From: Lachnospiraceae bacterium
GTDB lineage: Bacteria > Bacillota > Clostridia > Lachnospirales > Lachnospiraceae
Length of the DNA: 64,000 nt
NCBI GenBank assembly: GCA_910575475.1
Contig: CAJTGD010000002.1
Coordinates: forward strand, 124,001-188,000
Direction: 5' to 3'
The first letter of the stretch is position 1. Each line of letters begins with the position of its first letter. A program made the translations under genes and the position numbers. Below, piece after piece: positions 1 through 64,000 of this stretch. The notes below the pieces were generated by a model. The model saw only the letters and a program-made list of their open reading frames with translations, did no database searches and was not told the origin of the DNA.

Positions 1-239
1 GTGTCATCCAGTTCTGTTTTTACTGCCTGCCGAAACCGCTCATATTCCGACCTGAGAAACGCTACATCTGCATCATCATCCCACGGTATATATCCACCAT
101 GCCGGACTGCGCCTAATAAAGTTCCCGCTATAATATTGTATTTAATCCTACATTTTTTACATATTCTGTCTACCTCTACAAGCAATTCCAATTGTATCAT
201 CTGTATCTGCCGAAGGGTATCGTTGTCAATCTGCATCAT
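1..239 (-). CDS. LicD family phosphotransferase, N-terminal part (runs off left edge)
   Basis: The minus strand from an ATG at 239 reads 79 residues to the window edge. They include IAGTLLGAVRHGGYIPWDDD, the signature of LicD/fukutin-type nucleotidyl- or phosphotransferases that attach phosphocholine or similar groups to glycans. The tandem Asp residues after the Trp are the expected metal-binding cluster. AGAGGG lies just upstream of two adjacent ATGs (239 and 236). It follows the CDP-glycerol transferase-like gene in the same direction, so it probably decorates the same surface polymer. Full-length family members are about 270 residues, so most of the gene lies outside the window. The donor group cannot be predicted. 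Confidence 0.85.
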   Translation of the reverse strand, partial: MMQIDNDTLRQIQMIQLELLVEVDRICKKCRIKYNIIAGTLLGAVRHGGYIPWDDDADVAFLRSEYERFRQAVKTELDD

Positions 240-256
240 TTATTTCCCTCTATATA

Positions 257-2788
257 TTATAGTTTACTCATAAATGCATGAACTTCTTCTCCACAAGTAC
301 CATGGCTATTGGATATGACTTCCTTATATAATTCTATCTCACTTTCCCTGTCAAATTGATTGCCTATAGTAGACCCATCAAGAAAATTGCGAATGGAATT
401 AAATGCATTCTCGTGGCAACAATACCGGAGCTGTTCTGATGAACGGCAGAATCCCGGCTCATGTGCTTTTAATTCCTCAATGTCGAATTGAATCTTTAAC
501 TCAACAAAATTATTTGTCTCAAGACAAATCTCATATAGTTTTCTTTTAGGATATGAAAAAAGCATTGCTTTTCCTTTTTCATCTGGCCACCCCCATATAA
601 AACTGCTTTTTGCAGTAGTGTAAAAATATTCGTTTCCTTCTCCATCATCAAAAGGAGTTTTCCACTCTGTCATTTTTCCTGTTTTGGTATTGAGACAGAT
701 ATACATATTAGCGTAGTCGGGAGTAAGATATAGACATTCTCCGCAAAGTATACCGCTGCTAAATGCTCTTTCAACGTGCTCATCCCCAGACATCGGATCC
801 AAACATTGGAATCCTTGCGGAAACTCGTCATACTTCTCAACCTCATTTGTATCAGGGTTCCATCTTACAATGTGGAGTAAGTCACCTTCATAAGGTAATA
901 ACCAGAAACCATCTATATGCGGTATAATAATTCTATATCCACATTCGGATTTTATAGGAATTTCTACAATCTGATGTTTCCCGGTTTCTATATCGAACAT
1001 GTATACCCGATTATCTGTCGGGGATGTTAAATAGAGCTTTCCATTTTTACCACCAAGTCCCCCAAATTTTAGAGTACCATTCACTTCTTTTACAAATACA
1101 TCTATATCATCTCTAAAATATTTAATTGTATCATCTGTAACATCGTACCTAACAATCGCAGGATACCCATATGGCAGTAATATAAGATAATTTCCGCAAT
1201 TCAGTGCGCAGAAGAAATTACATGTTACTGATTCAACTCGTTCCAATGCAATCTTCTTTTTCTCCCCCAATTCATCAATTACTAGAATATTTTGTGCATT
1301 TTGCGGACATACATATAGTTTTTGATCAACCTCATAAACTATGTTATAGTCTCCACCATATACATAATCTGCCAAATCACATAAATATTTATAGTCATGT
1401 GCAAATGGCTGAGACACATACAATCTGTTTCCCTGGGTTATAGAAAATCTGTTGCCCTCAGTATAATTGAATCCCGGATATACTTCTCCTCTCCAACTAT
1501 TCTCATCAGGTTCACTATGCAACTTATTATTTAATATAAACATCGGCTTCCCCACAATTCCAAACAAGGAAGTCACAGATGTCCCTGCATCTCCGATATA
1601 TGCATCACATAAGGCAATTGTATCCTCCATATCCGGTGTATCATCATAGATTCCCAGCTCTTTATCAAGAAATTCTCTTTTTAATGTCAGATATTCCTCT
1701 CTATACATTGGTCGCATGGAATCAAACGTAGACTCCAGCAACGGATGCGGACGCCACAGAAGACATGCGTCTTCCCTTCCCTCAAAACAGGAAAATATAT
1801 ATTTTATTTTCTTCAAAAAATCTTCCGTCTCACTAAGCATCCCACCAATACTGGTATTATAAAAATATACTTTCCGCCCTTCCATTTTCTTTTTCCAATC
1901 TGCAGGTGGTTCCGGCGGATTCTGACATTTTCGTATAATCTTGTCAAATTTCGGTGATCCAAACGGAAGGAACTTTTCATCCGGGATCCTCTCATCAAAA
2001 TATTTCCGGAATCCCGGAGCCTGGATTACAATATAGTCTGCATAGATATACGCCGGACATAGTTTCTGCCCTTCTGACATCCCGCCCGTTGTACTGTAAT
2101 ATGGAATATAGACCAGCGTATCCGTATATCTTTTCAAATTTTCCGAATAAAATCTCGGATGTACACTAGTCACCAAGTTCCAGTTATCGTACGGATTATG
2201 GATATAGATCACATCCGGCTTTCTTTCTTCAAAGTTATAGGTCTGCCAGTCAATCACTTCTATCCCTTCCGGATAGTCATGTCCCTCATAATGCATCTGT
2301 CCCAATGTACGGTCCGGCTTTACATCAAAATACGGTATCGGTATGCAGTATGCATCACAATTCGGATCCTCTTTTGCGGCAAGATACACGCTCTCAAGAC
2401 TATCCCACATGGAAGCTTTATATGGAAAAAAAGCTATTTCTTTTTTAACTGTGATATCATTTTTTGCACTATTTTCTATCCTGACCAGCAGTTTATTGAG
2501 ATGTTTGTATGTCACCTTTGCATTGGTAGTTATGTCGCCTTTTCTTATTGTTTCAAATACACAAAACAACGTTTCACAGTACTCTTCTACATAAGCTACA
2601 GTTGTATGCCCTTCTCCCTCCAGCTTTTCGATGGTCTCTCCTAATTGAATTGCGAACTCCTGACATTCACTCAGCATATTCTGTACGGACATCATCTTAT
2701 TTTGGCTCAATGCTTCCTTTATTTCTTCATGAGCCTGGTAAAAACTATTGATAAAATTCAAGACTTCCTTTTTTTCTGCTCTTCTCAT
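257..2788 (-). CDS. CDP-glycerol glycerophosphotransferase-like protein with C-terminal propeller-like domain
   Basis: About 843 residues. The first ~110 are helical and charged. Residues ~110-435 resemble the GT-B-like fold of TagB/TagF polyol-phosphate transferases, with the segments FGSPKFD, LLWRPHPLL and YIGDAGTSVTSLFGIVGKP, the last like the nucleotide-site loop of the family. Residues ~450-780 contain repeated strand-turn blocks with Y/W-rich ends, suggestive of a beta-propeller. The frame is open to 2815, but the ATG at 2788 has AAAGGA six bases upstream and is preferred. The likely role is transfer of a polyol phosphate to a surface glycan. The domain pairing is unusual and the acceptor is unknown. 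Confidence 0.6.
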   Translation of the reverse strand: MRRAEKKEVLNFINSFYQAHEEIKEALSQNKMMSVQNMLSECQEFAIQLGETIEKLEGEGHTTVAYVEEYCETLFCVFETIRKGDITTNAKVTYKHLNKLLVRIENSAKNDITVKKEIAFFPYKASMWDSLESVYLAAKEDPNCDAYCIPIPYFDVKPDRTLGQMHYEGHDYPEGIEVIDWQTYNFEERKPDVIYIHNPYDNWNLVTSVHPRFYSENLKRYTDTLVYIPYYSTTGGMSEGQKLCPAYIYADYIVIQAPGFRKYFDERIPDEKFLPFGSPKFDKIIRKCQNPPEPPADWKKKMEGRKVYFYNTSIGGMLSETEDFLKKIKYIFSCFEGREDACLLWRPHPLLESTFDSMRPMYREEYLTLKREFLDKELGIYDDTPDMEDTIALCDAYIGDAGTSVTSLFGIVGKPMFILNNKLHSEPDENSWRGEVYPGFNYTEGNRFSITQGNRLYVSQPFAHDYKYLCDLADYVYGGDYNIVYEVDQKLYVCPQNAQNILVIDELGEKKKIALERVESVTCNFFCALNCGNYLILLPYGYPAIVRYDVTDDTIKYFRDDIDVFVKEVNGTLKFGGLGGKNGKLYLTSPTDNRVYMFDIETGKHQIVEIPIKSECGYRIIIPHIDGFWLLPYEGDLLHIVRWNPDTNEVEKYDEFPQGFQCLDPMSGDEHVERAFSSGILCGECLYLTPDYANMYICLNTKTGKMTEWKTPFDDGEGNEYFYTTAKSSFIWGWPDEKGKAMLFSYPKRKLYEICLETNNFVELKIQFDIEELKAHEPGFCRSSEQLRYCCHENAFNSIRNFLDGSTIGNQFDRESEIELYKEVISNSHGTCGEEVHAFMSKL

Positions 2789-2875
2789 GCCAGTCCTTTC
2801 ATCGCTCTGAATCATAGTCTACATTTCATGTTAATCACAGTTCGAAAATTCTCTTATCCCCATAATGGTCAATCT

Positions 2876-4210
2876 TTACTCCTGACGTGTTTCCAAAAAT
2901 TGCTCCATAATCCCTGCCAGCGTAATAGACTCTCCTCTTGTCAGCTTGAAATCTTCTTTCCCACCATGATTAATCCGAAACAGGAACTCACTGATTTCAT
3001 ATCTCAATCCATCACCAAGGAATACCTCCGAATATTTATCCACTCTATTTACATCTTCGTAATGCACTTCAAAATACGTTGTTTTCCACCACGGGGCTTC
3101 CACCAAAATATATCCTTTTGTTCCAGCAATCAACAGCCTGCCCTCCGATTTTACCCCCAGCCCACAGGTAGCCGTAGCAAGACCGTTCTGATATCTCAAT
3201 GTTACTCTTGTAAATAGGTCGAGGCCATTCTCCCCATTAATTGAATCAAAAGAAATGCTCTCATAACCCGCTCCCATGAGCTTCAAAATAGGTAACATAA
3301 CATAACTGCCCAATTCAATAAAACTGCCCCCATATAATGTATCTGTCAATTCTCTGCTGTCCTCTCGCTCCAGCTTCGTAAAACATGCTTCCACATTCCG
3401 GATGGTTCCAATGACTCCACTGCAGGCAATTCCCAGCAACTTTTGAAATCCCGGACAGTAGGCTGTCTTTATCCCTTCAAAAAGAACGAGTCCCAATTTT
3501 TTTGCATTTGCAAATGCCTCCTCAGCCTGACGCTTTTGTAAAACCAAGGGCTTTTCACACAACACATGCTTTCCATGCTCCAAGGCACCTTTGATATAAT
3601 CATAATGTGAACTATGGGGCGATGCTATATATACTACATCAATCGCATCGTAAAAACGTTCTATATCCTCGTAGGCATTAATTTCCCATTTTTCTGCGAA
3701 ACGCTCCGCACTATGAACACGTGGATTATAGGCACCTTGCACGCTGACACCGCTAACCAGTTTCACTTCCGGAACAAACCGATTTGCAATCCGCCCATTT
3801 CCAATAATTCCAATCCTCATAATTTGCTGTCTTTGTTCCCGAAGCATCGTACTAGAAATGTTCCTGGTTCTTTCAAGATATACTACTTTACAACAATCTT
3901 TTAAATAATCGAAACAGCCTGTCCAATCAGAACCTACCGTAAAAATATCAATATGGTATTTCTTGATATCATTAAATTTCTGCCCGGCTGCCTCCTCAAT
4001 AATGACCTCATCTGCAAAACCTGTTTTCTTTACATTCTCAATACGGGTTATTATTGAATCTACTACTCCCAGCTTTCCTCTCGTCTTGTCATAGCTTTCT
4101 GTTGTGACTCCGACAATCAGATAGTCCCCTAATGCTTTCGCCCTCTTTAACAAGCGATAATGACCTTCATGGAAGAGGTCGAAGGTTCCATATGTAATTA
4201 CTTTTATCAT
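2876..4210 (-). CDS. Cytidylyltransferase / Gfo-Idh-MocA oxidoreductase fusion
   Basis: 444 residues with two enzymes in one chain. Residues 1-~130 are a TagD/GCT-type cytidylyltransferase: TYGTFDLFHEGH carries the HxGH-like nucleotide-binding motif (here HEGH), and RNISSTMLR is close to the family's C-terminal RTxGISTT motif. Residues ~132-444 are a NAD(P)-dependent oxidoreductase starting MRIGIIGNGRIA, with the CEKPL motif of the Gfo/Idh/MocA family. A plausible job is to make a CDP-activated polyol and reduce or oxidise a related sugar for the neighbouring transferases. An internal ATG begins the second domain, so separate translation is possible. The substrates are inferred from neighbours only. 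Confidence 0.8.
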   Translation of the reverse strand: MIKVITYGTFDLFHEGHYRLLKRAKALGDYLIVGVTTESYDKTRGKLGVVDSIITRIENVKKTGFADEVIIEEAAGQKFNDIKKYHIDIFTVGSDWTGCFDYLKDCCKVVYLERTRNISSTMLREQRQQIMRIGIIGNGRIANRFVPEVKLVSGVSVQGAYNPRVHSAERFAEKWEINAYEDIERFYDAIDVVYIASPHSSHYDYIKGALEHGKHVLCEKPLVLQKRQAEEAFANAKKLGLVLFEGIKTAYCPGFQKLLGIACSGVIGTIRNVEACFTKLEREDSRELTDTLYGGSFIELGSYVMLPILKLMGAGYESISFDSINGENGLDLFTRVTLRYQNGLATATCGLGVKSEGRLLIAGTKGYILVEAPWWKTTYFEVHYEDVNRVDKYSEVFLGDGLRYEISEFLFRINHGGKEDFKLTRGESITLAGIMEQFLETRQE

Positions 4211-4320
4211 TACTTTCCCTCCAATATCTTATGGAGTTAATATATGCCCATTTTCATCCTTAAGAGTATTAACCGTTCCTAGATAATAAAATAATATAAA
4301 TTATCGACTTTCTTATCTTC

Positions 4321-4695
4321 TCATATTAACAAATGCCTTCTATCTATCTTCTGTTTAGAAATCGACCATTCAAACCATTCTGCATCCACAATATTACAAT
4401 ATTTACAAAGTTCAAACGGATAGCTTATCTTTTTTAATATATTCAATGCATTTTCATCCCAACTAATTATATCAACCGCATTTGTCTTCGTAAGTTCCTC
4501 CGTAATATCCATTTCTAAAAATCTTCTATTCTCATATAAAAGTCTTATTGCCAGACAAGGATATAGCTTACCTTCTCTAAAAAAATGATAATGTCTACTA
4601 ATAGGCTTCCAATAAGTTTCTTCAATATTTTTATTTATATTAGAGCTGAATTGCTTTATAAAGCATGTCTTAAGTTCATTAATATTAATCTCTAT
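4321..4695 (-). pseudogene. 3' remnant of a probable radical SAM gene
   Basis: On the minus strand an open frame starts just after a stop near 4697 and runs to 4321 without a good start or RBS at its beginning. It includes KLYPCLAIRLLYENRRFLE and PFELCKYCNI, a pattern I associate with the C-terminal, cluster-binding region of some radical SAM proteins in glycan clusters. The only ATG (4512) would give 63 residues. The N-terminal CxxxCxxC domain is absent, so this looks like a truncated gene left between two active genes. The family assignment is tentative. Confidence 0.4.
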
Positions 4696-4833
4696 TTAAT
4701 GACTTTCTGCAAAACTAATAATACTCTATAGCCTGGTAATAGCACCCTCACATTTTTATATCACATCCCCATCCATTAAGACAGCAAATAATGGTGTAAA
4801 CCTGTAGATTCCCATATCAGATACTTATATTTT

Positions 4834-6114
4834 TTACATTCTCCAATCTATTAGTGCTTCTATCATATCCAAATCAAAAACGGGTATTGCGCATTTATTA
4901 TGTACTTTCATACGTTCTTCAAAGGAATCATCAATAAATATAGAATTTTTTTCTTTTATAAATGCCACCTTTTCTTTACTCATAGGAATTATCCATATAT
5001 CCTCAAATAGCAATTCAGAAATATTGTATTTTCTCAGTTCTTCATAAATATTTCCAATATGCTTACTTAAAATATGTATTTTTTTTCCCATATTTTTTGC
5101 TTGATATATAAATTTAATTAAATCAATATTAACCTTACCTTTAATAACAAGTGTGTCATCAAAGTCTATATAAACATGCTCATACTGATACCCAATTTTA
5201 TATACGCTGTGAAAAGCACGGTCGATCGTCATAGCATAATTATTATCTATAATATCGACATCATATCCCCAAAAATCAAATAATGTCAGAACAGCATAAT
5301 TAATTCCTAAATTTCTAGATGCCCCTATTGTTCCTGGAATTCGAGGTGATATTTCCATAAGTCGATATTTTTCTCCTTTGTCCCTTTTTATTTGAAAAAA
5401 CCATACTCCTCGAAATTTGAGCCTTTTATTAATTTTCTCAGCAATTTTTTTTACTTCACCATCTAACTCAATTAATTGTGATCTCACACTGATTCCAGCT
5501 TTAATTCTTTCCCTGCTACGCAATTTAACAACACGTAATCTACCATAACGATCTGTAAAGCAATCTACAGTATATTCTTTCCCTGGAAGATATTCACATA
5601 CAATTAAAGAGTCATCCAACCTCAAAGCTTCTTTTAAATCATACTCTGAATTGATTTTCTTTGCCCCTATTGATCCTTGTCCAATCTCTGGTTTTACAAA
5701 AACTGGATATTCTTTTACCATTTCAATCGACTCATATATTTGGGGAATGAAATTTTCATTTCTAAAAGTTCTATATGTTTCAGCTTTAGAGCGGCAAATT
5801 CTAACCGTGTTATATTCAGTTATAATAACTTGAGCATGTATTTTTGAAGCATATTTACTTAAGATTACACATGCACTATCATGTGCTGGATAAACACAAT
5901 CTATTTTTTCTCTATCAATAATATCATTTAGAAAATCTATGAAATCTGGTTCAGTAACAAATGGAAATCCTTTTATAAGATTTTTGTATACAAAATCAGA
6001 ATGGTCAGAAACACTTGTTCCTCCATAAATTTCTACAAACTTTGAGTATTTTAATGCATTTAAAATTTCAAAAGCTATTTCTGTTCCTGAAGGAAAAATC
6101 AAAATTTTTTTCAT
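4834..6114 (-). CDS. ATP-grasp / HAD hydrolase fusion protein
   Basis: 426 residues. Residues ~1-290 resemble a carbamoyl-phosphate-synthase-like ATP-grasp ligase: YPVFVKPEIGQGSIG is the ATP-binding loop and YRLMEISPRIPGTIG the acidic metal-binding strand. Residues ~300-426 are a HAD-like phosphatase: YIDFDDTLV (motif I), HILSKH (motif II) and FIDDSFEER (motif III). The stop overlaps the upstream FkbM gene start by four bases, showing co-translation. It may ligate an amino acid or carboxylate to a sugar precursor and remove a phosphate. Its base composition is very AT-rich compared with the motility genes. Confidence 0.75.
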   Translation of the reverse strand: MKKILIFPSGTEIAFEILNALKYSKFVEIYGGTSVSDHSDFVYKNLIKGFPFVTEPDFIDFLNDIIDREKIDCVYPAHDSACVILSKYASKIHAQVIITEYNTVRICRSKAETYRTFRNENFIPQIYESIEMVKEYPVFVKPEIGQGSIGAKKINSEYDLKEALRLDDSLIVCEYLPGKEYTVDCFTDRYGRLRVVKLRSRERIKAGISVRSQLIELDGEVKKIAEKINKRLKFRGVWFFQIKRDKGEKYRLMEISPRIPGTIGASRNLGINYAVLTLFDFWGYDVDIIDNNYAMTIDRAFHSVYKIGYQYEHVYIDFDDTLVIKGKVNIDLIKFIYQAKNMGKKIHILSKHIGNIYEELRKYNISELLFEDIWIIPMSKEKVAFIKEKNSIFIDDSFEERMKVHNKCAIPVFDLDMIEALIDWRM

Positions 6115-7238
6115 TTAGTTTCAATCCCTTTTTGCTTAACTGGAATTGCATATAATACAGTTTCATAAACACTATTAGAATGATGTCTCAAATAAAATTT
6201 ATATTTTATTTTTTCATTATCAAAACTTTTAATATAATGATATAGTTCTAAAATATCATCTCTTTTATGGTAACAACAAATTGCCAATTTAGGCATATTG
6301 CGTGATATTGTGCATTGTGCACCTTTCAATGATTCCAATTCGCTACCTTCTACATCCATTTTTATAAATGATACTTTATCATCATTAACCACCTCATCAA
6401 TAGTTATTACTGGAATCATTATTTTCCCGCCTTGATTTACAATCTGGGAGGCACTTCCTTTTTCTTCAAATTGCAATATACTTCTTTCACTCCAAGTTCC
6501 ACTATTTATTATTTCTATATTAGAAAGAGACGCTACATTTTCATTAAGCTCTAGCATATTTTGTTTATTAGGTTCGAATGCATAAATTTTTCTATATTTT
6601 CCATTGGTAAATGATGCATATTTCATAATGGTATCGCCAATGTAAGCTCCGCAATCTACATAAACTTCATTTTCCGAATTTTGGCAAAAAGTCAATTCAT
6701 TAAAATATTGTCGATTATCTGCCAAATATAGTAACCTTTTACCCCATCCAGTTAGTTTAGCATTAATCAATTCATCTAATATATTTTTTGAGATAGAATC
6801 TGACAAATTTTGATAAACATTTTCAATCTTATTCCAGTTTTTTTTGAGATATCCTTCATCCCATTCATACATACAATGCGGTTCCCACAAAAGGTAAAAT
6901 TGACTTTTTAAAATAACTGAATTATATATTAAAAATTGTGTTTTTACAGGATCGCAAAATCCTATAACCAAATTATATTTGTCTAGATTATTTGAATATT
7001 CTGCAATATCTTTTACTTCTATTCCTCTGATATAAAAATTATTTTTATAATACTGACTATCAACTATAAATGCATCTATTTCTAAGTTATTTTCTAGTAA
7101 ATAATCTAATACCAATTCTGCATGATTGGCACAACCGTAGATTAAAATAGGCTTCTTACTTTTCTTTAATTCTTGCACTATTTCTTCGTCAGAAGTATTT
7201 TTTTCTTTATTTCTTTCACATATTTCTTTTAATTCCAT
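6111..7238 (-). CDS. FkbM family methyltransferase with N-terminal Rossmann-like domain (copy 1)
   Basis: 375 residues. Residues ~30-110 form a nucleotide-binding-like segment beginning KPILIYGCANHAELV. Residues ~180-370 are an FkbM-type SAM-dependent methyltransferase: VYVDCGAYIGDT is the SAM loop, IYAFEPN the acidic strand end, and FIKMDVEGSELESLKGA the family signature. The likely role is O-methylation of a sugar in the surface glycan. It is a close paralogue of the next gene upstream, which suggests tandem duplication with divergence. Confidence 0.85.
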   Translation of the reverse strand: MELKEICERNKEKNTSDEEIVQELKKSKKPILIYGCANHAELVLDYLLENNLEIDAFIVDSQYYKNNFYIRGIEVKDIAEYSNNLDKYNLVIGFCDPVKTQFLIYNSVILKSQFYLLWEPHCMYEWDEGYLKKNWNKIENVYQNLSDSISKNILDELINAKLTGWGKRLLYLADNRQYFNELTFCQNSENEVYVDCGAYIGDTIMKYASFTNGKYRKIYAFEPNKQNMLELNENVASLSNIEIINSGTWSERSILQFEEKGSASQIVNQGGKIMIPVITIDEVVNDDKVSFIKMDVEGSELESLKGAQCTISRNMPKLAICCYHKRDDILELYHYIKSFDNEKIKYKFYLRHHSNSVYETVLYAIPVKQKGIETK

Positions 7239-7262
7239 ATATCCTCCAATCTGTAAAATAAA

Positions 7263-8381
7263 TTATCTTTTTTTCGGAATTGCATATAATACTGTTTCAC
7301 ATGTATTATTTGAATGATGCCTTAGATAAATATTATATTTCTTTTTTTGATTTTTTATTTTATTAATATACTGATATAATTGGATAATATCATCTTTTTT
7401 ATGATAGCAACATATTGCTAATTTAGGCATGTAAGTGCTTATAGTTTCTGCAGCGCCTTGCAACGCCTCTAATTCACTTCCCTCAATATCCATTTTTATA
7501 AAAGTAACTTCATCCTTTATCGCTTTATCAATTGTTGTTACCTGGACAGTATTCTCTCCCTTATATTCATTAACATGTGAAATCTCACCATTCTTTTTAA
7601 ATGATAATGTAGTATCCTCTTTCCAATTTCCTTTATTAATAACTTCAACATTTTTTAGGCTTTTAATATTATGTTTTAATTCAATTATAAATTCACTATC
7701 TGGTTCAAATGCATATATTTTTTTATAATTCCTTTCAGTAAATGCTGCATATTGTAAAATGGTATCTCCGTTATAAGCTCCGCAATCCACAAAAACTTCA
7801 TTTGTAGAATCTAGGCTAAATGTCAATTCATTAAAATAATGTTTATTTCCATCAGCCACCTCAATTAAGCTATTATTGCAATACTTATTCAATTTTGCAA
7901 TTATAAGTTCAAATAGTGTTTTCCTAGATTTTTCATCTGCCAATCCATAATAAACCTCTATAAATGATTCCCACCTACTTTTTATAAATTGTAAATCCCA
8001 TTCATAATACTTTACTGGCTCCCATAAAAAATAACATTTAGTTTTCAGGAGATTTTTATTATTCATTAAAAATTTACTTTTCTCAACATCACCAAATCCT
8101 ATAACCAAATTATATTTATCTATAGCAAAATCATCTATGCATTCAACTCTCATACCTTCTATAAAAGAATTTTCTTTCCAATATTTTCTATCTACAGCAT
8201 ATGCTTCTACCTCTATTTTGTTCCTTTTTAAATATTTATATACTATTTCAGAATAGTCAGAACATCCATAAATCAAAGTAGGCTTTAAACTATGCCTTAA
8301 TTCTGCAAATACTTTCTCATCCCCACTAATTGTACTGGCCTTATTAATAATATCTTGCAACTTCATATTCTTTTTCTCCAT
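7263..8381 (-). CDS. FkbM family methyltransferase with N-terminal Rossmann-like domain (copy 2)
   Basis: 372 residues with the same layout as its downstream neighbour: an N-terminal PTLIYGCSDYSEIV domain, then VFVDCGAYNGDT, IYAFEPDSEF and FIKMDIEGSELEALQGA. The two proteins align over their whole length, including the shared ends PKLAICCYHKKDDI and YLRHHSN. The 24-bp gap to copy 1 indicates one transcript. Two copies could methylate two positions or two sugars. Confidence 0.85.
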   Translation of the reverse strand: MEKKNMKLQDIINKASTISGDEKVFAELRHSLKPTLIYGCSDYSEIVYKYLKRNKIEVEAYAVDRKYWKENSFIEGMRVECIDDFAIDKYNLVIGFGDVEKSKFLMNNKNLLKTKCYFLWEPVKYYEWDLQFIKSRWESFIEVYYGLADEKSRKTLFELIIAKLNKYCNNSLIEVADGNKHYFNELTFSLDSTNEVFVDCGAYNGDTILQYAAFTERNYKKIYAFEPDSEFIIELKHNIKSLKNVEVINKGNWKEDTTLSFKKNGEISHVNEYKGENTVQVTTIDKAIKDEVTFIKMDIEGSELEALQGAAETISTYMPKLAICCYHKKDDIIQLYQYINKIKNQKKKYNIYLRHHSNNTCETVLYAIPKKR

Positions 8382-8415
8382 TCTAGGTTTCTCTACTGTA
8401 GCTATTCAATATAAT

Positions 8416-9537
8416 CTACAAAGCATCTAAACTACATTTAATAATTTCAGTAATTTCTCTTAGTCTATTTAGCTGGAGGTTCTCATAAAGAGGAAGTATT
8501 AAAACTGTACTTGCTAGTTTCTTTGCATTACTTAAATCATGTGTGTTATATTTATTTTTGAAGCAAACCTGATCACAAGTTAATGGATAAAAATATTTCC
8601 TCGTATAGTAATTATTTTTTTTTAATAAATCATATAATTTATCTCTTGATAAATTATATGTGTCTTCTACTAATATAGGAAAAAATCCATAATTTTTTTT
8701 AATATATGGGTTTTCAATAAACAGCCGAATTCCATTAACGTTCTCTAATAATTTTCTATATACACTATCTCTCTTTTTTCTTTCTTTTATTGCTATATCT
8801 ACATATTTCAAATTGCATAAACCCATAATAGCCGCAAATTCATTCATTTTTGCATTTGCCCCTACTGATACCACCTGTTCCTCTCCACGAATACCAAAAT
8901 TCTTCAAATTATATAACTTATCATAATACTCTGGATTAGAAAAAGTTACTGCACCACCTTCTATAGTATTATATACTTTTGTAGCATGAAAACTAAATAT
9001 AGTGGCATCACCATAATTTCCGATCCCCTCATTTTTATATTTTTCACCAAATGCATGGGCTGCATCATATATAACTTTTAAGCTATGCCGGATTGCAATT
9101 TTTTGTATCTCCTCTATATTACAAATATTTCCATATACATGAACTGGCAAAATAGCAACAGTTTTTTCTGTTATCAATTCTTCTATTTTTGTTTCATCAA
9201 TAGTTCCATCTTTTGTTTTTACATCACAAAAAACGGGAACCAAATGATTACGTACAATAGCATGTGTCGTAGATATAAAAGTAAAGGGTGTGGTGATTAT
9301 TTCCCCACCTTCCGGAAAATCAAACATCTGAATTGCTAATTCTAAAGCCATATGCCCATTAACAAATAATGATAACTCTTTCACGCCTAAATATTTCTTT
9401 AATTCTAACTCTAGTTTTTTATGATATTCTCCCATATTCGTCAACCATCGACTACTCCATAATGGCTTAATCGCTTCTACATATTCTTCGTAAGGAGGCA
9501 TCGAAGATTGAGTCACAAATATTTTTTCCTCATTCAT
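8416..9537 (-). CDS. DegT/DnrJ/EryC1-type PLP aminotransferase
   Basis: 373 residues. The family makes amino sugars by PLP-dependent transamination of keto sugars. K187 in SFHATKVYNTIEGG is the expected Schiff-base lysine, and D158 in YDAAHAFG the PLP-nitrogen aspartate. VNGHMALELAIQ replaces the more usual SGT-type phosphate loop. It is the most upstream gene of the leftward glycan cluster and opens its AT-rich part. The product is probably an N-linked amino-sugar nucleotide for the surface polymer. Confidence 0.88.
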   Translation of the reverse strand: MNEEKIFVTQSSMPPYEEYVEAIKPLWSSRWLTNMGEYHKKLELELKKYLGVKELSLFVNGHMALELAIQMFDFPEGGEIITTPFTFISTTHAIVRNHLVPVFCDVKTKDGTIDETKIEELITEKTVAILPVHVYGNICNIEEIQKIAIRHSLKVIYDAAHAFGEKYKNEGIGNYGDATIFSFHATKVYNTIEGGAVTFSNPEYYDKLYNLKNFGIRGEEQVVSVGANAKMNEFAAIMGLCNLKYVDIAIKERKKRDSVYRKLLENVNGIRLFIENPYIKKNYGFFPILVEDTYNLSRDKLYDLLKKNNYYTRKYFYPLTCDQVCFKNKYNTHDLSNAKKLASTVLILPLYENLQLNRLREITEIIKCSLDAL

Positions 9538-9579
9538 ATATTCTTCTCTTTACTTAATATTTTTTGCATAATACTCTAA

Positions 9580-9631
9580 GAAATCTGTTGAGTAAGTGTT
9601 ACATTCCTTCTTCACTTACTCAACAGATTTC
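9580..9631. repeat. Perfect 19-bp inverted repeat between two minus-strand genes
   Basis: GAAATCTGTTGAGTAAGTG (9580-9598) is matched exactly in reverse complement at 9613-9631 around a 14-base spacer. It lies between the stop of the 339-residue secreted protein gene (9689) and the start of the aminotransferase gene (9537). Neither side has a T-run, so it is not a classical intrinsic terminator. It may be a transcript-stabilising or processing hairpin. Confidence 0.8.
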
Positions 9632-9688
9632 AAATGCAAATCACAATACTATTTTTATGTTTCTGTCACAAAGATTCGATTTTTATTC

Positions 9689-10708
9689 TTATTTTGCCAA
9701 TGTAACAGTACATTCTTTCGTGGTATTATCTGACAGCTTAATAGTAAACTTTATATTTCCGCCATTCTCAATTAACCAATCCATCCATTCACTACCAAGT
9801 TGTCCAGTGATAGAGCCGCCTTCTTCCACACTCCAATTATCTGTATTCCAATCAATAGGATTTACATTCGAATCATACGTAGAACCATTTGGAGCAGTAA
9901 TATCTGACGAAGTATAATTCTGCTCAGCAGTCAAACCTGTTATAGAAATTGCGCCGCTAGTAGAAACTGTAACTTGCGGTCCAACCGGAGCTGTAGGATC
10001 AGCAATACTCCAAACCACATTTACTGTCGGAGGTGTCTCTGTCAGGCCAGTCCATTTTCCCTTAGGATTACATGCACCTGTAAGCTGGAAGGAATATTCT
10101 TTAAATCCAGTAGCATCAGCTTTTAATTGTTTCACATACTTGCCATCTACATATTTTGTTTCGTATGCGTCAGCTAATGCTGCAATTGTAGATGTAAGCT
10201 CTACACCGCTCGTAGTAATAGCAGTATTACTGTTATTGGTATCGCTATCTTTCAGCGCAAGATAAAGACCTGCGGTAGTATCAGCAGAATCAAATGTATC
10301 AGTTGAAGACATAGTGATACCACTCGCAGCTGCAACGGATGCCTTTACTTTAATCTGAACATCCATTGTACTCTTATTCACTGCTTTAATCGCATCGCTT
10401 GTAGCAGAATAACTTGTAGCACCGCCTTCTGTTGTTGCTGCATTTGCGAAAAATACAGTGCCCTCTCCAAAAGTTGCTCCGCTGTACTTCTCTGCTGATG
10501 TTGCCTTAATTACCCCTGTAGGATCCAGAATATAGTTAAACATTGTACCCGAATCGGTCGGTAACTGCACCTGAAAAACATCAGACTTTTCCACAACATC
10601 AAGTGAACCAGATCCTGTTCCAGTTCCTTCTGCCGCAAATGCTACAACAGAACTTCCCATAACCATAGATGCTGCTAAACCAACAGCTAAAATTCTCTTA
10701 TAATTCAT
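9689..10708 (-). CDS. Secreted protein of unknown function, two-domain paralogue
   Basis: 339 residues. It starts at the ATG at 10708, which has AGGAGG six bases upstream. Residues 1-~26 are a signal peptide ending VVAFAAE. Residues ~38-235 share a module with the two proteins at 11590 and 12342: DVFQVQLPT near the start, an FNYILDP block, a STSD block, and a final SFQLTGA...KGKW...VNVVWSI strand set. A further ~105 residues, found only here, look like a second beta-sandwich domain. No LPXTG motif, SLH domain or C-terminal membrane segment was seen. It is probably an extracellular structural or adhesive protein. Confidence 0.7.
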   Translation of the reverse strand: MNYKRILAVGLAASMVMGSSVVAFAAEGTGTGSGSLDVVEKSDVFQVQLPTDSGTMFNYILDPTGVIKATSAEKYSGATFGEGTVFFANAATTEGGATSYSATSDAIKAVNKSTMDVQIKVKASVAAASGITMSSTDTFDSADTTAGLYLALKDSDTNNSNTAITTSGVELTSTIAALADAYETKYVDGKYVKQLKADATGFKEYSFQLTGACNPKGKWTGLTETPPTVNVVWSIADPTAPVGPQVTVSTSGAISITGLTAEQNYTSSDITAPNGSTYDSNVNPIDWNTDNWSVEEGGSITGQLGSEWMDWLIENGGNIKFTIKLSDNTTKECTVTLAK

Positions 10709-10772
10709 TTTTACCTCCTTGTAATAAAAAGCTGTTTTTAATTTTCCATACACTAACAGGATTCTCAGGCCT

Positions 10773-11288
10773 CTACTGCCCAATGTTGATTGTCAATGTC
10801 AGTTTTACTGTACTTATGCTCTCATCATTTTCATCAAGCAGATGATATGTAACGAGGCAGTCATAAGTCCCTGCTGGCAGATTACTGTCTAATGTAATAT
10901 TGTCAAGATAGCTTCCTACCGGCAGGATCGGAGATTCAAAAATCGTCTCCTCAGTATCTGCACGTGTAACATCAAAGTAGACTGAATTCGTATTTGCTTC
11001 TACATTTTCAACATATGCATTGTCCGAAGGCGCGTCTCCGCTTGCAAAGTTCCATGTGGAATTCATCTTCACCTCATAGGAACCCGGCGGGACAGGATCT
11101 TCCAGCTGTTCAAGCACTTCTTCCACATTGTCCTTATTAACAACGACATTACGCTTGACCGGCTCTTCTTTCCTGCCAAGCAGCAAATAAATCACCACTC
11201 CCAGCAATGCCACTATCACTACAATGCATATTGCAATAGCAATTTTCCCTCCTTTCCTACTATTATTACTCTCCTTCTGTTTTGACAC
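10773..11288 (-). CDS. Single-pass membrane protein with extracellular beta domain, unknown function
   Basis: 171 residues, translated from a GTG at 11288 with GGGAGG nine bases upstream. A short positive N-terminus is followed by one hydrophobic helix (residues ~15-37), then a linker and two Thr/Asn/Asp-rich stretches that read as Ig-like strands, ending VKLTLTINIGQ. It lies directly upstream of, and is transcribed with, the 339-residue secreted protein. It may anchor or assemble the secreted paralogues. No named family was recognised. Confidence 0.65.
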   Translation of the reverse strand: MSKQKESNNSRKGGKIAIAICIVVIVALLGVVIYLLLGRKEEPVKRNVVVNKDNVEEVLEQLEDPVPPGSYEVKMNSTWNFASGDAPSDNAYVENVEANTNSVYFDVTRADTEETIFESPILPVGSYLDNITLDSNLPAGTYDCLVTYHLLDENDESISTVKLTLTINIGQ

Positions 11289-11475
11289 GTCACAAAACCT
11301 CCCATCAGTCTATGTTGTATATTGCAAATTTCAGCTCCACACATCGCTCCTCAAAACATGAATGCATATTTTAGTCGAACTGAAATATTACAATTTCCCC
11401 TTGCACAGCGATAGATCACTTTTGTCCTCTCTTCCTTTGCCGCCATGCATATTTTTCTATCCAGCAGATTATATA

Positions 11476-11493
11476 TAATATAATATATATACT
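11476..11493 (-). promoter_or_regulatory. AT-rich 18-bp element, copy 1
   Basis: TAATATAATATATATACT is found here and, without a mismatch, at 13215-13232. Both copies lie upstream of minus-strand genes for the secreted-protein group. This copy is in the ~300-bp gap 11289-11589, which otherwise holds only AT-rich sequence and no gene. It may contain a -10 region or a regulator site. Confidence 0.45.
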
Positions 11494-11589
11494 TTATTGA
11501 GAGAAAAAGAAAAAATAACATGCTATTATTCTATCGGCATCTTTTGAATAAAATTAACCCCCTTTTAATCCCATAATTTGTATACACCT

Positions 11590-12339
11590 TTACCGGTCTT
11601 CCTTTTTTTGCGTAACCTTCCAGGAAATCGCAATTTTAGGCGACGTTTCTTCAAATTGTTGCCATTTTCCTTTTTTATTGACCGCTCCAGTTACTCTGAA
11701 CGAACGTGTATCAAATACAACTCCGTCCAGATTTTTCTTTAATTTATATGTGTATCTTCCTTTCGCTTTGTCATAGCCATATTCAAATGTTCCCTCCGGA
11801 ACCGCAGCAAGTGTCGTGTTAATTCTTGCTCCATCCATACCGACAGGCATTATATTTTCTCCATCCAGCACAGCCATATAAAGGCTTGCACTGGTATCGC
11901 CTGTGAACTTTCTGTCGTTGGTCATCCGAATTCCTCCAAGCGAATCAGGTATCATCCGCACATTCAGCGACACATCAACCGGTATCGTTCCCTTGTTTGT
12001 GATCGTAATCGAATTGCTTGTGCTGCTGTAATCCTCTTTTGCCTCACCATCCGTACGTCTAAAGAAAAGTGTGGAACCCTTTTCAAAAGATTTTCCGCCA
12101 TATCTCGCACCGTCCGTCTGGTTGATCAGCTCCAGCGGATCTATGATAAAATCAAATGTATGACTGCCTACGGTAGGTAAAACAACTTGATATACATCTG
12201 TTCTAACACTGCCCTCCACTTTGCCGATGCCAATATCGCTTCCTTCTTCTATTTCCGCAAGCGAAGATACAGGAGATATCATGACCATTGCCGCAGCTAA
12301 TATAAATGCAGTAAACAACTTCCCGCGATCTAACTTCAT
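11590..12339 (-). CDS. Secreted protein of unknown function, paralogue B
   Basis: 249 residues from the ATG at 12339; AAGGAG lies eight bases upstream, a better fit than the ATG at 12345. Signal peptide residues 1-~28 end SSLAEIEE. The mature part carries the same module as its neighbours: DVYQVVLPTVG, FDFIIDP, YSSTSNSITITN, TSASLYMAVLDGEN and FRVTGAVNKKGKW, ending in a strand AISWKV. It is separated from paralogue C by only a few bases, so the two are translationally linked. It is most likely an exported structural or adhesive protein. Confidence 0.7.
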   Translation of the reverse strand: MKLDRGKLFTAFILAAAMVMISPVSSLAEIEEGSDIGIGKVEGSVRTDVYQVVLPTVGSHTFDFIIDPLELINQTDGARYGGKSFEKGSTLFFRRTDGEAKEDYSSTSNSITITNKGTIPVDVSLNVRMIPDSLGGIRMTNDRKFTGDTSASLYMAVLDGENIMPVGMDGARINTTLAAVPEGTFEYGYDKAKGRYTYKLKKNLDGVVFDTRSFRVTGAVNKKGKWQQFEETSPKIAISWKVTQKKEDR

Positions 12340-12341
12340 CG

Positions 12342-13088
12342 TCATTCTCCTTCTTTTGAAACAATCCTCCACGAGACTGTAATCTGAGGTTTCGCTCCTG
12401 TCAGCTGAGACCAGTCACCATTCCCATTCGCCGCACCTGTTAATTGAAAAGAATAAGATCCGAACTCAATACCATGCTGATCTTCCTTTAATTGATAAGT
12501 GTACTCTCCCTGTTCACTGTCATATCCGTATTCATACGCTTCTTCCGGCGCGGCGGCAACCGTTACATCCATAGTAACTCCGTCCGGGCCAATTGGCACT
12601 ACGTTTTCCCCGTCGATCAAAGCCATATAGATACTTGCACTGGTATCATCTCTGAATTCCCTATCACCTGACAGCTGAATCCCGGCCAACGATTCCGGCA
12701 AAATGCTAATATGTAAAGAAACATCAATTGCGTTAGATCCCATATTCGTAATCTTGATCACATCGCTTGTACTGCTATAGTCTACCCCTGCGTTGCCATC
12801 CATACGCTTAAAGAAAAGGGTAGAATTTTCTTCAAATGTTTTTCCATCATACGCTGCACCATTTGTCTTGTTGATCAGTCCCTGGGGATCAATAATAAAA
12901 TCAAAAGCACTGTTTCCGACTGTCGGAAGTATAACCTTGTATATGTCTGTATTCACGCTGCCTTCCACTTCACCAACACCGGTTTCATTTCCTTCGCCCA
13001 GTTCTTCTGCGACAGCAGAAATTGGAGAAACCATAACCATAACCGCAGCCAGGTTGGATATTAAGAACCTCCTGAATTTCAATCCCAT
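12342..13088 (-). CDS. Secreted protein of unknown function, paralogue C
   Basis: 248 residues with AGGAGG nine bases before the ATG. The signal peptide ends near SAVAEE. The mature protein aligns from end to end with paralogue B (DIYKVILPTVG, FDFIIDP, DYSSTSDVIKITN, TSASIYMALIDGENVVPIG, FQLTGAANGNGDW). It is the first gene of a two-gene unit, preceded by the conserved AT element at 13215. No cell-wall anchoring motif is present. Confidence 0.7.
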   Translation of the reverse strand: MGLKFRRFLISNLAAVMVMVSPISAVAEELGEGNETGVGEVEGSVNTDIYKVILPTVGNSAFDFIIDPQGLINKTNGAAYDGKTFEENSTLFFKRMDGNAGVDYSSTSDVIKITNMGSNAIDVSLHISILPESLAGIQLSGDREFRDDTSASIYMALIDGENVVPIGPDGVTMDVTVAAAPEEAYEYGYDSEQGEYTYQLKEDQHGIEFGSYSFQLTGAANGNGDWSQLTGAKPQITVSWRIVSKEGE

Positions 13089-13214
13089 CGTCAGATTCCT
13101 CCTTCACTTGTTTTTTCTCTAAATACTTTTTTACATCGGAAATCGGCTGATATGTATAACTTTTATTATATATCGGCATTTTCTTCATATTTCTTTAGAA
13201 AACTTTGAAATATT

Positions 13215-13232
13215 TAATATAATATATATACT
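13215..13232 (-). promoter_or_regulatory. AT-rich 18-bp element, copy 2
   Basis: Identical over 18 bases to the element at 11476-11493 and 127 bp upstream of paralogue C. The flanking sequences differ, so the identity is local and may reflect a shared promoter or regulator site. Confidence 0.45.
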
Positions 13233-13350
13233 AAGCAGATTCGAGACCTATATGCAATTTGAAAATGGTAATACTTTCTCACGGGAGTATGCAAGGCCAA
13301 AAAGCAAAGGCAGAGAATATCGCATCACTCTTCCCCACCTTCACAAGTCC

Positions 13351-15072
13351 TTAGTATTCAATTCCCTTCAAATATGCCATTGGATTCCTCAATTTTGCCT
13401 GACCCTTCAAAACTAATTTTTCTGACACCTCAAAGGCAATGCTCCTGTCAATTTTGTCGCTTACAAAAATATAGCCTCTCCACTTGTTCGAATTAAAGCT
13501 GCCTGCCCAATGATCTAATTTAACAAAATCATTAATAGACATTAACTTGTGATGATCTTTTCCAAGAACAACTTCTTCATTCGCAGCCCCATAATTTACC
13601 AATTTGGGAAACACAATATAGATATCGAAAAGCGTAAAATTAACCTTTTTTTCCTGTGCTTTATATTCTTTGACAAATTCCTCATAAAATTCTTTTCTCT
13701 TTTCCAACATTTCTGTGTAGGTCATATCTCTCAAACCGCTGACAAGATGATCTAATTTGACTTCATCATCTTTCATTAGAAATGTAGAAAAGCTTAGCAT
13801 GGCATCTCTTAATTCTTCTGCTGAATAACTGTTATCCTTACATTGCTCCAGAATACCTTCACAATATTTCAGTGATTCTTTTTCTTTATCCACTGGCTGT
13901 ATTGCTACCACATTGCTTTGAGATACCTCAAAACATCGTCTGGGTAATCTCCGATTATGAATATTTTCAGCAAGCTCCTCCAAATTTAACATCGTTCCAT
14001 ATTCTGGAAATGGATTCTTCCCCTCCTGCATTTTTCCCAACTGCAATATAGTTGAATCCGTATATCTCAAAAAATCCGAAAATGTTTTGATGATATCCAG
14101 CTTATATAAGCCAAATGCATAATCCTTTATCATTGTTTCGGAAATCAAGACTTTTTGATGATAATATATATAGCTGAACAGCATTATTTTGCAGAATGTC
14201 AGTTCTTCAATGGCTGTTATTCCGTTAAAATTTATTACGAGCCGATCCTCTATAACACCATCCTTTGATGGTACGGAATGCACTTTAATTTTTGTAAATA
14301 AGCGCTCCATATCATACTGCAGCGTAAGCCCGGCAGTTAAACTGTCTCTTTTTATATAATCCAGCTTATCTGCGTCAAAAGGTCCGTTTATTAAAGAAGT
14401 TTCATAACTTCGTATCTTTCCATGCCTTTCAATATTCTGCCCGATGATCATACAGCCAACATCAGGAAATAGTGTCTTGCGGACATCGCCTTTATCCGGA
14501 TAATTTACATGTTGAAAAAAGAAATCTTGAAATGGAACTGTATTGACAATCATAAATGATAAAATTTCATGGGGCTTCGGTTTCAATTCAAGAATATCAT
14601 TAAACTTTTTCCGTACATCCACAAAATCCTTCAATTCACCATATATAGCTTCCGACAAATGAGAATAGAAACAATGTCCGATGTCATGTAATAATGCTGC
14701 TAAAATAATCGCATTTTTAACTTCCGGCGGAACGCTAAAATCATTAGAATTTTTATCGATCTTATCGCACATGATTTTAACAGCCGAGGCAACTCCCAGC
14801 GAATGCTCAAAACGTGAATGTCTTGCCGCCGGATATGTAAGCATTGCCAATCCAACCTGGTTAATATCTCTCAATCTTTGAAAAAGGGGACAATCAATGA
14901 TCTGCATTTCCCATTCAGAATAATCAATTGACCCCCATACCGGATCATGGATTGTCTTTTTTCCTGTAACTGCCGGGATATAGCCTTGTAATTTTTCTTT
15001 TACAAAACCTTCTATATCGCTCTCTACTTTTTTATATTCTGGAGACCTTAAAATATCTTTTATCTTCCCCAT
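13351..15072 (-). CDS. HD superfamily phosphohydrolase (SAMHD1/dGTPase-like)
   Basis: 573 residues from the ATG at 15072, which has GGAGG five bases upstream (the frame is open to 15093). HSRFEHSLGVA provides the first His, LLHDIGHCFYSHLSE the HD pair and following His, and FDADKLDYIKRD the distal Asp. This order is typical of dNTP triphosphohydrolases and SAMHD1-like enzymes. The C-terminal ~200 residues are not recognised. It directly follows a 125-residue partner gene. It could act in nucleotide homeostasis or in defence by nucleotide depletion; the substrate is not evident. Confidence 0.75.
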   Translation of the reverse strand: MGKIKDILRSPEYKKVESDIEGFVKEKLQGYIPAVTGKKTIHDPVWGSIDYSEWEMQIIDCPLFQRLRDINQVGLAMLTYPAARHSRFEHSLGVASAVKIMCDKIDKNSNDFSVPPEVKNAIILAALLHDIGHCFYSHLSEAIYGELKDFVDVRKKFNDILELKPKPHEILSFMIVNTVPFQDFFFQHVNYPDKGDVRKTLFPDVGCMIIGQNIERHGKIRSYETSLINGPFDADKLDYIKRDSLTAGLTLQYDMERLFTKIKVHSVPSKDGVIEDRLVINFNGITAIEELTFCKIMLFSYIYYHQKVLISETMIKDYAFGLYKLDIIKTFSDFLRYTDSTILQLGKMQEGKNPFPEYGTMLNLEELAENIHNRRLPRRCFEVSQSNVVAIQPVDKEKESLKYCEGILEQCKDNSYSAEELRDAMLSFSTFLMKDDEVKLDHLVSGLRDMTYTEMLEKRKEFYEEFVKEYKAQEKKVNFTLFDIYIVFPKLVNYGAANEEVVLGKDHHKLMSINDFVKLDHWAGSFNSNKWRGYIFVSDKIDRSIAFEVSEKLVLKGQAKLRNPMAYLKGIEY

Positions 15073-15095
15073 GTTATCCTCCGTCAAAAGCACTT

Positions 15096-15473
15096 TCAGA
15101 ATCGTAAAGCTAACTGCATCATAGCATCTTTAACTTCCTGCGAGCATTCTGTTAATATCTCATCTGCCTCTTCGGTTGATAAATAAATAACAAGCTTTTC
15201 ATACTTCGGATTCAACTTACCAACTATGCCAAAGGTTTGTAAATTATTAATTCCCTCAGAGATATCATTTGAAACAATATTATCTATGCCTGTTCTAAAC
15301 TCAATATCCTCAAACATAAATTTTAATTGCTCATTGCTTTGTTTGAACTTGTATATACATGGCGTTATAGAATCCAGGTCAATTATCACTTTACTCTTTT
15401 TCACCAGAGACGCGCATAGATAACGCATAAAATTGTATGAACTTACTGGCGGTCTAGCACATATTAACTCCAT
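15096..15473 (-). CDS. Small protein of unknown function paired with HD phosphohydrolase
   Basis: About 125 residues from the ATG at 15473, with GGAG ~12 bases upstream and GAGGA immediately before it; the frame is open further upstream to 15542. It opens MELICARPPVSSYNFMRYLCAS and alternates strands and helices. No catalytic motif is visible. Its stop lies 23 bases before the start of the HD gene, so the two are almost certainly co-expressed. Its role as a regulator or binding partner is inference. Confidence 0.5.
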   Translation of the reverse strand: MELICARPPVSSYNFMRYLCASLVKKSKVIIDLDSITPCIYKFKQSNEQLKFMFEDIEFRTGIDNIVSNDISEGINNLQTFGIVGKLNPKYEKLVIYLSTEEADEILTECSQEVKDAMMQLALRF

Positions 15474-15542
15474 TCCTCTTCTTCTCCTCTCAAAATGTTG
15501 CTTTCTTCTGTTTTTCATATCCATGCTTACCAAAAGTAACAA

Positions 15543-15992
15543 TTGCAGGGTATCATCTAATACTCACCTAAAATACGCTTCTCCCAGCATCCCCGCTCAT
15601 GCACTCTCCCTAGGCGTGATACTGGCAGATTGCTACTGTCTCTGGTACTTCATACATATTTTTATCTTACCCCATTCTAAAGGAAATATCAACCTTTTTA
15701 TGTGATTTTACAGTTTAGTCTACTCATTATCTACAGTCATCCGCGCTATCACTGCATTGACCTGATGCCGTGCAAAGAGTTCACACGACACTGCTTGAAT
15801 TGGAACAATCCTCCTGCCAATACCCTTTCCCATTCGGCTCAAAATCCGACATATCTCCCTCGCATTCACACTTCACCAGATCGAACCCATATTTTTTACA
15901 GAATCCCCTCAAAATTCCCACCATAATCCTCCATAACCGGCAGATAGTAGTCCAGATAATCGGCCAGTTGTACCTCTCCGCGCTTATAATAC
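15543..15992. other. Gap of ~450 bp without a supported gene
   Basis: I see no RBS-led frame here. A minus-strand stretch at about 15915-16010 reads RGEVQLADYLDYYLPVMEDY in one frame, which looks coding-like, but it has no start and stops soon after. It may be a relic of a gene end. No terminator with a clear T-run was found. Confidence 0.4.
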
Positions 15993-18158
15993 TCATTTCC
16001 GCGCCATCCCCAAGGACATCCCTCTCTCCACATAATTCGTGATCACCGCGTCCACTCCCAGTTCCCGCATTCTCTCAAAATCCTCTTCCTCATTCACCGT
16101 CCAGACATGCACCCGCACGCCCTTCGCATGGCACTCCTTTACCACATCCACCCCCGGATATTTCATGCAACCCACTGATGGATGCACCGCATACACCCCA
16201 TATTTTTCCGCGTACTCCGCAATATCCAGAATTCCGTCGCAGTAAAGGAAAGCGACCCTGGAGTTTGGCAGGAGCTGCTTCACCCTTCGCATGGAGTAGT
16301 GGTTGAAAGAGGAATAGATGATCCGATCCGCCAGCCCTTTTTCCTCTGCCAGGCGCAGTACCTTTTCCTCCAGCCCTTCGTAAAAGACCGTACTGTTTTT
16401 CAATTCCAGGTTAATCGTCAGATCTGTTTTTCTGACCAGGTCGTACACCTCTTCCAGGGTAGGAATGGCAACCCGCCCATACGCGGGAAAGGATAGATTC
16501 ATATTCAATGCTTTGAGCTCTTCCAGGGTATAATCCTTCACATAACCTGTACCGTCGCTCACTCTGTCGATCCATTCATCGTGGATGACCACCGGCACGC
16601 CGTCCTTGCTCAGCTGCACGTCCAGCTCGATACCGTCGGCCCCGGCCTTGTATGCCATTTCAAAGGCAGGCAGCGTATTCTCCGGGGCATGGCCGCTGAG
16701 GCCGCGGTGCGCCCAGATTTTCATTCTGCGGTTTTTACGCTCCATGACCGCGATATCCTGAAATACACTTTTCTTTTTTGCAAAGGATACTTCTCTGTCC
16801 GCCCCGGCGCCGAACCGGATCAGCTTCAGGGTCTGCCTTTCAAAATCGATCAGAACGCTGTCCCACAGATCCTGTGTCACCGTGTCCGCTTCCCGCGGCC
16901 AGGCAACCGCTCCCCAGGGCTTTTTGTCTGTAAAATACTCCAGCTTGGCGCAGCCTGTAGAGATGACCGGAAAGCTGCATTCATCGAAAATATAATCCGC
17001 ATGGATATGGCCGTAAAAAAATCCCGCAATCTGATACGCCTCGGAGCTGTTGCATTCCTCCAGGATGTCCAGCAGTTCTCTTCCGTTTCGGATGTGGAAG
17101 CTCCAGTAATCCAGCTTTGCAAGAGGTGCGTCATGGGAAAACACAAGAAATTTTGTACCCGGCACGGAAGACACCAGCACTTCCTTCAGCCATTGGAGCT
17201 GGTCTTCGGTGTAGCCGTAGCGGACAGCGGCCATATCGTCAAAGGAGGATAAAAAGATCATCCGGAGGGAAAATTCGGGAACATCAATGAAGTAATCCAG
17301 ACCGGCATCACCCGCAGCATTTTCCTCAATCCCATACAGCCGATAAAGCCTCCTCATTTCCTCATTGGAAAATGCATTCCGGCGGTTTCGGAAATAATTG
17401 CTGTCGTGATTTCCGGGAACGATATAGAGGGGGACACCGCAGTCCTCCAAGCCGCGTATCATATTTTCTACATATTTCCTTGTCAGCCTTTTGGGGAGCA
17501 TGCCGTCCGTAAGGTCTCCCAGGTGTACGATCGCATCGTATTTGATATGCGCAGCGACACTCCAGATATTGTGCAGCGTGTCTTCCCAGGTTCCGTTGAC
17601 CGTATAGTGGGTATCTGTCAGCAGGCAAAGCTTCATCGTATGCGGAATGTCCTTTTGCCGGATGGGAGCGATAGTCTCCGCGGTTTCCTGCTCAAATTGC
17701 CGGATGGAGGCGATAGTCTCCGCGATCTCCTGCTCAAACCAAGGCTTCGGCCGGACAGCCGCCGCCTTCTGTGTCTCCTGATATTCGATCAATTCATCGG
17801 AACGTCCGAAGTCCTCCGAGGACAGATCCTTCCCGTCCTCTCTTCTGACGCAGACGCGGAACCAGCATTCCTGGTCAAATATATAGTCCTCCCGGCTGTA
17901 GCTCTGAGGCGTCAGGTTCTGCGTGTAGGACGCCCAGTTTTCCTCTGGCTGGTATGCATAGCTATATATATAGGAAGGATTTCTTTCCATGGAAAAAATA
18001 GCCGGGGCAAACAGGTAGCCCGCTTCGCACAGGTGAAGCCTGCTGCCCGGATATGCTCTGTAAAATTCTTCCGTTGCCATGTGCTTCGGGGAATCCGGCG
18101 CCAGCACGCCGTCCGCCAGCGCTGTCCGGTACCCCGGCGTTAATTGTAAATATTTCAT
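15993..18158 (-). CDS. Metallophosphoesterase / glycerophosphodiester phosphodiesterase fusion
   Basis: 721 residues from the ATG at 18158, with GGAGG eight bases upstream. Residues 1-~170 are unrecognised and Trp/Tyr-rich. Residues ~200-470 form a calcineurin-like phosphoesterase: LLTDTHYT, VHLGDLTDG, VPGNHDSN, VFSHDAP and GHIHADY supply the metal ligands. Residues ~483-715 are a GDPD domain: WAHRGLSGHAPENT, GIELDVQLSKDGVPVVIHD and the Glu in INLELKN. It hydrolyses phosphodiesters, probably glycerophosphodiesters or teichoic-type polymers. No signal peptide is seen, so it is probably cytoplasmic. The linker before the phosphoesterase domain carries a 14-residue tandem repeat. Confidence 0.85.
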   Translation of the reverse strand: MKYLQLTPGYRTALADGVLAPDSPKHMATEEFYRAYPGSRLHLCEAGYLFAPAIFSMERNPSYIYSYAYQPEENWASYTQNLTPQSYSREDYIFDQECWFRVCVRREDGKDLSSEDFGRSDELIEYQETQKAAAVRPKPWFEQEIAETIASIRQFEQETAETIAPIRQKDIPHTMKLCLLTDTHYTVNGTWEDTLHNIWSVAAHIKYDAIVHLGDLTDGMLPKRLTRKYVENMIRGLEDCGVPLYIVPGNHDSNYFRNRRNAFSNEEMRRLYRLYGIEENAAGDAGLDYFIDVPEFSLRMIFLSSFDDMAAVRYGYTEDQLQWLKEVLVSSVPGTKFLVFSHDAPLAKLDYWSFHIRNGRELLDILEECNSSEAYQIAGFFYGHIHADYIFDECSFPVISTGCAKLEYFTDKKPWGAVAWPREADTVTQDLWDSVLIDFERQTLKLIRFGAGADREVSFAKKKSVFQDIAVMERKNRRMKIWAHRGLSGHAPENTLPAFEMAYKAGADGIELDVQLSKDGVPVVIHDEWIDRVSDGTGYVKDYTLEELKALNMNLSFPAYGRVAIPTLEEVYDLVRKTDLTINLELKNSTVFYEGLEEKVLRLAEEKGLADRIIYSSFNHYSMRRVKQLLPNSRVAFLYCDGILDIAEYAEKYGVYAVHPSVGCMKYPGVDVVKECHAKGVRVHVWTVNEEEDFERMRELGVDAVITNYVERGMSLGMARK
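17655..17738 (-). repeat. 42-bp in-frame tandem duplication
   Basis: Two adjacent 42-base units (17655-17696, 17697-17738) differ at a few positions and encode FEQEIAETIASIRQ and FEQETAETIAPIRQ. The reading frame is kept. The repeat lies in the linker just before the phosphoesterase domain. Confidence 0.85.
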
Positions 18159-18171
18159 GTTTCTATGCCTC

Positions 18172-19422
18172 CTAATCACGCTGAAAAATATCCCTTGTAT
18201 ATACTTTCTCTTTGACATCATCCAGGCATCTGTCATAACGGTTGGCTATGATCACCTGACTCTGTGCCTTAAACTTCTCCAGGTCATGCGTAACCTCTGA
18301 ACCAAAAAATGTCGCGCCGTCTTCAAGCGTCGGTTCATAAATGATCACTGCCGCGCCCTTTGCCTTGATCCGCTTCATGATCCCCTGGATGCTGCTCTGA
18401 CGGAAATTGTCAGAATTGGTCTTCATCGTCAGGCGGTAGACGCCCACTGTAGCAGTTTTTTCCATATACTGGCTGTACTGGTTATCCTCCGCATAGCTGT
18501 AGTAGCCTGCCATTTTTAACACCCGGTCTGCGATAAAATCCTTTCTTGTCCGGTTGCTCTCTACGATCGCTTCGATCAGATTTTCCGGTACATCGGAATA
18601 ATTTGCAAGGAGCTGCTTGGTGTCCTTTGGCAGGCAATATCCTCCGTAGCCAAAGGACGGGTTGTTATAGTGCATGCCGATGCGGGGATCCAGGCAGACG
18701 CCCTGGATGATCTGCTGCGTGTCCAGCCCCTTCATCTCCGCATAGGTATCCAGCTCATTGAAGTAGCTGATCCGCAGCGCCAGATAGGTATTTGCAAACA
18801 GCTTTACGGCTTCCGCTTCGGTAAAGCCCATAAACAGGGTATCAATATTTTCTTTGACCGCGCTCTCCTGAAGCATCTGTGCAAATATCCGGGCTGCTCC
18901 ATCCAGACGCTCGTCCTCCATATCTGTACCGATGATGATCCTGCTTGGGTACAGGTTATCGTAAAGCGCCTTGCTTTCTCTCAAAAATTCCGGGCTGAAC
19001 AGGATATTGCTGCTGCCTGTTTTCTTCCGGATACTCTCGGTATAGCCTACGGGAACCGTAGACTTGATGACCATGACCGCGTCCGGATTATATTCCATCA
19101 CCTGCCGGATCACAGACTCCACAACGGACGTATTGAAAAAATTCTTCTGGCTGTCATAGTTGGTCGGCGCCGCAATAACAACAAAGTCCGCGTTGCCATA
19201 TGCCTGCCGGGCATCCAGGGTCGCTGTGAAATCCAGTTCCTTTTCCGCAAAAAACTTTTCGATATACTCATCCTGGATCGGGGACCTGCGCTGATTGATC
19301 ATTTCCACCTTTTCCGGGACGATGTCCACGGCGTATACCGTGTGGTGCTGAGACAGCAGGACTGCTGCGGACAAGCCGACATATCCTGTTCCTGCGACTG
19401 CAATTGTATATTTTTTATCCAT
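18172..19422 (-). CDS. ugd: UDP-glucose (nucleotide-sugar) 6-dehydrogenase
   Basis: 416 residues. It oxidises a UDP-hexose to the uronic acid with two NAD+. [20 protein letters not shown] is the Rossmann loop and [15 protein letters not shown] contains the catalytic Cys. [12 protein letters not shown] and [15 protein letters not shown] are further family blocks. The length is slightly above the ~390 of compact Ugd proteins. The stop lies just before the RBS of the phosphodiesterase fusion gene, so the two form one operon. It probably feeds acidic sugars to envelope glycans. Substrate choice (UDP-glucose or another UDP-hexose) is not certain. Confidence 0.88.
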
Positions 19423-19575
19423 AATCTGCTATTTCCTTGTCTATGATATATTATATAGATATTTACCAATATGATTGTAGCACACAAATCAGCCGTTTAC
19501 AACTTATCAAGTATTCGTTCAGCCCTAATCTGTCTAATAAAATATGCGAATAAAAAAATATTTCGTAAAACTGCA

Positions 19576-19604
19576 TTGTCTGTCAACGCTGTTTTTGGTA
19601 TAGT
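19576..19604 (+). promoter_or_regulatory. Sigma-A-type promoter upstream of first PilZ gene
   Basis: TTGTCT and TATAGT are separated by 17 bases. Transcription would start near 19611, which rules out a translation start there and supports the downstream ATG at 19722 with a leader of about 110 bases. Confidence 0.55.
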
Positions 19605-19721
19605 TATAGTATGATGCAGATGTTAGACAGCGCAGAAAAGTCAGTTTGGTTTAATATGAATATTGTTAGTACAATCAATCGGACGTACATTTCAAAAAAA
19701 GGAAGGGAGGTCTTTCAGACC

Positions 19722-20327
19722 ATGATTTTAAAGGATTGCAGTACATGCATGGTTTACGACACATCCGGTGAGCTTCTGGTGAAGGCCAGGGTAATGAGCG
19801 TGGAGGAGCGGATCACTCTGCATTTTGATGACGACAGCAAGCTCGGGCCTGATACAGATAAGCTGGAGGTGGATTTTTTTGACAGCCAGATGGGCTGCAT
19901 CAAGACCTACAGCAGCCTTGTGGTTCACAAGAATACAGATCCATGGGTATTGGAGCCGTGGATGGCTCAATGCGAGATCCTGGAGATCCGCGAGACGATC
20001 CAGCGGCAGAAGGATCTGCGGGTAAAGCTGGAGAAGGATCTGGAATTTTCATCGGAAGTACACGGTCATTTTATAGGAACGATACATAATATCAGCGTAG
20101 GCGGCATCATGCTTTATACGGAGATGCCTCTCGATGTGGATGAAGAGATCACGTTCCGCTATTGTTTTCTGAAAAAAGAATATGAGGTGAAGGCTGTCAT
20201 CCTGCGCGAGCAGCAGATGATCAAAAAGCGGCATGTCTATGGCTGCCGGCTTATTGATCTGACCAAGAGTGCGGAGAGAGATATCCGTCAGTTCGTATTT
20301 AAACAGCAGCTGAAGAGGATCTGGTAG
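19722..20327 (+). CDS. PilZ-domain protein (YcgR-like c-di-GMP receptor)
   Basis: 201 residues from the ATG at 19722, preceded by GGGAGG eleven bases upstream; the frame is open to 19611 but the promoter position argues against that start. The N-terminal half resembles a YcgR-N/PilZN segment. The C-terminal half is PilZ: QRQKDLRVKL in the RxxxR position and HNISVGGIML with the N-x-S-x-x-G motif. Only part of the arginine motif is canonical. It lies at the edge of the motility region and probably links c-di-GMP to flagellar function. Confidence 0.7.
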   Translation: MILKDCSTCMVYDTSGELLVKARVMSVEERITLHFDDDSKLGPDTDKLEVDFFDSQMGCIKTYSSLVVHKNTDPWVLEPWMAQCEILEIRETIQRQKDLRVKLEKDLEFSSEVHGHFIGTIHNISVGGIMLYTEMPLDVDEEITFRYCFLKKEYEVKAVILREQQMIKKRHVYGCRLIDLTKSAERDIRQFVFKQQLKRIW

Positions 20328-20461
20328 ACCGGCTGTCCTGAGAGCAGATCAGCAATGCATTCTGTCCTTATATTTGCTGCAGTTCCTTTATGAATAAGCT
20401 TTTGCGCATTCCGCGAAATCGTTCCGGGTGCGCTTCCTGTATGGGTGAGGAGGAAGTATCC

Positions 20462-21193
20462 ATGACATCATTTACTTCACTGCAAGATGCAGAAAATGGT
20501 TCTCTGTTTTATATGGACTGCCGATATTTGTCCTCTGTCCGGTACTTCTGTGAGAGTCCGGACACTGTCTGTCTCATTTTTTCTGAAAAACCGGCGGAGC
20601 TGCCGGAACGGCTCTTTTTAATGCCGGACGGCAGGCAGTACGATTACAGGGCGTTTATCTATACGCTCTCACCGGATATGGAGGTCTGCCGCCTGCGGAA
20701 CGTGCCCGCGGAAAGCCAGAACATCCGTCAGGAGACTGACGGATGTGCAGATCATTCAGCCTTTGGCAAGGATTCAGCTCATATGCAGGGATCAGAATCG
20801 TCTGAAAAGGAATACTATATTGTCCGCGGTGTAACCGACGACATCCAGGAGGTCCGAAAGAACTTCCGTGTATACGTCTCTTTCCGCGCCTCCGTTTACT
20901 TTGATCATGATCCAAAAGAAGTCCTGGTCACCATCAAGGATATCGGCTGCGGAGGCTTTCTATTCGTTTCCGATAAGAAATATCAGCCCGGAGATACATT
21001 GTCCGTAGTCCTCTTCGATTCCAGAAATCCATTGCTGGTAAAAGCCCGGATCCGAAAGCTCCGGCCAGTCCGTAAAGAGGGCCGGTATGGATACGGATGT
21101 GAGTATATTGACCTGAATCCACAGGCTGAGGCCCGGATCCGCAATTACGTTTTCCATACAGAGGTTCTGCAGGTAAAAGCGAAGGAGTCCTGA
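20462..21193 (+). CDS. PilZ-like protein, second copy
   Basis: 243 residues from the ATG at 20462, preceded by GGAGG eight bases upstream. RKNFRVYVSF keeps the RxxxR motif, but the second motif reads IKDIGCGGFLF, with Gly in place of the usual Ser in D/NxSxxG. The middle is a variable Ser/Glu-rich linker. It follows the first PilZ gene by about 135 bp and ends at a strong terminator. It may bind c-di-GMP weakly or act as a partner of the first protein. Confidence 0.65.
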   Translation: MTSFTSLQDAENGSLFYMDCRYLSSVRYFCESPDTVCLIFSEKPAELPERLFLMPDGRQYDYRAFIYTLSPDMEVCRLRNVPAESQNIRQETDGCADHSAFGKDSAHMQGSESSEKEYYIVRGVTDDIQEVRKNFRVYVSFRASVYFDHDPKEVLVTIKDIGCGGFLFVSDKKYQPGDTLSVVLFDSRNPLLVKARIRKLRPVRKEGRYGYGCEYIDLNPQAEARIRNYVFHTEVLQVKAKES

Positions 21194-21240
21194 TGCGGAA
21201 ACCTGCCACTGGCCGCCTTTCTGCATACGTTGGTATGCAA

Positions 21241-21285
21241 AAAGAAGAGTGAATCTCCTCCCAGGAGCCCACTCTTCTTTTTTGT
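21241..21285. terminator. Bidirectional intrinsic terminator
   Basis: AAGAAGAGTG and CACTCTTCTT form a ten-base stem, with an A-run on the left and a T-run on the right. It serves both the plus-strand PilZ gene and the convergent minus-strand YlqH-like gene. Confidence 0.9.
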
Positions 21286-21288
21286 ATC

Positions 21289-21651
21289 TTATTTTGCGTC
21301 CTTCTCTCCGCCTTTTTCTTCGTCTTCCTCCGCTTTTTTCACTTCCTTTACTTCCACGGAAGCCTCTCCCGCCGCGGTATGCTTCGGAGTATATTTCAAA
21401 AAGTAGGTATAGATATCAACGATCGCCTGGTACAATTCCTCCGGGATCGCCGTACCCAGGTCCAGCTGTGTGAGCACTGTTGCCAGAGAGTTGTCCTCGT
21501 AGACCGGCACTCCGTTCTCGTTGGCCATCTCTACGATCTTCTCCGCCATGTACCCCAGTCCGGAGGCTACGATAACGGGCGCAACGTCCCTGTTCTCATC
21601 ATACCTCAACGCTACTGCTTTTTTATTCATGATATCGTCATATTGTGACAT
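21289..21651 (-). CDS. FlhB C-terminal-domain homologue (YlqH/FhlB type)
   Basis: About 120 residues from MSQYDDIMNK (ATG 21651; an alternative ATG at 21660 lies nearer the AAAGGAG). KAVALRYDENRDVAPVIVAS matches the cytoplasmic part of FlhB/YscU export-switch proteins but lacks the membrane domain and the NPTH cleavage loop. The family includes B. subtilis YlqH. The C-terminal ~25 residues are a charged Glu/Lys tail. It overlaps the end of the upstream FliK-like gene. It probably modulates flagellar type III export. Confidence 0.75.
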   Translation of the reverse strand: MSQYDDIMNKKAVALRYDENRDVAPVIVASGLGYMAEKIVEMANENGVPVYEDNSLATVLTQLDLGTAIPEELYQAIVDIYTYFLKYTPKHTAAGEASVEVKEVKKAEEDEEKGGEKDAK

Positions 21652-23056
21652 TGACCGCATTTCTCCTTTCAAATATCTTCGGGAATGCAGCAGATACCTT
21701 GATCGGTACCTGGCCCTGCTCCACGGCAAGATACTCAACCTCCAGGTTGTTCCTGCTCATGATCTTACGGATATTGTCACGGATGTCGCTTTCATGTCCT
21801 GCCAGCTCTTCCGGATAATGAATCAGCATATCCATCTTCCCCTTTTCATAATACATCATCATATCAAAAAAGCCAACATCTTTTAAGTCAAATTTTATAA
21901 GTAATTTTATTCCTCGTTCTTTGGAACCGGGATTGCCAGATTCCTCGTCCGGATCCACCCAGATCTCCGAATACATGGGTACGCCATTCAGGATTACCGG
22001 AAGCATCACATGCATGACCGGCATATACACGCTCTCATTGATCAGCATGCTGCGCATCATGTTGACAAAATCTTCCTTACATTCCAGACCAGCATCTCCT
22101 CTCACGCCTGCTTGCATGATGCTGAGAAGCTTATCGGCCCAGTCCATCTTCCCTGCGGCCTTGTCATAATCCACATTCAGGAGCATATCCTTGAATTGAG
22201 CTCCCGTCATCCCCTGAAAATACTTCTGGAAGGACGGAAAATCCATCAGGCGCTGGAATGCCTGAGCCACCTTGTCCACACTGCCGTTTTCCAATCTGGA
22301 GGTATTGAGCGCGAGTAGGCTGATCAGATCCCGGATCTTCCCCAGATCCTTTGTCTGCGAAATATAGCTGCCAAGGTAGGGGATGATCTGATCCTTCAGA
22401 AGCTGTACGTTTGACGCACTGCCCTCCATGCTGTACGGCCGCAGCCTTGACGCGAGGAGCTGGAGCTCCTGCCGGTTGTTCCGGAACATCCGGGCTTCGA
22501 TCTGCTCCAGAAGATCCTGGATGGTCTGCTGAAGATGCTTGCCTGATGACATGTCATTATATCTCCGCAGCATATCCAGGATGCCCGCTTTTAATTCCAC
22601 GGAATTCGCTTCATCCATGATCTGCCGCAGCACATCAAATAACGGCCCCTGAAGACGGTTCGCCCCTGCCATGGCGTCCTTCAGAAATCCGTTCAGCTCC
22701 TCCGGGGTCATCTCCAGCATCTGGAGCAGCGCCTGGATGTCCGCGGCAGTCCCCTTGCCGATCCCTGATTCCACCATATTGGCCATCCCGCCGTACAGCA
22801 TCCGGGTCATGACCTCCTGCAGATTGGGAAGGTCCCTCAGAGACTGGACAAAATTGCCAAAATTGGATTCATAGGAGATTCCCTTTCCCTGCTGGCTGTC
22901 CGCGTCTGTCCTGCCGTCAGCCCGGACTACCCGGTTGGTATCCACCTGATTCTTGACGCTTAAGTCCTGTGCCTGCTGAGCCGGAGTCTGCTTATTGTTG
23001 ACCGCGTTATTGTCATACCCCACGACAGGAGTCGTTACTTTTAAAATATTTGACAT
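21638..23056 (-). CDS. FliK-like flagellar protein (YlqG-like position)
   Basis: About 472 residues from MSNILKVTTP (ATG 23056, AGGTG upstream; open to 23098). The N-terminal region is low-complexity Gln/Asn/Asp-rich and the middle is helical. The C-terminal ~110 residues (GIKLLIKFDLKDVGFFDMMM and IRKIMSRNNLEVEYL) have the strand-helix pattern of FliK C-terminal domains. Placement directly before an FlhB-like gene matches the ylqG-ylqH pair of B. subtilis. It is likely a cytoplasmic or exported regulator of hook or export function, divergent from cheA. Confidence 0.55.
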   Translation of the reverse strand: MSNILKVTTPVVGYDNNAVNNKQTPAQQAQDLSVKNQVDTNRVVRADGRTDADSQQGKGISYESNFGNFVQSLRDLPNLQEVMTRMLYGGMANMVESGIGKGTAADIQALLQMLEMTPEELNGFLKDAMAGANRLQGPLFDVLRQIMDEANSVELKAGILDMLRRYNDMSSGKHLQQTIQDLLEQIEARMFRNNRQELQLLASRLRPYSMEGSASNVQLLKDQIIPYLGSYISQTKDLGKIRDLISLLALNTSRLENGSVDKVAQAFQRLMDFPSFQKYFQGMTGAQFKDMLLNVDYDKAAGKMDWADKLLSIMQAGVRGDAGLECKEDFVNMMRSMLINESVYMPVMHVMLPVILNGVPMYSEIWVDPDEESGNPGSKERGIKLLIKFDLKDVGFFDMMMYYEKGKMDMLIHYPEELAGHESDIRDNIRKIMSRNNLEVEYLAVEQGQVPIKVSAAFPKIFERRNAVNVTI

Positions 23057-23177
23057 TTTTTCACCTGCTTTGCAATTTACTCTTATCGTTTCCCGCAAGT
23101 CTGACGATATATATTAATAAATGTAATTTTTGTAGTATAAAACATCACATTATATTAGATAAGGCGGTACTAAGATT

Positions 23178-25298
23178 ATGGATAACATGCTTGAAATGTA
23201 TCTCTATGAGACAAACACTCTTATGGAACAACTGGACGAACTCTTGATAGAAGCAGAGAAGAACTCGGATTTCACGACAAATGATGTAAATGAGATCTTT
23301 CGTATCATGCATACGATCAAAGGCTCATCTGCCATGATGGAATTCTCCACATTGATGGAGATTGCTCATCATATAGAAGATCTTTTCTTCTATATCCGAG
23401 AAAACGGAATGGATTCCCTGGATGAATCACACAAGAATGACTTGTTCAATCTGATGTTCCAGTCAACGGATGCTCTTCGCGGCGAAGTTGAAAAAATCGA
23501 AAACGATGAGCCCCTTAGCACTAATATCGACTCAATCATTAAAAGTATTAATAGTTTTTTGGAAAAAATCAGTTCTTCCGGTGAGACGTCTTCTGAGGAC
23601 GCACCTGCGGAGGCAGCGTCCGCTCCCACCGCACCGCCCGCAGATAAAGAGGCTATCGCCGCCATCAACCAGGAACTGGCAGGATGCCCTGACAGCAAGC
23701 TTCCTTATTTTATAAAGATCCATTTCGAAGAGGGCTCCGGTATGGAGAATCTTCGTGCCTTTATGATCATCACCGCCCTGAAGGAGATCGACATGCAGTT
23801 CGAATACTATCCTTCCGATGTGGAGACCAACAGCGACACGGCGGAGTCCATCATAGACAACGGCTTCTTTGTAGCGCTTTCCTCTCAGGAGGATGTGGAC
23901 AGCGCAGTCGGGATCCTGAAGGAGCAGAACAGCATCCAGGCCTATGAGGTCATTGAAAATGTGCATGCGAAGGCGGAAGAACCCAAGCAGGAAGCACCGG
24001 CGCCTGCAGTCCAGAAGAGTGCTGAGGCCGCTCCGGCTCCGGCAGCCGCAGAGAGCGCACAGAAGAGCGCCCCGGCTCCGGCCACCGCTTCTACGCACAA
24101 CGCTCCGGTGAAGCAGAGTCTTATCAGCGTCAACCTTTCCAAGCTTGACAGTCTGGTAGCGGTTGTGGGTGAGATCGTGATCACGGAATCCATGGTCACC
24201 TCTTCTCCGGATCTGCAGAACCTGAAGCTGGATAACTTTATGAAGTCTGCGCGCCAGCTGCGGAAGCTGACCGACGACCTGCAGGATATCGCGATGTCTC
24301 TTCGAATGGTTCCCGTATCCGGCACCTTCCAGAAGATGAACCGTGTTGTCCGGGATATGAAGAAGAAGCTGAACAAGGACGTAAGGCTTACCTTGGTAGG
24401 TGAGAACACCGAAGTTGATAAGACCATCGTGGACAGCATCAGCGACCCGATCATGCATATCGTCCGTAATTCCGTGGACCACGGGATTGAGGAGACCCGC
24501 GAAGAGCGTATTGCCGCAGGAAAGGATCCTCAGGGCGAGGTCATCCTTGCTGCCAGCCATACCGGAAGCGAAGTCATCATTACCATTACCGATGACGGAC
24601 GCGGGATGGATACAGAAAAGATCCTGGCAAAGGCGGAACGCAACGGCATCCTCACTAAGCCTGCCAGCGAGTATTCCAAGAAGGAGATCCTTTCCCTTCT
24701 GATGCTCCCCGGCTTTTCCACTAACGAGGAAGTGACCGAGTTCTCTGGGCGAGGCGTCGGCATGGACGTGGTAAAGAAAAATGTAGAATCCGTAGGAGGC
24801 ACCATTTCTATCTCCAGTGAATTTGGGCAGGGAAGTGTTACTACGCTGAAGATTCCTCTTACTATGGCGATCACGGACGGCATGGAGATTTCCGTTGGGA
24901 AGTCCCTGTTTACCATTCCGATCGCAAATATCCGCCAGTCTCTCAAGATTCAGAGAGAAGAGGTCATCCTTGATGCAGGCGGCAATGAGATTGTAAAATG
25001 TCTGGGTGAATTTTATCCGATCATCCGTGTACATGAGTTATACAATATCGAAACCGAGAAGACTAATATTGAAGACGGTATCCTGATCTGGGTAGAATCC
25101 GCCGATAAGTCCTTCTGCCTGTTTGTAGACGAACTGCTCGGCGAGCAGCAGGTAGTTGTAAAACCGCTTCCTTCCTATTTGAATAGTTTCAATATCAAAA
25201 ATTCAGGAATCGGCGGCTGTACGCTCCTCGGTGACGGCAATATCAGCCTGATCCTGGATATTGGTAACTTATATGCAGCATATCATACTCAATATTAA
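23178..25298 (+). CDS. cheA: Chemotaxis histidine kinase CheA
   Basis: 706 residues. P1/HPt: FRIMHTIKGSSAMMEF with the phospho-accepting H45. P2-like region: ~175-270. An Ala/Pro-rich linker precedes the dimerisation domain (~320-380). HATPase: HIVRNSVDHGIEETR (N box), ITDDGRGMD (G1) and GRGVGMDVV (G2). CheW-like P5: ~560-706. AAGGCGG precedes the ATG. It phosphorylates the motility response regulator in receptor arrays. No CheY gene is present in this cluster. Confidence 0.97.
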   Translation: MDNMLEMYLYETNTLMEQLDELLIEAEKNSDFTTNDVNEIFRIMHTIKGSSAMMEFSTLMEIAHHIEDLFFYIRENGMDSLDESHKNDLFNLMFQSTDALRGEVEKIENDEPLSTNIDSIIKSINSFLEKISSSGETSSEDAPAEAASAPTAPPADKEAIAAINQELAGCPDSKLPYFIKIHFEEGSGMENLRAFMIITALKEIDMQFEYYPSDVETNSDTAESIIDNGFFVALSSQEDVDSAVGILKEQNSIQAYEVIENVHAKAEEPKQEAPAPAVQKSAEAAPAPAAAESAQKSAPAPATASTHNAPVKQSLISVNLSKLDSLVAVVGEIVITESMVTSSPDLQNLKLDNFMKSARQLRKLTDDLQDIAMSLRMVPVSGTFQKMNRVVRDMKKKLNKDVRLTLVGENTEVDKTIVDSISDPIMHIVRNSVDHGIEETREERIAAGKDPQGEVILAASHTGSEVIITITDDGRGMDTEKILAKAERNGILTKPASEYSKKEILSLLMLPGFSTNEEVTEFSGRGVGMDVVKKNVESVGGTISISSEFGQGSVTTLKIPLTMAITDGMEISVGKSLFTIPIANIRQSLKIQREEVILDAGGNEIVKCLGEFYPIIRVHELYNIETEKTNIEDGILIWVESADKSFCLFVDELLGEQQVVVKPLPSYLNSFNIKNSGIGGCTLLGDGNISLILDIGNLYAAYHTQY

Positions 25299-25324
25299 AA
25301 TATAGGAACCGGAGGAATAATTTT

Positions 25325-25801
25325 ATGTCAGCAGATACACAGAAGAACACACAAGTCGGCATTCCGGAGAATGAGGCTCCGGCTTCCACAGAGAGATTTT
25401 TAACATTTACCTGTGACGGACTGAACATCGGTGTCAGTACCAATTACGTGATCGAGATCATCACGGATCATTCCATCACCATGCTCCCTCTTGTCCCAGA
25501 CTATTTGAAGGGCATCATCAGCATGAGAGGTGAGATCATCCCGATCATTGACATCCGTCTCCGCATGGGTAAGCTTCCCATCGAATATACCAGTACGACC
25601 TGTATCATCATTCTTGATATTAATGATGTTAAGATCGGGATCCTGGTAGATGCCGTTCAGCAGGTCATGGATGTTGATCAGAGCCTGATCTCTCCTGTCC
25701 CGGTGGAAAACCAGCAGGAGCTGATCCGGGGTATGGTTTCCTCGGGAAATAATTCCGTGATCCTTTTCCTGGATTGCGAAAAACTGATCCAGGCATATTA
25801 A
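25325..25801 (+). CDS. cheW: Chemotaxis coupling protein CheW
   Basis: 158 residues of the CheW fold. LTFTCDGLNIGVSTNYVIEI opens the first beta barrel, and LKGIISMRGEIIPIIDIRLR is the characteristic central segment that contacts CheA and receptors. The last ~25 residues include VILFLDCEKLI. It starts 26 bases after cheA with GGAGG before the ATG. Confidence 0.96.
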   Translation: MSADTQKNTQVGIPENEAPASTERFLTFTCDGLNIGVSTNYVIEIITDHSITMLPLVPDYLKGIISMRGEIIPIIDIRLRMGKLPIEYTSTTCIIILDINDVKIGILVDAVQQVMDVDQSLISPVPVENQQELIRGMVSSGNNSVILFLDCEKLIQAY

Positions 25802-25821
25802 GAAAAAAGGAGCAAAGAAAC

Positions 25822-26634
25822 ATGTTAACGATAAATGACAAGGAATTCCAGCGTCTTGTAAAATTTGTGCATCAAAATTATGGGATCGATCTGTCAAAGA
25901 AACGGCAGCTCATCACAGGACGCCTTTCCAATACGATCGTCGGTATGGGATTCAACTCATTCGAAGATTACGTAGAGTACCTGATCAATAACGGCAAGCC
26001 GGAGGACCGGGAGCTGATGCTGAATAAGCTCACAACCAACTATACTTATTTTATGCGTGAAGAGGCGCATTTTAAACTGTTCTCAGAGACAATCCTTCCT
26101 TATCTGGAGCAGACAAAGAAGGATAAGGTTCTCAGCATATGGAGCGCCGGCTGTTCCTCAGGCGAGGAGCCTTATACGATTTCCATCATCCTGAAGGAGT
26201 ATTTTGCAAATAAGCCCGGCTGGGATACAAGGGTGCTTGCCACGGATATTTCTCAGAATGTACTGCGCAGTGCGGTCAATGCGGTCTATGACGAAGATTC
26301 GCTCAAGGAGTTATCCCCGGCCTGGAAGAAGAAGTACTTCCGTCCCGGAGACGCTCCCGGTACGTACCATGTTACGCAGGAGCTGCGGAACAATGTCATC
26401 TTCCGGACATTTAACCTGATGGATCCGATCAAGTTCCGCTTGAAATTCGACGTTATCTTCTGCCGAAATGTGATGATCTATTTTGACCAGGAGACGAAGG
26501 AAGCGCTTGTCAAAAGATTTTTCGACGCGACCAATGACGGCGGTTATCTTCTGATCGGGCATTCGGAAGGGCTGAACAAGGCCACAACGCCTTATAAGTA
26601 TCTCAAGCCTGCGACTTATCGGAAGGTAAAATAA
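25822..26634 (+). CDS. cheR: Chemoreceptor methyltransferase CheR
   Basis: 270 residues from the ATG at 25822 (AAGGAG nine bases upstream). An N-terminal all-alpha domain (~1-75) is followed by a SAM-dependent methyltransferase. TTNYTYFMREEAHF is the CheR signature, IWSAGCSSGEEPYT the SAM loop, and FCRNVMIYFD a conserved late block. It methylates glutamates in chemoreceptors and pairs with CheB downstream. Confidence 0.96.
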   Translation: MLTINDKEFQRLVKFVHQNYGIDLSKKRQLITGRLSNTIVGMGFNSFEDYVEYLINNGKPEDRELMLNKLTTNYTYFMREEAHFKLFSETILPYLEQTKKDKVLSIWSAGCSSGEEPYTISIILKEYFANKPGWDTRVLATDISQNVLRSAVNAVYDEDSLKELSPAWKKKYFRPGDAPGTYHVTQELRNNVIFRTFNLMDPIKFRLKFDVIFCRNVMIYFDQETKEALVKRFFDATNDGGYLLIGHSEGLNKATTPYKYLKPATYRKVK

Positions 26635-26645
26635 AAAGTATGACG

Positions 26646-26678
26646 AGCTGCTTTTGAGAATTCAGAAGCAGCTTTTTT
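26646..26678 (+). terminator. Intrinsic terminator after cheR
   Basis: AGCTGCTT and AAGCAGCT pair around a short loop and are followed by six T. It separates cheA-W-R from cheB. Confidence 0.85.
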
Positions 26679-26772
26679 AAAAAACTCTAACACTTTACAA
26701 TATTATGTGATAAAATAAATTTATGATGTTTGGCCAGGAAGTATTTTGGCCGCAAGAAAGGGATGATATTTT

Positions 26773-27834
26773 ATGAATAATTCGATCAAAGTGCTGGTTG
26801 TGGACGATTCGTCTCTGTTCCGGCAGATGATCATACAGCATCTTTCCACCCAGCCCGGCATAGAAGTCGTAGGCTATGCGATTAATGCATTTGACGCAGG
26901 TCAGAAGATCCCGCGGCTGAAACCGGATGTGCTGACTCTGGATGTGGAGATGCCCGGACTCAATGGAATTGAATTTCTCAAGCAGCTCCTTCCGAAAAAT
27001 CCGATCCCGGTCATTCTCGTATCTTCTTTAAATTTGAGTGTATTTGACGCACTGTCCGCAGGCGCCGTGGATTTTGTCCGCAAGCCGGATATGAGCGCAA
27101 AAAATTCAAAGGATACATTTTTTACCGGCCTGACGCTGAAGGTACGTGCGGCGTCCAAGGCAAAGGTACGCGTGGCTGCCCGGCAGAATACCGGCAGTGC
27201 CGTGACCGCACAAAATGTCGCGGCGAAGCCCATGCCCTTTCCACCTATCCCGCGGAATGTCCTGGACTCCACCATCATCGGCCTGGGTGCTTCCACCGGG
27301 GGAACGGAAGCCACACTTGCCGTGCTGCAGAAGCTTCCGGCAAATATTCCCGGCATCGTGATCACGCAGCATATGCCGGAGGGATTTACGGACATGTACG
27401 CGCAGCGTTTGAACCGGATCTGCAGTATGGAGGTCCGTGAAGCGAAGAACGGCGATGTCATCCGTCCCGGACTGGCTCTCATCGCTCCCGGAGCAAAGCA
27501 GATGGAAGTTGTCAGAGCGGGAAATAACTACATTGTACAGTGCCACCCCGGGCCCAAGGTCAGCGGACACTGCCCGTCTGTAAATGTCCTCTTTAACTCC
27601 ATTGCCAAGAATGTCGCCATTAAAAAAGTCGGCATCATCATGACCGGTATGGGCAGCGACGGAGCGGAGGGACTGCTGCAGATGCGCCAGAAGGGCGCAT
27701 TTACGATCGGCCAGGACAAGGAGTCCTGTGTGGTATACGGAATGCCGATGGTAGCTTATAATATCGGCGCGGTATGTACGCAGGCTTCCTGCGACAATAT
27801 TCCTTCCGTTCTTTTGAATCATCTGAAGGGCTGA
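26773..27834 (+). CDS. cheB: Chemotaxis methylesterase/deamidase CheB
   Basis: 353 residues. Receiver domain residues 1-~120: LVVDDSSLFR, LTLDVEMPGLNG with the phosphorylated Asp, and a Lys near VRKPD. A linker precedes the methylesterase domain (~165-353): IIGLGASTGGTEA with the catalytic Ser, TQHMPEGFTD with the His, and MGSDGAEG with the Asp. It removes methyl groups set by CheR. It has its own gap and follows the cheR terminator, so it may have a separate promoter. Confidence 0.96.
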   Translation: MNNSIKVLVVDDSSLFRQMIIQHLSTQPGIEVVGYAINAFDAGQKIPRLKPDVLTLDVEMPGLNGIEFLKQLLPKNPIPVILVSSLNLSVFDALSAGAVDFVRKPDMSAKNSKDTFFTGLTLKVRAASKAKVRVAARQNTGSAVTAQNVAAKPMPFPPIPRNVLDSTIIGLGASTGGTEATLAVLQKLPANIPGIVITQHMPEGFTDMYAQRLNRICSMEVREAKNGDVIRPGLALIAPGAKQMEVVRAGNNYIVQCHPGPKVSGHCPSVNVLFNSIAKNVAIKKVGIIMTGMGSDGAEGLLQMRQKGAFTIGQDKESCVVYGMPMVAYNIGAVCTQASCDNIPSVLLNHLKG

Positions 27835-27953
27835 CGGAATTCTTTCCCTCTGTACGGCTGCAATCCGCAATACAGAAAACCTGACGGCGGCAGCTTTTCC
27901 GCATGCGTTGGTATTTGGGTATTCTTCAAAAATGGAAATCATAATCATAAAAG

Positions 27954-27983
27954 CAGATGCGCTTCCGGTGCATCTGTTTTTTT
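27954..27983 (+). terminator. Intrinsic terminator after cheB
   Basis: CAGATGC and GCATCTG pair around a GC-containing loop and are followed by seven T. Confidence 0.85.
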
Positions 27984-28094
27984 ACGTCTGCATGCGAAAA
28001 GACCGCCGGCGGCAGGCTTTCTGTATAAGCCTTACAGAGCAAAAGTCATCCCACTTTTTGCGGGATTCACTGTAATTAAATGTACTTTTTTTTA

Positions 28095-28121
28095 TTATGA
28101 TTTTCGAAGTTGTGCCGATAT
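28095..28121 (+). promoter_or_regulatory. Probable sigma-28 (FliA/SigD) promoter of the late flagellar operon
   Basis: GCCGATAT at 28114-28121 equals the sigma-28 -10 consensus. A TTAT sits 15 bases upstream where TAAA is expected, a partial match. It lies 75 bases before flgM, the usual place for autoregulated anti-sigma expression. Confidence 0.6.
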
Positions 28122-28195
28122 TCAAGATATAAACTATAAAACAATTTATTCTAATACAGTAAAAAAGACTGCAATGTTTAGAAAAGGAGTCCAGT

Positions 28196-28495
28196 ATGAA
28201 AATAACGACTAACAATGTAATGAAAAGCTATCCGGATCTTCGGATTCATACAAAGGAAAATCCTGCTCCTTCTGCAGCTTCAAGTGACGGACATAGCTTT
28301 GACGCTTTGATCATACAGTCTAATCCACGACAGATTGAAGAGCACACCTTTGCAGAGTCGGTTTCCCGGCAGTTATCCTCCGAGATGTCTGATACCGCAT
28401 CTGCAGAGAAGGTCCAGGATCTAAAGAACAAGGTTGCGGAGCATACGTATCAGATTGATGCCTATGCCATTGCATCCAGGATTCTATTGGTATAA
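28196..28495 (+). CDS. flgM: Anti-sigma-28 factor FlgM
   Basis: 99 residues. The C-terminal EKVQDLKNKVAEHTYQIDAY followed by AIASRILLV matches the sigma-28-binding helix region of FlgM. The N-terminal half is Ser/Ala-rich and probably disordered, as usual. AAGGAG is six bases from the ATG. It opens the order flgM-flgN-flgK-flgL-yviE-fliW-csrA, as in Bacillus subtilis. It holds sigma-28 inactive until it is exported through the completed hook. Confidence 0.85.
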   Translation: MKITTNNVMKSYPDLRIHTKENPAPSAASSDGHSFDALIIQSNPRQIEEHTFAESVSRQLSSEMSDTASAEKVQDLKNKVAEHTYQIDAYAIASRILLV

Positions 28496-28595
28496 GAGGA
28501 AGGCAGATTCAGAGTTTTTTCATGTCTTTTGAAGAGATACCGCGGAACCAGAGATGAGGGGGAATCAGATTACTATTCCAGGAGGATTTGCGTGT

Positions 28596-29066
28596 ATGAG
28601 TGATTTTTCAGCTTTTGCTGATCTTATGAAGGATTTCATAGATTTTTTTGATACATTGATTCCGATCGAACAAGATAAGCTTGATGCCACTGTGAAGAAC
28701 CGGGTTGGTATTTTAGAAGATTTTATGCACAAGGAACAGGCCGCAGTCATGCGCCTTCGGGGGTTGGAACAGAAGCGTGAAGCAGAATTGAAGCGTCTCG
28801 GACTGGAGGGCTGCACCTTCCGGCAGATCTTGGATAAGATCCCGGATACGGATGCAGCCATGCTAAAGCCCCTGTTCGACAGGATTGACAGTCAGGTTCG
28901 CGTCATGCAGTCGTTAAGCGGAAGTATCAAGGATGCGATTGAAGTCAATCTCAGGGTCATCGAACTGAAGCTTGCCGGAGATCCTGCGGGAAATGCCACC
29001 TATTCCGCAACCGGACAAAAGGCTGAAAAGAACAGCACGAAGCATTTTTCAAACCGTTCTGTATAA
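28596..29066 (+). CDS. flgN: Flagellar chaperone FlgN
   Basis: 156 residues from the ATG at 28596, with AGGAGG ten bases upstream. It is almost entirely helical, with AAVMRLRGLEQKREAELKRL as the central coiled coil of the FlgN family. It lies between flgM and flgK, the usual place for the chaperone of the hook-associated proteins FlgK and FlgL. Confidence 0.8.
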   Translation: MSDFSAFADLMKDFIDFFDTLIPIEQDKLDATVKNRVGILEDFMHKEQAAVMRLRGLEQKREAELKRLGLEGCTFRQILDKIPDTDAAMLKPLFDRIDSQVRVMQSLSGSIKDAIEVNLRVIELKLAGDPAGNATYSATGQKAEKNSTKHFSNRSV

Positions 29067-29107
29067 GGAACAGTTTCATTTAATAAATCAGGAGGAGGAT
29101 TCACTTT

Positions 29108-30871
29108 ATGATACGTTCAACATTTGCCGGTTTTACCACCGCACAGCTTGCCATGGGTGCCAGCCAGCGTTCCATTGATGTGACCGGACAGAATATTGCG
29201 AATATCAATACTGAAGGTTACACAAGACAGCGTCTTGATGTTGCCAGTTTGAATTTAAAAAATGGCAGCTTCTATAATTCATCTAATAGAACAAGGGTTG
29301 GTTATGGTGTCGATATGCTCGGGATCTCACAGCTTCGAGACCCATTTCTTGATGCGCAGTATCGTTCTCAGATCGCCAAGCTTGGTACAACAGACGCACA
29401 TGCCGCAGGATTGGAAAAACTGCAGGTCGCTTTTGATGAAAGTACCACATCCGGCGTCCGTGATGCTTTTATCAATCTCAGCAGCGCTCTTCAGACGCTT
29501 TCCAAGGATAACGGATATACAAAAGAAAATGATACTGTAGTTCGTTCCAGGATGCAGATCCTTGTGAATCTGTTCCGTGAAAAGGCGGTTTCTCTTCAGG
29601 ATATCCGCGAGAATACCCGTGAGGATTTCCAGTCAACGGATATCAAGGATCTGAACGCAGCATTGAAGAATATTGCCGAGCTGAATACCAGTATCAAAAA
29701 CAGTCAGGTTCTTGGAAATAATGCGCTGGAGCTGATGGATGAAAGGAATAAGCTTCTGGATGAGCTGGGAAGCTATCTGCCAATCAATGTGAACTATAAG
29801 CAGAAAATGATCGGAGAAGGATATTCCGTACAGGTTCTGGATGTGTCCTTTACAGACAGCGAAGGGGTGAATCACCGTCTGATCTCTGACGGAAGATACG
29901 GCGAATTCCGTACGGATATTTCCGGTGATCCAGTCACTCTGACCTTGACTGACGCGGACGGGTATACATTGGATGTGACAGAAAAGCTTGCCGATGGAAC
30001 CTTAAAGGGCACGCTTGACTTCATGAACAAATCCGGAGATTTTGATAATTCGGATTTCAAGGGGATTGGGTATTATGAGAAGGTATTTGATTCGCTGATC
30101 AAGAAATTTGCGGAGGAATTTAATGAGGCGAATAAGTCTGTTGTGCAGGATAGTACAACTATAAATCCTGGTACTGCTACTGAAGAAAAATTGCTGCATT
30201 ATGAAGATTCTTCACAGAATCCGCCAGTTCCCGTTTATAAAGCTGAAGACGGCAAATATTATACAGATACGGCGAAAACGACTGAATATAGCGGTGATGT
30301 AAAAAATCTGACTCCGGTTTATAAAAAAGACCCGAATGATCCTAACAAGTATTTAATGGAAGAACGTCCGTTATTTGAGAAGATTGATCCTACCAAGGAG
30401 TTCTCCGCTCTTAACATCAAAATTGCGACAGGCTGGCTGAACGGCACCTACGGAATTACTAATTCTAATAACACTGTTAACGATGTTGTCGGTTCTTCGG
30501 CAAATGAAAATATTAAGAACATGATTAAGATGCTTTCCAAGGAATATTCCTTTACTTCGGAAGCTACAGACGGTCCGGCCAAGGGCATGGATGTAAAGTT
30601 TTACAGCGGTACTTTCTACAACTGTTTTGCAAACATTGAAGGTACTCTTGGTATTGATATTTCTTCAGCGACCACCATGCTGGATAATCAGATCACGGTT
30701 CTGAACGAAACGGCGAATTCAAGAGACGGTGTTTCCGGAGTACAGCTGGATGAGGAGGGAATGAATCTGCTGCATTACAATCAGTCCTACAATGCTGCAG
30801 CAAGGCTCATGACGACTCTGGATGAGATGCTTGATAAATTAATCAATGGCACCGGCGTAGTCGGAAGATAA
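29108..30871 (+). CDS. flgK: Hook-associated protein 1, FlgK
   Basis: 587 residues. MIRSTFAGFTTAQLAMGASQ begins the N-terminal D0/D1 helix, and GQNIANINTEGYTRQR is the rod/hook family signature. The C-terminal SRDGVSGVQLDEEGMNLLHY and YNAAARLMTTLDEMLDKLI pack against it. The middle (~340-480) is variable and rich in Asp/Asn/Lys. It is exported and forms the hook-filament junction with FlgL, encoded next. Confidence 0.96.
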   Translation: MIRSTFAGFTTAQLAMGASQRSIDVTGQNIANINTEGYTRQRLDVASLNLKNGSFYNSSNRTRVGYGVDMLGISQLRDPFLDAQYRSQIAKLGTTDAHAAGLEKLQVAFDESTTSGVRDAFINLSSALQTLSKDNGYTKENDTVVRSRMQILVNLFREKAVSLQDIRENTREDFQSTDIKDLNAALKNIAELNTSIKNSQVLGNNALELMDERNKLLDELGSYLPINVNYKQKMIGEGYSVQVLDVSFTDSEGVNHRLISDGRYGEFRTDISGDPVTLTLTDADGYTLDVTEKLADGTLKGTLDFMNKSGDFDNSDFKGIGYYEKVFDSLIKKFAEEFNEANKSVVQDSTTINPGTATEEKLLHYEDSSQNPPVPVYKAEDGKYYTDTAKTTEYSGDVKNLTPVYKKDPNDPNKYLMEERPLFEKIDPTKEFSALNIKIATGWLNGTYGITNSNNTVNDVVGSSANENIKNMIKMLSKEYSFTSEATDGPAKGMDVKFYSGTFYNCFANIEGTLGIDISSATTMLDNQITVLNETANSRDGVSGVQLDEEGMNLLHYNQSYNAAARLMTTLDEMLDKLINGTGVVGR

Positions 30872-30884
30872 GAGGAGGTTTCAT

Positions 30885-31916
30885 ATGAGGATCACAACAA
30901 ATGCCATTTTAAGAAATTATAATAAAAACCTTTCCACTTCTATGAAGAATCTGGATACCATGAGAAACAGGGTCATGACACAGAGGAAATATATGTCTAC
31001 TGCCGAGGATCCTTCCAGTGCGCTGCGCGCCACTTCATTGGAGCGGAAATATGCGAAGAATAATGATTATCTGGATACTGTAGATGATATCCAGTCTCAT
31101 CAGAACGCACAGGAAGATGCCGCGATGCAGATCAGCAATATTGCCCTTGTCCTGGCGAAGCAATACGGTATTGAAGGCCTGAACGGTACGAATATTACTG
31201 AAGAAACCAGAAGAACCTATGCCGATGCCTGGAAGGGTGCGCAGCAGAGCATGCTGCTTTCCCTCAATGCTACTTATGGAGATGAATATGTATTCGGCGG
31301 CAGCGATGCGAAAAATTGTCCTTTCTCTCTTGAGACAGTAAATGGAAAACAGGTATTAAAATATCGTGGTGTCGATGTTACAGAGGGTGATCCAAAAGCT
31401 TTGGAGCAGTTATCCAAAGATTCACATTTTATTGATCTTGGTTTTGGACTTGAGGTGAATGATGGTACTCCGCCTGATGAACAATATAATATAGACCCTG
31501 CTACCGCTTTCAATACCTCCCTTCCTGGTATCAATCTGGTTGGATACGGAAAAGATGCGGACAGTGATTCCAAAAACATGGTGGTTCTTGCGGGGCAGAT
31601 CGCGGAAGAATTAGCTAAGCCTGCAGGTGACTTTGATTATGAAAGATATAGAACATTGCTGAATAAATTTGAGGACGGCCGCAACGACCTTCTCTCTGAG
31701 GTTACCATCCTTGGTACGCAGACAGAATTCCTGACCACTACGAAAGAGCGTCTGGAGAACAATAAGATCCAGATTGCAGAGGATTATGATAATGTGGTCA
31801 ACGTTGACATGGCGGAAGCGATCATGGACTTCTCATGGGCTCAGTATGTTTATAATGCTTCATTAAAGGTCGGAAACAATATATTGACACCTTCATTTAT
31901 TGATTTTATGAATTAA
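30885..31916 (+). CDS. flgL: Hook-associated protein 3, FlgL
   Basis: 343 residues. MRITTNAILRNYNKNLSTSM is the flagellin-like N-terminal D0 helix, and KYMSTAEDPSSALRATSLE the conserved D1 segment. The C-terminal AEAIMDFSWAQYVYNASLKV restores the coiled pair. It lies 13 bases after flgK. It is the second junction protein and the base for flagellin. Confidence 0.95.
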   Translation: MRITTNAILRNYNKNLSTSMKNLDTMRNRVMTQRKYMSTAEDPSSALRATSLERKYAKNNDYLDTVDDIQSHQNAQEDAAMQISNIALVLAKQYGIEGLNGTNITEETRRTYADAWKGAQQSMLLSLNATYGDEYVFGGSDAKNCPFSLETVNGKQVLKYRGVDVTEGDPKALEQLSKDSHFIDLGFGLEVNDGTPPDEQYNIDPATAFNTSLPGINLVGYGKDADSDSKNMVVLAGQIAEELAKPAGDFDYERYRTLLNKFEDGRNDLLSEVTILGTQTEFLTTTKERLENNKIQIAEDYDNVVNVDMAEAIMDFSWAQYVYNASLKVGNNILTPSFIDFMN

Positions 31917-31948
31917 TAGAAAAATAAGAGAGAAGGGAGGAATACTTT

Positions 31949-32554
31949 ATGGATCAACTCATTCAGATTACGACTGTTCCCATTCAATATGAGTTGAAGA
32001 TCAACAACGCTCGACTGGAATATTCACGTTCCAGCGCCGAATTGGAGATTCATAAAAACGATGGCGGACTGTCTATCAAGAGCCGTCCCGTAAAATTGAA
32101 GCTGGATTCATTTCAGGCAAGAAATTCTGTAGTGCCGACGACTGTTACGAGCGTGAAACAGGCGGCGCAGAAAGGACAGCAGGCAGCTTACAATGCCACT
32201 GCTCAGTTAGCGCAGGAAGGACAGCTTTTATTAAAGGCAGATATCGGGCAGGATGTGATCGGACAGATCATGCAGCAGAGAACGGCTCAGCCTACGGGAG
32301 AATTTGAGATGGGATTTACCCCGTCTGCCCCAGTAGATATCAGCTATGAAGCACCAGATCTGACAATCAATTATGAGATGGATAAGCTGAATTTTGATCT
32401 GAAGGTGGCGAACGGCAATTTCGAATTTATCCCAGGTAATATTGAGATGTCGATCACACAGCGTCCGCAGGTGCTGATTGAATATGTTGGCGGTCCAATC
32501 TATGTGCCGCCGAGTGCAAATCCGGATTACGAACCAGTAGATGTAAGGGCTTGA
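31949..32554 (+). CDS. YviE-like protein (DUF6470-type)
   Basis: 201 residues with a good RBS. It consists of repeated strand segments (IQYELKINNARLEYSRSSAE and VDISYEAPDLTINYEMDKLN), with a helical Gln/Ala-rich middle. The position between flgL and fliW equals that of yviE in Bacillus subtilis, and the Lachnospiraceae homologues are known only as a conserved flagellar-operon protein. Its function is unknown. No signal peptide is seen. Confidence 0.7.
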   Translation: MDQLIQITTVPIQYELKINNARLEYSRSSAELEIHKNDGGLSIKSRPVKLKLDSFQARNSVVPTTVTSVKQAAQKGQQAAYNATAQLAQEGQLLLKADIGQDVIGQIMQQRTAQPTGEFEMGFTPSAPVDISYEAPDLTINYEMDKLNFDLKVANGNFEFIPGNIEMSITQRPQVLIEYVGGPIYVPPSANPDYEPVDVRA

Positions 32555-32642
32555 TAAAGCCCTTATATTTTTAATATCATTATATGCGGAAATGCGGGCT
32601 TTCTGTATTACTATACATCGTTTACCAGGAGGTATGATATAA

Positions 32643-33086
32643 TTGGAAATTAATGCAAAATATTTTGGACAAGTTTCATATGACAAAAACGAAGCCATTC
32701 ATATTATAAATGGACTGATCGGATTTGAAGCCTATACGGAATATCTTCCGATTCCTTTTCACGAAGACAGTGACTCTCTGATCTCACTGCAGAGCCTGGA
32801 GGATGAAACGCTTTCTTTTATACTGATGAATCCTTTTGGAATCCTTGCCGATTATTCTCCATCTCTGTCCGATGAGGAGCTGAAAGAACTGGATGCAGAA
32901 GCTTCTGAGGATCTTTCTTATTATGTAGTCTGTGTCATGCGTGATTCCGTGGCAGAATCTACAGTAAACCTGAAGGCGCCTCTTGTTGTCAATGCGCGGA
33001 CCCGCCAGGCCAGACAGATCATTCTGGATCAGTCGGAATATACATTCCGGCATGTGCTTGGAGACATGATGAAGGAGGAATCATAG
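32643..33086 (+). CDS. fliW: Flagellar assembly factor FliW
   Basis: 147 residues, starting at a TTG (32643) with AGGAGG ten bases upstream; the rare start may lower expression. IINGLIGFEAYTEYLPIPF and LILMNPFGI-like SFILMNPFGILADYSP are family blocks, and LVVNARTRQARQIILD the late conserved part. FliW binds flagellin and, when free, inhibits CsrA, whose gene follows after one base. Confidence 0.93.
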   Translation: MEINAKYFGQVSYDKNEAIHIINGLIGFEAYTEYLPIPFHEDSDSLISLQSLEDETLSFILMNPFGILADYSPSLSDEELKELDAEASEDLSYYVVCVMRDSVAESTVNLKAPLVVNARTRQARQIILDQSEYTFRHVLGDMMKEES

Positions 33087-33087
33087 C

Positions 33088-33309
33088 ATGCTCATATTAC
33101 AACGCCGTAAAGGGCAGTCCCTTACAATTAATAACAACATTACATTGACGATCGTTGATACGGGAACAGATTGGGTAAAGCTTGCAATTGATGCTCCTAA
33201 GGAAATACCGATCCTTCGTACAGAACTGGTGGAAGCGGCAGCTGAGAACCAGGCGGCTTCCCAAACTGTCTCTAAAGAAGTGCTGGAGAAAATTTTGTAT
33301 CAAAAATAG
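33088..33309 (+). CDS. csrA: Carbon storage / translational regulator CsrA
   Basis: 73 residues. MLILQRRKGQSLTINNNITL is the N-terminal strand set that forms the RNA-binding face, and VKLAIDAPKEIPILRTELVE includes the conserved A/P-rich segment. It acts with FliW to control flagellin translation. The flagellin gene itself is not in this window. Confidence 0.95.
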   Translation: MLILQRRKGQSLTINNNITLTIVDTGTDWVKLAIDAPKEIPILRTELVEAAAENQAASQTVSKEVLEKILYQK

Positions 33310-33334
33310 GGCTGCTTACGGCAACCCCCTTTTT
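33309..33334 (+). terminator. Intrinsic terminator after csrA
   Basis: GGGCTGC and GCAACCC pair with one mismatch around TTACG, followed by CCTTTTT. The stem overlaps the csrA stop codon. Confidence 0.7.
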
Positions 33335-33344
33335 ACATACGTTG

Positions 33345-34274
33345 TTATCCAAACAGCGGTGTGGAATAATAGCGGTCTGCCGTGTCCGGCAGCAGCACAA
33401 CGATCGTCTTCCCCTTATTCTCCGGGCGTTTTGCCAGCAGGAGTGCTGCATGCAGCGCTGCGCCTGAGGAAATCCCTACCAGCACCCCTTCATTTTTCGC
33501 AAGCAGCTTTGCCGCTTCGTATGCGTCGTCGATCTCGATTGTAATGATCTCATCATAAATCTCTGTGTTGAGTACCTCCGGAATGAAGCCGGCTCCGATT
33601 CCCTGTATCTTATGTGGGCCGCCTTTTCCTTCGGAGAGCACCGGGGAGTCTGCTGGTTCGACCGAAATGACTTTGATATTCTCATTCTGTGATTTGAGGT
33701 ATTCGCCGGTTCCTGTCAGGGTTCCGCCGGTCCCTACTCCTGCCACAAAGTAATCTACCTTTCCGTCTGTGTCTCTCCAGATCTCTGGACCGGTGGTGGT
33801 TCTGTGCGCAGCAGAGTTCGCCGGATTCACAAACTGACCCGGGATAAAGCTGTCCGGGATTTCCTTTGCCAGCTCTTCCGCTCTGTCGATGGCGCCCTGC
33901 ATTCCCAGCGCCCCGTCTGTCAATACCAGTTCCGCGCCGTAAGCCTTTAGGATATTCCTTCTCTCTATGCTCATGGTCTCCGGCATGGTCAGGATGATAC
34001 GGTAGCCTTTTACTGCTGCAATGGACGCAAGACCGATCCCGGTATTGCCTGATGTAGGCTCAATGATCACGGAACCTGGCTTTAGGATACCTTTTTCCTC
34101 CGCTTCATCGATCATGGCTTTGGCTGCCCGGTCCTTTACGCTTCCTGCCGGATTGAAGTATTCCAGCTTCACCAGGACCGCCGCTTCCAGCCCCAGCTTT
34201 TTCTCTATATTGACAACCTCTACAAGAGGGGTGTTTCCTATTAATTCCAAGGTTCCTTTATAAATATTGGACAT
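33345..34274 (-). CDS. cysK: Cysteine synthase (O-acetylserine sulfhydrylase)
   Basis: 309 residues. NPAGSVKDRAAKAMIDEA carries the PLP lysine (K47), IEPTSGNTGIGLA the substrate loop, and VGTGGTLTGTGEYLK the phosphate-binding glycines. PHKIQGIGAGFIPEVL is a CysK signature. It makes cysteine from O-acetylserine and sulfide. It is convergent with csrA and downstream of the solute-binding lipoprotein gene. Confidence 0.95.
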   Translation of the reverse strand: MSNIYKGTLELIGNTPLVEVVNIEKKLGLEAAVLVKLEYFNPAGSVKDRAAKAMIDEAEEKGILKPGSVIIEPTSGNTGIGLASIAAVKGYRIILTMPETMSIERRNILKAYGAELVLTDGALGMQGAIDRAEELAKEIPDSFIPGQFVNPANSAAHRTTTGPEIWRDTDGKVDYFVAGVGTGGTLTGTGEYLKSQNENIKVISVEPADSPVLSEGKGGPHKIQGIGAGFIPEVLNTEIYDEIITIEIDDAYEAAKLLAKNEGVLVGISSGAALHAALLLAKRPENKGKTIVVLLPDTADRYYSTPLFG

Positions 34275-34309
34275 GATATGTTCCTTTCTGCATATGCTAT
34301 TCTCATCGT

Positions 34310-35626
34310 TTATTTCAGAGATTCCTCCTGCAGCCTGTCAAATTCCGCCATACATTCATCCACCGTTGCTCCATTCAGAAGGTTCCGGACGATCAGGCAG
34401 GTGTTTCCCCACTGCTCCACCTTCATCCCTGCGTTGGAGCCAAGGACATACTTATTCTCCTGAATCTTCTCATTCAGCGGCTTTAAGGCATCAACACAGT
34501 CTACCTCTACGTTTTTCGACGGCGAGATTACCTTGTTATGCTCCGAATAAATCTGAAGCGCTTCATCGGAAAGGATGATATCCAGCACCTTCTCTGCGTC
34601 TTCCACATTCTGCGCATTGGTGCCGATTCCATATCCTGTCATGGACACGACCGGCATTGAACCGAGGCTGCTTGGAAATCCGATCACCTGAAGTTCGAAA
34701 TCCGTCGCCCCATACGCGGTCTCCGTGTTCGCCGCCCCCCAATATGCCATCACGATGGGAGTCTTCTGTGCCAGGAAATCCGGGCCTTCCCCTTCGATCG
34801 CCTCAGAGACACGGGCTTTCTCTGCATCGACATATCCAAGGTCGATCAGCTTCTGCAGATATTCGAAAGCAGGACGCATATAATCGCTGTACTTGCTCTC
34901 CCCTTTGTTCAGTGCTGCTATCTCCGCCTCCGTATTTCCCCCGTTGTACAGATCCGCATAAGCCTGAGCAAATACGAAGTTCTCCAGCCACCAGCGGTTG
35001 GCGCCGATGGGCGTCTCAATCCCATTTTCCTTGAAAACCCTGCAGCATTCCAGAAGGTCCTCCGGAGTTTCCGGCAGCTCCAGCTTATATTGATCAAACA
35101 TTGTCTTATTGACAAACAGGCCATGCGCCACAACCTCCTGCGGAATCGCAACCAGCTTGCCATCTACCATATTTGCCGTCTTTACGACCTCTCTTAAATT
35201 CTTGGAGCAGTCCAGTCTGGACAGGTCCAAAAGGCTTCCCTCCGATCCCAGCATCTGGATCGTATCCGGATTCAGCAGATACAGGTCATCCATATTATTG
35301 CGTACACGGTCAACTCCGACTTCATCATAGGTCCTGTCCTGGTAGTCTTCCGCCGTGTAGGTCCTGTACTCTACGGTCAGCCCCAGCTCCTCCTCCGCCA
35401 TGGCGATCGTCAGGTCAAACGCACTCCTTGCCACATTCTTCGCATTCGGATTTGATTTTTCCATAGGTCCAAACAGGTTGACTACCTTTTTTTCCTCATT
35501 CTCATTTGTGACCAGATTATTGACAGAATCCTTTTTCGCCCCGCATGCTGCCATTGTCATAACTGCAGTTCCTGTCAAAACCAGTATAGCTGTTTTTCTT
35601 AAAATACGAATTGCATTCATTCCCAA
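34310..35626 (-). CDS. ABC-type extracellular solute-binding lipoprotein
   Basis: 438 residues. The N-terminal signal ends in TMAAC, with C28 as the predicted lipidation site. The body has the layout of carbohydrate-type family 1 binding proteins (VYFG-like strand replaced by KKVVNLFGPMEKSN, and a late YGIGTNAQNVEDAEKVLDII block). No permease or ATPase is adjacent. It lies nine bases after a hybrid histidine kinase, so it may serve as an extracellular sensor component. The ligand is unknown. Confidence 0.8.
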   Translation of the reverse strand: MGMNAIRILRKTAILVLTGTAVMTMAACGAKKDSVNNLVTNENEEKKVVNLFGPMEKSNPNAKNVARSAFDLTIAMAEEELGLTVEYRTYTAEDYQDRTYDEVGVDRVRNNMDDLYLLNPDTIQMLGSEGSLLDLSRLDCSKNLREVVKTANMVDGKLVAIPQEVVAHGLFVNKTMFDQYKLELPETPEDLLECCRVFKENGIETPIGANRWWLENFVFAQAYADLYNGGNTEAEIAALNKGESKYSDYMRPAFEYLQKLIDLGYVDAEKARVSEAIEGEGPDFLAQKTPIVMAYWGAANTETAYGATDFELQVIGFPSSLGSMPVVSMTGYGIGTNAQNVEDAEKVLDIILSDEALQIYSEHNKVISPSKNVEVDCVDALKPLNEKIQENKYVLGSNAGMKVEQWGNTCLIVRNLLNGATVDECMAEFDRLQEESLK

Positions 35627-35635
35627 TTCCTTTCT

Positions 35636-38314
35636 TTACGGCGCTTTTTTAATACATTGCTTTATGACCTTTTTCAGCAGGTCAATATCGATAGGCTTTG
35701 CCAGATGGACATTCATACCGGCATCCAATGCCTCCTTTTCATCTTCTGCAAATGCATTTGCCGTCATGGCAATGATCGGAATTGTCCGTGCATCCTCCCG
35801 CTCCAGCGCGCGGATCGCCCTAGTCGCATCATAGCCGTTCATTACCGGCATCTGGACATCCATAAGGATTGCATCAAACTCGCCTTCCGCCGCTTTTGAA
35901 AAACGCTCTATAGCCTGCTGGCCATTTTCAACGACTTCGCATCCTGCTCCCTCGATCGAGAGTATCTCCTCCAGGATCTCCGCGTTGATCTCGTTGTCTT
36001 CTGCGGCAAGAAAATGCAGTCCCGCCAAAGTCACGTCCCCTGCATCCTTCGGTGTTGTTTCTTCCTGCATACCTTTCTGCATTTCGTAGATCTTTTCTTT
36101 AAATGCAGATACGAAGAATGGTTTTGCAAGCATTTCCGTATTCTTGATGCGGAGAGCTTCCTCTACCCCTGTATCATCATAAGATACCAGAAGCAGGACC
36201 GGCACCGTATCCGGAAGGATCTCCCTCAGCTTTTCTGCAATGCCGACGCTGTTAGCCGATGCATTCCAGTCCAGCAGGATCAGGTCATAACCGTTATAGC
36301 CGCCGGGAGACTGCCGGCGGTCATCCTCCCCAGCACTTTCTTCCGAAAGCTGCGGGTAACTGTCCTCCCCGCGGCACTGCCCAATGCTCCGCATAGCTTC
36401 CTCTTCGCTGAAGGCTATATCCACGCGGATCCCGGTGTCTTTCATCAGTACCTGAATGTGCTCCGCGCTCTCCGCATCCCCGTCTATAAGCAGGATACTG
36501 GAAATCCCGCTTTTCTCCCAGAACTGTATGTCGGCCCGGCCTTCCGGAATGCGGAATTCCAGTTCTACCTTGAAGAGCGTGCCCTGATCCACCTCGCTGG
36601 ACACGTCGATCGTGCCGCCCATGAGTTCTACGATATTCTTTGTGATCGCCATACCAAGACCCGTTCCCTGTACCTTGTTGGTGGTACTGTTCTCCGCCCT
36701 GGTAAATGCGTCGAAGATGATCTCCAGATATTCCGGCGTCATCCCGTATCCGTCATCCTCCACCTCGATCCGAAAATGCTCATACTGGCTGGAGCGCTGT
36801 TTCAGGCCGATGATGCGGAACCAGATGTTGCCTCCCTCCGGCGTATACTTTACGGAATTGGAAAGAAGGTTGATCAGGATCTGATTGATCCTCGTCTCAT
36901 CCCCCAGGAGATATTCATGCTTGATGCCTGTCACTTCTACATGAAAGTTCTGAGCCCTTGCCTGTGCCATGGGACGGATGATCGCGTCTACAGAGGATAC
37001 CAGGTCATTCAGGGTAAACTCCTCAACTGTAAGCACAACCTTTCCGCTCTCGATCTTGGAAACATCCAGGACATCGTTGATCAGACTGAGCAGATGCTGG
37101 CCGGAAGCGGTGATCTTCTTCGTATATTCCCGCACCTTCACCGGATCCTCCGCGTCCTTGGCAAGCAGCATCGTAAATCCCAGGACCGCGTTCATCGGGG
37201 TCCGGATATCATGCGACATATTAGAAAGAAACGTGGTCTTGGAGTTGCTTGCGATCTGCGCTGCCTGCAGTGCTTCCGCCAGCCGCTGGTTGTGTATCTC
37301 ACGTTCGGCCTCCCGCTCCCTCCGGATCCGTTCCTGCTGCCTCTGGTTGAAATAATATAACGTACAGCACAGGAAAAAGGCAACCAGCATGACCATGATC
37401 ACAATGAATATGTTCTGATTTACAGTACGTCCCTCCTGCTGGATCGCCTCGATGGGCACATATCCGATCAGGTAGATCGTTCCTCCGTTCACTGCCCACA
37501 TATAGTTCAGGGCGTCTTTCCGCTGTACATTGTGATAAAATAAAATATTATCACCGTTTCTCACACACTCCGAAACCTCTGCCCGAAGTCCCTCCTCCTG
37601 TATGTTGTTGGCCCGGTAAAAGTCTTCCAGATTCAGATGGCCCGCATCCCTCTCTCCCATTCCCTTGGGCTTGAGCACAAATCTCTCGCTCTGGCTGTCC
37701 ATGATATAGAGCATGGCCTGCCCATTATAAAATCCGTCCGGGAGGGATCGGTCAAGCGCATCATAGACATATTCGATATAAAGGGTGGCGATCTCACGTC
37801 CGTCCTTTTCTACCGGGCACTTGATCGTATACGCCCACGTACCCATATAGTTTACATAGGACCGGGAGACCGGCAGACCGTCAATAGTCCCTCCTGATGA
37901 AAAATCAAGCTCTTCCCCGGTAAATGTATCTCCTGTATTGGAAATGCCTTCTTCCTCTCCTGAGAATATCAGAGACATTTTTACCATGGTCTGATCCCTG
38001 TTGTAGTCAGAAACAAATCTCTCAGGATCCTCAATCTCTGCGATCTCCTGCGCGATCAGCTTCTGGAACTCCGCCTCCTTGAGCAGAATGGCCTCGATCG
38101 TTCCCTTCATCAGCTCCAGGCTCTCGCTCAGGTTCTGAATGGCGGAATCCGACATCTCCTCTGAAATCTTGTGCGCCACAGAGAATATAACAGCACCGAA
38201 AATGCTAAAAATCAGTATAATAGAAAGAAGCAGAGGGAATCCTTTATCTTGCCTTCTTCTGTTCCGCTTCTTTTCTGCTCTTTTTTCTTCGTCGTTATTC
38301 ATTACTCTTTTCAC
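35636..38314 (-). CDS. Membrane hybrid histidine kinase with two receiver-like domains
   Basis: 892 residues. Two membrane helices (~25-47 and ~305-328) frame an extracellular sensor domain. HisKA: LSNMSHDIRTPMNAVLGFTM with the phosphorylated His. HATPase: QILINLLSNSVKYTP, VEDDGYGM and GTGLGMAIT. A first receiver-like part (~600-740) is degenerate and carries an inserted polar loop. The last receiver (~765-885) is canonical, with DAILMDVQMPVMNGYDATRA. No DNA-binding domain is attached, so a separate output is needed. It is co-transcribed with the lipoprotein downstream. Confidence 0.88.
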   Translation of the reverse strand: MKRVMNNDEEKRAEKKRNRRRQDKGFPLLLSIILIFSIFGAVIFSVAHKISEEMSDSAIQNLSESLELMKGTIEAILLKEAEFQKLIAQEIAEIEDPERFVSDYNRDQTMVKMSLIFSGEEEGISNTGDTFTGEELDFSSGGTIDGLPVSRSYVNYMGTWAYTIKCPVEKDGREIATLYIEYVYDALDRSLPDGFYNGQAMLYIMDSQSERFVLKPKGMGERDAGHLNLEDFYRANNIQEEGLRAEVSECVRNGDNILFYHNVQRKDALNYMWAVNGGTIYLIGYVPIEAIQQEGRTVNQNIFIVIMVMLVAFFLCCTLYYFNQRQQERIRREREAEREIHNQRLAEALQAAQIASNSKTTFLSNMSHDIRTPMNAVLGFTMLLAKDAEDPVKVREYTKKITASGQHLLSLINDVLDVSKIESGKVVLTVEEFTLNDLVSSVDAIIRPMAQARAQNFHVEVTGIKHEYLLGDETRINQILINLLSNSVKYTPEGGNIWFRIIGLKQRSSQYEHFRIEVEDDGYGMTPEYLEIIFDAFTRAENSTTNKVQGTGLGMAITKNIVELMGGTIDVSSEVDQGTLFKVELEFRIPEGRADIQFWEKSGISSILLIDGDAESAEHIQVLMKDTGIRVDIAFSEEEAMRSIGQCRGEDSYPQLSEESAGEDDRRQSPGGYNGYDLILLDWNASANSVGIAEKLREILPDTVPVLLLVSYDDTGVEEALRIKNTEMLAKPFFVSAFKEKIYEMQKGMQEETTPKDAGDVTLAGLHFLAAEDNEINAEILEEILSIEGAGCEVVENGQQAIERFSKAAEGEFDAILMDVQMPVMNGYDATRAIRALEREDARTIPIIAMTANAFAEDEKEALDAGMNVHLAKPIDIDLLKKVIKQCIKKAP

Positions 38315-38578
38315 TGGATAACCTTTTTCTGCACGGGATAATTCAACTGTTTATTACAATAATATTATACCTCTATACATATTTTCGTGTCAATATGATT
38401 CAAGTTTTTGTGGAAGGGATGACCCGACTCTACAAAAATCCTCAAAATGGAAAACATCTCCTTCTCAGTTATACTGAATCATGCTATACTGATATTATTG
38501 ATTATTTTTCTTTATAATTATCTTCAGCAAAGTAAAAACATGAGATATCAATTAAACTGATATGGAAGCAGGGTAAAT

Positions 38579-41398
38579 ATGAGCACTACGAATCAGAACT
38601 ATTTCTCCAAGTATCGACTTTTAATGGCCAAGACAGGCCGAGATCCGGAAGAAGAATGGCTGCCGCTATGGATGCATTTAAAAGATACGGCCGGTATTAT
38701 GAAAAAGCTGGCTAACAAATGGGTTCCGGAATCTGTTTTGGCTGCGGCAGGTTTAAATTCAGATCAGTTCCTGACTACGGCAATTTTTCTTGGTGCTGTT
38801 CATGACATCGGCAAGGCCACATCTTATTTTCAAAGCATTATTACACAGTCCTGTCCTCAAAAGTATGAAGAAATCACAGGGGGCGGCTTTGTAGTAAATA
38901 AAAAATATCGTTCAGCAGGAAAAACTCCTCATGCGCATGCGGGTCAGTGGATCCTGCAAAACGGCATGAACGAGTTTAAAGTTCATGAAAGCCAGTCCAT
39001 GGTGGTCGGAGCACATCATGGAAAGCCGATTCATATTGATTTCTTTATGGGTGAGCCTGATATGATCAGGGCTTATCCTGTAAATTTCTTTGGCTCCGAG
39101 GAAAATGATTCAGACAAAGCTCTTTGGGAAGCCTCATGGTACATGATTACGGTTCAGGCCATGAAACTGGCAGGAATCGGGTCAACAGATGAACTTCCAG
39201 ATCTGGCGCTGGAAGCTCAGGTGCTGCTTTCCGGTCTTCTGATCACAGCAGACTGGATTGCCAGCAACACCGATTATTTCCCATTGCTCTCATTAGATGA
39301 TTATGGCGACGAAAGCTTCTATCCTCAAAGAGTGAACGAGGGATGGAGGCGGGTTACATTTCCGGAAGGATGGCACTCAGAAATCCATATCATGGATGAA
39401 GAACTATTTAAAACTCGATTTGGTTTTCTACCCAATGAAGTACAGACACAGATGCTCAGGGCAGTGAACGGCAGCCTGACTCCGGGGATATTTATTCTGG
39501 AAGCTCAAATGGGGATTGGTAAAACAGAAGCTGCACTGGGGGCCGCTGAGGTGCTGGCCTGCCGAAAAAGAAGCGGAGGAATTTTCTTTGGACTGCCTAC
39601 ACAAGCCACCAGCAATGGACTGTTTCACAGGTTATACAATTGGGGGGCGAAGGTTTCGGGAGAAACTGTTAATGCCGTTCGCCTGGCTCATGGCTCTGCT
39701 GAGTTTAATGAAGAGTATCACAAACTGGCCCTGCAAGGCAGTTCGTATGTAGATGAGGATGGACAGGCTCAGGACAGATTGGGGGTACATCCCTGGTTTC
39801 AAGGTAACAAAAGAGCTCTTTTGGCAGATTTTGTCATCGGTACGGTCGATCAATTTCTAATGGCCTCCCTGAAGCGGAAGCATTTTATGCTGAGGCATAT
39901 CGGATTGGCTGGAAAAGTAGTGGTCATCGATGAGTGCCATGCTTATGACGCTTATATGAATGCATATCTGGAGCGCTCCCTGCAGTGGATGGCTGTATAC
40001 GGTGTACCAGTCATCCTGCTGTCCGCAACGCTGCCTTCCGAGCGGAGGAAAACACTGATAGACTGTTATGTCAAAGCATACTCAAAATATCGCCTGGGGA
40101 AGCGCAAGCCGGAAATTACATATGCAAGGTCCGATTGGAAAGAAAATACCGGATATCCTCTTCTGACATGGTCGGATGGTGAAACTGTAAAGCAGGCAGA
40201 TATTCAGCAGAATATACCGGATAAAACAGTAAAACTCCGCTACGTAGATACCATACCTGATATGATCCGTCTAATGGACGAACGCCTGCAGGATGGAGGC
40301 TGCGGATGTATTATTGCTAATACGGTGAAAGCGGCGCAGGAAATTTATACCGCCTGTAAAGAGTCCCTGGAACATGTGCGGCTGATTTTATATCACGCAC
40401 AGTTTACCATGCCTGACCGTTATGAAAAAGAAAAGCTTCTATTGGAAAAAATGGGGAAAGCCTCCGGCAATTCGGACAGGAATCGTCTGGTTTTGATTGG
40501 TACTCAGGTTTTGGAACAATCTTTGGATTATGATGCCGATATTATGGTAACACAGCTTTGTCCGATCGATTTGCTGCTTCAAAGAATCGGGCGGCTGCAC
40601 AGGCACAATAAACGGGATGGCGACGAGGAAAATTATTCCAGACCCGGCAGACTGCGGAAGCCGGAATGTATTATATTGCGGGATGGCGACGGCAGCTACG
40701 ATTCCGGCAGCAGCGCAGTGTATGGAGAGTACCTTTTGATGAGAACGGGGCAAATCCTTGGAACGGAAATAAAAATTCCCGGTGACATTCCATATATGGT
40801 ACAGAAGGTGTACGACCAGAAGAACGATCTGGAGCTTACAGACGAAATATACAAAACCGCAAAGGAAAAATATATAAATACCCTAAAGACAAAGAAGCAG
40901 GGGGCAAAAAGATATTTGTTGAATAAGCCCTCTCAGAAGGAAATCAGCAATATGCTTGACACTTCGGAAGAGTCAAGCGAAAAAGCTGCGGAAGCCAGCG
41001 TCAGAGATTCCGTTTCCTCCATTGAGGTACTTCTGATGAAGGAAAATGAAAATGGGGATATCCTGTTTGTGAGAGATGATCCATATAAAATGCCTATGCT
41101 TTCCTCTTACCGGACTCCTGATCACGAGGAAGGCAGAATGATTGCCATGCAGCGGTTACGGCTGCCGCACATTTTTGCTGCCGCGTGGAATAAAAAGGAG
41201 ATCATTGAAGAGCTGGAAGACAGAAATAGAAAAAGACTTGCAGAATGGCAGCTTTCCCCCTGGTTACGAGGAGAATTGATACTTCTGTTAGGTCAGGATA
41301 ACCGGACAGAGCTGAATGGTTATCTTCTGTCCTACAGTTTTGAAAAAGGATTGGAATATAAACGAAAGGAGGAGGAAGATGCAGGAAAAAGAATTTAA
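38579..41398 (+). CDS. cas3: Type I-E CRISPR helicase-nuclease Cas3
   Basis: 939 residues. HD nuclease: LGAVHDIGKATSYF (H75, D76) plus VVGAHHGKP. SF2 helicase: EAQMGIGKTEAAL (Walker A, ~310), VVIDECHAYDAY (DECH box, ~450), LLSATLPSERR (motif III) and LLLQRIGRLHRH (motif VI). All expected motifs are intact. It unwinds and degrades DNA marked by Cascade. It opens the operon; a weak -10-like TATACT lies at 38485, inside a direct repeat TATACTGA (38470, 38485). Confidence 0.96.
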   Translation: MSTTNQNYFSKYRLLMAKTGRDPEEEWLPLWMHLKDTAGIMKKLANKWVPESVLAAAGLNSDQFLTTAIFLGAVHDIGKATSYFQSIITQSCPQKYEEITGGGFVVNKKYRSAGKTPHAHAGQWILQNGMNEFKVHESQSMVVGAHHGKPIHIDFFMGEPDMIRAYPVNFFGSEENDSDKALWEASWYMITVQAMKLAGIGSTDELPDLALEAQVLLSGLLITADWIASNTDYFPLLSLDDYGDESFYPQRVNEGWRRVTFPEGWHSEIHIMDEELFKTRFGFLPNEVQTQMLRAVNGSLTPGIFILEAQMGIGKTEAALGAAEVLACRKRSGGIFFGLPTQATSNGLFHRLYNWGAKVSGETVNAVRLAHGSAEFNEEYHKLALQGSSYVDEDGQAQDRLGVHPWFQGNKRALLADFVIGTVDQFLMASLKRKHFMLRHIGLAGKVVVIDECHAYDAYMNAYLERSLQWMAVYGVPVILLSATLPSERRKTLIDCYVKAYSKYRLGKRKPEITYARSDWKENTGYPLLTWSDGETVKQADIQQNIPDKTVKLRYVDTIPDMIRLMDERLQDGGCGCIIANTVKAAQEIYTACKESLEHVRLILYHAQFTMPDRYEKEKLLLEKMGKASGNSDRNRLVLIGTQVLEQSLDYDADIMVTQLCPIDLLLQRIGRLHRHNKRDGDEENYSRPGRLRKPECIILRDGDGSYDSGSSAVYGEYLLMRTGQILGTEIKIPGDIPYMVQKVYDQKNDLELTDEIYKTAKEKYINTLKTKKQGAKRYLLNKPSQKEISNMLDTSEESSEKAAEASVRDSVSSIEVLLMKENENGDILFVRDDPYKMPMLSSYRTPDHEEGRMIAMQRLRLPHIFAAAWNKKEIIEELEDRNRKRLAEWQLSPWLRGELILLLGQDNRTELNGYLLSYSFEKGLEYKRKEEEDAGKRI

Positions 41399-43049
41399 TC
41401 TTTTAAGAGAGCCTTGGGTCAAAGTTATCACACCGTCACTGGAACAAAAGGACGTTTCTTTGACTGACGCGCTCGTACATGCTCATGAGTATGCAGATCT
41501 ATCTGGAGAAATGCCTACGCAGGACGCAGCAATGCTGCGGGTTCTTTTGGCTGTCGCAGTGACAATTTTCTACCGATATGACGCAAATGGAGATGAGGAG
41601 GAACTGTCAGAAGAAAATAATTTCGATGAGCACGATGTACTGGAACGTTGGAAAGATTACTGGGAAATGGGAAAATTTCCGGAGCAGGCAATAGAGGATT
41701 ATTTAGAAGCTTATGCGGAACGGTTCTGGCTGTTTCATCCGGAGACTCCGTTCTGGCAAGTAGCAAATCTGCAGTATGGAACGAATTATGATATAGAATG
41801 TCTCTTTGGTAATATAAAAGAAAGTATGAACAAAGCGACCAGACATCATTTCAGTATGACAGACGGCGACGAAATGTATCGTTTACGCTACGGAGAGGCT
41901 GCCCGCTGGCTTATTCACCTGAATGCTTATGCAATAAATTTGAAAACAGACAAAAATGCTCCGGGAACGACATTACCTGTTGGTACAGGAAGACTTGGAC
42001 AGCTTGGTTTTGTCATGGTCAACGGAAAAAATCTGTTTCAAATTCTGATGATGAACTTATGTGCTTTCAATTGCGATGGAGCGCTTTGGGAGGCTCCTAA
42101 GCCGGCTTGGGAGCAGGAAGTATGCAGAGATCAGAGCCGTAAGGTTGGTACTCCCGACAATCTGCCGGAACGTTATACTCTCCAGTCCCGACGAATCATG
42201 CTGAAAAGAGATTCCAATGGAAATCTGACAGGGTTCCGGGCCTTGGGCGGAGACTTTTATCCGGTTGAAAATGATTCCGGAGAACCGATGACAATCTGGA
42301 AAGAAAAGAAAAAAGATAGTAAAACAGGCGAGGAACTGCCTTTACGGCCACAGGTCCATAATCCCGCAGTCCATGCCTGGAGAGAATTTCCGGCGCTCCT
42401 TAACGCGAAAAGCAGCGGGAATGGAGATGCGATACCCGGGGTTGTACAGTGGGTCAATACCTTGTGCTGTGCCAAAATCATCCCGGCAGACGCTCTCATT
42501 ACTTTTCGCATGATCGGAATGGTATACGGCGATCAAATGAAGTATAACTATGGAGATTGCGTCAATGATACACTTACTTTATCGGCAAAGCTACTAAATG
42601 ATTTAAACAGTACGGATAAAGTATGGATTACACGTATATCTGATCAGGTTGAAAAATGTCAGGCAGTTGCAGGAAACGCTTTAAATCATTTTGCATCCAA
42701 GATGTGCAGGCTTTTATATGGAAGCAGTGCCGCAAAAAGCGGTATAAAGGCTCATCTTATCCGCCAGTATTATTTTTCTATAGACGCCCCTTTCAGGGAA
42801 TGGCTGGCAGGCATTGATCCGGCACAGAGCAAAAGTGAAGAAAAGATATCAGAATGGGAAAAGCAGTCCCGACGGTTTGCCAGAAAGACCGTTGAGGATT
42901 ATGTAAGCACATTAGGAACCGATATCTATCTCTACAGAGAGGAGGACTCCAGAGGCAGTAAAAAAGAACTCCTCTCTATCCCAAAAATCGTAAATGATTG
43001 TTGGGCTGAATTAAATAAAATTTATGTACAGACTGAAACTGTACAGTAG
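41379..43049 (+). CDS. casA: Cascade large subunit Cse1 (Cas8e/CasA)
   Basis: 556 residues from the ATG at 41379, which follows AAAGGAGGAGG and overlaps cas3 by 20 bases; the frame is open to 41316. FNLLREPWVKVITPS is the typical Cse1 opening. ERFWLFHPETPFWQV and the C-terminal four-helix region (~400-556) fit the family. It recognises the PAM and recruits Cas3. Confidence 0.93.
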   Translation: MQEKEFNLLREPWVKVITPSLEQKDVSLTDALVHAHEYADLSGEMPTQDAAMLRVLLAVAVTIFYRYDANGDEEELSEENNFDEHDVLERWKDYWEMGKFPEQAIEDYLEAYAERFWLFHPETPFWQVANLQYGTNYDIECLFGNIKESMNKATRHHFSMTDGDEMYRLRYGEAARWLIHLNAYAINLKTDKNAPGTTLPVGTGRLGQLGFVMVNGKNLFQILMMNLCAFNCDGALWEAPKPAWEQEVCRDQSRKVGTPDNLPERYTLQSRRIMLKRDSNGNLTGFRALGGDFYPVENDSGEPMTIWKEKKKDSKTGEELPLRPQVHNPAVHAWREFPALLNAKSSGNGDAIPGVVQWVNTLCCAKIIPADALITFRMIGMVYGDQMKYNYGDCVNDTLTLSAKLLNDLNSTDKVWITRISDQVEKCQAVAGNALNHFASKMCRLLYGSSAAKSGIKAHLIRQYYFSIDAPFREWLAGIDPAQSKSEEKISEWEKQSRRFARKTVEDYVSTLGTDIYLYREEDSRGSKKELLSIPKIVNDCWAELNKIYVQTETVQ

Positions 43050-43061
43050 AAAGGGGAACAA

Positions 43062-43676
43062 ATGAGCAAAAAATCAGAAGTACAGAATTTTGTCAGCAAA
43101 AAAATCTATCTTTTGCAGGCAGAGGCAGGACTCGGCAGCGGGAAAGCAATGATGGCCAATCTGCGGCGTGGGATTGGGCATGAGCCGGGTGAGATGCCGC
43201 AGCTCTTTGGGATTATTCTGTCAGATATGCCGGAAGCTTTTATAAGTAAAAGCGGAATTGCCACAAAAGAGGAATGGGTCTGTTATACAGCTCTTACCTT
43301 GTATGCCCTGCACCAGCAGGGATATGATGTAGCAAACATGCCAATGCATGAAAACGGAAAATTCAGTATTGGTACAGCTTTACGGCGTTTGTCCTCCACA
43401 TATGAGGGCGATTCCAATGCAGAGGTGAGGATGCTGCAGAGACTGCAGACCCTCGCTACATCTGTTGATATGAAAGAATTGACTCATCATTTACGTGGAA
43501 TTGTACAATTGCTGAAAAGCAAAGCGATTCCGCTTAATTATGAGATGCTGGCCGGAGATTTATATGAAATGCAGTTTCCGGAAAGTAAAAAGCAGGTATG
43601 TTTGAGATGGGGACAGGATTTTTACAGAATCGTACAGAAAGAGGAAAATAAAAACGAAAAGAGGGATTTGATATGA
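43062..43676 (+). CDS. casB: Cascade small subunit Cse2 (CasB)
   Basis: 204 residues, largely helical. The segment AMMANLRRGIGHEPGEMPQL is the Cse2 signature. The last bases overlap the cas7 start (ATGA). It stabilises the displaced strand of the R-loop. Confidence 0.92.
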   Translation: MSKKSEVQNFVSKKIYLLQAEAGLGSGKAMMANLRRGIGHEPGEMPQLFGIILSDMPEAFISKSGIATKEEWVCYTALTLYALHQQGYDVANMPMHENGKFSIGTALRRLSSTYEGDSNAEVRMLQRLQTLATSVDMKELTHHLRGIVQLLKSKAIPLNYEMLAGDLYEMQFPESKKQVCLRWGQDFYRIVQKEENKNEKRDLI

Positions 43677-44770
43677 GAAAGAATTTGTATGTTGATTTTC
43701 ACGTAATCCAGACGGTTCCGCCAAGCTGCGTAAACAGAGATGATACAGGCAGTCCAAAAACAGCTATGTACGGCGGTGTCATGAGGGCAAGGGTATCGTC
43801 ACAGTCTTGGAAGCGGGCTATGAGGGGAATGTTCCGTGAATTATTTACTTCGGATCACATCGGCTATCGGACAAAAATGATATCTGAGCTGGTTTCTGAC
43901 AGGATCTGCGCAGAAAATCCGGATATCACGATGGAAGACGCAAAGAAAATGGCAGACGTTATCTTAGTAGTAGCAGGTGTAAAAGCGGGATCGGATAAAA
44001 AATCTACACTTTTCTTTATAAGCGCACAACAAATTGAACATATCGCCGCACTGGCTGTAGAATATCATAATGATAATGCGCCAAAGAAAGACAAAGAGAA
44101 ATCATTTAAGCCTCGTTTAGAGAATGTGCTGAAAGAGAATCCAAGTGTGGACATCCTTCTGTTCGGGCGTATGGCAGCAAGTAACCCGACCTTGAATTAT
44201 GATGCGGCCGCACAGGTTGCGCACAGTATCTCAACCCATGCCGTCAGCAATGAATATGATTATTTTACTGCAGTAGATGACTGCAGTCCGGAGGACAATG
44301 CGGGAGCCGGCCACCTTGGTACGGTAGAGTTTAATTCCTCAACTTTATATCGCTATGCAACTGTCAATGTAGGAGAACTTCGCGAAAATTTGGAACCTGA
44401 TGAACTGAGAATAGCGGTAAAAGGGTTTGCAGAGGCATTTATTCGCTCTATGCCTACAGGAAAACAGAACACGTTTGCGAACAGGACACTTCCTGATATG
44501 GTATATGTTACGTTCCGTGAGGATCAGCCGATTAATATGGCGGGGGCGTTTGAAAAACCGATTTCTGCCGGAATCCATGGTTATGTGGAGGAATCAGAAA
44601 AAGCATTAGTAAATTATGCTTCCTCCGTGTATGCGGATTATGCGTCGGCTCCTGCCAAAGCATGGGTTGTTGGAGTTGATCTGAAGGATTTTGCTGGAAA
44701 AGTAAATCTGTCAGAACTTCTGGGAAAAATCGAAAACGAAATCGGACAGTATCTTACTGAGGGGAAGTGA
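43673..44770 (+). CDS. casC: Cascade backbone subunit Cas7e (Cse4/CasC)
   Basis: 365 residues. LYVDFHVIQTVPPSCVNRDD and MRARVSSQSWKRAMR are the hallmark blocks. RRM-like fold positions and the variable thumb (~170-230, including AAQVAHSISTHAVSNEYDYF) are recognisable. It coats the crRNA spacer. Confidence 0.96.
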   Translation: MRKNLYVDFHVIQTVPPSCVNRDDTGSPKTAMYGGVMRARVSSQSWKRAMRGMFRELFTSDHIGYRTKMISELVSDRICAENPDITMEDAKKMADVILVVAGVKAGSDKKSTLFFISAQQIEHIAALAVEYHNDNAPKKDKEKSFKPRLENVLKENPSVDILLFGRMAASNPTLNYDAAAQVAHSISTHAVSNEYDYFTAVDDCSPEDNAGAGHLGTVEFNSSTLYRYATVNVGELRENLEPDELRIAVKGFAEAFIRSMPTGKQNTFANRTLPDMVYVTFREDQPINMAGAFEKPISAGIHGYVEESEKALVNYASSVYADYASAPAKAWVVGVDLKDFAGKVNLSELLGKIENEIGQYLTEGK

Positions 44771-44774
44771 TACA

Positions 44775-45470
44775 TTGTACACATTATTGCTTAGATTGAG
44801 CGCTCCATTGCAGTCATGGGGTTCAGAATCCATGTATGATAACCGTGAAACGGATTCTATGCCTACAAAAAGTGGAGTGATCGGGATAATTGCTGCCGCT
44901 CTGGGAATGAAGCGTAATGAAAGTCTGGAAGAGCTGCAAAGTTTAGGGTTTGGTGTAAGAATTGATCTGCAGGGGATAAAACTAAATGATTTTCAAATTA
45001 CTGAAATGGGCGGAAAACTAAACTCGAATCTCTCTAATAGAGCCTACTTAAGTGATGCCATATTTTTGGCCGGGTTAGAATCCGCAGATGTAGAATTTTT
45101 AAAAAAAATAGAAGATGCTTTAAAGCATCCGAAATACTCTGTTTTTTTAGGCAGAAGATCCTGTCCGCCAACGCAGCCTCTGGTATTAGGGATCCGCAAT
45201 TCGGAGCTATATCCGTCTCTTCTGGATGAGAACTGGCTTGTTCCTGAATGGAGGCGGGAATCCTTGTTTCGATATACGGACAATCTGCACTTAAGGATTA
45301 TAATGGATAGTATACAGGGAAGTTCCGTCAAAAAAGATGTTCCTTTGTCATTTTCTCCATTCAAACGGGAATATGGATATCGATATGTAAAAGAGATGCC
45401 CGGGAAAGTTGTAACGAAGGAATCATTTTCCGTACCAACGGAGCATGATCCCATGTTGGAATTGAGGTGA
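44775..45470 (+). CDS. casD: Cascade subunit Cas5e (CasD)
   Basis: 231 residues, starting at a TTG (44775) after GGGGAAG. YTLLLRLSAPLQSWGSESMY is the Cas5 N-terminal signature, followed by DNRETDSMPTKSGVIGIIAA. It caps the crRNA 5' handle. The weak start four bases after casC suggests coupled translation. Confidence 0.94.
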   Translation: MYTLLLRLSAPLQSWGSESMYDNRETDSMPTKSGVIGIIAAALGMKRNESLEELQSLGFGVRIDLQGIKLNDFQITEMGGKLNSNLSNRAYLSDAIFLAGLESADVEFLKKIEDALKHPKYSVFLGRRSCPPTQPLVLGIRNSELYPSLLDENWLVPEWRRESLFRYTDNLHLRIIMDSIQGSSVKKDVPLSFSPFKREYGYRYVKEMPGKVVTKESFSVPTEHDPMLELR

Positions 45471-45474
45471 TAAT

Positions 45475-46104
45475 ATGTATTTATCAAGAGTTCCTTTGGA
45501 TTTATCGAAAAGGAAAACACAGATTGCCCTGGCTTCCCCCAACAAATTTCACGGTGCTGTAGAAGAATCTTTTTCCGGGAGCAGAGAGCGAAATCTATGG
45601 CGTATCGATACGTTGAGGGGGAGAACGTATCTGTTGTTACTCAGCGTATCGAAGCCCGATCTATCAGGTATAACAGAACAGTTCGGAAATCAGGATGCGG
45701 CCGCAGAGACAAAAGAATACACCGGATTACTGGAACGGATAACCGAAGGATCTATATGGCATTTCCGACTGGTGGCTAATCCGGTTCACAGCATCAAAAC
45801 AGAAAAAGGGCGAGGAAAGGTGGCTGCCCACATTACGGAAAAATATCAACTGGAGTGGCTGGACAGCCAGGCAGAAAAAAAGGGATTCCGGCTCATACCA
45901 AATACTGCTTGCGTCAGGGAATCAAATTGGAAGATTTTTAAAAAGCGAAATTCCAATCAAAAAGTACAGCTTCTTGAGGTTACCTTTGAAGGAATATTAC
46001 AGGTTCAGAATGTTGATGTTTTTCAGGATGCGCTGCTGCATGGCATCGGACGCGGGAAAGCATATGGCATGGGATTATTAACAATTGCAGGAACGGGGGC
46101 ATAA
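45475..46104 (+). CDS. casE: crRNA-processing endonuclease Cas6e (CasE)
   Basis: 209 residues. MYLSRVPLDLSKRKTQIAL opens a family RRM, and HGIGRGKAYGMGLLTIAG is the Gly-rich loop at the C-terminus. A His within NKFHGAVEESF is a candidate catalytic residue. It should cut the palindromic repeat RNA at the base of its hairpin. Confidence 0.93.
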   Translation: MYLSRVPLDLSKRKTQIALASPNKFHGAVEESFSGSRERNLWRIDTLRGRTYLLLLSVSKPDLSGITEQFGNQDAAAETKEYTGLLERITEGSIWHFRLVANPVHSIKTEKGRGKVAAHITEKYQLEWLDSQAEKKGFRLIPNTACVRESNWKIFKKRNSNQKVQLLEVTFEGILQVQNVDVFQDALLHGIGRGKAYGMGLLTIAGTGA

Positions 46105-47920
<1,816 letters not shown>

Positions 47921-47964
47921 CAGGCCGCCGTGTAAAACGGCCCTAATTTCGGGATTTTTTTAGT
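47921..47964 (+). promoter_or_regulatory. Short CRISPR leader with hairpin
   Basis: Only 44 bases separate the cas2 stop from the first repeat. They contain GGCCG/CGGCC around a ten-base loop, then CCC-TAATTTC-GGG and seven T. The leader function, if any, must be in this stretch or in the 3' end of cas2. Confidence 0.55.
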
Positions 47965-48599
47965 GTGTTCCCCGCGTAGGCGGGGGTGATCCTTGGTGTA
48001 GTAATGGTGTAGTAGATAAAATAGAGTGTTCCCCGCGTAGGCGGGGGTGATCCTATATCCGTCTGCGTCTGATTGTTTACTGCATTGTGTTCCCCGCGTA
48101 GGCGGGGGTGATCCTGTTGCTTCTCTCTCATCTATCTTTGAAAATGCGTGTTCCCCGCGTAGGCGGGGGTGATCCTATGCAGGTGGCATTATAAAAAGAT
48201 GGGAGGATGTGTTCCCCGCGTAGGCGGGGGTGATCCTGGTATGTATGATGATCTCTCAATTTTCAGCTTGTGTTCCCCGCGTAGGCGGGGGTGATCCCAA
48301 GTGGACATTGATCTTATAAAAAAACAGGAGGTGTTCCCCGCGTAGGCGGGGGTGATCCTTAATGGGAAATGAAGAAAGAAACGAAGAAATGGTGTTCCCC
48401 GCGTAGGCGGGGGTGATCCTGACTACTGGGACGGATTTAACTACAGCTTTACGTGTTCCCCGCATGGGCGGGAGTGATCCTGGAGAGGATTTTGCAACGT
48501 ATTTGCTAATTTCTGTTCCTCGCATGGCCAGAGCTAATCCTGGCATTAGTAAGTTTAGTGGGATTGTGGATGGAAGTCTCGCATTGGCGGAACTGGCTC
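47965..48599 (+). CRISPR. Type I-E CRISPR array with decayed distal end
   Basis: The 28-base repeat begins GTGTTCCCCG and ends GGGGTGATCC, with a CCCCGC/GCGGGG stem. Exact copies start at 47965, 48026, 48087, 48148, 48209, 48270, 48331 and 48392, a period of 61 (33-base spacers). Copy 9 (48453) has four changes, copy 10 (48513) is strongly changed, and an eroded copy 11 (48572-48599) matches 16 of the last 22 positions when compared with copy 9. Decay away from cas2 places the leader end on the cas2 side and transcription on the plus strand. Confidence 0.97.
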
Positions 48600-48897
48600 T
48601 GATGATATTTGAGAATCGACAGATACACACATTATTCCCTATACATACATGGAATAATGTACGTGCGTTATACTAATATAAAATAAAAATTAATTCGAAT
48701 TAACAATTTTCTATAAGAATTTACAAGGGAAAACGTCTAATTTCTCTTATTGGGGAAGCGCCAAAATTTCTATATAAGCTCGTTCGTAAAATCCCATAAA
48801 CCAGACTTTTTTTGAAAACTTACAAGGAATTTCTGAAACTCTCCTCATCGGTTAAAAAGTAACTAATTCAGGTGCATATCTCATTTTTTAATAAATC
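48600..48897. other. Gap between CRISPR array and fic gene
   Basis: No gene is supported. It holds a perfect ten-base inverted repeat, ACATTATTCC (48629-48638) and GGAATAATGT (48651-48660), not followed by a T-run, and AT-rich sequence. The phrase TTACAAGG occurs at 48720 and 48818. Confidence 0.5.
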
Positions 48898-49668
48898 TCA
48901 GCAACCCTGGAGATATCCTTTGATTTCTTCAGCCGTATGCTCTATATGTGTTCTTCTGTTCCACAAAACCACTTTTCTGATTTTTTGCTCCGTTGCTTCT
49001 TGTCCAGCCTTTTTAATTTGATCACGTATATTTTCTTTCATTCTGGCACCCCGTTCTAAAGCATCTTCAACGATTTGATACAAATATTCCATTTTTCTCA
49101 AATCTCCAAGATCATGGAAAACTGCATTCGCTGCGACAAGCGCTCTCCTCATATAAATGGCATTGTCTTTAAATAGCTCGCTTTCAATATAAATTCCCTG
49201 CGCTTCAATAAACAAGCAACAGAATGTCACCACTGTTCTCGTATTGCCTTCGCGAAAAGGGTGTACCTTCCATAGTCTCGCCAGACAGTCTGCAAACTTC
49301 TGTACTATAGATTCAAATGCTTGTCTATTCCAATCTGTATGATTCATATCATCCAGTACTTTTGAAGCGTCTCTGGCAATATCAAAACAATCTGAATATT
49401 CTATGGAAAGTTCCCCTAATATCACTTCCGCTTTTTCAATATTAATAATTCTCGGCTTCCCTGCCCAATCGTATACATCCTGAAAAATAGAATAATGCAG
49501 CTCACATAATGATTCAAAGTCAAATTTCCTTACGCTGTCAGCAACAACCACATCTGAAAGGCGGCTTAATGTATAGTCTGCTTCCATTTCCCGCAATGTT
49601 TCTTCATTTCGAATATCTGCTAAGTTTCTCAGCACATCCGACTCTGGATATAAATATGGGTCAATCAT
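48898..49668 (-). CDS. Fic family protein (toxin of a Fic/antitoxin pair)
   Basis: 256 residues. HPFREGNTRTVVTF at ~136-149 is the Fic motif: the catalytic His, Phe and Glu-Gly-Asn are present, while the usual GR and final Arg read TR and Val, a variant common in Firmicute Fic proteins. YDWAGKPRIINIEK forms the flap. The family transfers AMP or a related group to target proteins. The gene starts eight bases after a 56-residue antitoxin gene. Confidence 0.88.
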   Translation of the reverse strand: MIDPYLYPESDVLRNLADIRNEETLREMEADYTLSRLSDVVVADSVRKFDFESLCELHYSIFQDVYDWAGKPRIINIEKAEVILGELSIEYSDCFDIARDASKVLDDMNHTDWNRQAFESIVQKFADCLARLWKVHPFREGNTRTVVTFCCLFIEAQGIYIESELFKDNAIYMRRALVAANAVFHDLGDLRKMEYLYQIVEDALERGARMKENIRDQIKKAGQEATEQKIRKVVLWNRRTHIEHTAEEIKGYLQGC

Positions 49669-49676
49669 CGTATTCC

Positions 49677-49847
49677 CTACCTCTTCATCTTATATTTCCT
49701 ATCCAGTGCTTTTCTTAATTCTTCCGTGGTAATCTCACCGCGCTTTTCCTGCTCGATTAACTCTTTCATCTCCGTAGAAGGTTCCAACCCATCTACCTTT
49801 ATCATTCCCAGGGCATAATCCCACTTTCTGTCTGATCTGACTAACAT
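49677..49847 (-). CDS. VbhA-like Fic antitoxin
   Basis: 56 residues from the ATG at 49847, with AAGGAG nine bases upstream. The sequence includes WDYALGMIKVDGLEPSTEMK and LIEQEKRGEITTEELRKAL, the layout of VbhA-type antitoxins (inhibitory helix, then a ...xRGEIT... helix pair). The inhibitory [S/T]xxxE[G/N] motif is imperfect here: MIKVDG has Met and Asp at the key places. It is probably the cognate inhibitor of the Fic protein immediately downstream. Confidence 0.8.
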   Translation of the reverse strand: MLVRSDRKWDYALGMIKVDGLEPSTEMKELIEQEKRGEITTEELRKALDRKYKMKR

Positions 49848-49943
49848 ATGATAATCAACTCCTTTTTTATTTATAATATCATATATCCCAATTCATATCC
49901 ACAGGATGACCATAATATGAACGTAGATTTTATTCGGAACAAA

Positions 49944-50013
49944 GAGTTTCGCTCGCGAAACTCGCGCCTGCGGCGGTCGCATCGCGACATCTGCCTTGTA
50001 CGCCGCAGTGCGC
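49944..50013. repeat. REP-like cluster of nested palindromes
   Basis: GAGTTTCG/CGAAACTC (49944-49951, 49956-49963) forms a perfect eight-base hairpin. Next, GCGCCTGCGGCG and CGCCGCAG-T-GCGC (to 50013) form a twelve-base stem with one bulge, and inside it GTCGC-ATC-GCGAC forms a further hairpin. It lies just past the 3' end of the ABC permease gene. It is GC-rich against AT-rich flanks and has no T-run. Confidence 0.7.
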
Positions 50014-50021
50014 AGCCCCCC

Positions 50022-51251
50022 TCACCCAACCTCCTTCCCCGCATACTCCCGATAGATCACCGGCAGGATCACAACCGCCAGCACTGTATACAATCCCAGC
50101 AGTACCGGCGCCGCGCCTGTGACCTTATCCCCCAGGGAGCACAGGTTGAACATGCCAAGCGCCGTCCCGATCTGGAGCAGCTGATCCGGCAGGAATCCCA
50201 GCAGACGGGCAACCGCCGGGCTGTTGATATTTGCCAGGAATGACGGGATAAAGATCAGGATGAACGGAACGAGCACCGCAACCACGGTGGACCTGGTTTT
50301 TGCCGACACCAGCATGCTTAAGCCGGAAATGAACAGGCATCCGATGTACCCGCCGGCCGCGATCAGGAGATACTTTTCCAAAACCGTGATGTGGTAAATG
50401 CTTTTCCAGCCGCTCTGGTCCGCCTGCACCGGGCAGCAGGCCCAGCCCTCCCCGCCGAGGTAAAGCAGGACGGCTGCCGTATAGACTAGGAGGACCGCCC
50501 AGTAGATCACGGTGACCATGCAGATGCCGGCTTTGATCTTGGCCGCGGTCGCCTGATCCCGTCCATTTCTTGCGGAAAAGAAAATGGCATCCGACCGCCA
50601 CATAAATTCATTGGAAAAAATGCCGCCCACGAGATAGCCCAGGATGAGTATGGTCACCATCATGATGGTGGGCGCGAACTCAAAGAGCTGTGTCCAGCCT
50701 TTCATGTAATCAATCGAAAACGGTGTTTCAAGCTCTACGTATTTCCTCAGCAGGAACTTCTTTTCCGCATCGGAAAACTGATCCTTCGCGTCCACGTCCA
50801 ACCAGTCCGCCAGAAGCTTTACCCGGTTTGTATAAAAGGAAGCCGCGTCCTCTTCCGTCAGGGAATCCGCCCGGTAATAATCGTATTCCCGAAATCCGTC
50901 CGCATAAGAATGGTTCAGCAGATTGCGGATCTCCTGGATTCCCTGACCGCGGCTGTAGGCAATGTCATTCATCCGTAGATTGTCCGCCTGTGCTTCCGGC
51001 GATTCCCGGATCCGGCGGTTTTCCCGGATCACGCGGCGGAGCTGTTCCTCGTCCAGCTCCCCGGACCACTCCTGCTGCGCCGCTTTTAATTTTGCGATCG
51101 CTGCGAGGCCGCTTTCCCGATCGCCGTTTTCGTTGATGTAGGACACGTCCATTGCCAGGAAGCATGTCACCCCCAGCACTGCAAGAAGCAGCAGGAGCGC
51201 GATCCGTGCGCTTGTCCTGCAGAATACTTTTTTAATCTCAAACTTCACCAT
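50022..51251 (-). CDS. ABC-2 type transporter permease-like membrane protein
   Basis: 409 residues from the ATG at 51251, with GGAGG eight bases upstream. One N-terminal membrane helix (~18-36), a ~160-residue polar extracellular segment, then about six helices (first FAPTIMMVTILILGYLVGGI) match ABC-2 permeases. No ABC ATPase is encoded here. It shares an operon with the gene upstream and an ECF sigma factor. The substrate is unknown. Confidence 0.7.
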   Translation of the reverse strand: MVKFEIKKVFCRTSARIALLLLLAVLGVTCFLAMDVSYINENGDRESGLAAIAKLKAAQQEWSGELDEEQLRRVIRENRRIRESPEAQADNLRMNDIAYSRGQGIQEIRNLLNHSYADGFREYDYYRADSLTEEDAASFYTNRVKLLADWLDVDAKDQFSDAEKKFLLRKYVELETPFSIDYMKGWTQLFEFAPTIMMVTILILGYLVGGIFSNEFMWRSDAIFFSARNGRDQATAAKIKAGICMVTVIYWAVLLVYTAAVLLYLGGEGWACCPVQADQSGWKSIYHITVLEKYLLIAAGGYIGCLFISGLSMLVSAKTRSTVVAVLVPFILIFIPSFLANINSPAVARLLGFLPDQLLQIGTALGMFNLCSLGDKVTGAAPVLLGLYTVLAVVILPVIYREYAGKEVG

Positions 51252-51282
51252 TCGTTTTTCCTCCATATTTATAGAATTTCCA

Positions 51283-52044
51283 TCATGTTGTCTCCCGCGC
51301 CGCATAGAGATTCCTCCACCCTTCCTGTCCGCGGAAAATGCAGTAGCCGGAATAGAATACTGCGGCAGCGGTCACTGCAAGGGCGGCCGGCACGGAGATC
51401 ATCCCGTATATTTTTTCATTTGCCGCTGCCTGGATCCAGAGGATGCACCAGACGGAGCAGGCCAGAAGCGCAAATGTCTCGGAAAACATTTTCCGGCTGT
51501 ACAGTGTGCCGAAGCAGATGCAGCAGGTGACGGAGTAGGGAAGGAAAAACTGGAGCAGCATTTCTTCCGGCGGCATTTTCCCGGTCAGGACGGTTGCCGC
51601 GAAAAATGCAAAGAGCAGCAAAAAGTCCGCCATCGCAAACAGAAAGATCCGCGCCGCGTAAATCTGCCGCAGAGAATAAAAGGCCGTTCCCTCAATCTCC
51701 GTTGCCTGCGCGTTCCGGTTTTTCCACAGCTCCGGGAGCAGCAGGACGGCAAACAGAGGCGCCGCGACTCCCATGGATTTTTGAACTACAACGCCGCTTT
51801 CCGAGACTGCCAACAGGATCCAGAGGAGCATCAGAAGCCCTCCCTGCAGGATCCACCAGCGCTTGCGGATATATTGGCTCTGCTGATAGAGAAATTCCGC
51901 GCGGGAAAGCTGCTCCCGGGACTCCATCTCATAAAATGCCGCTTTGGAGAGGCGGATGGTTTCCTGCAGGCAGCTCCGGCCGGATTCTGTGCGGCTGACG
52001 GACTCTGAAAGATATTTTCTGATCCGGGCATCTGATTTTTTCAT
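51283..52044 (-). CDS. Multi-pass membrane protein of unknown function
   Basis: 253 residues from the ATG at 52044 (AAAGGAG five bases upstream; the longer frame to 52356 overlaps the sigma gene and is rejected). A charged cytoplasmic-type N-terminus of ~75 residues precedes about six hydrophobic helices. It lies between an ECF sigma factor and the permease-like gene, so it could be a membrane anti-sigma factor or part of a transporter. No motif was recognised. Confidence 0.6.
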   Translation of the reverse strand: MKKSDARIRKYLSESVSRTESGRSCLQETIRLSKAAFYEMESREQLSRAEFLYQQSQYIRKRWWILQGGLLMLLWILLAVSESGVVVQKSMGVAAPLFAVLLLPELWKNRNAQATEIEGTAFYSLRQIYAARIFLFAMADFLLLFAFFAATVLTGKMPPEEMLLQFFLPYSVTCCICFGTLYSRKMFSETFALLACSVWCILWIQAAANEKIYGMISVPAALAVTAAAVFYSGYCIFRGQEGWRNLYAARETT

Positions 52045-52070
52045 AGTGTCTCCTTTCTCCATAGGTATAA

Positions 52071-52592
52071 CTAAATTTCCAAATATTCGGCCATCCATTC
52101 CCGTATTTTTCGGATCCGGTACTTTACAAGCGGCAGGCCGATCCCCAGAATCCGCGCGATATCCTTCTGCTTTTGTTCCTGCTGGAAATACAGAACCGCG
52201 ACTTCCCGCAGTTCCTCCGGCAAGGCTTCGAAAGCCATGCGGACCTCCATCGCCTGCTCCAGATCCTCCGATTGGGAATCCGGATATTCCATTGCTTCCT
52301 CCAGGGGAATCTCCTTCTGATTTCTGACATAATTTTTCCTGTAATAGTCGCTGCATACGTTTGAGGCGATCGCATAAAGGTAGTTGGCGGCCTTCCCATA
52401 GTGGCGGTACTGCGGCAGGGTGCGGAAAAAACGGACGAAGGTTTCCTGAGTCATGTCCTCGGCATAGCCGGGATCTCCGATATGCGAACGGCAGTACCTG
52501 AGTATCCTGGAAAAATATTTTTCCACAAATAGCTCGACGGCACGTTCGTCCCCCATCCGCATTTTTTGTATCAGCAAAATATCGGTATCCAT
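52071..52592 (-). CDS. ECF-type RNA polymerase sigma factor
   Basis: 173 residues. Region 2: GDPGYAEDMTQETFVRFFRT and YLYAIASNVCSDYYRKNYV. Region 4: LPEELREVAVLYFQQEQKQK with a helix-turn-helix DIARILGIGLPLVKYRIRKI. No anti-sigma with a zinc motif follows. It probably directs its own operon. Confidence 0.92.
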   Translation of the reverse strand: MDTDILLIQKMRMGDERAVELFVEKYFSRILRYCRSHIGDPGYAEDMTQETFVRFFRTLPQYRHYGKAANYLYAIASNVCSDYYRKNYVRNQKEIPLEEAMEYPDSQSEDLEQAMEVRMAFEALPEELREVAVLYFQQEQKQKDIARILGIGLPLVKYRIRKIREWMAEYLEI

Positions 52593-52673
52593 GGTCTCCC
52601 TCCCCTCAGCAGCGCTTCCTATCTATTATAACGTGGAATGAGAGCAAAAAAGATAGCCGCGGAGAAAATTTAC

Positions 52674-53486
52674 TTAAAGCTGATCCAAAATTTCTCCGAT
52701 ATCACCATTGATACAAATAGATTTCTTTTTTATTTCATCCGGCGCATATGCCTCTCCATAGTTCAGACAGGCATAAACAGCGTCTTTCCATTGGTGCGTC
52801 ATACGCCAAAAGCTATATTTTACTATTGTTGGCGTATTGAATCCGACTGCTGCCTCTAAAAACAGCACTTTCATATTCTGATGTCTGCGAAGAAATTCTG
52901 CATACCGCTCCGAAGCCAGATGCCATCCCTCATCCTCTACAAAGGTATGGTCCGCCCGGAGGTTCATGCTCATAGGCTCCCCGCATTTCGGGCAATGCGG
53001 AACAAGGTCTGACGGAACTATCATTTCAGGTACTACGCCTTCCGGCAGAATCAGTCTGCCATCCGTATCAATACCATAGCCCTGTGCTTCAACCATTTCC
53101 TGGATAACAGCCCCATTGTCGTAAGTATTCTGGTGACATGGCCTGCTGCACTGGAACAGCCCATAATCCCCCTGTGTATAGAAAAGCCGGTCTTTATCAA
53201 AGCCGGCCTTTTGGAAGCAGTGATCCACATTTGTTGTGAGCACAAAATAATCCTGATCCTTCACAAGCTGAAACAGTCTGTCGTATACCGGTTTCGGCGC
53301 ATCCATATACCGGTTGATATAGATATAGCGGCTCCAATACGCCCAATGCTCCTCCGGCGTACTGTACGGATAAAAGCCTCCCGAATACATATCCTGAAAA
53401 CCGTACTTTGCCTCAAAGTCGGAAAAATAACGCGTAAATCTTTCCCCTGTATACTCAAAACCTGCAGCAGTCGAAAGACCCGCGCC
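52674..53486 (-). pseudogene. Sir2-type (macrodomain-linked) sirtuin, 5' truncated
   Basis: The sirtuin reading can be traced from GAGLSTAAGFEYTGERF (53486, the NAD-binding GAGxS motif) to the stop at 52674. It includes FVLTTNVDHCFQKAGF, with N and catalytic-region D/H, and Cys pairs including CPKCGEPM. The first ~30 residues and any start codon are missing: upstream sequence is the macrodomain reading frame. The first ATG (53390) would give 238 residues without the GAG motif. Macrodomain-sirtuin pairs reverse or install protein ADP-ribosylation. The remaining protein is unlikely to be active. Confidence 0.75.
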
Positions 53487-53806
53487 GGCCGTGGATCATG
53501 GGCCCCACCGTATGAAGGACATAACGGCAGGGCAGATTAAAGCCCTGTGTGATCTTTGCCTTTCCCACGGGCTCCTCATGTCCCTGTTTTTCCATCAGCT
53601 TCGCGCAGGCAGACCGAAGCTGAATGCCGGAAAAAGTGTGGATCGCATTGTCAATGCAGCCGTGGCAGGGGCATCCGGATATTGAAAAGAGAACGCAGAA
53701 GCCTTTTCTGCCCGTCTTCCTCCTCCGGAATCTGCAGCCTTGCATATTCCGGCTGCTCTGTGAGCAATTCGTGGATCAGGTAAATTCTTCTTTCTGTCTG
53801 ATTCAT
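53455..53806 (-). pseudogene. Macrodomain protein, internally deleted and 3' truncated
   Basis: MNQTERRIYLIHELLTEQPE begins at an ATG at 53806 with GAGGTGG upstream and stops after RMPLPRLH at 53651. In another frame the protein resumes at CHGCIDNAIHTF and runs through KAKITQGFNLPCRYVLHTVG to 53455. The segment between, which should hold the NAANSG ADP-ribose loop, is gone, and the C-terminal part is replaced by the sirtuin. Both junctions are inside genes. Confidence 0.75.
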
Positions 53807-53829
53807 TTTCCACCTCGTTTCTGAACCGC

Positions 53830-54182
53830 CTAAAACCGCAGTATTCGGCCTTCCTTTCTTTGTTTCGGCGTGGGATGCGGATCGCCCCCGCGGGGATAAC
53901 CCAGCAAAAGCTGCATCACCGCATAGTGGTCTACGGGAATTTCCCACTTCTTTAATATTTCCTGGCCATACGGGGATTGGAATTTGCCCGCTTGATTTTT
54001 CCGAGCCGCTCATTGACTTCTTTTGTCTGGCAGACGGCAAGGATCACGCCCTGACGTCCGCCCGCGCTGGGGGCATACAATCCCGCCAGCGGAATTTCCT
54101 GCAAGACGTCCTCTTCGATCTGTTTTTCGTCAAATCTGCGGATCGCCCGCCGATGTAAAATGGTCTGCATCGTTTCATTCAT
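53830..54182 (-). pseudogene. Nitroreductase-family protein, internal deletion
   Basis: The ATG at 54182 has GGAGG ten bases upstream and overlaps the rSAM gene end. MNETMQTILHRRAIRRFDEK is a typical FMN-binding start, followed by LAGLYAPSAGGRQGVILAVC. This frame stops at about 53952. A second frame gives GQEILKKWEIPVDHYAVMQL and LLLGYPRGGDPHPTPKQRKE, the usual C-terminal end (stop 53830). About 80 central residues are missing and the two frames are out of step. Confidence 0.75.
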
Positions 54183-54184
54183 CT

Positions 54185-54763
54185 TCAAACAACCTCCTTC
54201 CAGCATTGCGGATCTGCCGCATAAAAATTTCCGTTTGTTCCCTTCGCGACGGCAGGACAGCCGCGGCAGAACGCCAATAGCTCGCACTTTGAGCATTTTT
54301 CAAATTTTTTGTAGTCCCGATAGGCTTCCATTTCACACACCCAGACATCCGCAAGCCTGTCTTTGAATACATTGCCCACTTTGCTGCCGGCTGCCCGTCG
54401 GCAGGCAAGGATGTCGCCGGTGGGGAGGATCGTGATATAGCAGTTGCCGCAGTTGCAGCCGCCGTAGATCATTCCATCCCCTGCGGTTTCGGGAATTTTA
54501 AACGCTCCCGTTTCATATTCATACAGCGTCCACAGATGATCCTTCTTGTTGAAATAAGTCTTACAGCCATATGTCTTAAGTTCACGGCATATCCGGTCGT
54601 AAGTCGTGCAAAAATCAAGACAGTTATCGAACGTGTCCTGGATCTGCTGCCAGTTCATGGAATCTGTTTTTTTGCAGGCATCTCCCGAAAAAATGTAGCA
54701 GTGCCTGCACCGCTGGTCGCATTCATCCGTAATGTGCCATTGAAAAGAAAAATATTGCTTCAT
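54185..54763 (-). pseudogene. Radical SAM/SPASM maturase, in-frame internal deletion
   Basis: 192 residues, about half of the usual ~380. The N-terminus carries the SAM-cluster motif C15-x3-C19-x2-C22 (DECDQRCRHCYIFSG). The C-terminal part holds SPASM-type Cys groups (GGCNCGNC, ACRRAAG, KCSKCELLAFCRGC). The barrel core, including the GGE-like and SAM-contact strands, is missing between CLDFCTTYDR and ICRELKTYG. From memory, the closest known system is the 'ACGX' rSAM family. The adjacent peptide gene supports this. The shortened enzyme is unlikely to work. Confidence 0.75.
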
Positions 54764-54853
54764 TTCGCATACCTCACTTTGTCTTTTTATAGGAAATCGG
54801 CTCCGGCAATCAAAGCCCTTTACCGAAAGAATCCAGATGTACGGTTGGATGCT

Positions 54854-54877
54854 CCCGATGGGATATTTCCCACCGGG
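54854..54877 (-). promoter_or_regulatory. Hairpin between precursor peptide and maturase genes
   Basis: CCCGATGGGA and TCCCACCGGG (one G-U pair) form a ten-base stem with a four-base loop. It has no T-run. It may lower read-through or processing into the downstream genes so that the peptide is made in excess. Confidence 0.55.
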
Positions 54878-54905
54878 AACATCATTGCGGAAAAATTAGA
54901 ACCGT

Positions 54906-55016
54906 TTACTTGCCGCCTGCTCCGCAGGTCGCCGGTGCTTCTGTTGGCTGATCGCCAGCTCCGCAAGCCGAACCTGTATTATTTCCGTTCCATCCAGTCA
55001 AGTTAGAAAGTGCCAT
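54906..55016 (-). CDS. Cys-Gly-Ala-Gly repeat peptide (ACGX-type RiPP precursor)
   Basis: 36 residues from the ATG at 55016, with GGAGG eight bases upstream. The peptide starts MALSNLTGWNGNNTG; the core contains SACGAGDQ (C18) and ATCGAGGK (C31, at the end), two copies of a Cys-Gly-Ala-Gly motif 13 residues apart. This is the pattern of 'ACGX-repeat' peptides that I recall being encoded beside a dedicated radical SAM/SPASM enzyme, which is the arrangement here. Unlike all its neighbours it is undamaged. The modification is unknown; thioether or related cross-links at the Cys residues are an inference. Confidence 0.72.
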   Translation of the reverse strand: MALSNLTGWNGNNTGSACGAGDQPTEAPATCGAGGK

Positions 55017-55070
55017 TGTAGTAACCTCCATTTATGTATTCAGGGAGTTGTTTTGCTCTCTGTAATTTTT

Positions 55071-55098
55071 ATTATATGAATTTCTCTGACTCCCACAA
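55071..55098 (-). promoter_or_regulatory. Promoter of the repeat-peptide operon
   Basis: On the minus strand TTGTGG (55098-55093) and a perfect TATAAT (55076-55071) are 16 bases apart. The start site would be about 45 bases before the peptide ATG. Confidence 0.6.
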
Positions 55099-55113
55099 GT
55101 ACGCACTTTTTTA

Positions 55114-55137
55114 TAACCCAGGTTACATTTTAGTAAC
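55114..55137. promoter_or_regulatory. Overlapping palindromes, probable HxlR operator
   Basis: TAACCCAGGTTA (55114-55125) and GTTACATTTTAGTAAC (55122-55137) share the same half-site. They lie between the truncated HxlR-type gene and the peptide promoter. Dyads of GTTAC/GTAAC are the type of site used by HxlR-family regulators. Confidence 0.5.
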
Positions 55138-55197
55138 TGTTGAGGATTTACAACGTTTTCCGGTATTCACTGTTTTGAAACTTTTTATAACGGGCTT

Positions 55198-55428
55198 ATG
55201 TTATTGTTTACGCAGTGTCGTATACTCTCGCTGGACGGCATCAGCCAGAAGGTCCTGACGGACAATCTGCGGGCTATGGAGGCAGACGGACTGATCACCC
55301 GCACTGTGTATGCAGAGGTTCCCCCAAGAGTGGAATATTCCCTTTCCGAATTGGGAGAAACGATGCGCCCGATTCTTGACGCTATGGAAGAGTGGGGCAA
55401 TTCCTATAAATCGGCGATACATTCTTGA
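55198..55428 (+). pseudogene. HxlR-family regulator, 5' truncated
   Basis: 76 residues from an ATG at 55198 without a good RBS. DGISQKVLTDNLRAMEADGL and ITRTVYAEVPPRVEYSLSEL are the recognition-helix and wing parts of HxlR regulators (usually ~110 residues). The first helices with the CPVxxTLxxIGxKW-type block are missing from upstream sequence in all frames. The remaining part lacks a full winged-helix core. Confidence 0.75.
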
Positions 55429-55441
55429 AAGATACATAATG

Positions 55442-55482
55442 AAAAGGCATCTGACGGTATCCAATGCCGTCAAATGCCTTTC
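55442..55482. terminator. Long convergent hairpin (terminator)
   Basis: AAAGGCATCTGACGG and CCGTCAAATGCCTTT form a 15-base stem with one mismatch. It lies between the converging HxlR remnant and the glpP gene and can serve both directions, though the T-runs are short. Confidence 0.7.
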
Positions 55483-55496
55483 CAATGAATATCCGA

Positions 55497-56057
55497 TCAC
55501 GCATACCACAACGCATGATTTGTAGTGGACACCGCATCCGCGCCGGCGGACAGCGCCGTGATGACATGCTTCTTTTCGGACAGCAGGCCGCCGGATATCA
55601 CCGGGATCTTCACGGCACTTTTGACCTGCCTGATGATATCCGGCATGATCCCGGGCATGATCTCTATGGCGCTGGGCATGGACAGCTCCACCTGCTTTTC
55701 CAGGGAATTCAGCGCGATCGAATCCACCAGGAAGGTCCGCTGTATCGCAATAAAGCCCTGTTTCTGCGCCTCCTTCACAAGATTTGGTTTTGTGCTGACG
55801 ATCCCGTCCGCACCCGCATTTCTCAGGATAAACTCCACGGATACGTCCCGGATCGCCATGCCGGTTACAAAGTCCATGTGTACGATCGCGATTTTCCCAC
55901 AGGCTTTCACCTGCCTGACGATCTCCGTGATGTTGCAGATGGAACCATATAAAATAAATATGATCCTGCATTGTGTTTTAAAGCATTCCCGCAGATCCTC
56001 CTCATTTCTGACCGCGGCGATCATCGGAAAATCCGCGAGTATCTCAGACAGCTTCAT
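55497..56057 (-). CDS. glpP: Glycerol-3-phosphate-responsive antiterminator GlpP
   Basis: 186 residues from the ATG at 56057, with GGAGG upstream. The whole protein is a TIM-barrel-like GlpP: IIFILYGSICNITEIVRQVK, HMDFVTGMAIRDVSVEFI, ADGIVSTKPNLVKEA and IEIMPGIMPDIIRQV, then ISGGLL. When bound to glycerol-3-phosphate, GlpP prevents termination in mRNA leaders. It lies downstream of a HAD phosphatase in one operon. Terminator-bearing leaders are found at both divergent promoters upstream. Confidence 0.93.
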   Translation of the reverse strand: MKLSEILADFPMIAAVRNEEDLRECFKTQCRIIFILYGSICNITEIVRQVKACGKIAIVHMDFVTGMAIRDVSVEFILRNAGADGIVSTKPNLVKEAQKQGFIAIQRTFLVDSIALNSLEKQVELSMPSAIEIMPGIMPDIIRQVKSAVKIPVISGGLLSEKKHVITALSAGADAVSTTNHALWYA

Positions 56058-56109
56058 ACTAATCTCCCTCCTTATCATATGCTCCGCATTGCCCTCATGC
56101 TCTAATTTG

Positions 56110-56910
56110 TCATAAGTCCTTCAAAACCTCTGCCATCTCATGCAGCCCTTCGAATACCGCATCCGGTTTTACATCGGATTTTTCTATGTCTTCCGGGCGG
56201 GTCTCCCCGGACAGAACCAGGATCCCGTTGGCTCCGTTATTGACGCCGGTTTTTACATCGGTGTAGATCCGATCCCCCACAAAGCTGATGTACTCCCGGG
56301 GGATCTTTGTCTTTTCCAGGATCATATCGACGGTTTCCCTGAACGGCTTTCCCAGGTAATGAGGGTGCTTTCCGGTGGACAGTTCGATGGCCGCGCAGAT
56401 GGATCCGCAGTCCGGAATGAAGCCTGTTTCTGTAGGGCAGTTGATATCCAGATGGGTGGAAATGAACTCTGCCCCGCTGCGGATCAGGGTACATGCCTTA
56501 GTCAGTTTGTCATAATCGAGTGTTTTGTCAAATCCAACGACAACGATGTCCGCATCCTCCCTGACCAGCCGGATCCCGTATTCCTGAAAATGCTGTTCCA
56601 GGGCGCGCGTGCCGAGCAGATACACCGTTTTTCCCGGGAAATTTTTCAGCAGATAGATCGCGGTGACGTCCCCCGAGGTCATGATCTCCTCTTTCGTTAT
56701 GGAACATCCCATTTTTGCAAGCTTACGTATGTAATTATCCGCAGAATCCGACGAATTATTTGTAAAAAAAATGAACTTCTTTCCTAATCTGGACACCTCG
56801 GATAAAAATTCCAGGGACCCTTTCAGAAGCTGGCTGCCAAGATAAAATGTTCCGTCCATATCCAGCACAAACAGCCGGGTCTTTTCGAGCAATTGTTTTT
56901 TGTTCATCAT
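56110..56910 (-). CDS. HAD-IIA (NagD/PGP-like) phosphatase
   Basis: 266 residues. FVLDMDGTFYLG is HAD motif I, FFTNNSSDS motif II, and YLGKPFRETVDMIL plus ISFVGDRIYTDVKTG motifs III/IV. The cap type is IIA. Such enzymes dephosphorylate small sugar or polyol phosphates. Its operon with glpP points to glycerol-3-phosphate or a related compound. AAGGAG precedes the ATG. Confidence 0.88.
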   Translation of the reverse strand: MMNKKQLLEKTRLFVLDMDGTFYLGSQLLKGSLEFLSEVSRLGKKFIFFTNNSSDSADNYIRKLAKMGCSITKEEIMTSGDVTAIYLLKNFPGKTVYLLGTRALEQHFQEYGIRLVREDADIVVVGFDKTLDYDKLTKACTLIRSGAEFISTHLDINCPTETGFIPDCGSICAAIELSTGKHPHYLGKPFRETVDMILEKTKIPREYISFVGDRIYTDVKTGVNNGANGILVLSGETRPEDIEKSDVKPDAVFEGLHEMAEVLKDL

Positions 56911-57023
56911 ACTTTTTAACTCCTTTGCGCATAACTTTTCTTAAGGGACTGCAGGGAAATAACTTGTGCAGATGATATTGGGACAAGTCAGATGGATCAG
57001 ATATTTCCATACTGTTCCTAAAC

Positions 57024-57122
57024 AAACAGAGCGAACAGGTCTGATCCCATTCGCTCTGTTTCCGGATACTGTCTGGATAAAAAAAAGCAATCCAAAAGTC
57101 CCTTGTCATGGGATTCGGACTA
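57024..57122 (-). terminator. Leader terminator and second hairpin upstream of the HAD-glpP operon
   Basis: On the minus strand the leader forms a stem from AGTCCGAATCCC and GGGACTTTTGGATT (57122-57087, with small bulges), followed by GC and eight T (57086-57079). Further down AAACAGAGCGAA (57061-57050 region) pairs perfectly with its complement at 57024-57035. The first is a strong intrinsic terminator between promoter and gene. It is a candidate GlpP target. Confidence 0.7.
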
Positions 57123-57148
57123 CTCTTAACACTCTTGTCTCTTTTCTT

Positions 57149-57177
57149 AATATACAACGTATCACCCGTGATGTCAA
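57149..57177 (-). promoter_or_regulatory. Promoter of the HAD-glpP operon
   Basis: TTGACA and TATATT are 17 bases apart on the minus strand. The same pair of hexamers with the same spacing drives the divergent operon. Confidence 0.8.
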
Positions 57178-57334
57178 TATGAAATTCACTGCATATCACA
57201 CCCCTGCATGTCACACCCACCATGCTGAACAATTCGCGGACAGTCAGGCCGAGAATTGCAACAATATGGATAAAAGAAAGAAACAAAATCTCTTTTTCAT
57301 TATGCAGAATATCTAAAGCTCTGAAAATTTGTTA

Positions 57335-57363
57335 TTGACATACTCTGGAAAAACTGCTATATT
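57335..57363 (+). promoter_or_regulatory. Promoter of the phosphodiesterase-transporter operon
   Basis: TTGACA (57335-57340) and TATATT (57358-57363) are 17 bases apart. The start would be near 57370, giving a leader of about 120 bases before the gene. Confidence 0.85.
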
Positions 57364-57378
57364 GATAACACCTAGAGA

Positions 57379-57433
57379 AAATATAGAGAAAGGTAACTCA
57401 ACGAGATGAGTTTGCCTTTCTCTATATTTTTTT
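57379..57433 (+). terminator. Leader terminator upstream of the phosphodiesterase gene
   Basis: AAATATAGAGAAAGG (left) and CCTTTCTCTATATTT (right) pair, the stem continuing inwards with AACTCA/TGAGTT, and a T-run follows at 57427-57433. It sits between the promoter and the coding region, so default transcription should stop here. This is the expected target for GlpP antitermination. Confidence 0.8.
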
Positions 57434-57489
57434 ATGCGGATTTGATCCGCCGTGAGTAAATATTTCATACAAGAAGAGGAGGAAAAAAC

Positions 57490-58365
57490 ATGCGTATTTT
57501 TCAAATTTCAGATTTTCATTTACGGGGCGACGGCAAGCTTTCGTTTCAAAAAGCGGACACGATCACTGCCATGAACCGGACGGTAGAATATTTTCTAAAA
57601 TTAAAGGAGTATGAGCTGCCGGAATTTTTTGTCGTGACCGGAGACCTGTCGGAAGGCGGTACAAGGGAAGGATATGAGATCGTGCGTGAGGGCCTGAGGA
57701 AGCTCCCCCGCCCCTGCTATATCGTTCCGGGCAACCATGATAAGCGTGATTTTTATCTGGAGATGTTTGATTCCGAAACGCCTGTGATGGATGATATCAA
57801 GCCTTACATATGCTATACCATCGACGATCAGCCGATCCGTGTGATCGTCATCGATACCAGCATTCCGGGCTGCCATTACGGCGGATTGACGGATGAGGTG
57901 GCGGAGTGGCTGGAGAAAAAGATCGTGGAATATCCGGACAAGCCGACTCTGGTATTTACGCATCATCCGCCGTTTGTGACCGGACTTCCGGCCATGGATG
58001 AGGGCTTCGGACAGGCGGACCGGCTTGCGCAGATCTTAAGACTCCACCGCAATGTACGGCTGTGCTGCGGCCATATGCATACCGGGATCTTTACACAATG
58101 GCAGGGCATTCCTGCTGTAACCTGCCCGCCTGTTGCCATGCAGATGGAAGTGGATTTCCGGGCGAAGACCGGGCCGGATGTGACACCGGAAGAAGCCGCC
58201 GACAATTTCAAAGGAGGCGGAGACCGTTTCTTTTTGGGAAATCCCGCATATCTGATCCACGATCTGCAGGACGGCCAGATCAACACACACTATATGATCA
58301 TCCCGGCAGGCGCGGACTATTCCGGACCGTGGCCGTTCAAATACTATGAGGGTGAAGAGGACTGA
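57490..58365 (+). CDS. GpdQ-like class III phosphodiesterase (glycerophosphodiesterase)
   Basis: 291 residues. The metal ligands are in order: QISDFHLRGD, VVTGDLSEGG, IVPGNHDKRD, VFTHHPPF and CGHMHTG. The layout equals GpdQ/CpdA-type enzymes that hydrolyse glycerophosphodiesters or cyclic nucleotides. No signal peptide is present. The leader terminator, the transporter downstream and nearby GlpP favour glycerophosphodiester breakdown to glycerol-3-phosphate. Confidence 0.85.
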   Translation: MRIFQISDFHLRGDGKLSFQKADTITAMNRTVEYFLKLKEYELPEFFVVTGDLSEGGTREGYEIVREGLRKLPRPCYIVPGNHDKRDFYLEMFDSETPVMDDIKPYICYTIDDQPIRVIVIDTSIPGCHYGGLTDEVAEWLEKKIVEYPDKPTLVFTHHPPFVTGLPAMDEGFGQADRLAQILRLHRNVRLCCGHMHTGIFTQWQGIPAVTCPPVAMQMEVDFRAKTGPDVTPEEAADNFKGGGDRFFLGNPAYLIHDLQDGQINTHYMIIPAGADYSGPWPFKYYEGEED

Positions 58366-58382
58366 ATGGGGGAAAATAAATT

Positions 58383-59684
58383 ATGGATAAAAATTTTAAA
58401 AAGACAGCTGCGATCACACTTTTTGAAAGCGCGGTGCAATGGTATTGCTTCCTGCTCTATGGTACGGCGGCAGGAACAGTGTTCAGCAAAGTATTTTTCT
58501 CGATCAGCGGCAATGAGGTCACCGCGCTGATCCTGTCCTACATGTCGTTCGCCATCGGCTATATTGCCGGCCCCTTCGGCGCGGTATTTTTCGGACACAT
58601 CGGGGACAAAAAGGGACGGAAATTTACCATGTATACTTCGCTGCTGATGATGGGGATCTCTACTTCTGTGATCGGTCTGCTCCCGCCGGCGGAATCGGCG
58701 GGGATCATCGTCGTATTTATCCTGCAGGCGATGCGGCTGTTCCAGTGCTTCGGCCGGGGCGGCACCTGGGGCGGCGGGATCCTGATGGCCTATGAAAATG
58801 TGCCGGAATCCAGGCGGAATTTCATTTCCTGTATTCCGCAGATCGGACTTCCCATCGGCTTCGGCCTGTCATCCATTTTGATCGCGCTGCCGAACTATTT
58901 TCTGGATGAGAGCATCTTCTTTACCTGGGGATGGAGAGTTCCGTTCCTGGCGGCTATCGTGCTGACGCTCATTGCGGTCCGGCTGAAAGGCGATATGATG
59001 GAGACTGCCGATTTTAAGGCGGCTCAGGCAAAGCTGGAACAGCAGGAGGCGGAAGGCAAAAAGGCAAAGGTGGGCTTTGTCCCCATGGTAAAAAATTACT
59101 GGCCGACGCTTCTTCTGGGCAGCGGTACCAGATGGGTTGACGGGACATTTTACAACATTTTTATCGTATGGATCCTGTCCTACTGTACGGGATGGCTTGG
59201 GATGCCGCTGATCCAGACCTATATCATTACGATCATTGCCTGTATCTTCAAGATCCCGTTTACGCTCTTCGGCGGCTGGTGCGCCCAGAAGCTGGGAAAT
59301 ACCAAAACCTTTGTGATCGGGGCGGCTTCGTCCGCCATCTTAAGCATCCCTACCCTGAAAGTCATCGAGATCAGCGGCGGCAACCTCTGGATCACGATCA
59401 CGGGGGTTGTGCTTGGGTGGAGCATCGCCTACAACCTGATCTGGGCGTGTATCGGTTCCCTCTGGTCCTCCTATTTTGAGACCGAGGTCCGCTACTCGGG
59501 GATTTCCTTCGTGTACCATGTCCCCAGCTTTCTGGTGGCCGGCATGGTGCCGACGATCTGTACTCTGCTGATCAATTATGGAAACGGAGATACGATCTAT
59601 GTGGGGATCTATTCTACGATCGTGGCACTGATCAGTCTGGTCTGTGCTGTGGTGCTGAAGAAGAGGTTTGAGAAGGAGAAGTGA
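58383..59684 (+). CDS. MFS transporter, metabolite:H+ symporter (MHS) type
   Basis: 433 residues, about 12 membrane helices. GAVFFGHIGDKKGRKFTMYT is the MFS loop 2-3 motif. RLFQCFGRGGTWGGGILMAY matches the helix-4 region of MHS transporters. It starts 17 bases after the phosphodiesterase gene. The substrate is probably a glycerophosphodiester or its product. This is inferred from the operon. Confidence 0.85.
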   Translation: MDKNFKKTAAITLFESAVQWYCFLLYGTAAGTVFSKVFFSISGNEVTALILSYMSFAIGYIAGPFGAVFFGHIGDKKGRKFTMYTSLLMMGISTSVIGLLPPAESAGIIVVFILQAMRLFQCFGRGGTWGGGILMAYENVPESRRNFISCIPQIGLPIGFGLSSILIALPNYFLDESIFFTWGWRVPFLAAIVLTLIAVRLKGDMMETADFKAAQAKLEQQEAEGKKAKVGFVPMVKNYWPTLLLGSGTRWVDGTFYNIFIVWILSYCTGWLGMPLIQTYIITIIACIFKIPFTLFGGWCAQKLGNTKTFVIGAASSAILSIPTLKVIEISGGNLWITITGVVLGWSIAYNLIWACIGSLWSSYFETEVRYSGISFVYHVPSFLVAGMVPTICTLLINYGNGDTIYVGIYSTIVALISLVCAVVLKKRFEKEK

Positions 59685-60027
59685 TCCTTTTTTGATAAAT
59701 ATGGATCTTCTCATCCAGATTTTTCAAATATCCGTCCCATTTTTTCTGTTGCTCCACCACAGCTTCCCTGTGACGGAGCAGCAGTGCCATCCGCTCCTCC
59801 ATGGTGCTGTCGCCTTCATACCGAAGGTCGGAATAATGCCGGATATCCCGCAGCAGCATTCCGGTATCCTTCAGGCGCTTGATGAACCTGGCCCACTCGA
59901 TGTCGTCCTCACTGTAGTCCCGCCTTCCGGCGGAATCTCTGTTAACGCGGATCAGGCCCTTTTTCTCATAGTAGCGGAGGGTGTATGCGCTGATGCCTGC
60001 GGCTTTGGAAAATTTGCTGATGAGCAT
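59632..60027 (-). CDS. MerR-family transcription regulator
   Basis: 131 residues. MLISKFSKAAGISAYTLRYY is the winged-helix DNA-binding part and YEKKGLIRVNRDSAGRRDYS its wing. A coiled coil (~75-115) follows. No Cys metal site is seen. The 3' end overlaps the convergent transporter gene by 53 bases. A MerR-type promoter with a 19-base spacer lies at 60871, before the AhpD-like gene. Confidence 0.9.
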   Translation of the reverse strand: MLISKFSKAAGISAYTLRYYEKKGLIRVNRDSAGRRDYSEDDIEWARFIKRLKDTGMLLRDIRHYSDLRYEGDSTMEERMALLLRHREAVVEQQKKWDGYLKNLDEKIHIYQKRITSPSQTSSSAPQHRPD

Positions 60028-60140
60028 GTGGAAACCTCTTTTCTAAAAATTGGAATCATAAAAGTCCTGTGGACGGAATATGCTTTATAATGGTAAATGC
60101 TTTATAAGTATGCGGCTCTGATTTCGATTTCAAGTTTACC

Positions 60141-60227
60141 TTGACCTCCGTTCTTAATGTGCTATAATACTTGTACAAGAGATTGCCAGTTTGTCCTCCG
60201 GTGTCCTTCGGGCCCGGGGGCTTTTTA
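60141..60227 (+). promoter_or_regulatory. Promoter and leader hairpin upstream of the Abi gene
   Basis: TTGACC (60141-60146) and TATAAT (60163-60168) are 16 bases apart. A GC-rich stem, CCTCCGG with CCGGGGG and an inner UCC/GGG part, covers 60195-60220 and is followed by CTTTTT. It thus resembles an attenuator in front of the gene. Confidence 0.6.
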
Positions 60228-60239
60228 TTTGGAGGTATT

Positions 60240-60856
60240 ATGGCAGAAAAAAACTTTAAGTCTTATAGGCAGCAGTTGAATCTTCTTCTATCAAATTAAT
60301 CGGTGACATACAGCAGGAAATTGCCCGTCAAATGAGTAAGCATCATCAAGTCGTAACTCACTACATGACTGAACACGGATATATTCCGCTCTGGGTTCTT
60401 GTCAATGTTCTGACCTTCGGAAAGATAGAATATTTTTTCAAAAATATGAAACCCTCGGATAAAATTACTATTGCAAAACAATTTGGCTTACAGCCAGATG
60501 AGCTTTCAAAATTTATGCATATGCTTGCACTTGCCCGCAATAAATGCGCCCATGACGAGCGTTTTTTTGATATGAGATTTCGAGAGCGCATTCATACAAA
60601 AAGTATCAAAAATTTTTCTGTACTCGGTATCACACGGGCAAATGATGGCTCCTATACATACGGGACCAATGATATTTATGCAATAGCCATCATGTTTTCT
60701 CTTCTGTTAAATAAAGCTGATTTAAAAGAATTTGTTTCCGCAATGAAATCAGCCTTCAAAAAACTGCAAAGGCAGGTCAAAACTGTTCCGGCCGCAGATA
60801 TTATGCTTATCATGGGGTACGGCACGAACTGGGATAATCTGCTTTGTTTAAAATAA
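60240..60856 (+). pseudogene. Abi (AbiD/AbiF-like) protein, internal deletion
   Basis: From the ATG at 60240 (GGAGG four bases upstream) the protein reads MAEKNFKSYRQQLNLLLSN and stops at 60299. In another frame, KLIGDIQQEIARQMSKHHQV begins at 60293 and continues to 60856, including GYIPLWVLVNVLTFGKIEYF and HMLALARNKCAHDERFF, the Abi_2 core. About 100-130 residues between the start and the core are missing. The only long frame (60332) would give a headless protein. Confidence 0.75.
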
Positions 60857-60870
60857 ATGTTAAAAAACAC

Positions 60871-60901
60871 TTGACTTCGACTATAGTCTAAGGTCTATCC
60901 T
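60871..60901 (+). promoter_or_regulatory. MerR-type promoter/operator
   Basis: TTGACT (60871-60876) and TATCCT (60896-60901) are separated by 19 bases. The centre of the spacer is the palindrome CTTCGACTATAGTCTAAG. Over-long spacers with a central dyad are the hallmark of promoters twisted by MerR regulators. Confidence 0.7.
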
Positions 60902-60949
60902 CCTTACAGAAGCTACTGTTTATTCTATCAGATATGGAGGAAATTGAAA

Positions 60950-61333
60950 ATGGAAAAAACAAGATTTGAAACCGGTATGGAAAATTTGAGGAGGATCGAC
61001 GGGCGCGGCGGGGAAGCGGTGATCCAATCCCTGGAGCAGATCTCACCGGACCTGGGAACGTATATTGTGGAATTTGCGTTCGGTGAGATTTACGCAAGGG
61101 AGGGGCTCTCCCTGCAGGAGCGTGAAATGATCACCCTTGCCAGCCTGCTCACGGCCGGGGGCTGCGAGGCGCAGCTGGAGGTTCACATCGCGGCTGCGCT
61201 GCATGTAGGGATCACTCCCGAAAAGATTGTGGAAACCTTCCTGCAGTGCATCCCATACACCGGCTTCCCGAAGGTTCTGAACGCCGTTTCTGCCGCGGAG
61301 AAGATCTTTCCGCCTGCGCAGCCGCAGATATAA
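60950..61333 (+). CDS. AhpD-like / carboxymuconolactone decarboxylase family protein
   Basis: 127 residues from the ATG at 60950 (GGAGG nine bases upstream). LSLQEREMITLASLLTAGGC and LEVHIAAALHVGITPEKIVE form the CMD fold. The active-site CxxC of AhpD is not present; one Cys lies in GGCEAQLEVH. It may be a small detoxifying or stress enzyme under the MerR-type promoter. Confidence 0.85.
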   Translation: MEKTRFETGMENLRRIDGRGGEAVIQSLEQISPDLGTYIVEFAFGEIYAREGLSLQEREMITLASLLTAGGCEAQLEVHIAAALHVGITPEKIVETFLQCIPYTGFPKVLNAVSAAEKIFPPAQPQI

Positions 61334-61349
61334 GAATGACACTTTACAA

Positions 61350-63116
61350 TCATTTTTCCCCCGATTCTTCCAATGGATACTTCTCCGCCGCAGCCTTCCT
61401 CGCTGCGGTCTGGTCCTTTGCGTTTTTCAGGTCCGCCGCGTAGACTTCTTCATAGCCAAGCCCTGCCGCAATATCCTGCATTTCCTTCAAAAGCCCGTCA
61501 AATGCATCGGCAGGCGCAAAGATCATATTCCAGGACGTATCGATCACCGTGGATTTGCAGCGCTCCCGCATGGTAGTGATGTTGGCGTCCTCCGCAGGCG
61601 TCGAATAATTGGCGCCGGGCGCGGTCAGTATCATACCGTGCTGCTCCAGGTATTCCATGGCGGTGTCCGCACCCATCCGCTCCGACCAGTCCTCATCCAG
61701 GGTGGTCCGGTTCGCCTCAATGGTGGATTCCCAGCGCAGGTAGTCATAAGGGGCTCCGGTGTTGGGATCCGTCTCCTGCAGGCTGAAGGTCCGGAAATTC
61801 AGCGCGGAGACTCCGTTTCCCCAGGTTCCCCCGCCGTACTCTTCGGGAACCGGCTCCTGATTGTTGGGAAGCGCCCTGTTTCCAAATTCCGTCAGCACCG
61901 GCTCTCCGTCCTCCCCCAGCTCCCAGGTCAGCCCCCGGGGACCTGCCGCCCCGTTTGCCTGGCCGTTCAGTTCAAATCCCTCGGGAGTATAGAGCCAGTC
62001 TATAAAATCCGCAAGCCGTCCGGGATCCTCCGCGCCGGAACCGATGGCGATAATGCTCGTGGAGTCCCCCTCCGGCCAGCATCCGAATGAAAAAATCTGC
62101 ATGTCCTTTACCGGAGCCAGCTTAAAACCTCGGCCTGCCGTTTTATTTTCCACATTGTTATACATACTCTGTCCGACCCAGGGCCAGGGGCTGTAGAGCA
62201 CCCTTCCGGTCTGGTATTTTTCCAGCCAGCTGTCAAAATTCTGGGACGCGGAATCCGGATCCACCAGTCCCCGCGCATTTGCCTCATTGAAAAAGCGCAG
62301 CGCCTTTATATAGAAGGAATCCGGATCCAGAATATCCTGATAGTCGGTGCCGTCGGCCCTGGACAGGACGAATCCCAGCTCATCATAACCGTACATGCAG
62401 GCGATCTGCTTCGCATTGTTCATCATATTGTAATCCCAGTCCTTAAACAGGGAAATGGCATAGATGTCGCTGCTGCCCTCTTTCCTCGCCAGCGTCTGCA
62501 TCTGCTCCAGCACATCCAGAAAATCCTCCAGGCCGTTCATCTCCGGATAGCCCAGCTCCCGGTAATATTCCCAGCGGATATAGGGGCCGAACGTGGGATC
62601 TGAGCCTTCCGACGGCTCCACTGCCGCATGGGAGGAAATAGAGTTGGGGAAGCCGTAGATTCCCTCCGTCCCTGCCAGTTCATTGGTCCGCTTCACCGCA
62701 TTTCCGTAATTTTTCATCAGATCCTTGTCCCGGACCAGCTCCGTGCAGTCTATGACCAGGCCCGAATCCACCAGTTGGTTGAACTTTCCGTTTGCCGTAT
62801 TGACCAGGATCAGATCGCCGAGACTGCCGGTCGCCGAGCGGGACTCGAACAGCGTATCCCCTCCTCCGGTCACATTCGGCGCAATGATATTCAGCTCCAT
62901 ATTGAACCGGTCTCTGACCTCTTTGGCAAACCAGCCGCTCTGGATCCCCTGATAATTGGCAAACTCGTCGTATACATCTACTGTGATGAAATTCTTATAT
63001 TCTTTTGTCCCGGAATCCGTTTCTCCGGATTGGGAAGTTCCCCCCCTGCTGCATCCTGCCGCCAGAGATGCCGTCAGCAGGAGACAGAACATTTCCCGGA
63101 TCAATCTCTTTTTCAT
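61350..63116 (-). CDS. ABC-type extracellular solute-binding lipoprotein
   Basis: 588 residues. The signal peptide ends in LAAGC with the lipidation Cys at C22. The large size and the DFIDWLYTPEGFELNGQANG block fit the LplA/family 1 group of oligosaccharide-binding proteins. It is divergent from a YesL-like gene, a combination common in polysaccharide or oligosaccharide uptake loci. The permeases are not in the window. Confidence 0.85.
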   Translation of the reverse strand: MKKRLIREMFCLLLTASLAAGCSRGGTSQSGETDSGTKEYKNFITVDVYDEFANYQGIQSGWFAKEVRDRFNMELNIIAPNVTGGGDTLFESRSATGSLGDLILVNTANGKFNQLVDSGLVIDCTELVRDKDLMKNYGNAVKRTNELAGTEGIYGFPNSISSHAAVEPSEGSDPTFGPYIRWEYYRELGYPEMNGLEDFLDVLEQMQTLARKEGSSDIYAISLFKDWDYNMMNNAKQIACMYGYDELGFVLSRADGTDYQDILDPDSFYIKALRFFNEANARGLVDPDSASQNFDSWLEKYQTGRVLYSPWPWVGQSMYNNVENKTAGRGFKLAPVKDMQIFSFGCWPEGDSTSIIAIGSGAEDPGRLADFIDWLYTPEGFELNGQANGAAGPRGLTWELGEDGEPVLTEFGNRALPNNQEPVPEEYGGGTWGNGVSALNFRTFSLQETDPNTGAPYDYLRWESTIEANRTTLDEDWSERMGADTAMEYLEQHGMILTAPGANYSTPAEDANITTMRERCKSTVIDTSWNMIFAPADAFDGLLKEMQDIAAGLGYEEVYAADLKNAKDQTAARKAAAEKYPLEESGEK

Positions 63117-63364
63117 AAAATGTGACTCTCCTTTTGTAACCCATTTGCCCTTCCTTATTTACAGTATACAACAGTCCGCAGCAGAAAGACAATTTGAAAT
63201 TGCCACGGGGGCAAATAATGTGTAATTTTGTATGTAGTTCTGTGTGCTTTTTTCCTGTAGCTGAATCTCCGGCGGAGAAACTATAATAAAAAACAGCAAT
63301 GATATTCCGAACGGCAGACGGATCTGCGGCCTGCCGCTTGGAACAACGAAAAAGGAGGCGTCTC

Positions 63365-64000
63365 ATGATGAAAACCTGGCGTTTGAACCCTGTAATCGAC
63401 TTTATCAATACGATCTGCAATTATATCGTGCTGAACATGGTGTTTCTGATCACATGCCTTCCGGTCTTTACGATCGGTGCCGCGGCCGCCGCGCTGGATT
63501 ATGTCTCGCTCAGGGAAGCAAGGGGCGAATACGGCTATCTCGTGCGTACTTATTTCCGGGAATTGAAGCGCAGCTTTAAGACCGGGACCGCCGCTTTCCT
63601 GATCCTGTTCCCGATTGGGGGGATCCTGGTGTTTAACCTGCTCTTCTGGCCTGCCCAGGGAAATTCCTTTTCCTTTGCGGTGACGGGCATTTTAATCCTG
63701 GTCTCCGTTGTATGGCTGGTCATTTTCCACTACACCTTCGCGCTCATCGGACGGTTCGTAAATACGCCGCTTCAATCCGTCAAAAATGCGTGGGGACTTG
63801 CGCTCCGCAATCTGAAGGGTACGCTGCTCCTGCTGGCCATCGATGTATGCGCGGCCTGCTTCTGCCTGTTCCTTCCGCTGTCAAAGGTGATCATGGCCAT
63901 GTGCGGTTTCGGGTTTGTATTTCTCGCGTACTGCAGGTGCCGGATCTTCCGGAAAATATTTACACCCTACGAAGAACAGGACAGGGGATCCAAAAAGCAG
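63365..64000 (+). CDS. YesL-like (DUF624) membrane protein, partial at right edge
   Basis: 212 residues are visible from the ATG at 63365 (AAAGGAGG upstream) with no stop before the edge. NYIVLNMVFLITCLPVFTIG and five further hydrophobic helices match YesL. YesL-type proteins sit in carbohydrate ABC uptake operons. It faces away from the lipoprotein gene. Confidence 0.8.
   Translation, partial: MMKTWRLNPVIDFINTICNYIVLNMVFLITCLPVFTIGAAAAALDYVSLREARGEYGYLVRTYFRELKRSFKTGTAAFLILFPIGGILVFNLLFWPAQGNSFSFAVTGILILVSVVWLVIFHYTFALIGRFVNTPLQSVKNAWGLALRNLKGTLLLLAIDVCAACFCLFLPLSKVIMAMCGFGFVFLAYCRCRIFRKIFTPYEEQDRGSKKQ

Follow-up and report, generated by a model that had tools for sequence, protein, structure and literature searches.

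The 64,000-nucleotide stretch of Lachnospiraceae DNA analysed here (hereafter the window; its own assembly is G000) contains an intact gene for a short Cys-Gly-rich peptide among broken neighbours, which raises the question of what system this peptide belongs to and how it came to stand alone. A preliminary description of the DNA had proposed a 36-residue peptide gene with a strong ribosome-binding site, a TATAAT element and two CGAG motifs, and all of these are present in the sequence. The gene and its start signals are as follows:

54906..55016, minus strand: ACGX peptide gene, intact, 36 aa with two repeats, assigned by TIGR04341 and in the register of the related locus L072
55025..55029, minus strand: ribosome-binding site GGAGG, from the sequence, identical in G010 and L072
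55071..55098, minus strand: promoter, with -10 TATAAT at 55071-55076, a 16-nt spacer and a weak -35 TTGTGG at 55093-55098
55096..55112, minus strand: operator site 2, AAAAAAGTGCGTACTTG, overlapping the -35; predicted as a probable HxlR operator, with GTGCGTACTT conserved in relatives
55122..55137, minus strand: operator site 1, inverted repeat GTTACTAAAATGTAAC; by eye, many relatives have GTTAC...GTAAC-like sites at the corresponding position

The open reading frame at 54906..55016(-) comprises 36 codons plus a stop, with its ATG start at 55016 and a second in-frame ATG five codons 5' of this one that overlaps the ribosome-binding site. The two CGAG motifs lie in SACGAGD and TCGAGGK, so that the repeated ACGX motif is represented by one ACG and one TCG in place of the usual ACG. 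TIGR04341, the NCBIfam ACGX-repeat model, matches the peptide with 39 bits and an E-value of 9.5e-10 against a cut-off of 28, which confirms the family membership proposed earlier, and no other NCBIfam model matches it at E 1 or better. The suggestion that the gene has its own promoter holds for the TATAAT element; the -35 hexamer, read by eye from the sequence as was the spacer, is weak, and a generic scan of the window did not report the promoter. As L072, which has an intact maturase, also encodes a 36-residue peptide in the same register, this length is natural and there is no need to regard the window peptide as a truncated product; the extra repeats of the peptide of the same-genus genome G010 (83 aa, or 88 from an earlier ATG) may be a gain. 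Between the peptide and maturase genes lies a stem-loop at window positions 54799-54817(-), which by eye is also found in G010. In the relatives, hairpins scored against single-base shuffles had a mean z of -2.3 for the region ahead of the maturase (60 sequences) and -1.7 for the 5' leader (70 sequences), a weak sign of an attenuator.

The surroundings of the peptide gene consist of five remnants:

55231..55428, plus strand: HxlR/DUF24 regulator remnant, C-terminal 65 of 110 residues, matching PF01638 from profile position 28
54185..54763, minus strand: ACGX radical SAM/SPASM maturase remnant, 192 of 344 aa, in which CxxxCxxC and SPASM remain
53830..54182 (ends approximate), minus strand: nitroreductase remnant with a 235-bp frameshifting deletion, junction 53962/53963
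53484..53806, minus strand: macrodomain (protein-ADP-ribose hydrolase) remnant, NF003163 E 7e-32
52674..53483, minus strand: class-M sirtuin (SirTM) remnant; a 312-bp deletion took its start codon together with roughly 34 N-terminal residues of 305

Among the 12 genomes of our same-genus sample, G000 included, a maturase over the TIGR04340 cut-off was found in one, G010 (597.6 bits). Its intact locus (L032) has the order divergent HxlR, operators and promoter, ACGX peptide, radical SAM/SPASM maturase, nitroreductase, macrodomain and SirTM. Global alignment of the window with this locus revealed blocks of more than 150 bp that are 96.5-98.6% identical, separated by the absence from the window of 312, 197, 235, 327, 129 and 300 bp of the operon and of a further 77 bp between two flanking genes. 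At these seven deletions the exact microhomology is 6, 10, 2, 6, 6, 12 and 9 bp, respectively, and five of the six operon deletions share at least 6 bp, a value reached by 0.5% of length-matched random deletions. The flanks contain only single gaps of up to 48 bp across the 4.8 kb before the first operon deletion, most of the sirtuin included, and across 2.3 kb beyond the 77-bp deletion. As the outgroup L072, whose maturase is 90% identical, has the same 36 residues in the same register, the shorter peptide and shorter peptide-maturase gap of the window were not counted as losses. By this alignment the six deletions have removed parts of all five non-peptide genes, namely regulator, maturase, nitroreductase, macrodomain and sirtuin, and the promoter, both operators and the peptide have stayed; the earlier reading of the peptide as the sole undamaged member of its operon was thus correct.

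The maturase has two in-frame deletions, of 327 and 129 bp, which cost it 152 of its 344 residues in the region from about 56 to 217 and leave little of the radical SAM barrel. For want of this central part, the remnant scores 286.7 bits against TIGR04340, under the cut-off of 400, and it is in this reduced form that the ACGX-type radical SAM/SPASM enzyme proposed earlier lies next door. The Pfam match of the nitroreductase remnant spans profile positions 1-56 of 167, the macrodomain has lost 197 bp (53663/53664) and 312 bp (53483/53484), and the sirtuin frame is open from AGAGLS with its first in-frame start codon at 53390, which would give 238 of 305 aa with a weak Pfam Sir2 match. The 300-bp deletion in the regulator (junction 55230/55231, within 12 bp of microhomology) removes 45 N-terminal residues including a conserved Cys. 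Outside the operon, the 77-bp deletion, with 9 bp of microhomology, lies at 56078/56079, just 5' of a glycerol-3-phosphate antiterminator-like gene (55497-56078, minus strand).

A TIGR04340 profile search of G000 found no second full-length maturase, the other matches reaching at most 46.9 bits against 400, so that a complete ACGX system was found in G010 and not in G000. This speaks against maturation in trans, one of the fates envisaged for the peptide in the preliminary description, and makes the window peptide an orphan. If it is made, we infer that it is unmodified and free of HxlR control. Taken together, the alignment and the profile matches make it very probable that the window peptide gene is the survivor of a decayed ACGX cassette.

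What such a cassette contains when intact can be seen in relatives. A scan of genome contigs yielded at least 567 confirmed maturase stretches, and as the best 80 of these were analysed, the following frequencies describe near relatives. An ACGX peptide lies 5' of the maturase in 72 of the 80, bearing out the conservation on which the family assignment had been staked; seven of the eight without it have less than 500 bp of upstream sequence, the eighth being L135. This conservation and the TIGR04341 score argue that the window reading frame is not due to chance. The 72 peptides are 36 to 142 aa long (by a rough start rule), and of their 482 Cys residues 476 have Gly after them and 460 have Ala before them. 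Neighbours were counted by tblastn in loci with at least 1.6 kb upstream for HxlR or at least 4 kb downstream for the enzymes. This revealed a divergent HxlR gene near the maturase in 62 of 67 loci and, downstream, a nitroreductase in 38, an MDR dehydrogenase in 16, a PPOX-ferredoxin protein in 42, a macrodomain in 34 and a class-M sirtuin in 38 of 55, with the order nitroreductase, PPOX, macrodomain, SirTM in 21 of 55. A nitroreductase, which the preliminary description had placed in the system, is therefore usual but not universal, its place being open to an MDR dehydrogenase; the HxlR regulator, its candidate operator and the macrodomain-sirtuin pair (all three genes broken in the window) are parts that description did not include. 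In a survey of the same family, 50 of 397 genomes had a maturase over the cut-off, a few of them apparently broken (G078, G137, G166). A Pfam scan of the downstream side covered 101 of 103 unassigned open reading frames, two having been dropped for length, and no transporter or peptidase family recurred in more than two of the 101. Near some cassettes (L092, L124, L142) the same scan showed DUF1848 (3/101), DUF5131 (4/101) and Radical_SAM (4/101) proteins. A contig from the IMG/VR viral collection (L252) carries a 52% relative of the ACGX maturase.

The GTGCGTACTT box occurs in 66 of 71 promoters including that of the window, or 65 of 70 without it, where shuffled 10-mers average 0.01; in total there are 71 copies across the 1.18 Mb of the 80 relative loci. 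In most relatives it lies about 75-95 bp 5' of the peptide start, with the inverted-repeat site, located by eye, some 30 bp upstream of it, and in the window both operator sites and the promoter are kept. G000 has a single copy of the 12-mer AAGTGCGTACTT, at the ACGX promoter, and also a single copy of its reversed control. In 12 chosen genomes the 12-mer gave 11 matches in eight, against four for the reversed control: six were at ACGX loci, three beside other HxlR genes (G359, G010, G002), one directly 5' of a stand-alone SirTM (G321) and one beside neither HxlR nor SirTM (G401). As matches beside other HxlR genes and before a stand-alone SirTM fit an HxlR operator, the GTGCGTACTT box is, from its distribution, a probable candidate for that role. 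In G321 the AAGTGCGTACTT match adjoins the 5' side of the SirTM gene (L225, G321:C1:484331-485314), and the ACGX maturase of this genome is on a different contig. Among 40 loci fetched as unlinked SirTM the operator box was found in nine, which include the decayed locus L224, with 1/40 for the reversed pattern and a mean of 0.7 (maximum 7) for 200 letter-shuffled 10-mers; the presence of the box at unlinked SirTM loci is suggestive only. In all ten aligned relatives the regulator has the winged helix-turn-helix and conserved N-terminal Cys of HxlR/DUF24 proteins, Cys11 being invariant, and the window copy lacks this residue. The Bacillus members HypR, YodB and CatR use conserved N-terminal Cys residues to detect HOCl, quinones and diamide, and their regulons include nitroreductase and flavin disulfide reductase genes, as stated in excerpts of PMC6943732.

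From this gene neighbourhood in near relatives it is possible, at somewhat less than even odds, that intact copies form an intracellular redox or electrophile-response cassette. In such a cassette, HxlR with its one invariant Cys would act as a thiol or electrophile sensor controlling the operon, and the radical SAM enzyme would modify the peptide at its Cys-Gly repeats. The modified peptide would remain intracellular, a location proposed because no protease or exporter recurs downstream; there it would buffer electrophiles or act as a sulfur redox carrier, and flavin or NAD(P)H enzymes would serve it. ADP-ribosylation by the SirTM/macrodomain pair might then act on or beside the peptide system.

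The identity of this pair is clear in the intact locus. The L032 sirtuin matches the solved SirTM 5a3a at E 1e-61 and aligns TQGDYGLFQCS with IQGEYGLWQCS, placing QG at the catalytic His position, a SirTM feature according to an excerpt of PMC4518038; it is thus a class-M sirtuin, of which the window copy is a version without a start. Directly 5' lies a macrodomain of the protein-ADP-ribose hydrolase type (8rsi, E 2.3e-82; 5kiv, E 6.3e-76), broken in the window, whose Cys/His-rich GCFCPCHGCIDNAIH stretch in L032 aligns with 8rsi. Excerpts of PMC11490716 and PMC4518038 link SirTM/Zn-Macro pairs with oxidative stress, and the former gives GcvH-L as the only known SirTM target, with those of other SirTM/Zn-Macro pairs unknown.

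There is an even chance that the macrodomain-SirTM pair is a bystander of the same redox-stress regulon that never touches the peptide. SirTM was found in 184 of 397 family genomes, and of the 150 copies listed, 125 have no over-cut-off maturase beside them (four of these adjoin sub-cut-off pieces); 10 of the 40 unlinked SirTM loci have less than 4.3 kb upstream of SirTM, so that a maturase could be hidden there. SirTM also persists at loci whose maturase is gone or truncated (G360, G269, G009). Against a bystander role, a same-strand SirTM lies 0.6-4.3 kb downstream in at least 25 of the 52 over-cut-off maturase loci of the family survey, a lower bound given the 150 SirTMs listed and contig ends, and SirTM is linked in 38 of 55 near relatives. 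Neither GcvH-L nor LplA2 is among the 25 of 83 families listed for the 101 downstream reading frames, families outside that listing having at most two members. The SirTM tree bears on both sides. Two entries had been placed among the 22 "unlinked" rows of an earlier tree, L173/G109, where a maturase end lies at the contig edge, and L191/G360, a decayed ACGX locus; with these as unlinked, and with L138 as a long branch, 15 linked/unlinked changes were counted (shuffled mean 18.9; 20/500 as low), and the corrected tree has 12 (shuffled mean 17.4). As 3 of 500 shuffles were as low, SirTM linkage is clustered on the tree, yet with repeated gains or losses: linked and unlinked copies interleave, and a dedicated ACGX clade of SirTM is unsupported. 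Acidic residues in the peptide do not track SirTM either, with means of 0.128 in 32 peptides with it and 0.136 in 16 without. In several places (G002:C1:81556-84087, L240, L232, L227) SirTM genes or fragments stand side by side.

The redox-cassette reading has a bolder and unlikely form, in which the ACGX peptide of intact operons would be the counterpart of the GcvH-L of staphylococci and streptococci. It would be a small carrier of sulfur that a radical SAM enzyme, rather than lipoylation, makes ready for use, and flavin or NAD(P)H oxidoreductases would work on it. SirTM and macrodomain ADP-ribosylation would turn it off and on, with HxlR as the controlling thiol sensor. Were this so, the peptide would be a substrate of lone SirTM/Zn-Macro pairs, and a ribosomal peptide would serve as an intracellular redox device.

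Returning to the window, the peptide might be an orphan that is still useful unmodified, as a Cys-rich thiol or metal buffer, the enzymes having been lost and promoter and peptide kept. The in-frame peptide, its natural length and the intact promoter and operators, which a free relic need not keep, speak for this, as does G370, which likewise retains operator and peptide with maturase residues 1-93 missing and its maturase C-terminus cut by the contig end. Other broken-looking ACGX loci, besides this one (L249), are L224 (G360), L245 (G269), L247 (G383), L248 (G078), L251 (G137) and that in G166; their defects are a missing N- or C-terminus of the maturase, no maturase match, or an internal stop (in G383). 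Two of them speak against a useful orphan: G360 keeps HxlR, operator and SirTM and has no maturase match, and its peptide runs into a foreign C-terminus, while no ACGX peptide was found at the G269 locus. The second repeat of the window peptide is also off consensus, with TCG where Ala usually precedes the Cys, and the peptide is too short for a selection test. We consider a useful orphan improbable next to the decayed cassette.

Slightly less probable still is that the product of an intact ACGX system is a RiPP secreted as an antimicrobial: the nearest solved relatives of the maturase include SkfB (6efn) and a short precursor-like gene lies 5' of the maturase, but no transporter or peptidase family recurs in the downstream scan, and the linked genes are redox and ADP-ribosylation enzymes and an HxlR regulator. 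It is very improbable that assembly or binning produced the deletions and the strain has an intact operon: the genome is a draft of 159 contigs with an estimated contamination of 7.46%, but the aligned blocks on both sides are of the high identity given above, the junctions share merely 2-12 bp, below usual assembler overlaps, and similar losses occur in other genera of the family.

ACGX is named as a family in NCBIfam (TIGR04341/TIGR04340); the window peptide passes its model and the remnant maturase, although broken and under the cut-off, belongs to the same family. These models cover the peptide and the radical SAM enzyme alone, to which the cassette, as read from its sequences, adds regulator, operator, oxidoreductases, macrodomain and sirtuin. 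In the open-access literature, most subscription papers lying outside it, we found no description of the ACGX system, of TIGR04340/TIGR04341 or of ACGX with radical SAM, the word ACGX leading to titles on other subjects; nothing joining SirTM and radical SAM was found there, and a cassette with HxlR, operator and ADP-ribosylation genes appears in no open-access paper found. The window adds a case of a peptide outliving its maturase.

Among SPASM RiPP maturases, SkfB (6efn), 5v1q and 5wgg, the last two of which we take to be SuiB and CteB, share the radical SAM core, the SPASM type and an adjoining short precursor. The ACGX maturase differs in being about 344 aa long and beginning at the radical SAM core, which leaves no room for an N-terminal leader-recognition domain, and in having no export or protease family recurring downstream. 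The thio(seleno)oxazole maturase SbtM (TIGR04082) is the second-best NCBIfam match of the remnant, at 62.9 bits far under its cut-off of 350. The cassette resembles the Bacillus HxlR/DUF24 stress regulons (YodB, CatR, HypR), as excerpts of PMC6943732 present them, in its N-terminal-Cys HxlR and a nitroreductase under such control, and adds to them the peptide, the radical SAM maturase and the ADP-ribosylation pair; this suggests an intracellular stress role rather than an antibiotic one. With the SirTM/Zn-Macro extended operon, as it appears in excerpts of PMC4518038 and PMC11490716, it has in common relatives of SirTM and of the macrodomain, adjoining oxidoreductases of the flavin type, and a small protein encoded in the operon that is possibly a modified sulfur carrier. 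In comparison with that operon, the ACGX peptide and radical SAM enzyme replace GcvH-L and the lipoate ligase LplA2, nitroreductase, MDR or PPOX-ferredoxin proteins replace OYE/LLM, and an HxlR regulator is added. The cassette offers a concrete candidate target for SirTM pairs, with its own regulator and candidate operator.
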